From contig MU278381.1 of assembly GCA_022385755.1 (NCBI GenBank), positions 190,991 through 221,424 on the forward strand: a DNA stretch of 30,434 nt. The letters run 5' to 3'. The first letter of the stretch is position 1, and each line of letters begins with the position of its first letter. A model generated the notes under the pieces. It did no database searches and was not told the DNA's origin. It saw only the letters and a list, made by a program, of their open reading frames with translations. This document shows, in pieces, positions 1-30,434 of this stretch. The translations under genes and the position numbers were made by a program. This stretch comes from Trametopsis cervina. Taxonomy: Eukaryota > Basidiomycota > Agaricomycetes > Polyporales > Irpicaceae.

Positions 1-604
1 TGGAAGGTGTGCGCTTATCTAATCTAATCCTCCTACCATGCACGGCATTGCTGTAGCTGCATTATTAAGCTCAGAAAACACAAAATACTCGAAAAACATA
101 GACAATGCAAGCTTTCAAGACCCATAAAACACCACTGAGGCATGGAATACACTTCAAATGAGAGGGGCTCTTAGTTAGAAGTGTTTTATGGGCCAAACCG
201 AAGCCCATCAAAGTCGGGCGCTTATTTCCCGAAAAGGGCATATGTGTTTCCCATCTAATGCTCCCAATTTTGCATGGTTTCCTTAATAAAGGTGACCACA
301 GTGTAGCCCAATATCATGGCTACATGTAGGTACACAAATTGATGGGACATTTTGGAATGGGGAGGCTGTAAAAATCGAGGAAGTTTTGTAATGTCAAATA
401 AGCGCCCAACTACACAAAATAGTAATGGGTCAATAACTGCTACTAATGCCATCAAAACTATACAAAATGGTAACAAACTACTGTTATAAAAGTGTATTCC
501 CATCAAAATTCCCACGCTTTAGGGCAAAACTTGTCAAGGTCGCAGAACCCCAATGTGCTAGATGTTACTGGAACGATTCTAACTTCGTACCTCAGGAATC
601 GTAA
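1..604 (-). mobile_element. Helitron-like non-autonomous repeat, 5' part of a copy (copy A)
   Basis: Reading the minus strand from 604, the copy begins with the family 5' terminus TTACGATTCCTGAGG and a hairpin (ACGATTC pairing with GAATCGT), then runs through the family body (for example AGATAAGCGCACACCTTCCA read on the minus strand near position 1) and leaves the window. It corresponds closely to 7955-8570 and to the reverse complement of 25600-26215. Short ORFs such as the 86-residue one at 255-515 are not genes; related frames in other copies differ in length. The copy abuts a minisatellite at 605, so it seems to have inserted into another copy of the same family. Confidence 0.7.
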
Positions 605-870
605 CAATGTCTATTTACTCAGTAACAATCTCTACTTACTTGGTAATAATACTTAATTACTCAGCAAAAATCTTTATCTACTTGATAACAAGTTCTACTT
701 ACTCAGTAACAATATTTACTTACTTGATAACAACTTTTACTTACTCAATAACAACTCCTTAGCATCAATTCAGAGTTCAGTAGCAATGTCTGTTGACTCA
801 GGAATAAATATTTGTTATCAGGTAACGAAATGATATTAGTCTTTAGCAACTTGTATTTACTTACTTCATG
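605..870 (+). repeat. 21-bp-period minisatellite inside Helitron-like copy L0
   Basis: Degenerate tandem units close to TACTTACTTGATAACAACTT plus one base. They are clear from 605 to about 760 and decay towards 870. The same array occurs at 9160-9345 and 11045-11400 (reverse strand) and 24690-25015, always next to a tRNA-like sequence, so it is an internal part of the repeat family and not an independent satellite. Confidence 0.75.
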
Positions 871-936
871 ATATTTCTAATAAACTTTGACAATACTTCA
901 TTATGTACTGTATTGAAGCAAAGAGTAATAATATAT

Positions 937-996
937 GTCTTGGTAGCTTAATGGTAGTGCTGTCTATTTTACTACTGAAAGCCCTGGGTTCAATCC
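937..996 (+). other. tRNA-like sequence, left part, split by a transposon
   Basis: An A-box-like stretch (TAGCTTAATGG, 944-954) and a B-box (GGTTCAATCC, 987-996) are spaced as in a tRNA gene. The sequence is cut at the end of the B box by the 997-6518 element and resumes at 6519 with GTTCAATCC. The acceptor and T stems do not pair convincingly, so it is a tRNA-derived or tRNA-like sequence rather than a working tRNA gene. It may still act as an internal Pol III promoter. Confidence 0.5.
988..996. repeat. Left 9-bp target site duplication (GTTCAATCC)
   Basis: GTTCAATCC directly abuts the left terminal inverted repeat. It is repeated exactly at 6519-6527 directly after the right one. The duplicated bases are almost the whole B box of a tRNA-like sequence. 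Confidence 0.88.
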
Positions 997-1153
997 TAGT
1001 CTCGCGTGGCCAGCCTCTCACGACATCCCAATTTGGGAACCCTGTCGTGAGAGTCTGGTGTTGTCCCAACAAGGTAGGCGGGGTCAGGCCTTACGCCTCC
1101 GCGCGACTTGGCGCTAAAGAATTTCGACTCTCGCGCGGTCGACGACCTCGCTC
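997..1153 (+). repeat. Left terminal inverted repeat (157 bp)
   Basis: Pairs with 6362-6518. It contains a perfect inverted repeat with 11-bp arms (CTCTCACGACA, 1014-1024, and TGTCGTGAGAG, 1042-1052). Between them lies a second palindrome, TCCCAATTTGGGA. This could be a protein-binding site or a cruciform near the transposon end. The TIR is probably also the promoter region of the helicase gene. Confidence 0.92.
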
Positions 1154-1280
1154 CGTCTGCTCTCCTGCTCGGCTTTCCACCTCACACCATGTTCTAAACT
1201 TACTCAGTTGTTGTATTATCTGCTGCAATAAACATTCATTACCCATTTCTGCATCTTCGCCTGTCTGGACATTGACATCC

Positions 1281-3327
1281 ATGTCTGAAAGCCGCTCACC
1301 AGGACCCTCAGAGCCACCCGCACCTGTATGGCCTCCAAGGCGAAAGCCTTACGGCGAGCGTGCTGCGGCACTTATGACGAGGCCGCCAGACACTCCTGAT
1401 GGTCCCCCTTGCCCCCCTTTGCCTGTGGACCCGTCGAGGGACGTGCCTCTTCCGGCCACACCCATTCGCTCTTTGGAGCCACAGTCGCCACTGAACGACA
1501 TAGGCAACCGGTCAAAGCGAAAGAGGTACCAGAATGGGTGGGAAGCAACCCCTAAGCCGCCTTCGTTCTCCCCTTATGCACTAACAGCTTCTACTCGGAA
1601 ACGTCTCAAGTCCATGAACACTGCGCTTCCTGAGGTTAGACCAATCTCCGCCCATCCTGCTCTCACAAAACAGCAGTGGACTACGTTGGCCAACACAGCG
1701 TCCTGGCTACCCGAAGGCAGTACACTCCGGGACTTTCAGATGGAGTGCAGCAACGTCGTTGTCAGTCAGCTCGGAGATGTTGTAGTGATTGCACCCACAG
1801 GCGCAGGCAAGTCGCTATTGTGGTGCCTACCATTGCTTGTTATCAAGAACGGAATTTCTTTGGTTATCACCCCATACACAAGCCTTGGACTCGAGGGTGA
1901 ACAAAGGTACGTCTTCAGTCGCCCAGACACGGCCACACCATGCTGATGTTATTCTTTGAGATAGAACGAATGCGCTAGGATTGCGCGCGGTTTTTATTCA
2001 TGCAAACCAGTGCAGTGACGAAATCATGACCGACGTAGCGCAAGGAGAATATCGCGTGGTGTTCGTGTGCGCAGAGATGCTCGAAAGCCCCATTTTTGCC
2101 ACAATCCTTCATGCAAAGCGGTTTCAAGCACGACTCACGGCAATATACATCGATGAGGCTCATTTAGTGCATGAATCTCTCGACTGGCGCACTTCCTACT
2201 CACGGCTACACCAGCTTCGCCGCATAGTCAGCAGCTCAATACCGTTAATCCCCATATCCGCCACATTGCCCTCTGCCTATCGTGACTCCCTGTGTCAACA
2301 TGCCGGCTTACAGAAAGGTCATCGGCTCATTAATCTAGGCAACTTCCGTCCTGAGCTAATGACCGCGGTGGTTTCTCTGCAACACGATGCGTCAAGTTTC
2401 CTTGATCTAGCTTTCGTTGTACCAGAGAGTGCGCGCGCTGAAGACATCGCCAAAACCATCATATACTGCGACAATGTGGAGACACTCACAAAGATGTTCT
2501 GGTGGTTCACCTCCCGACTGCGTGCACTCAATCTGTCGACATCTGTCGTTGAAATTCTTCATGCCGGTCTTTCTAGCAGACATGAAGAGACTGCGCTGGA
2601 GGATTTCCGCATGGGACATGCAAGGATCTTGCTCGGGTCGGAGAAGATTGGTGCAGGGCTCAATTTCCCCAATGTCACACGGGTCATTGTCTATCTTGTT
2701 CAGCCTGATCTTACGTTGGCAAAATTCGAACAGCGCAAGGGCCGTGCAGGACGTACTGAGGGAACTTCGGGAATAGGGATACTGATGGTTCAGGCAGATC
2801 TCTTTGATGGCGAAGTGTCCGATGCTGTGATAGCATCGTTGGACCCGGGCATTTGGGAACTTATAAGTACAAGAGACCGTTGTCTTGACGAAGTCCTCGA
2901 TCAACACCTTGAGAATTTGGCACAACAACCTATCCAGGGCTGGCGCTGCTGTTGTAACTGCTACCCTTCGCTCTATCCTGCACACACTCTGCTGTGGGTT
3001 ATGGTTGACCCCAAGTCCGTCACAAGCACTAGCGGCTTGTCTGCCGAAGAAGTCGGCAATATCACAAAGGATCTTAAGGAGTGGCGGACAGAGATGTGGA
3101 AGATACGGTGGCGGGAGATGTTTCTTGGGTTCGGGCCTGAGGATCTTATCAGTGATGAGGATCTAGAGGCAGTTGCAAGACGTATCACAGTGATCAAATC
3201 GCTAGACGATTTGCGGCCTGTTGTACACATCGCATACTGGACAGAGCTGGCATCGTCCTTATTAGTCGCGGTGAGTGATGCAGCCACGAAGCTTCCGCAA
3301 GCTCTTGAGCCGGAGCTCAATGCTTAG
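1281..3327 (+). CDS. RecQ-like superfamily 2 DNA helicase of the transposon
   Basis: Two exons, 1281-1906 and 1965-3327, give 662 residues. The 58-nt intron has donor GTACGT, branch-like TGCTGATG and acceptor ATAG, phase 2. The ATG at 1281 is the only in-frame ATG inside the element before the helicase core; the frame upstream runs into the TIR. The N-terminus (1-120) is proline- and arginine-rich and probably disordered. Helicase motifs follow in order: APTGAGKS (Walker A, 171-178), VITPYTSL (Ia), DEAH (272-275), SAT (307-309), TIIYCDN (IV), GAGLNFP (V) and QRKGRAGR (VI, 465-472), as in RecQ. The C-terminal part has a short Cys cluster (WRCCCNC) and a Trp-rich tail, with no clear RQC or HRDC domain. 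The expected activity is ATP-driven DNA unwinding. Its presence inside the TIRs implies a role in mobility. An alternative 3' splice would replace the last 18 residues (see findings). Confidence 0.85.
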
Positions 3328-3492
3328 GCAAGCTCTGATAACCAAAATACCTCGGTTTGTACTCTTCTTTATATACAGCCAAGGTCTATTCATTGATATC
3401 TTCTTATTATATAGGAAGTGGTTCCGAAAAAAACTCGAAAGCGTAAAGACCCAGCATTATCATTTGGTGAAGGAGTGATATCTTTTGAATAA
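3271..3492 (+). other. Possible alternative last intron and exon of the helicase gene
   Basis: A strong donor, GTGAGT, lies at 3271 in the last helicase codons. An acceptor, TATATAG, ends at 3414. Splicing is phase 0 and in frame with 3415-3492, which encodes 25 residues with a basic PKKTRKRK stretch resembling a nuclear localisation signal. The resulting protein would be 669 residues. The 144-nt intron is longer than the others in the window, so the unspliced stop at 3325-3327 remains equally plausible. Confidence 0.4.
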
Positions 3493-3507
3493 CAACATAT
3501 AATATCC

Positions 3508-6309
3508 CTATTCTATGTTGTCATCACTAAGTTCGTTGAGTGTCGGGACATGGACTTGAGAGGTTATATCATCATCTACATCATCTGTCGTGAAGTCAAC
3601 TTCGACTGCATCAGCTGCGTCCTCGAGCTCTTGCGCCAGCTCTATCATATCTGCATCTGCACTACTATCGTTGGCCAAGGATCCATTTGCATGCCGTGAG
3701 CGCAGTCGCAGCTGATGTCGCAGTATATGCTTGGCATGACCACCTGTAGGCCCCGATAGCCGGCGAAGACCAGTATGAAAGAGAGCCGTGACAGTTTGCT
3801 TGGATATTTTATCGCGGGCGAAATGGAAGACATGAGCTTGAACGAGATGTCCAACAAGGATCTCAACGTCCTTGTCTTGTCGAACCTCGGAATGACGCTG
3901 CCAAAGATTCGCCAATCCAAGATCACCGCAGATTTGTTCCATGAGATGATGTGTCTGACCAAGCGCAGGAGTAATTCGCTCTAACAGCTCGGGAGAGGCG
4001 TTAACCCCATGAGCTCGTCCTTTGATGCTTTTATTGAGGTGCTCGACATCAAGATCACCTTCCTTGAATCCGTCCGGCCTTCCAGTAGTATTGACAAGCA
4101 TGCCTGCAAGCATTACTTGAGCTGTGTCTTCAGGCCAATCTCCTAAGACGTTATGCAGCAGCTCCATGCATTCATTGCTGTAGTTATAGCTTCCACCGCC
4201 ATAAAACATTGCCACCCAGTACTTCAGCATCCGTAACATTCGAGTTGGATGTCCATACTTGATAGCATGGCGCATTTCCCGCACAGTCATAAGACTATGC
4301 ATCAACGTGAGTGCGTGACCAGATACAGTTTCGCCACGGACTGATTTGATGCCCGTATGTTCGAGAGCACCTGACGTCGGAAGAATATATCCCTCAGCGA
4401 CAGCCACACAGAGGTGGTTGAAGTCTTCGAGCGAAAAGTCTTTGGTCGCTTCAGCAATTCTATCGCGGTTTCCGACATTGAGATGGGCAATGACGGCAGC
4501 AAGCACCAAAGAACGCAGCACAACGTCGAGGAATCGGAGCCATGCATAGAAGTCAACCTTCTTCAAATTGAGGCTGTCACGGTTAGGAAGAAGATCACGG
4601 AGTACTGATAGGCTGACTTCGTCATGGTTTGATGTGTCCCCGAATGCATTACGAGCAATGTTGATGACCATGTTGAGGCATTGATGCATCATTCCGCTTG
4701 TTAGAAGGATGCTCGAGAGATGGTCGGCACGATCAGAGGAACGGTCCAGAGCACGCTGATCTTGAGCTGCACGATCACGAGCAGTAGTGAGTCGGTCACC
4801 AAGGACACCAACCATGCATTGTTCAAATTGTGCCTTTGGTATACGAAGTACATCGAGTAGATAGTGTTCGAGGACAACCATGTTTCCTCGGGTTGAGCCC
4901 TGCTCCTGATCGAACGTCGGGAGCCAATGACGCTCAGTACGTTGAGCCGTGATAGCATGAGGATCATGGAAGCTGGGCAGAGCAGAACGAAACTGCGCAA
5001 AGCTCTTGATGTCGCTCGTAAGCATGTACTTGACATGTAGAATGGCCGCATCACGAAATGAAGTGTGATCGCTTGGCATTGGAAGGATGTTCTGCAGAGA
5101 CTCTTGCTGAGGAGTCCGGTGCCGTGCACCAAATTGCGCGTCGAGTCGAGTCGTGCTCATGAGATGGTTTGCAGTGAGTTCTTGGTAATGCTCGGAGATG
5201 TTCAAAATGACCAGCATTGCCGAAACTTGATCGTGCTGCACAGTTCCATGCGTCGCAGAGGTTTCCCATGCACGAGACCGCCAGTTGAAGTTGTCGTACG
5301 CGAGCATCTTGATCTTCGAACGGTCAGCCGCAGTGTGTCGAGCTAACCGAACTGCATCTTGACTGAGTCGAAGAATAGCACGGCCTTGGTATTCATATGA
5401 AGCACAAAACCCGAGGCGGTTCAAAATCTGCACCAGCCGCTTTGATGCACCAGCCTGCCAGAGCATGAGGACATTGACGGCCGCGTGATAGTTTGTAAGC
5501 CGGCTACGTAGATTCAGAACCATTGAGGTAAGTGCGGCACGTCCCTGTTCAAGTATAAGCTCAGACTATGAACATATATGCGTTGGACATACATCATCAG
5601 GGTTTCTACTCCCTGTAGAAGTCGATGGGCCAGATTTTCCAATGGCGGCAATGAGGATCTGTTGCAAGTAAGGAGTAACCAGAGCATAGCGTTGCGAAAG
5701 CCCCGGGAAGGTAAAGTCATGTACGAGCGAGACCGAAACTTTGTCCACTGGCACCCTCAATTGTTCTGCTTGGGCCGCGAACGGGCCCGCAGATGCCCTG
5801 TCGGTGAGATAGCTGCATTCTCGAGCACATTCCTCAGCTGCTCTATCCACCACCCAGTCAACAATAGCTGGCCCCCATTCACCCCGACGCCTCGAGTCCC
5901 ACCAGAGTTCCATCATCCTCACTGCTCCTCCGTCCTCCATGAAAGTGCCCGTGAAGTTCCAGATATCTTTGCTTTCAGAAAGAAAACAGGTCTCAAGGAA
6001 CTTACGCAGCGAGAACTTGTTGAAGGTCTGGCGCATATACTGCAATACCCTCCGGGCCTTTTCTTCATCAGACAATCGCTCCGCCCGTCGAACCGGCATG
6101 CGGAAGTCAAGATCTTCGCCGTCATCTGATGGTTCATGATCAGAGTAAAGCAGGACGGCTGCCGAGGGTATATCGGGGAGTGAGGGGGTAGGGGATGTTC
6201 GCGGTCCCTCAGTATTAGTGTACTCGGCCTCACTTTCTTCACAGTCGGACGAGGCCAGTTTTGCATAGTAAAGAGCGGCATTATTGCGTGTGTGATGTAA
6301 ACGAGCCAT
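3508..6309 (-). CDS. DUF6589-type protein, candidate transposase
   Basis: Two exons on the minus strand, 6309-5593 and 5544-3508, give 917 residues. The 48-nt intron (donor GTATGT, acceptor ACAG) is phase 0. It joins RNPDD to GRAALTSMVLNLRS, which fits the family pattern I recognise. The first 80 residues are acidic and Ser/Pro-rich. Family landmarks are YDNFN (D near 323), a GDRLTTARD block (D near 489) followed about 35 residues later by GMMHQCLNM, FYGGGSYNYSNE, and DLDVEHLN (E near 740). The last 60 residues are strongly acidic. D, D and E in these blocks would suit an RNase H-like DDE nuclease, but this is inference; DUF6589 has no function known to me. It faces the helicase tail to tail. 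The start is 52 bp inside the right TIR, which probably holds its promoter. No frameshift or stop interrupts it. Confidence 0.85.
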
Positions 6310-6361
6310 TAGATTGAATTATGGATAGATACAGCAAAGAACACGGGCATAAACGAGAGGC

Positions 6362-6518
6362 GAGCGAGGTCGTCGACCGCGCGAGAGTCGAAATTCTTTA
6401 GCGCCGAGTCGCGCGGGGGCGTAAGGCCTGACCCCGCCTACCTTGTTGGGACAACACCAGACTCTCATGACAGGGTTCCCAAATTGGGATGTCGTGAGAG
6501 GCTGGCCACGCGAGACTA
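6362..6518 (-). repeat. Right terminal inverted repeat (157 bp)
   Basis: Reverse complement of 997-1153 with three substitutions. One of them (A for G in the second palindrome arm, TGTCATGAGAG read on the minus strand) breaks a single pair of the internal hairpin. The TIR ends GAGACTA at 6518. Confidence 0.92.
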
Positions 6519-6527
6519 GTTCAATCC
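6519..6527. repeat. Right 9-bp target site duplication (GTTCAATCC)
   Basis: An exact copy of 988-996, directly outside the right TIR. It is followed by CTGCTGGTGGCA, the right remainder of the split tRNA-like sequence. Confidence 0.88.
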
Positions 6528-7797
6528 CTGCTGGTGGCAAATTTGCTTCCATTGAGTGTTAGCAGTATTATGATCTTAACTTTTGAGTAACTGAGCGTCT
6601 AAAATTACTCCTCGGTTAGTTGGCAATCATGCTTACTTCCAGTGCTGTGATTGGCTTACAGCTAATGTTCCACATGGTGCACTTTTGCTGAACCACATGG
6701 TGCTTAAATGGATCTGGGGATACTAGATTAAATCTACATGAATACTAGCATGGCTCAGTGGTGTAGTGGTTTAGGCATGTGTTTTTTTCTGTGTTGCTTC
6801 GGGTTCAATTCCAGTGGTGGTGATTTTTTTTTCTTGACCAGATTCTGGTTGTTTTCGCTAAAACCAGCTGTAGAGCCTTCAATAAAATTTGGAAAAATCT
6901 GAAAAAATCTTCAGAAAATCAGGAAGACCTGGAAACCCCTGCTCACACGATCACTTTTCCATGATCATGTGATTGCGGAAATTGCGTTCTTTTGCATCGA
7001 AGGCCCCAATCGCCAAGTTTTCGGCTATGCCTGATAAATGCAACGAGAAATCAATGTACCAGCCTTTGGTAAGAGTCTCTGTCTTTGTTGTGCTTAGTAG
7101 TCATCGAAGCTCATGAACAAATGCACAAAATGCTTTCCACAGAGTTTAATAAAATGTGGAAAAATAGACTAAAATAAGAACACATTATGTAATACATGTG
7201 AGCATATGTCTGAGATGTTACATGGCTGTTATAACCTGAGTATTAAGTGAAAGGCATACATGTAAAGGTGTAGACAGACCGTGGGAGTTTACCTGCCCAA
7301 AATGGAAGGTGTGTGCTTATCTAATCTAATCCTCCCCCCATGCACGACATTGCTGTAGCTGCACTATTAAGCTCAGAAAACACAAAATACTCAAAAAAAT
7401 CAACAATGCAAGTTATCAAGGCACATAAAACAGCACTGAGGCATGCAATACACTTCAAATGAGGCGGTTCTTTGCTAGAAGTGTTTTATGAGTTAAACCA
7501 AAGCCCATCAAGGTTGGGCACTTAGTTCCCAAAAAAGGGCATATGTGTTTCTCACTTTCTGCTCTTAGTTCTGCATGATTTCCTTGATAAAGATGACCAC
7601 AGTGTAGCCTAATGTCATGAATACATGTGAATATACAAATAGCTGGGAAGCTTTGGGATGGGGAGGCTATAAAAATTGAGGAAGTTTTGAAGTCTCAAAT
7701 AAACGCCTAACTACACAAAATGGTAATGGGTCAATAACTGCTACTAATGCCATCAAAAGCATACAATATGATAACAAAAGATGCTTATAAAAGTGTA
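6528..7797 (-). mobile_element. Helitron-like copy L0, continuation after the transposon
   Basis: This is the family body in minus orientation. It carries a tRNA-like sequence (6752-6820), the CAGCTGTAGAGCC/AATAAAAT block (6866-6890) and the AGCTCAGAAAACACAAAATA module (about 7370). It ends near AAAAGTGTA (7797), about 90 bp short of the family 5' terminus, where copy L1 begins. Stretch 6528-6740 is less like the other copies. No gene is seen. Confidence 0.65.
6752..6820 (+). other. tRNA-like sequence in copy L0
   Basis: GGCTCAGTGGTGTAGTGG resembles an A-box region. GGTTCAATTCC (6802-6812) is a good B box. The anticodon region is T-rich and the stems are poor, so this is not a functional tRNA. 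It lies in the same relative place and orientation as the tRNA-like sequences of the other copies. Confidence 0.5.
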
Positions 7798-7954
7798 TTA
7801 CGATTCCTGAGGTACAAAGTAGAATTGTTTCAATAACACTTGGCACATTGACATCTTGCAACAGTGACATTTTTGTCCCTATGCGTGGGAATTTTGATTG
7901 GCATACACTTTTATAAGCATGTTTTGTTACCATTTTGTATGGTTTTGATGGCAT
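7798..7954 (+). mobile_element. Helitron-like copy L1, 5' segment
   Basis: Begins at the family 5' terminus TTACGATTCCTGAGG and stops at TTTTGATGGCAT, where copy L2 is inserted. The family sequence resumes at 10010 with TAATAGCAGTTATTGACC, exactly the bases expected next (with one G-to-A difference). Confidence 0.8.
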
Positions 7955-8962
7955 TTACGATTCCTGAGGTACGAAGAAAAGAATCGTTCCAGTAACATCT
8001 GGCACATTGGGGTTCTGCGACATGTGACAGATTTTGCCCTAAAGCGTGGGAATTTTGATGGGAATACACTTTTATAAGCGTATTTTGTTACCATAGTGTA
8101 TGCTTTTGATGGCATTAGTAGCAGTTATTGATCTATTACCATTTTGTGTAGTTGAGCGCTTATTTGAGACTACAAAACTTCCTCGATTTTTACAGCCTCC
8201 CCATCTCAAAGTTTCACAGCAATTCATATATCAGCATGTAGCCATAACATTGGGCTACACTGTGGTCACCTTTACTAAGAAAACTATGCAGAATGGAGAG
8301 CACAAAATGGGAAACACATTTGCCCTTTTTGGGAACTAAGTGCCCAACTTTGATGGGTTTTGGTTAGGTGCACAAAACACTCATAGCAAAGAACCCCCTT
8401 CATTTCACATGTATTCTATGCCTCAGCATTATTTTATAGGCCTGAAGTGATAGCTTTGTCGATGTTTTTTGAGTATTTTGTGTTTTCTGAGCTTAATAAT
8501 GCAGCTACAGCAAAGCCGTACACAGTGGGAGGATCAGATTAGATAAGCGCACACCTTCCATTTTGGGTATGTAAACTCCCATGGCCTGTCTTCACCTTTA
8601 TATATATGCCCTTCACTTAATACATAGCATATGAGGGATGAGCGACATCTCAGTTGTATGCTAATATGTATTACATAATATATTCTGATTTTAGCGCATT
8701 TCTCCGCATTTTATTGGGCTCTGTATGAAGCATTTTGTGCAATTTCTTCCAAAAGAACGCAATTTGCGGGATCACATGACCGTGGGAAAGTCAGGTGACC
8801 GTGTGAGAGGGGGCTTTCAAGCCTTCCAGAATTTCTGGCGATTTTTCCAGATTTGTCCAGATTTTATTGGAGGCTCTACAGCTGATTTTAGCGAAAGTAG
8901 CCCTAAAAAAGTGCCAAATAAAGCCAAACAAAGGCCGCAGAGGGCTGCCGGCCACTTGTAAG

Positions 8963-9026
8963 GGTGCTTATGCTCCCCACCGTTGGAGCGCTGACTTCCC
9001 AGCACTCCCGCGGTGGGCAGGATAAG
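8963..9026. repeat. Imperfect hairpin in copy L2
   Basis: GCTTAT and CTCCCCACCG near 8967 pair with CGGTGGG and ATAAGC near 9011-9026. It occupies the slot that holds a perfect GC-rich hairpin in copies L1, L3 and L5, but its sequence is different. That suggests the structure, not the bases, is kept. Confidence 0.55.
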
Positions 9027-9044
9027 CCTGATGAGTCATGAAAT

Positions 9045-9115
9045 GCAGCCAGCAGGATTTGAACCCCAGGCCGGCCATAGACAAAATAAAGCACTTAACC
9101 ACTACACTACTGTGA
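9045..9115 (-). other. tRNA-like sequence in copy L2
   Basis: On the minus strand, GTAGTGTAGTGGTTAAGTGC (A-box region, 9091-9110) is followed by GGTTCAAATCC (B box, 9055-9065), a canonical pair. Stem pairing is incomplete. It is probably a tRNA-derived Pol III promoter relic. Its orientation opposes the host element, as in the other copies. Confidence 0.55.
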
Positions 9116-9159
9116 CATGCAAAGATTCAATTCAATACAAATGAGGTATGTAGCAGGGT

Positions 9160-9345
9160 AAGTCCGGAGTATTATCAAGTAAGTAGCACTTTGTTATAGA
9201 GTAAGTACTTATTTGTATTGAGTAAGTAGGAGTTGTTATCAAGTAAGTAGGAGCTGTTACCAAGTAAGTAACATATGTTATTGAGTAAGTGAGAGATGTT
9301 ATATAGTAAGTGATAGTTGTTACCAAATAAGTAATGCTTACTTAC
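9160..9345 (-). repeat. 21-bp-period minisatellite of copy L2
   Basis: Units close to GTTATCAAGTAAGTAGGAGC on the plus strand, the reverse complement of the arrays at 605 and 24690. The period is a multiple of three, so spurious Tyr/Leu/Thr-rich ORFs run through it. Confidence 0.8.
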
Positions 9346-10859
9346 TATATTAGGCGCCCGCATTTGACCCCTCCAGAACGTACCCATGATATAGTATACT
9401 GTGTTAGAATCAACACTAACAGCATTGCTAAAAGAATGAAGTCTCTAGAGCTAAAATAAACTTGCCCAAATGCGGAAATATGGCTTTCAATTCGATGTTT
9501 TGGCAGTATTTTGCACTTTCTGAGCTCAATAATGCAGCTACAGCAAAACTGTTCGTAGCAATGACATCACATTAGCTAAACGGACGTTTTCCACATTTAG
9601 AAGTGGTTTTCCCACGGTCAATAAATTGACTGTAGAGCTTCAAATAAAATCCAGAAAAATCCGGAAAAATCACGTTAAATTTTTTACAGCCTATAGAGCT
9701 ATTTATACATCTTCATTTGCACTTCTACAGTCATGACACTCTTAAAATTGGATGTTTTGACTATGTTTTGAACTTTCTGAGCTTAGTAATATAGCTACAG
9801 CAAAATGGTTTGTAGTGATGACATCAGATTACATAAGCGCACATTTTTCACATTGGGACGTCCTTTTCCCACCGTCTACAAATTGACTGTAAAGTAATCA
9901 TTTTTATCCATAAAAAAGCGGGAACAGTTGCTTGATTTGTTGGAAATATCTTAAGACATATAAAGGTCTCAGGAATCGTAACCTGCCGTTTGCCGGCCTG
10001 CTCACCAAGTAATAGCAGTTATTGACCCATTACCATTTTGTGTAGTTGAGCGCTTACTTCAGACTACAAAACTTCGTCGATTTTTACAGCCTCCCCATTC
10101 CAAAATGTCCTATCAATTTGTGTACCTACATGTAGCCATGACATTGGGCTACGCTGTGGTCACCTTTATCAAGAAAACCATGCAGAACTGAGAGCATAAA
10201 GTGAGAAACACATATGCCCTTTTTGGGAAATAAGCGCCCAACTTTGATGGGACTCGGTTTGGCTCATAGAACACTTATATTGAAGAGCCCCTCTCATTTG
10301 AAGCATATTGCATGCCTCAGTGCTGTTTTATAGACTTTGGAAACTTGTATTGTCCATGTTTTTACGACTATTTTGTGTTTTCTGAGCTTAATAATGCAGC
10401 TACAGCAATGCCATGCATGGTGGGAGGGTCAGATTAGATAAGCGCACAACTTCCATTTTGGGAATGTAAACTCCCACGGTCCATCTACACCTTTACATGT
10501 CTGCCTTTCGCTCAATACATAAGCTATGACAGCCGTGTGACATCTCAGACATGTGCTCACATGTATTAGATAATGTGCGCCCATTTTAGCGCATTTTTCC
10601 GCACTTTATTAAACTCTGTAGAAAGCATTTTGTGCATTTGTTTGCAAAAGAACACAATTTGTGAGATCGCATGATCGTGGGAGAGTGATGTGATCATGTG
10701 ACATGGGGTTACTAAGCCTTCTATAATTTCTGGCGATTTTTCCAGATTTGTTCGGATTTTATTGGAGGCTCTACAGCTGTTTTTAGCGAAAACAGGCCCA
10801 AAAAGACCAAATAAGCCCAAACAAAGACCGCCCAGTGTCATCCTAATGCCCTCAGCTCG

Positions 10860-10891
10860 TGTCGAAGCGCCAACATGCTGGCGCTTCGACA
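10860..10891. repeat. Perfect hairpin, 13-bp arms, in copy L1
   Basis: TGTCGAAGCGCCA, a six-base loop, then TGGCGCTTCGACA. The same sequence in inverse orientation is at 12977-13008 and 25173-25204. It lies between the tRNA-like sequence and the CAGCTGTAGAGCC block of the element. Confidence 0.9.
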
Positions 10892-10926
10892 TGACGTGAT
10901 GTAAACATGCTTAGGTCAATTCACTG

Positions 10927-10993
10927 GACTGAGCCGGAGTTGAACCAGCAGCCTTGGGACTGAACAAAACAAAGTCAGTAAACCACTGGGCTA
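10927..10993 (-). other. tRNA-like sequence in copy L1
   Basis: On the minus strand, TAGCCCAGTGGTTTACTGAC is followed by GGTTCAACTCC (B box, 10936-10946). The T arm GCTGG-TTCAACT-CCGGC folds well, but the acceptor stem does not. Same sequence as at 12875 and 25071. Confidence 0.55.
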
Positions 10994-11044
10994 TGTAGAC
11001 ACAGTAACAGAGTGATGTAAATCAAGTCAGTATCAGTATGAAGC

Positions 11045-11400
11045 ATCTGTTAATGAGTAAGTACTACTGTATTGCTGGATAAACAAAAGTTGTTACCAGG
11101 TAAGTAAAGGTTTGTTATCAAGTAAATGGCATTTATTAACATGCAAAGTAAGTTTGTTATTGAGTAAGTAGAGGTATATTATGAAGTAAGTAGAAGTTAT
11201 TACTAAGTAAGTAGAAGTTGTGATCAAGTAAGTAGAGACTGTTATCAAGTGAACAGAAGTTGTTATCAAGTAAGGAGATATTGTTACCGAGTAAGTAATA
11301 GTTGTTACCGAGTAAGTAATAGTTGTTACCAAGTAGATAGAATTTGTTACAAATAAGTAAATGGAGTAAGTAACATTTGTTACTGGATAAGTAATGCTTA
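11045..11400 (-). repeat. 21-bp-period minisatellite of copy L1
   Basis: Same array as 24690-25015 in inverted orientation, with one extra unit: the spurious translation is seven residues longer, exactly 21 bp. Confidence 0.82.
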
Positions 11401-11904
11401 CTGACCAAAATAGGCGCCCATATTTGACCCCTCCAGAAGGTACCCATGGTATAGTACACTGTGTTAGTATCAACACTAATAGTATTGCTGAAAAATTGAA
11501 GTCTCTAGAGCCAAAATAAACTTGCCCAAATGCGGAAATATGGTCTCAATTTCGATGTTTTGGCAGTATTTTGCACTTTCTGAGCTCAATAATGCAGCTA
11601 CAGCAAAACTGTTTGTAGCAATGACATCACATTAGCTAAGCGGACGTTTTCCACATTTGGAAGTGGCTTTCCCACGGTCAATAAATTGACTGTAGAGCTC
11701 CAAATAAAATCCAGAAAAATCACATTAAATTTTGCACAGCCTATAGAGTCATATATGTATCTTCAACTTGGTGAGCAGGCCGGCAAGCGGCAGGTTACGA
11801 TTCCCGAGGCCTTTATATGTCATAAAATATATGCAATACATCAATCAACTGTTTCTGTTCAGAATACAGCAACTTTTCTGCTTTTTTTATGGATCCAAAT
11901 GATC

Positions 11905-11949
11905 TGATAGTGAAAAAACACACATTATATAATGTGTTATCCACTATCA
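11905..11949. repeat. Long AT-rich palindrome near the element 3' end
   Basis: TGATAGTG (11905) pairs with CACTATCA (ending 11949). Inside, ACACATTAT pairs with ATAATGTGT. Repeated at 23981-24025 in L5 and, decayed, near 22674-22720 in L4. Confidence 0.85.
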
Positions 11950-11967
11950 AAGTAATTTGAAAGGGCA

Positions 11968-12842
11968 NNNNNNNNNNNNNNNNNNNNNNNNNNNNNNNNN
12001 NNNNNNNNNNNNNNNNNNNNNNNNNNNNNNNNNNNNNNNNNNNNNNNNNNNNNNNNNNNNNNNNNNNNNNNNNNNNNNNNNNNNNNNNNNNNNNNNNNNN
12101 NNNNNNNNNNNNNNNNNNNNNNNNNNNNNNNNNNNNNNNNNNNNNNNNNNNNNNNNNNNNNNNNNNNNNNNNNNNNNNNNNNNNNNNNNNNNNNNNNNNN
12201 NNNNNNNNNNNNNNNNNNNNNNNNNNNNNNNNNNNNNNNNNNNNNNNNNNNNNNNNNNNNNNNNNNNNNNNNNNNNNNNNNNNNNNNNNNNNNNNNNNNN
12301 NNNNNNNNNNNNNNNNNNNNNNNNNNNNNNNNNNNNNNNNNNNNNNNNNNNNNNNNNNNNNNNNNNNNNNNNNNNNNNNNNNNNNNNNNNNNNNNNNNNN
12401 NNNNNNNNNNNNNNNNNNNNNNNNNNNNNNNNNNNNNNNNNNNNNNNNNNNNNNNNNNNNNNNNNNNNNNNNNNNNNNNNNNNNNNNNNNNNNNNNNNNN
12501 NNNNNNNNNNNNNNNNNNNNNNNNNNNNNNNNNNNNNNNNNNNNNNNNNNNNNNNNNNNNNNNNNNNNNNNNNNNNNNNNNNNNNNNNNNNNNNNNNNNN
12601 NNNNNNNNNNNNNNNNNNNNNNNNNNNNNNNNNNNNNNNNNNNNNNNNNNNNNNNNNNNNNNNNNNNNNNNNNNNNNNNNNNNNNNNNNNNNNNNNNNNN
12701 NNNNNNNNNNNNNNNNNNNNNNNNNNNNNNNNNNNNNNNNNNNNNNNNNNNNNNNNNNNNNNNNNNNNNNNNNNNNNNNNNNNNNNNNNNNNNNNNNNNN
12801 NNNNNNNNNNNNNNNNNNNNNNNNNNNNNNNNNNNNNNNNNN
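11968..12842. other. Assembly gap (875 N)
   Basis: Unknown bases. The matching interval of copy L5 (24044-25038) is about 995 bp and holds two ~130-bp modules and the minisatellite, so the gap probably hides the same and may be mis-sized. A long frame running through the Ns is an artefact. Confidence 0.97.
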
Positions 12843-12874
12843 TTGATTTACATCACTCTGTTACTGTGTCTACA

Positions 12875-12945
12875 TAGCCCAGTGGTTTACTGACTTTGTT
12901 TTGTTCAGTCCCAAGGCTGCTGGTTCAACTCCGGCTCAGTCCAGT
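12875..12945 (+). other. tRNA-like sequence in copy L3
   Basis: Same sequence as at 25071: TAGCCCAGTGGTTTACTGAC, B box GGTTCAACTCC at 12922-12932, and a well-paired T arm. Confidence 0.55.
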
Positions 12946-12976
12946 GAATTGACCTAAGCATGTTTACATCACGTCA

Positions 12977-13008
12977 TGTCGAAGCGCCAGCATGTTGGCG
13001 CTTCGACA
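12977..13008. repeat. Perfect hairpin, 13-bp arms, in copy L3
   Basis: TGTCGAAGCGCCA and TGGCGCTTCGACA around GCATGT. Identical to 25173-25204. Confidence 0.9.
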
Positions 13009-14018
13009 CGAGCTGAGGGCATTAGGATGACACTGGGCGGTCTTTGTTTGGGCTTATTTGGTCTTTTTGGGCCTGTTTTCGCTAAAAACAGCTGTAGAGC
13101 CTCCAATAAAATCCGAACAAATCTGGAAAAATCGCCAGAAATTATAGAAGGCTTAGTAACCCCATGTCACATGATCACATCACTCTCCCACGATCATGCG
13201 ATCTCACAAATTGTGTTCTTTTGCAATAAAATGCATTAAATGCTTTATACAGAGCCCAATAAAATCCCAAAAAATGCGCTAAAATCAGAATATGTTATGT
13301 AATACACATTAGCATACATCTAAGATGTCACTTGGCTGTCATATGCTATGTATTGAGTGAAGAGCATACATATACAGGTATAGACAGACCGTGGGAGTTT
13401 ACCTTCCAAAAATAGAAGGTGTGCGCTTATCTAATCTGATCCTCCCACCATGCACGGCTTTGCTGTAGCTGCATTATTAAGCTCAGAAAACACAAAATAC
13501 TCGAAAAACATCGACAATGCAAGCTTTCAAGACCCATAAAACAGCACTGAGGCATGGAATACACTTCAGATGAGGGAGGCTCTTCAATATAAGTGTTTTA
13601 TGAGCCAAACCGAAGTCCATCAAAGTTGGGCGCTTATTTCCCAAAAAAGGCAATTGTGTTTCTCATCCTCTCCTCTCAATTGTGCATGGTTTTCTTATTA
13701 AAGGTGACCACAGTGTAGCCCAATATTATGGCTACATGCTGGTATATGAATTGCTGGGAAACTTTGAGATGGTGAGGCTGTAAAAATCGAGGAAGTTTTG
13801 AAGTCTCAAATAAGCGCCCAACTACACAAAATGGTAATAGATCAATAACTACTACTAATGCCATCAAAACCATACAAAATGGTAACTAAATATGGTTATA
13901 AAAGTGTATTCAAACAAAATTCCCACGCATTGTGAACAAAATCTGTCACATGTCGCAGAACCCCAATGTCCCAGACGTTACTGAAACGATTCTTTTCTTC
14001 GTACCTCAGGAATCGTAA

Positions 14019-14185
14019 TTGCACTTCTAGAGTCATGATGCCCTCTAAAATCTGATGTTTTGGTAATGCTTTCCACTTTCAAAGCTTAATAACATAGCTA
14101 CAGCAAACCTGTTTGTAGTGATGATAGCAAATTACAGAATTGCACATTTTACTCCATTGGGAAGTCTTTTTCACACAGTATATAC
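14019..14185 (+). mobile_element. Helitron-like copy L1, last recognisable segment
   Basis: TTGCACTTCTAGAGTCATGA continues L1 after L3 and matches 9718-9890 of L2, including a third ~130-bp module (GCTTAATAACATAGCTACAG). Similarity fades near 14185, before the family 3' end. Confidence 0.7.
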
Positions 14186-15984
14186 ATAGCCAAGGACAGA
14201 TTGTGTTTAAAGCCAAAGCTACATAAAACTGCTCATGGCTGGAAGTTGGCTAGGTTACACAACCTCACTCTTTGCCCAGTATGAAGACATTCTTTAATCA
14301 GGGCTTCCACTATGGGAAGAGTCATAGTACATTGCTTAGGGATTTTTGTCACAGGTATATGAGTGCACACAACAGTAGAGTAGCAACTACTTACATAGTT
14401 TATATAAGATATACAAGAGTGCAATGCAGATGCTGGCAGCTACAGAGTCGGGCTGTGAGAACAGAATGGATATAGAAGGCAGATACAAAGGGAATGGAAA
14501 GAAAGAGCAAGACAAAGAGAAAGAGAAGAGAGAGAATGGGGAAACAGTAATACAGAAAGCAGGTGCTTTGAATTCAAATACAATCAATGTACAGTATTCA
14601 ATAACCCTATGCTAGTATGTTAGAAGAACCTGGTTCTCTGCCCATTTGAAATGAGAAAATAGTTGAGAAAAGACTGAGGGATAATGCACTATGGCTTGGC
14701 CCAACAAAGTCTTCACTGTCTGTAATACAAATCACAGAAGTCTTTCACTAGTGAGAAGCAAAGAAAGAGTCAGCAATGCTATTATCCTAGCTACTATTGC
14801 CTGCCTTAATGACGTCAGTTTGGCGTTTGGGTGTCCAGGACTGCAATCAGACGGGCATCAGCACCAGAGCTGGTTTATGGGTATAAGTTAGCCATAAATG
14901 CCTGCATGATGTTGGATGGATGCTATTGCTAGGTGGGTACTTGCATAGAGCATGAGAATTTCAGCATCGGTGCTGGTCTGCAGCGGTGAATGATATCATC
15001 TTCTATGGAGGAATGAGGCGCCATTAGATCACTATGTTGCACTAGAGTACATACATATACTGGTCTGATCATCTATTAATCAGTTAGTTCAGCTTGTTAA
15101 GAGCTGAACCAAGAGCAAAAGGCTAAATTCAAGAGTGAGAGTTACATCCATAGTTTTATACTGGAATGTAATCACTCAGATGATGCTAACATATACTCAT
15201 AACATAGTTTTGTGCCTAGACATTTGATTGGGCCTTTCCAGTTTAGACAAAGACAGCTGCAAGAAGGGGTCCAGAGTGCCAACAGAATCCTTTGGATGTC
15301 GTTGGATTTGCTCAATGCAGTTAGAAATGCATGCTGATGTTATATCAAGAAAGATGAGCAAGAATCTATTTAGTATTTCATAAGAGCCAGTATAGCTGCA
15401 CACCTACCCTCACTTTTTGTTACAGGGTTTTGATGGATGTCATGCAGATCTGTGCTTGTGTATGTATGAGTCCTCATATCCTCACTCACTCATTTCCTCA
15501 GTGTCTATGTTGTATTGACCTGCTTCCAAACAGTTGAGCAGATCTACAATATTTGAAAAGTCTGTGCTCTGCTTAGACTTACGCTAGCTATTCTAACACA
15601 TCAAACATTGCATATCTACCAGTAGATACAATTTTGTGCTGGAATTTGGTAACCACAAATTGTGACTTCACTTTAAAAACATCACATCCAAACAACAGGT
15701 GCTGGTTCCTACACAGGAATTTGGTCAGCATCACATTTGCCATCTGTTAGAGTTCAACACACGTACAAGACCAGCAGAACTCTTTACAGTCAGCTCTACT
15801 TCTGGTGGTCAACCACACTGGAGTAAGTTTGAATCTACCTCTTTCACACAGAGCATAATAGCCCCCAACAGACTGAGATAGCTCGACCTAATGTCTGGTC
15901 CAGTGAACCTCAGCAGAGTGAGCTGCAGCTGCTTCAACAAAGCATCAGCCATCTGAGCCTCCCCAGTCATGCACATCTGGTATA
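14186..15984. other. Region without recognised gene
   Basis: No long frame is present; the ORFs are under 70 residues and show no domain. There is a purine-rich stretch at 14480-14550 and a perfect 8-bp-arm hairpin at 15087-15109 (GTTCAGCT, loop TGTTAAG, AGCTGAAC). It may be degraded transposon DNA, but I could not place it in a family. Confidence 0.5.
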
Positions 15985-16135
15985 ACAGTGCACATCACCT
16001 CTGGAGAGGATGAAGAGGTGTGCATGTTACTTGATCAGCACAAAGCCCATGGTAGCATGGACCTTGTGCAGGGTAATCCCCCAGACTTGACTAGCCTGCT
16101 TCAGACCATAGATAGATTGCTGTAGGAGGATATTG
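15985..16135 (-). pseudogene. Relic of a Copia reverse-transcriptase segment
   Basis: About 130 bp resemble 17686-17830 of the neighbouring Copia element (shared stretches include CACAAAGCCCAT, CTTGTGCAG, and GACTAGCCTGCTTCAGACCA), with indels and stops. It is an older, broken copy of the RT region in the same orientation. Confidence 0.7.
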
Positions 16136-16149
16136 CCTGGTAGATACCG

Positions 16150-16220
16150 GTCTTTATTTTATTTCGTTTTTTATGACTCATTTCACGCCTTTTGTTGACT
16201 GTAGACCCCTTTCCTACCTG
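16150..16220 (+). repeat. Copia LTR fragment in inverted orientation
   Basis: TTTATTTTATTTCGTTTTTT and following bases resemble the LTR start (reverse complement of about 16540-16610), but on the opposite strand to the LTR at 16222. This gives a head-to-head junction of two LTR pieces. Confidence 0.6.
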
Positions 16221-16221
16221 T

Positions 16222-16624
16222 TGTTCTGGGAGTTATACTCAACCAGAACAGGCTCTGACAGACTTATACTGCAGTCTGAGATGAGCAACTGAGATAGTAT
16301 TGAAGAGAGAAATGACTACTGACCTGCAGTCTGAGATGAGCAACTGAGAGAGGCTCAGAGGTCTCAGGCTGCAGGGAGAGCGATTACGGGCGCTTAAACT
16401 CGGCTAACACCGAGAAGCAAGCAGAATACTGCTAAGTCGAAGTTACACTAGTAGAATGACCTCTAGAGGTCAGGGGAAAATAAGGAAAAATAGAGGAAAA
16501 TAGTGGAGGGTGTAGACAGTCCATGGGAAGGTAGGGAAGGGGTCTATACTCGACATAAGGGATGAAATGAGTGATAAAAGACGAAATAAAATCGAGACAA
16601 GTGCTTAGCAGGCATTATCCAACA
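16222..16624 (-). repeat. 3' LTR of the Copia element (403 bp)
   Basis: On the minus strand it begins TGTTGGATAATGCC and ends CTCCCAGAACA, canonical TG...CA. It is almost identical to the solo LTR at 21668-22069. It follows a polypurine tract (AGGGGGAG). Confidence 0.88.
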
Positions 16625-16632
16625 CTCCCCCT
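16625..16632 (-). other. Polypurine tract
   Basis: CAGGGGGAG on the minus strand lies directly before the LTR start TGTTGG, the usual plus-strand priming site of LTR retrotransposons. Confidence 0.7.
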
Positions 16633-16681
16633 GCATGCAGCACGTCTCTGCAGCATACAAACTCCCCCTGAACCCAACAGA

Positions 16682-19600
16682 TCATTGCAAGCCCATGAGC
16701 TTGCGCAGATGTTCCACCTTAACACCAGCAACAGCCTTGGTGAGCAAGTCAGCAGGCATATCTGCTGTGGGGCAGTAAACTGGTCGAATCTGCCCACTCT
16801 CCACAGTTTCCTTCAGCCAATACAGCTTCAGGTCCATGTGCTTCACACGAGAGAACTTCTCTGGATTCTTGGCAACAGAAATCGCAGAGTTGTTGTCCAT
16901 GTAGAGGGTAGAGGCATCAGAACCGAGTTTGTAGCCAAACTCGGTCAACAGATTGCGCATCCACATCATCTCCTTGCCAGCATCCACAGCAGCAATGTAC
17001 TCAGCCTCTGTAGTAGACTGAGCAACTACTGACTGAAGTTTGCTGCTCCAATCGACCGCTCCAGTCCCAATGCACACCACATAGGCTCCAGTCGAATGAC
17101 GAGTGTCTGGATCCATCCCATAGTCTGCATCTGAGAAAGTCAAGAAGAGCTCTGAAGTCGACTGGGCTGGACCATATGTCAACTTCAAATCCATGGTGCC
17201 CTTCAGGTATCTGAACAGATGCTTCACAGCGGCCCAATGAGGGAGACCAGGGTTGGAGTTGAAGCGAGCGAGTTTAGAGACAGTGTAGGCGATGTCAGGA
17301 CGAGTGGAGGTGGCCAGGTACATGAGAGAACCAACAGCATTGATGTAGGGGATGTCAGACATGGCAGCATGCGCCTCAGGAGTGGTAGGGCTGTCCTTAG
17401 TAGTCAGATGCGTGTTGGGGAGCATGGGAGTGTGCACAGTTGAACAGTCAGAGAAACCATAGGTCTCAAGCATGTCCACAATGTACTGGCGTTGGGAAAG
17501 CGAAATGGAGCAATTAGGACGGTCTCTGATGATCTCTATGCCCAGTAGCCATGAGGTAGGGCCTAGATCTCGCAACTTGAAGTGCTGGGAGAGCTCCTGG
17601 ACAATGCGGTCGGATTCTGAAGGAGAAGTGGAGGCAATGGTGATATCATCGGTGTAGACAGGCATGATGATGCGCACAGTATCCCTGGAGAGGATAAAGA
17701 GGGATGCATCTGACTTGATGCGCACAAAGCCCATAGTAGCAAGGATCTTGTGCAGAGTGATTCCCCAGACTCGACTAGCCTGCTTCAGACCATAGATGGA
17801 GCGCTGCAGACGAAGGACATCACCAGGAGAGCCAAAGTGGAAACCCTCTGGTTGCTGCATATAGATCTCCTCCTCGAGTTCCCCATTGATAAAGGCATGA
17901 GAGATGTCCACAGAGCGAAGATCCAGGTCCTCCAAGGCAGCCAGAGCAAGCACAGTCCGGATAGAGGCCATGCGCACAGTAGGAGCAAATGTCTCAAAGT
18001 AGTCAAATCCTGGACGCTGACTGAAGCCCTTGGCCACAAGACGAGCCTTCAACCGCTCCAGAGAGCCATCTGGATTGTGCTTCATGGCAAAGACCCAACG
18101 ACAAGGAATAGCCTTTCTACCAGGAGGTAGAGGACATGGAGACCAAGTGTGGTTGTGCAAGTGGGCATCAATCTCGACTTGAGCTGCTGTCTGCCACTGT
18201 GCACCCTCAGGACGCCTCAAAGCGGCCTTGAGAGTGGCTGGAACCGAAGCAGAGTCCTTTGCACTAGCTTTGCCTGCATACTCATCATCCTCGGAGTCAT
18301 CCTCAGAGTCGGAAGCATGAATAGCATCGTCTTCTGGCTCAGACTTGACAGGAGGAGATGGTCTAACCTTCCACCCCTCTCCAGGAGGGTTTCTGGTTCG
18401 AGGCTCGCGTCTGTGTGCAAGTGGGACGTCTGGGATGGCAGCAGGAGGTGCAGGAGGTGCAGGAGGTCTAGCAGCTCGTCTAGAATGAGCAGGATCGGGC
18501 TGAGGAGCATCAGGAGGTGGGACAGGTGCAAGCTGTGGTTCAGGAGCTGCAACAGCAGGTGCAGGTGGTGGAGGTACAGCCTGTGGTGGGTCAGGGAGCT
18601 CGTCTTGGACATAAGCAGCGACTGCTGGGACAGCAGGAGCGTCTGGCTCCCCCTCAAGATGAGCTTCTGGCACAGGTGGCAGTGGAGGAGGTGCATCATC
18701 GCCATCCCAGGAGTGCAGGGATGGAGTAGAGCCAAGAAGGGGAGGGTGGGAGCGATGAATAGGCAAAGAAGACCAGTTCTTCAGGCCAGGGAAGTAGCGT
18801 TCATCGAAAACAGCACGTTCAGAGATGACAGTGCGCTTTGTAACAGGGTTGTAGAATTTCCAGCCCTTGTAGTCAGGAGGATAGCCCAGAAAGATGCACT
18901 TCTCCATATGGGATCCCAGCTGTCCTCGCTTATCCTTCTGCACATGCACATAGGCCAGACATTCCCAGATGCGAAGACGAGAGACATCTGGTTTCTGGTT
19001 GAGCCAGGCCTCATAGGGAGTAGTGTGGGGCAGGGCAGAGGTGGGAGTGCGGTTCAGGATGTGTACAAGCGAGGCAAGAGCATCTCCCCAGAATTGTGAA
19101 GGCAAACCAGCTTCATGGAGCATGGCAGTGACACCTTCAGCACAAACTCGGTTGAATCGCTCTGCAACACCATTCTGCTGAGGCCTGTTGCGCACAGCAT
19201 GACGTCTAGCCACCCCTTCTTGCACACAGAAGTCCTCCATGGCCTTAGACATGTATTCTCCGCCTTTGTCGTCCTGCAGTCCACCCAACTTGACTCCAAG
19301 CAGTGTCTCAGCATATGCCTTGAACTGCTTAAAGCAAGCGAACAAGTCACTCTTCTGCTTCATAGGCATAACCACCTTGTACCTCGTTGCATCATCAATC
19401 CAGGAGCACCAATAGCGATAGCCAGAGTGGCTTCGCACTGGGAGAGGTCCATGGACGTCAGAATGAACGAGTTCTAGGGGTCTGGTAGCCCTGGAATGAG
19501 AAGAGGGGAAAGGAGCTGCATTGAGCTTGCCTGCCAGGCATGGCTCACAGATAGGATCTGCTGAAGCGGACGACTCTAGCTTCAAACCAGTCACCAGGCC

Positions 19601-20848
19601 CTCTGAAACGAGTTTCTTCAGGCCAGAGTGGTGAAAATGCGCAAGACGACGATGCCAGAGGGAGTAATCAAGGGGTAGTGTGGAAGAGGCAGCGGTGGCA
19701 GAGTGGGCGGACTCTGGGCTAGGTATGACTGTACCAGCCAGGTAGGCGGTGTTGGAGGCATCTATAGGTGCACAGAAGAGTTTCTGACCATCAAGGATAA
19801 AATCCATCGAGTCTGAGGCAATAGTGACATTGAAGCGATGGTGACAAGTGAGATACAGGACTGAAAGCAGGTTGGACCCCAGGTCAGGGACATGAAGTAC
19901 CCTAGAGAACTCCACATGGCGCAGATACTCCCCCTCAACCTCTGGAGCGAAGACTACAGACCCAACTCCAGCAGAATAGACGATGGTGTTGTTGGCAAGG
20001 CGAATGGGGACAGCCAGAGGCTTGTAGTTTCGAAGCCAATGCTTGTGAGGCGTCATATGAGAAGTGGCGCCTGTATCTGCAGTCCAGAATAGGTCAGAGG
20101 GTGTCTGAGGCGAAGGAGAGGGGGGATTGGAACGAAGACTCGCTTTTCCAGCGAACTCAGGACCACCAGAGGGATTGGAAACAGCAGAAGTGGCCGGAGT
20201 AACCTCCTGAGCAGCATTGGCCTTTCCCCCTCGCTTCCTGGTGTTGTTCCTGTGCTCCTCCTGCCTCTGAAGGGCATCCTTGGTTGCCTGAGTCTTAGCC
20301 GCACCGGAGCGGTGGCAGGAGTCGATAGAGTGGCCCCGGAGACCACAGAATGAGCAAAGGAGGGCAGTGACAGCGAGCACAGAGGTGCTGGAGGGGGTAG
20401 AAGTCGAGTTAGGGGACTTCCTGAGCTGTTCCTCGTTGATAAAGGCAGCCTGGAGCTTGACCTTCGACATCTGGTCTAGGAGTTGAAGGGATGAGGCGAA
20501 GGACTGGTACTCTGCAGGCAGAGCTCGAATCATAGTCATACAGACGAGTTCTTCATCCAAATCCTTGATGGAGAAGTCCTTGGGGCGAAGATTCTTGATC
20601 TGGACCATAGCAGCATCAATCCTGGTCATGGGAGCGGACAGGGTGTCTTCAGAACCCATCTGGATCGAGAAGAAGGACTCCCAGGCGTTGAAACGAGCTC
20701 CAGGAACCTTTTGGAGGTGTACTGACTCCAGCTTCTTCCAGATCTCCACAGAATCATCCTCAATTCCATCAAGATGTGTCTTCTGCTCATCTGTGATAGC
20801 AAGATACAGCTCACCAGCCGCTCTGAGCGCTCTGTCTCTCCATAGCCG
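16682..20848 (-). pseudogene. Ty1/Copia gag-pol polyprotein, gag N-terminus lost
   Basis: The frame is open for 1388 codons from 20848 to the stop at 16682, but it has no ATG at a sensible gag start. Numbered from the GTG at 20749: gag capsid region to about 120; zinc knuckle CX2CX4HX4C at 132-145; protease DTG at 225-227; integrase H366/H371 with C401/C404; catalytic D431, D494 and E530 (35 residues between the last two); a proline-rich linker of about 680-790; reverse transcriptase with D948 and YTDD at 1032-1035 (YVDD is more usual); then RNase H with FSDADY, STTEAEY and MDNNSA. The Copia order PR-IN-RT-RH is intact. Upstream of 20848 the gag sequence continues in another frame (start of WKLVKGDERLPV near 20915), showing a small indel near 20845-20851. 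The first ~50 gag residues are missing. Enzymes look intact, but the element cannot be autonomous. Confidence 0.88.
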
Positions 20849-20921
20849 TCAACTCTGTCCCTGCAGCTGTCCTTTCAGCTGCAACAGGTAGCCTTTCATC
20901 CCCCTTCACCAGCTTCCAAAG
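20849..20921 (-). pseudogene. Frameshifted N-terminal gag remnant
   Basis: In a frame different from the main ORF this encodes WKLVKGDERLPVAAERTAAG and on to LTAMER, typical of the early gag region of Copia elements. It joins directly to LTR sequence at about 20921, so leader, primer-binding site and gag start are deleted. Confidence 0.65.
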
Positions 20922-20994
20922 GACACAAGGGATGAAATGAGTGATAAAAGACGAAATAAAATAGAGACAAGTGCCTAGCAGGCATTATCCAACA
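20922..20994 (-). repeat. 73-bp stub of the 5' LTR
   Basis: On the minus strand TGTTGGATAATGCCTGCTAG runs to CATTTCATCCCTTGTGTCC, matching the first ~72 bp of the LTR. The other ~330 bp are absent. No target duplication pairs 20995 with the left end at 16221. Confidence 0.85.
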
Positions 20995-21666
20995 TGATAT
21001 GTTTCATTCAGTCATAGATGTGTCTCCCATGACTGACAGTGGATAGACCTGTTCATCCAGAGTTAACTTGGTTGCTTTTTATCTGCCTGTGTAACATTAA
21101 CACAAATGAAATCAAAACATGTGCATTGATGTACATCATAATGTGTCCTTCATCATCCATTGTATTGAACTGAACATTTGTCACCACAGATGTACCAACT
21201 GCCGAGAAGTCAACTGCAAACCTATGGATGGAGGCAGTCATCGCTGGTATAAGCATCCTTGAATTGGATCTTAGTTGGTAGGGGATGCTGTTAGGATAGC
21301 TATATGACCTATGGGTCTAGGCAATCATCTATGACAATGCTGGTTTTAGGCAGCAGTGTAACGGGCTGCATATCTGCCAATGTATTGATTTTCTCGAAAG
21401 TGTAAGAGTCATTTACCGGCTGGTCTGTCTCTGTGTCTCTGTTGCCATTGCTATATATTGTTTAGTTATCACATATCAGCTATGTTGTTTGATGCTTGCC
21501 TGTTGTCGAAAGGAATTTCCTGGCTAACAGCAGAGTGGCGGTTGGTGGGCTGCGCCTCATCGCTGCTGGCTGATACTTCACCATCGCTCTCTGTGTCATC
21601 TACTTTTTGACGGTGTTCAAACCATGTCCACACTTTCTGTTTCAATCATGATACAGGTAAGTACTA
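20995..21666. other. Region without recognised gene
   Basis: No long frame and no similarity to the other repeats in the window. It ends in GTACTA, the target duplication of the solo LTR. Confidence 0.5.
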
Positions 21667-22070
21667 TTGTTCTGGGAGTTATACTCAACCAGAACAGGCT
21701 CTGACAGACTTATACTGCAGTCTGAAATGAGCAACTGGATAGAATTAAAGGGAGGAAGGACTACTGACCTGCAGTCTGAGATGAGCAACTGAGAGAGGCT
21801 CAGAGGTCTCAGGCTGCAGGGTGAGCGACTACGGGCGCTTAAACTCGGCTAACACCGAGAAGCAAGCAGAATACTGCTAAGTCGAAGTTACACTAGTAGA
21901 ATGACCTCTAGAGGTCAGGGAAAAATAGGGAAAAATAGAGGAAAATAGTGGAGGGTGTAGACAGTCCATGGGAAGGTAGAGAAGGGGTCTATACTCAACA
22001 TAGGGGATGAAATGAGTGATAAAAGACGAAATAAAATCGAGACAAGTGCTTAGCAGGCATTATCCAACAA
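21667..22070 (-). mobile_element. Solo LTR of the Copia family with target duplication
   Basis: About 403 bp, nearly identical to 16222-16624, with the same TG...CA ends at 21668 and 22069. It is flanked by GTACTA at 21661-21666 and 22071-22076 (the 5-bp duplication is probably GTACT, with neighbouring bases ambiguous). Its own duplication shows it is an independent insertion reduced by LTR-LTR recombination, not the other end of the 16222-20994 element. Confidence 0.85.
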
Positions 22071-22536
22071 GTACTAATTCCATCACAAATTCTCTGCTTA
22101 CATAGTGAAGGTTCATGTGCAACGTGATGCCTAACTTCTGTGCTCAATTGTGTATTGTGTCTGCGCATGCTTTGATGATCTTTTTCTTCTGACCTATAGG
22201 TTTAGATTGATATTCTCCATAATACTCTTCAGCAATTTCATGTATGGCTGAAATCCACATCATCTTGGGAATCCCGGTAGATGATGCTGTTGAATGGCCA
22301 TCTTTGTGCAAAGCAGCTTTACTCTGTTTTTGCGCTCTGTCATCTGGTCTTGTTAGTTAGTCCTAAAACTTAGCATGGGTAGCATTTACTCATGGGTACT
22401 TACAGGTTAAGCTGTGGAATTACCCATAGGTATTGGAACCTGTGGGTGTTGGGTACTCATGGCATGGGTAGTTCACAGGTGCAGATTGCAGTTTTACATT
22501 TTAAAGGTAAAGCTGTAGGTTACCTGTAGCTATTTA
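22071..22536. other. Region without recognised gene; short direct repeats
   Basis: No frame of note. Between about 22370 and 22475, ACTCATGG and CATGGGTAG recur two or three times, a small degenerate repeat. Confidence 0.45.
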
Positions 22537-22747
22537 CTTGGTGAGCAGGTCGGCAAGCAGCAGGTTACGATTCTTGAGGTCTTTATATGTGTTAAAATGT
22601 ACATATTACATTAAGCAACTGTTTCTGTTTAGAAAGCAGCAACGTTTCTGCTTTTTTATGGAAAAAATGATTTGTGAGTGAAAAAACTCTTTATATAATA
22701 TGTTATCTGCTATCAACATGATTTGAAAAGTCACATAACCATAACTA
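22537..22747 (-). mobile_element. Helitron-like copy L4, 3' end only
   Basis: CTTGGTGAGCAGG (3' end read from the plus strand), then the inverted subterminal motif TTACGATTCTTGAGG and a decayed version of the AT palindrome. It is cut at 22747 by the 5' terminus of another copy. It is preceded by A on the plus strand, i.e. the 3' flank is T. Confidence 0.75.
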
Positions 22748-23043
22748 TTACGATTCCTGAGGTACAAAGAAAAGAATTGTTCCAGTAACGTCTGGGACAT
22801 TGGGGTTCTGCGACATGTGACAGATTTTGTTTGAATACACTTTTATAAGCATATTTAGTTACTATTTTGTATGGTTTTGATGGCATTAGTAGCAGTTATT
22901 GACCCATTAGCAATTTATGTAGTGGAGCGCTTATTTGAGACTACAAAACTTCCTTGATTTTTACAGCCTCCCCATCCCAAAGTTTCCCAATAATTTGTAT
23001 ATCCACATGTAGCCATGACATTGGGCTACACTGTGGTCATCTT
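22748..23043 (+). mobile_element. Truncated Helitron-like 5' fragment
   Basis: Starts TTACGATTCCTGAGGTAC and follows the family for ~296 bp to GTGGTCATC, where a further 5' terminus begins. Confidence 0.75.
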
Positions 23044-23842
23044 TTATGATTCCTGAGGTATGAAGAAAAGAATCGTTCCAGTAACGTCTGGCATATTGGG
23101 GTTCTACAAGATGTGATGCTTTTTGTCCCCAATGCATGGGAATTTTCTTTGAATACACTTTTATAAGCATCTTTTGTTACCGTATTGTATGGTTTTAATG
23201 GCATTAGTAGGAGTTATTTAGTTATTGTACCATTTTGTCTAGTTGGGCGTTTATTTGACACTTCAAAACTTCCTCAATTTTTACAGCCTCCCCATCCTAG
23301 AGTTTCCTAGTAATTTATATATCCATATGTAGTCATGACATTGGGCTACGCTGTGGTCACCTTTATCAAGAAAACCATGCAGAACTGAGAGCATAAAGTG
23401 AGAAACACATGCCCTTTTTGGGAAATAAGCGCCCAACTTTGATGGGACTCGGTTTGGCTCATAAAACACCTGTAGCTAAGAGCCTCTCTCATTTGTAGTG
23501 TATTCCATGCCTCAATGCTGTTATATAGACCTCAAACAATCCCATTGTCGATGTTTTTACGACTATTTTGTGTTTTCTGAGCTTGATAATGCAGCTACAG
23601 CAAAGGTGTACATGGTGGGAGGGTCAGATTAGATAAGCGCACACCTTCCATTTTGAGAAGATAAACTCCCACGGTATGTCTATACCTTTACATGTATGGC
23701 TTTCACTCGATACATAAGCTATGACAGTCATGTGACATCTCAAACATGTGCTCACATGTATTACATAATGTATTCTAATTTTAGCGCATTTTCCCACATT
23801 TTATTCAGCTTTGTATAAGGCATTCTGTGCATTTTTCAGCAA
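23044..23842 (+). mobile_element. Helitron-like 5' fragment (~0.8 kb)
   Basis: Starts TTATGATTCCTGAGG (one change in the terminus) and is an inverted, close match to 25430-26215 of L5. It ends at CTGTGCATTTTTCAG, where L5 begins. The continuation is not found beyond 26215, so it was truncated or rearranged. Together with L5 it forms a ~0.8-kb inverted repeat. Confidence 0.75.
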
Positions 23843-24689
23843 CTTGGTGAGCAGGCCAGCAAGCGGCAGGTTACGATTCCCGAGGCCTTTATATGTCATA
23901 AAATATATGTAATACATCAATCAACTGTTTCTGTTCAGAATACAGCAACTTGTCTGCTTTTTTTATGGATCCAAATGATCTGATAGTGAAAAAACACACA
24001 TTATATAATGTGTTATCCACTATCAAAGTAATTTGAAAGGGCACATAACTATAACTATGCATTAAAAGGATTTATAAAGGACTTTGAAGACTGTTTGGAA
24101 TCTATAGTAATTTTTGAATTTAATTTAAGACTTTACAGCTGATTTATAAGCTGTGGGAAAAGGACTTCCAAATGTGGAAAATGTGTGCTTATGTAATCTG
24201 ATGTCATTACTACAAACCATTTTGCTGTAGCTATATTATTAAGCTCAGAAAGTGCCAAACATGGCCAAAGCATGGGATTTTAAGAGTGTCATGACTTTAG
24301 AAGTGTAAATAAAGATATATAAATGGCTCTATAGGCTGTTCAGAATTTAATGTGATTTTTCCGGATTTTTCCAGATTTTATTTGGAGCTCTACAGTCAAT
24401 TTATTGACCGTGGGAAAACCATTTCCAAATGTGGAAAACGTCCGCTTAGCTAATCTGATGTCATTGCTACAAACAGTTTTGCTGTAGCTGCCTTATTGAG
24501 CTCAGAAAGTACAAAATACTGCCAAAACATCGAAATTGAGACCATATTTCCGCATTTGGGCAAGTTTATTTTGGCTCTAGAGACTTCAATGTTTTAGCAA
24601 TACTGTTAGTGTTGATTCTAACACAGTGTACTATACCATGGGTACCTTCTGGAGGGGTCAAATATGGGCGCCTATTTTGGTCAGTAAGC

Positions 24690-25015
24690 ATTACTTATCC
24701 AGTAACAAATGTTACTTACTCCATTTACTTATTTGTAACAAATTCTATCTACTTGGTAACAGCTATTACTTATTCGATAACAATGTCTACTTACTTGATA
24801 ACAACTTCTGTTTACTTGATAACAGTCTCTACTTACTTGATAACAACTTCTACTTACTTAGTAATAACTTCTACTTTCTTCATAATACACCTCTACTTAC
24901 TCAATAACAAACTTACTTTGCATGTTAACAAATGCTACTTACTTGATAACAAACCTTTACTTACCCGGTAACAAGTTTTGTTTATCCAGTAATACAGTAG
25001 TACTTACTCATTAAC
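24690..25015 (+). repeat. 21-bp-period minisatellite of copy L5
   Basis: Units such as TACTTACTTGATAACAACTT plus one base, imperfect, around 14 of them. One unit fewer than in L1. Confidence 0.82.
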
Positions 25016-25070
25016 AGATGCTTCATACTGATACTGACTTGATTTACATCACTCTGTTACTGTGTCTACA

Positions 25071-25140
25071 TAGCCCAGTGGTTTACTGACTTTGTTTTGT
25101 TCAGTCCCAAGGCTGCTGGTTCAACTCCGGCTCAGTCCAG
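25071..25140 (+). other. tRNA-like sequence in copy L5
   Basis: A-box-like TAGCCCAGTGGTTTACTGAC, then B box GGTTCAACTCC (25118-25128). The T arm GCTGG-TTCAACT-CCGGC pairs along five positions. The acceptor stem does not pair, so it is not a true tRNA. Confidence 0.55.
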
Positions 25141-25172
25141 TGAATTGACCTAAGCATGTTTACATCACGTCA

Positions 25173-25204
25173 TGTCGAAGCGCCAGCATGTTGGCGCTTC
25201 GACA
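25173..25204. repeat. Perfect hairpin, 13-bp arms, in copy L5
   Basis: TGTCGAAGCGCCA, loop GCATGT, TGGCGCTTCGACA. It starts about 32 nt after the tRNA-like sequence. Confidence 0.9.
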
Positions 25205-26215
25205 CGAGCTGAGGGCATTAGGATGACACTGGGCGGTCTTTGTTTGGGCTTATTTGGTCTTTTTGGGCCTGTTTTCGCTAAAAACAGCTGTAGAGCCTCC
25301 AATAAAATCCGAACAAATCTGGAAAAATCGCCAGAAATTATAGAAGGCTTAGTAACCCCATGTCACATGATCACATCACTCTCCCACGATCATGCGATCT
25401 CACAAATTGTGTTCTTTTGCAAACAAATGCACAAAATGCTTTCTACAGAGTTTAATAAAGTGCGGAAAAATGCGCTAAAATGGGCGCACATTATCTAATA
25501 CATGTGAGCACATGTCTGAGATGTCACACGGCTGTCATAGCTTATGTATTGAGCGAAAGGCAGACATGTAAAGGTGTAGATGGACCGTGGGAGTTTACAT
25601 TCCCAAAATGGAAGTTGTGCGCTTATCTAATCTGACCCTCCCACCATGCATGGCATTGCTGTAGCTGCATTATTAAGCTCAGAAAACACAAAATAGTCGT
25701 AAAAACATGGACAATACAAGTTTCCAAAGTCTATAAAACAGCACTGAGGCATGCAATATGCTTCAAATGAGAGGGGCTCTTCAATATAAGTGTTCTATGA
25801 GCCAAACCGAGTCCCATCAAAGTTGGGCGCTTATTTCCCAAAAAGGGCATATGTGTTTCTCACTTTATGCTCTCAGTTCTGCATGGTTTTCTTGATAAAG
25901 GTGACCACAGCGTAGCCCAATGTCATGGCTACATGTAGGTACACAAATTGATAGGACATTTTGGAATGGGGAGGCTGTAAAAATCGAGGAAGTTTTGTAG
26001 TCTGAAGTAAGCGCTCAACTACACAAAATGGTAATGGATCAATAACTCCTACTAATGCCATCAAAACCATACAATACGGTAACAAAACATGCTTATAAAA
26101 GTGTATTCAAAGAAAATTCCCATGCATTGGGGACAAAAAGCATCACATCTCGCAGAACCCCAATATGCCAGACGTTACTGGAACGATTCTTTTCTTCGTA
26201 CCTCAGGAATCGTAA

Positions 26216-27221
26216 CTATAAATAGTTTTGGGCCTTGAGTAGGTGTATTTTGGGGTGAGAAACATACTCTAGACATTAGCTTAACTTGAATTGAAATACT
26301 TAATTGCCTAGAGATGATAAAGGGTGTTTTTGCACTGTCACATGTTTGTAGACCTCTAGAAGCATCAATACTAATGGGATACTCCTGAAACTAATTATAC
26401 ATACTATATACATACTCTTGCAGATTTCTAAGACCCCAGAATAGTGATATTCAAACAGCTAATGCTATGGTAAGATGCTTTTGAAATTGAAAAGGAAAAG
26501 AAGAGAACATGTCTATTTTGGCACAATCAACATAGATATCATCCCTATTTCTTTACAAGCACTCATATATAGCTCTATACTATATTCCCAAAGTATCAGA
26601 CAACTTTCATACTCTCTTTCACTATTGATAAACCTTAATATTTATTAATTTCTCAGTATGATAGTCTACTATTCTACTATTATAGTATTATGTAATCAGT
26701 CCTTTATTAACACTCTATTAATTGCCTCAAAGGGAAATAAAGATCTATAACTATGTAACAAGCATATTTTGAATAAGTAACAAATTTGTTTGCATTGAGT
26801 AAGAAAACATATTACTATCATTTGTTATATAACTAAAGCTTAGTAGTCATTAATGAGAGTATAACAGAATTACAAACAATGCTTCAATTAAACATCAAGG
26901 ACCTCAGATACCCTACGATGCAGTATTATTCTGTGGTCTACTAAGCTATTCTATAGGTTTCCCAGATCAGCTCAGGGTAATCTGCTGGAAACCCCAAAGT
27001 GCCCATCTGGTTGATCCTAAGCCGCCGTAGGTAACTCAGGCTACTAAAGGAGGGATGCAATTGGCAGCCACCACATATAGATGATATGAGGGCTATTAGC
27101 ATCTTGTCCCAGTAGCCTGATGAGGATATTCATATCTTTGTAAACAACCAAGCTGCTCTGATATCGATCCTTTCTGCAGAGAAGGGCCCGGTGCAGATGC
27201 TTTCTATTACTGCATGCGCAT
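26216..27221. other. AT-rich region without recognised gene
   Basis: Strongly AT-rich at 26400-26900, no frame over 80 residues and no match to the other repeats apart from scattered TAAGTAAC-like bases near 26775. The GC content rises from about 26900. Confidence 0.5.
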
Positions 27222-27640
27222 TTACGATTCCTGAGGTACGAAGTTAGAATCGTTCCAGTACGGTCTGGCACTTTGACGTCTTGCGACATGTGACGCTTTT
27301 TGATCCCAATGCGTGGGAATTTTTTTTCAATACAAATGTATAACCTTATTTTCTTATCTTTTGTATGTGTTTGATGGCATTAGTATTTGGTATTGATTGA
27401 TTACTATTCTCTGTAATCGGGCGCTTATTTGACACTACAAAAGTTCCTCGATTTTTACAGCCTTCTTATTGATGAGTTTCTCAGTAATAAGTATATCACC
27501 ATGTAGCCATATCCTTGGGCTATGTGGTAGTCACATTTATTAAGGCAATGGTGTAGAATTAAAGCTCATGGAAGGGAAATGCGTATGCCCTTTTACGGAA
27601 TTAGGCGCCTATTTGGGGTGATAGACGCTTGAGATCCCAC
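27222..27640 (+). mobile_element. Diverged, truncated Helitron-like 5' fragment
   Basis: Begins TTACGATTCCTGAGGTACG with the paired GAATCGT, keeps CGACATGTGACGC, TTTGATGGCATTAGTA and TTTTTACAGCC, and then loses similarity near 27640. It is the most diverged copy in the window and lies just beyond the 3' end of the gene at 27736. Confidence 0.7.
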
Positions 27641-27735
27641 TTTTGTGCAGAGTCCCGCAGTTTAGTTGCGTTAGCTTATTCTAAATGTCCTCCGTATCGT
27701 ATCAATGTGTGCTTAATGTAATATACATGATGCGG

Positions 27736-30433
27736 CTATGTACGTGTAAGTGTTATCTGATCTAATTTTTCCCGAGCAAGCGACTGGGCACCATTGACGA
27801 TGAGGTTTGTTTGAGCCCTCTTATTCTTGAGAGCCCCTGCCCATTTCCTTGCGTGTTTGGGCCCCTCGTTACCTGACTTGATGGCATGTAGTCGACCTAG
27901 ATACCAACGTTCGTCCTTGTCTGTCCAATACCCAACGTGCATCCCTGATCCGCTCCATGTGTTGTGTTTCGGCCACCACGATTTATCACTTGCTCCGTAA
28001 ACTTCGTTATTTGCCTGGTCTGTACCATTGTGTTAATATATGTATATCTCGATATATATTTGCGTACGCACTTCCCAGATTTCGATACACGCCACAGACG
28101 ATGTCGAGTTCATGTTCTGTTAAAGTATCGTCAATGAAAGGTGCGCCGTCCGTCATGACGATGTCGGTCTTTGTGTGGTGTCCGCTTGGTCCACGTAGAA
28201 CGTCGTCAGACCCAATGGATTCCATAGCCAGCCTCCAGACAATACCTCCCATCATAAGTGCCGTTCGGCCACGCGGAGACTGAAGTATTCGATCCCGTTC
28301 CTGCTCGTACATTGCATAGTCGTGCTTTGTATACTCGCAGTCTTGTGTTCTAATGCCGAGTCCAAGCGGAACACCTTCCCGGAACAGTGGTGGGTCTCTG
28401 GGGAGCGGTAGGTCGTCGATATGTTCCATGTATTGATGCACTGTTTTGAACGATATGCCCCTCTCTAGAAGATACTCGGCTACGTCCAGTAAAGTGGGTC
28501 CTAAGCCAAGGCGCAAGATTTGGCACGTCGTTACAGCATCGTCGAGGAGTAGCTTCCATTTCGCATCCCGTACTTTGCTGGATACCAAGTAAGCAGGCGT
28601 CGAGGTTGTTGATTGCCCAGATTTATAACCATTGTTGCCGTCGGCGTGTAACACCTTGATGTCCATTTGTGCGCGTGGGTAGGATACCTGATAGATACAG
28701 AAGTCGCATGCGTTTCGGAGGGGTGTGGTAGGGGTTGCGTTTGACGTGAGGCACGTCACGAAGTCGATAGCCGCGGCAGAAACGTGTGGAGGTGCTTTGT
28801 GGCTGAGGTGCACGACGAATGCACACACTCGTTCGAAGTCAATTTCGCCCGTAGCCGTGGTTGTAACATAATCCACCTGCGGCTGTATTCCAAACCGCGC
28901 ATACAACATATCCAAAACTGTCTCCCTTGTGGCGACTACGTCGGCAGATGTGCTTGGGGTGAAACTCCCGTACCTGCGTTCGATGTATGTGTCCCAGCCT
29001 TTACACAGTACCGTGGGGTCCAATGACTTTGGCCCTGCATGTGCGCGAGGTGCTGAAACATTCGTTGTTTCGGTATGCGACACTGCGCGTGTGTTGCGGT
29101 AACTTGTTGCCCAATCGTTCTGGTCTTGTAGACGTCTTTGGCGAGGCGGTGTACGGGATCGACGTCGAGGATGAACGTTTGCCATATGTCCTTGTGATGC
29201 CGGTACATGTTCCTCGTTCCTGCTGCGTGTAGGAGGCGAGTGTGATCTTCTGCGATCAGGGGAGTGGGGATATCGCAAAGACAGTCGGACTTCCGGTGCT
29301 GGCACACCTTCAGGTGAAGGGCCGTGCATTGGACTGTGGGCGGGGTACTCGTGATTCTTTTGTTGATGTGCTGAAGTGGGTGTGTGATATTGAGTGCGAT
29401 AATCTCACATCCGATTAGGTTTGCACTTACCCTGTGCCGCGCTGTTGTTTATGTCCGTGTGGACGTCACGGACAGCCGGTTCGATATTGTCGTACCAATA
29501 GACCTCAGGTGCTTCTGCGTCGGGGGCGAATCCGCTACATATGTCGTACTCGCCTCTAACCGAGTTGAAGACTTTGTGTTCGTCTGGTATAAATTCCCAA
29601 TCGGTCTCGATCTCGTAACGCGTCATGCGTCTTCGGGTGAAATTGCCCTCATCGTCTTCGTCCCATACGAACACTCGTATCTTCTTGTTCGGGTAACCTT
29701 TATCCTTGCACATTTCCGCCCGTTGTAAGCGTCTTTCCCGCTCTGACCGCGTCTCGTCCTGTAACCGCTTCTTGCAATATACTTCTTCTGCTTTCATGAA
29801 ATCCTCCCAAGTCTGTCCCGGGATCTGACGGGTGATGGGGTCTGGACGACGATGTGTCGATGATGCTGGGTTCGAGGTGTCGGCTGACGTCGGGGCTGAT
29901 GGAGCACGGTTTGGGAGTAGGGTAGACACCTCGTTTGAAGCTGGTAAAGACTGCACGAGTTCAATTTTGTCCATCGGCAGTAGGAAGTGTGTCGCCATGG
30001 GATGATGCGTCCATCGCTGTTTGCCATAGTACAAGTACACAGGTACTCCGAACCTCTCGATTATTGCCTTAACATGCGACTGCATTTCTAGCGATACAGT
30101 TTCGTCCATCGGGATTACCATACCAGCCCTGTGACATGGTCGGCGATCGCGGTATTCACTCCGACATATTATTGAGTTGCTTATCTCGTCGATGAGCGCA
30201 GGGGGTAAGATTTTCCTATCGGCAACGCGCTCCAACCAATGTCTCGGTTGCCGATTGAGGGAGATGGTAAAGAAAGAAAGCAAGCCGACAGTTGCCGCAA
30301 ACGCTGCCCGAACGCGAGTGAAGTGATTTTTTGCTTCGCGGTGTGTCGGAAAGCTTCGGTTCACGTAATCGAACGTGTATGGCCAAGGGGTATACAGGAA
30401 ATCTAGGGTAGTCAACAATCCTATTTTACACAT
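27736..30433 (-). CDS. Three-exon gene of unknown function, Agaricomycete-type family (5' end possibly outside window)
   Basis: Exons 30433-29431, 29370-28072 and 28019-27736 join in frame to 861 residues. Intron 1 is 60 nt (donor GTAAGTG, acceptor TTCAG) and intron 2 is 52 nt (donor GTGCGT, branch-like TTAAC, acceptor TACAG); both are phase 1. Visible parts: an aromatic N-terminal block (FLYTPWPYTFDYVNRSF, then VRAAFAATVGLLSFF), VPVYLYYGKQRW near 130-140, a charged stretch (ETRSERERRLQRAEMCKDKG) followed by IRVFVWDEDDEGNF, an Arg/Ser/Pro-rich linker over the first part of exon 2, GGIVWRLAME, and a C-terminal SWWPKHNTWSGSGMHVGYW block. I recognise this layout from unnamed hypothetical proteins of mushroom-forming fungi, with no function known to me. 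The ATG at 30433 touches the window edge, and an acceptor-like AAATAG lies just inside it, so the true start may be upstream. It could be a host gene or a lineage-expanded, element-linked family. Confidence 0.75.
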
Positions 30434-30434
30434 C

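What the first reader, a model, noticed from the sequence alone, without database searches (positions are those of the whole stretch)
997..6518. Two-gene DNA transposon: RecQ-like helicase plus DUF6589 protein between 157-bp TIRs
The sequence shows a closed unit: near-identical TIRs, an exact 9-bp duplication, and two intact spliced convergent genes with nothing else inside. RecQ-like helicases and DUF6589 proteins are often annotated in mushroom genomes as host or hypothetical genes. Here both are clearly cargo or machinery of one mobile element. A transposon combining a RecQ helicase with a candidate transposase is unusual and could be a distinct superfamily. I do not know of a published description, but cannot search.
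Basis: partly seen in the sequence, partly recalled or inferred. Interest (0 to 1): 0.92.

Follow-up and report, generated by a model that had tools for sequence, protein, structure and literature searches.

The report
Mushroom transposon with its own helicase
This stretch of a wood-rotting fungus's genome is a complete jumping gene that carries a likely DNA-cutting enzyme hidden under a 'function unknown' label and a DNA-unwinding helicase; it is most likely a new example of a known transposon type (Academ with a helicase), not a new kind.

Summary
In detail: a 5,522-bp element with 157-bp inverted repeats (154/157 identical), an exact 9-bp target duplication and two convergent, once-spliced, open genes. 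Six loci related to the flanking repeat (four distinct sequences) show the uninterrupted site. The genome (probably Trametopsis cervina, via P0002) holds three further assembled helicase + DUF6589 elements from two other families, one more copy seen only as two contig ends, and five short derivatives. Tips read TAG[TAG]CTCG; the ten insertions found have exact 9-bp duplications (five of them by criteria independent of the duplication). The AlphaFold model of the DUF6589 protein resembles DDE transposases, and D253, D419 and E627 are nearly invariant, so DUF6589 is most likely the transposase. The claim of an undescribed superfamily fails: print already reports 'RecQ Helicase in Academ' (2013) and AcademH with 9-10-bp duplications. 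I file it as a new AcademH-type member, one defining test open: no Academ transposase sequence was available. Possibly new: DUF6589 as that transposase, and palindromes at all six ends of the three gene-bearing families, pairing although letters differ between ends. The short derivatives have no comparable palindrome, so its function is unproven.

The parts
988..996 (.). target-site duplication, left copy, GTTCAATCC
   Evidence: paralogous empty sites
997..1153 (+). left terminal inverted repeat, 157 bp, tip TAGTCTCG, palindrome from CCAG at nt 14 to CTGG ending at nt 62
1281..1906 (+). RecQ-like helicase gene, exon 1
1965..3327 (+). RecQ-like helicase gene, exon 2 (best solved relatives: WRN E 8.2e-25, 1oyw 'ATP-dependent DNA helicase' E 7e-21)
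3508..5544 (-). DUF6589 (PF20231) gene, exon 2; carries the three candidate catalytic residues
5593..6309 (-). DUF6589 gene, exon 1
6362..6518 (-). right terminal inverted repeat, 157 bp
6519..6527 (.). target-site duplication, right copy, GTTCAATCC

Best explanation
The element is an autonomous DDE-type DNA transposon of the AcademH kind (helicase-bearing Academ). Shown: TIRs, 9-bp duplication, empty site, two open genes, and sister families with the same kind of tips. Inferred from predicted fold and conservation: the DUF6589 protein is the transposase; it binds both ends (tip TAGTCTCG plus the CCAG...CTGG palindrome next to it), frees the 3' ends with the acidic triad D253/D419/E627 (P0002 numbering), and joins them to target strands staggered by 9 bp, which host repair turns into the 9-bp duplication. 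Inferred, weaker: the RecQ-like helicase is an accessory enzyme that unwinds or remodels the ends, the strand-transfer complex or the repair intermediate. Whether the pathway is cut-and-paste or replicative is not decided here.
Against: No Academ transposase sequence could be compared, so the superfamily label rests on gene content and duplication length. Foldseek gave no PDB match below 1e-3 (best 0.011), and the VIA rmsd is large. Triad geometry was not measured in the model. Of seven DUF6589 loci in the genome, three (C16, C10, C3) show no ends and no helicase hit nearby. Four other helicase hits (C33, C22:161534, C24, C17) are not tied to a DUF6589 gene. No expression or mobility data.
Confidence: 0.8

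Rival explanations
1. The DUF6589 + helicase elements are a DDE superfamily of their own, which acquired a RecQ helicase independently of Academ.
For: No Academ sequence was available to show homology. hmmscan of the protein against Pfam at E up to 1 finds only PF20231. A conserved G(2)H motif (G453 84 of 85, H456 85 of 85; [quoted passage not shown] the equivalence of the position is my judgement).
Against: Gene content (RecQ helicase), 9-bp duplication and occurrence in Basidiomycota all match published statements on Academ and AcademH.
Confidence: 0.13
2. A divergent Mutator-like (MuDR/MULE) element: long TIRs and 9-bp duplications, with a helicase as cargo.
For: 9-bp duplications also occur in fungal elements assigned to MuDR (PMC3627910); long TIRs are a MuDR trait (recalled).
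Against: No MULE domain found in the DUF6589 protein; G(2)H instead of C/D(2)H; the helicase recurs in three families, so it is not casual cargo.
Confidence: 0.04
3. KolobokH, the fungal Kolobok lineage with a RecQ helicase.
For: RecQ helicase in a fungal DDE transposon; one rhodophyte Kolobok also has the RecQ helicase on the complementary strand (PMC9587614).
Against: In KolobokH the helicase lies downstream of the transposase domain; here it is a separate, oppositely oriented gene. The duplications are 9 bp of varied sequence, not TTAA (TTAA recalled). Motif differs.
Confidence: 0.01
4. Chance or segmental duplication: two host genes between repeats.
For: The flanks are repeat-rich.
Against: Exact duplication at both tips, empty sites in 6 of 6 examined paralogues, three other dispersed assembled copies with different flanks.
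Confidence: 0.01

Closest known systems
AcademH (Academ transposons encoding a helicase)
   Same: RecQ/DEAD-type helicase in a DNA transposon; 9-bp duplication (AcademH 9 or 10); low copy number; found in Basidiomycota.
   Different: No published sequence could be compared; the name DUF6589 appears in none of the held papers; whether published AcademH ends carry the palindromes seen here is unknown to me.
AcademX (nuclease-bearing Academ)
   Same: Same superfamily if the AcademH label is right.
   Different: 3-4-bp duplications and a nuclease instead of a helicase (that it is an XPG nuclease is recalled).
KolobokH
   Same: Fungal DDE transposon with a RecQ helicase.
   Different: [quoted passage not shown] TTAA duplications (recalled); C/DxxH motif.
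hAT (Hermes) and P element transposases
   Same: Predicted fold: an RNase H-like core with a large helical insertion before the last acidic residue (my reading).
   Different: No PDB chain matched by sequence with the A1 profile at E up to 1.

Membership tests
AcademH | Encodes a helicase (RecQ-like) | tested here: met
   Pfam DEAD + Helicase_C; WRN and RecQ best in PDB; a helicase hit in four of four assembled elements; in C19 part of the gene lies in a 625-base run of N
AcademH | 9- or 10-bp target-site duplications | tested here: met
   10 of 10 insertions recognised have exact 9-bp duplications. For five (window, C22, C19, C25/C4, C1) the ends were set without the duplication; for the others the duplication helped to find the end. 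Lengths 8-10 were tested for the large elements, 9 only for the short ones
AcademH | DDD/E transposase | tested here: met
   At the level of a predicted fold and a conserved triad only
AcademH | Transposase homologous to Academ transposases | not testable with these tools
   No Academ sequence at hand; the 2020 paper is not held; the listed homologues include none named Academ
[quoted passage not shown]
   Separate convergent gene; definition from PMC9587614
KolobokH | TTAA duplication (recalled) | tested here: not met
   GTTCAATCC and nine other 9-bp sequences, none of them TTAA
KolobokH, hAT, P, MuDR, Dada | C/DxxH between second D and last E (PMC9587614) | tested here: not met
   The invariant His has Gly three residues before it; P0002 has one DxxH in that stretch (543-546), not among the conserved columns
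MuDR/MULE | MULE transposase domain | tested here: inconclusive
   hmmscan Pfam at E up to 1 gives only PF20231; a very distant relation is not excluded

The most novel reading that the evidence does not exclude
The ends of these elements are recognised or processed partly as structure: each of the six ends of the three gene-bearing families bears a palindrome that starts 10-14 nt from the tip and runs from CCAG to CTGG, and in two of the families its stem pairs even though the letters differ between the left and right end of one element. The RecQ-like helicase would act on these foldbacks (cruciforms or hairpins) during end processing, a division of labour I do not know from other DDE transposons.
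Probability: 0.13. Interest if true: 0.65.

Novelty: new member of a known kind. Interest (0 to 1): 0.37.

Why it matters
PF20231 (DUF6589) is a family without a function: two searches seeded with window-type proteins found 99 and 128 relatives (120 of the 128 listed) and one seeded with C5/C22-type proteins found 68; each scored only the roughly 8,000 best word-sharing candidates. The organisms named are, as far as I recognise them, mushroom-forming fungi and their kin, and most named entries read 'hypothetical protein'. Reading it as the transposase of a helicase-bearing transposon would correct many annotations and explain some RecQ-like genes in mushroom genomes. The terminal palindromes, if they hold in other species, would give a direct handle on why a DNA transposon needs its own RecQ helicase.

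Tried and rejected
Rejected: insertion aimed at tRNA-like B boxes. The window insertion lies in a GGTTCAATCC sequence, but I see no motif shared by the other nine duplications (by eye), and neither ARAGORN (0 tRNAs in the window and in 6 loci) nor Rfam (0 matches in the window and L004) sees a tRNA there. Rejected: the palindrome as a strict need for mobility. In the ten ends of the five short derivatives the best stem scores 5-9, within the control range of up to 10 (folding z -0.9 to 0.1 for the four ends tested); one C1 end keeps an 8-bp remnant of the C22-left stem. Led nowhere: PF20231 relatives in viral contigs (56 and 28 candidate stretches, none confirmed); profile against PDB sequences (0 hits); BFVD fold search (no match below 1e-3; best a Pandoravirus hAT-like protein, E 0.003); paper search for DUF6589 (0 papers). 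Ends for the DUF6589 remnants on C16, C10 and C3 were not found; the C16 stretch read holds a long run of N. Caution on the covariation test: I chose the arms because they pair, so the shuffle result describes compensation rather than proving selection.

Full report
What is there. The unit runs from 997 to 6518 (5,522 bp). Its 157-bp inverted ends differ at 3 positions and GTTCAATCC flanks it on both sides. A protein identical to part of the DUF6589 product is listed for Trametopsis cervina on a contig of 221,424 bases, the length of contig C34 that holds the window, so the host is most likely that wood-rotting polypore. Six copies of the flanking repeat elsewhere in the genome were examined; all six read straight through the site, though the three on C45 are identical to each other over 2.8 kb, which leaves four distinct sequences.

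Genes. A 662-residue RecQ-like helicase (exons 1281-1906, 1965-3327) has DEAD and Helicase_C domains; its best solved relatives are WRN (E 8.2e-25) and the RecQ-type helicase 1oyw (E 7e-21). A 917-residue DUF6589 protein is coded on the other strand (6309-5593, 5544-3508). The genes converge, 180 bp apart. The other open frames listed overlap these genes or the ends in other frames; I did not scan them for families. The public model P0002 starts 70 residues later and crosses the same intron.

Other copies. The window family is represented once, plus a degraded relative on C3. PF20231 rings at six loci: C34, C5, C22, C19, C16, C10; C3 makes seven; such counts are lower bounds by the tool's own note. 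C22 and C19 carry nearly identical elements (99.8-100% over the aligned parts). Their true tips lie outside an inner 44-bp repeat: TAGTCTCG...CGAGACTA, with duplications CACCTGCAT and GTCGCATCA. The C19 copy holds 625 N and the C22 copy 10 N in the corresponding stretch, which in C19 cuts into the helicase match, so their exact lengths are unknown. C5 carries a third family with divergent genes, tips TAGACTCG/TAGGCTCG and CCAAGGACC. The first 95 bp of its two ends recur where the fetched parts of contigs C25 and C4 stop, flanked by GTCATGACA on both, which predicts a second copy lost in assembly. Short derivatives: C6 213 bp (ATATTTTGG), C1 186 bp (CTCACCCCC, first base of one tip missing), C22b 189 bp (GCTGATCCA), C24 201 bp (ATCTTCCGC) and C32 199 bp (TGCATTCTG). 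The tip pattern TAGTCTCGN{2,6}CCAG occurs 34 times against 14 for its reversed control. Of 14 stretches then fetched, three gave these new derivatives, one was the known C1 copy, and ten gave no pair with a duplication within the few hundred bases read. For five of the ten insertions (window, C22, C19, C25/C4, C1) the ends were set without the duplication; for the rest the duplication helped to recognise the end.

The helicase and DUF6589 go together. Outside the window, the helicase query rings at seven places; three (C5, C22, C19) lie in DUF6589 elements, while C33, a second C22 place, C24 and C17 do not. C33 codes for a RecQ-like protein near a contig start, with no DUF6589 hit in the 6 kb read. 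The three DUF6589 remnants without ends had no helicase hit in the stretches read; that test is weak, because the same tblastn also missed the C22 helicase that one search found, but one search lists none near them either.

Ends as palindromes. In all six ends of the three gene-bearing families a palindrome begins 10-14 nt from the tip and runs from CCAG to CTGG. Best stem scores are 13, 10, 13, 17, 13 and 13; 229 control windows (134 inside elements, 95 outside) reach at most 10. Folding z-scores are -5.3, -3.4, -2.7, -6.0, -2.1 and -1.4, while 69 interior windows go no lower than -1.73. So one end (C5 right) is not outside the control range by folding, and window-right only ties the best control by stem score. 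On the six sets of 12 pairs, 94.4% of cells pair; seven pairs vary on both sides, none on one side only; 18 compensated cells against 5.9 in shuffles. The left and right stems of the window element are nearly the same; it is in C22 and C5 that the two ends differ in letters. The ten ends of the five short derivatives have best stems of 5-9, no better than controls, so the palindrome is not strictly needed for movement in trans.

What is known. PMC3627910 (2013; passages) lists 'RecQ Helicase in Academ'. PMC6416283 (2019; passages) says fungal Academ copies contain DEAD/DEAH and recQ-family domains and are often annotated as host genes. PMC10045372 (2023; passages) gives AcademH 9- or 10-bp and AcademX 3- or 4-bp duplications and relates the difference to helicase versus nuclease. 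PMC10799480 (2024; passages) calls AcademH low-copy in Basidiomycota, Ascomycota and Mucoromycota. PMC9587614 (2022; passages) describes KolobokH. Kojima 2020, cited for AcademH in several of these papers, is not held. DUF6589 occurs in none of the held papers. I did not find the terminal palindromes in the passages read, but made no search aimed at them, and the key paper is not held.

Verdict. The novelty claim is not borne out: this is most likely a new family of the AcademH kind, with the transposase homology still to be shown against a real Academ sequence. Worth keeping are the assignment of DUF6589 as the transposase and the palindromic ends.

Noticed in passing
L061 (C25 end) and L065 (C4 end): Both fetched contig ends stop 95 bp inside a C5-family element and share the 9-bp flank GTCATGACA, so a second full copy probably joins them; this suggests a scaffold join.
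   Followed up: partly
L034+L042 (C22) and L043+L035 (C19): Two nearly identical (99.8-100% over aligned parts) helicase + DUF6589 elements at different sites with different duplications: recent movement. C19 has 625 N and C22 10 N in the corresponding stretch.
   Followed up: yes
L059:4881-5093, L058:4730-4915, L066:33-221, L067:34-234, L079:31-229: Short non-autonomous derivatives of the same transposon group with exact 9-bp duplications.
   Followed up: partly
window 601-754, 9172-9334, 11087-11359, 24726-24964: Arrays of a 21-bp unit in either orientation, within or near a large repeat whose relatives lie on C16, C7, C9, C29 and C45.
   Followed up: no
window 940-1000 and 6519-6545: The host repeat holds a tRNA-like B-box sequence (GGTTCAATCC) at the insertion site; not recognised as tRNA by ARAGORN or Rfam.
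   Followed up: partly
window 16682-20749 (-): Open 1355-aa frame that reads like a Copia-type retrotransposon polyprotein (by eye; no family search done).
   Followed up: no
L041:408-2784 (C33, minus strand): RecQ-like helicase frames near a contig start, ending in a zinc-knuckle-like CxxCxxxxH (by eye), with no DUF6589 gene found in the 6 kb read.
   Followed up: partly
P0141: A DUF6589 protein of Ganoderma boninense carries the name 'Pre-mRNA-splicing ATP-dependent RNA helicase PRP28' in UniRef though only PF20231 is listed for it; perhaps a misnaming.
   Followed up: no
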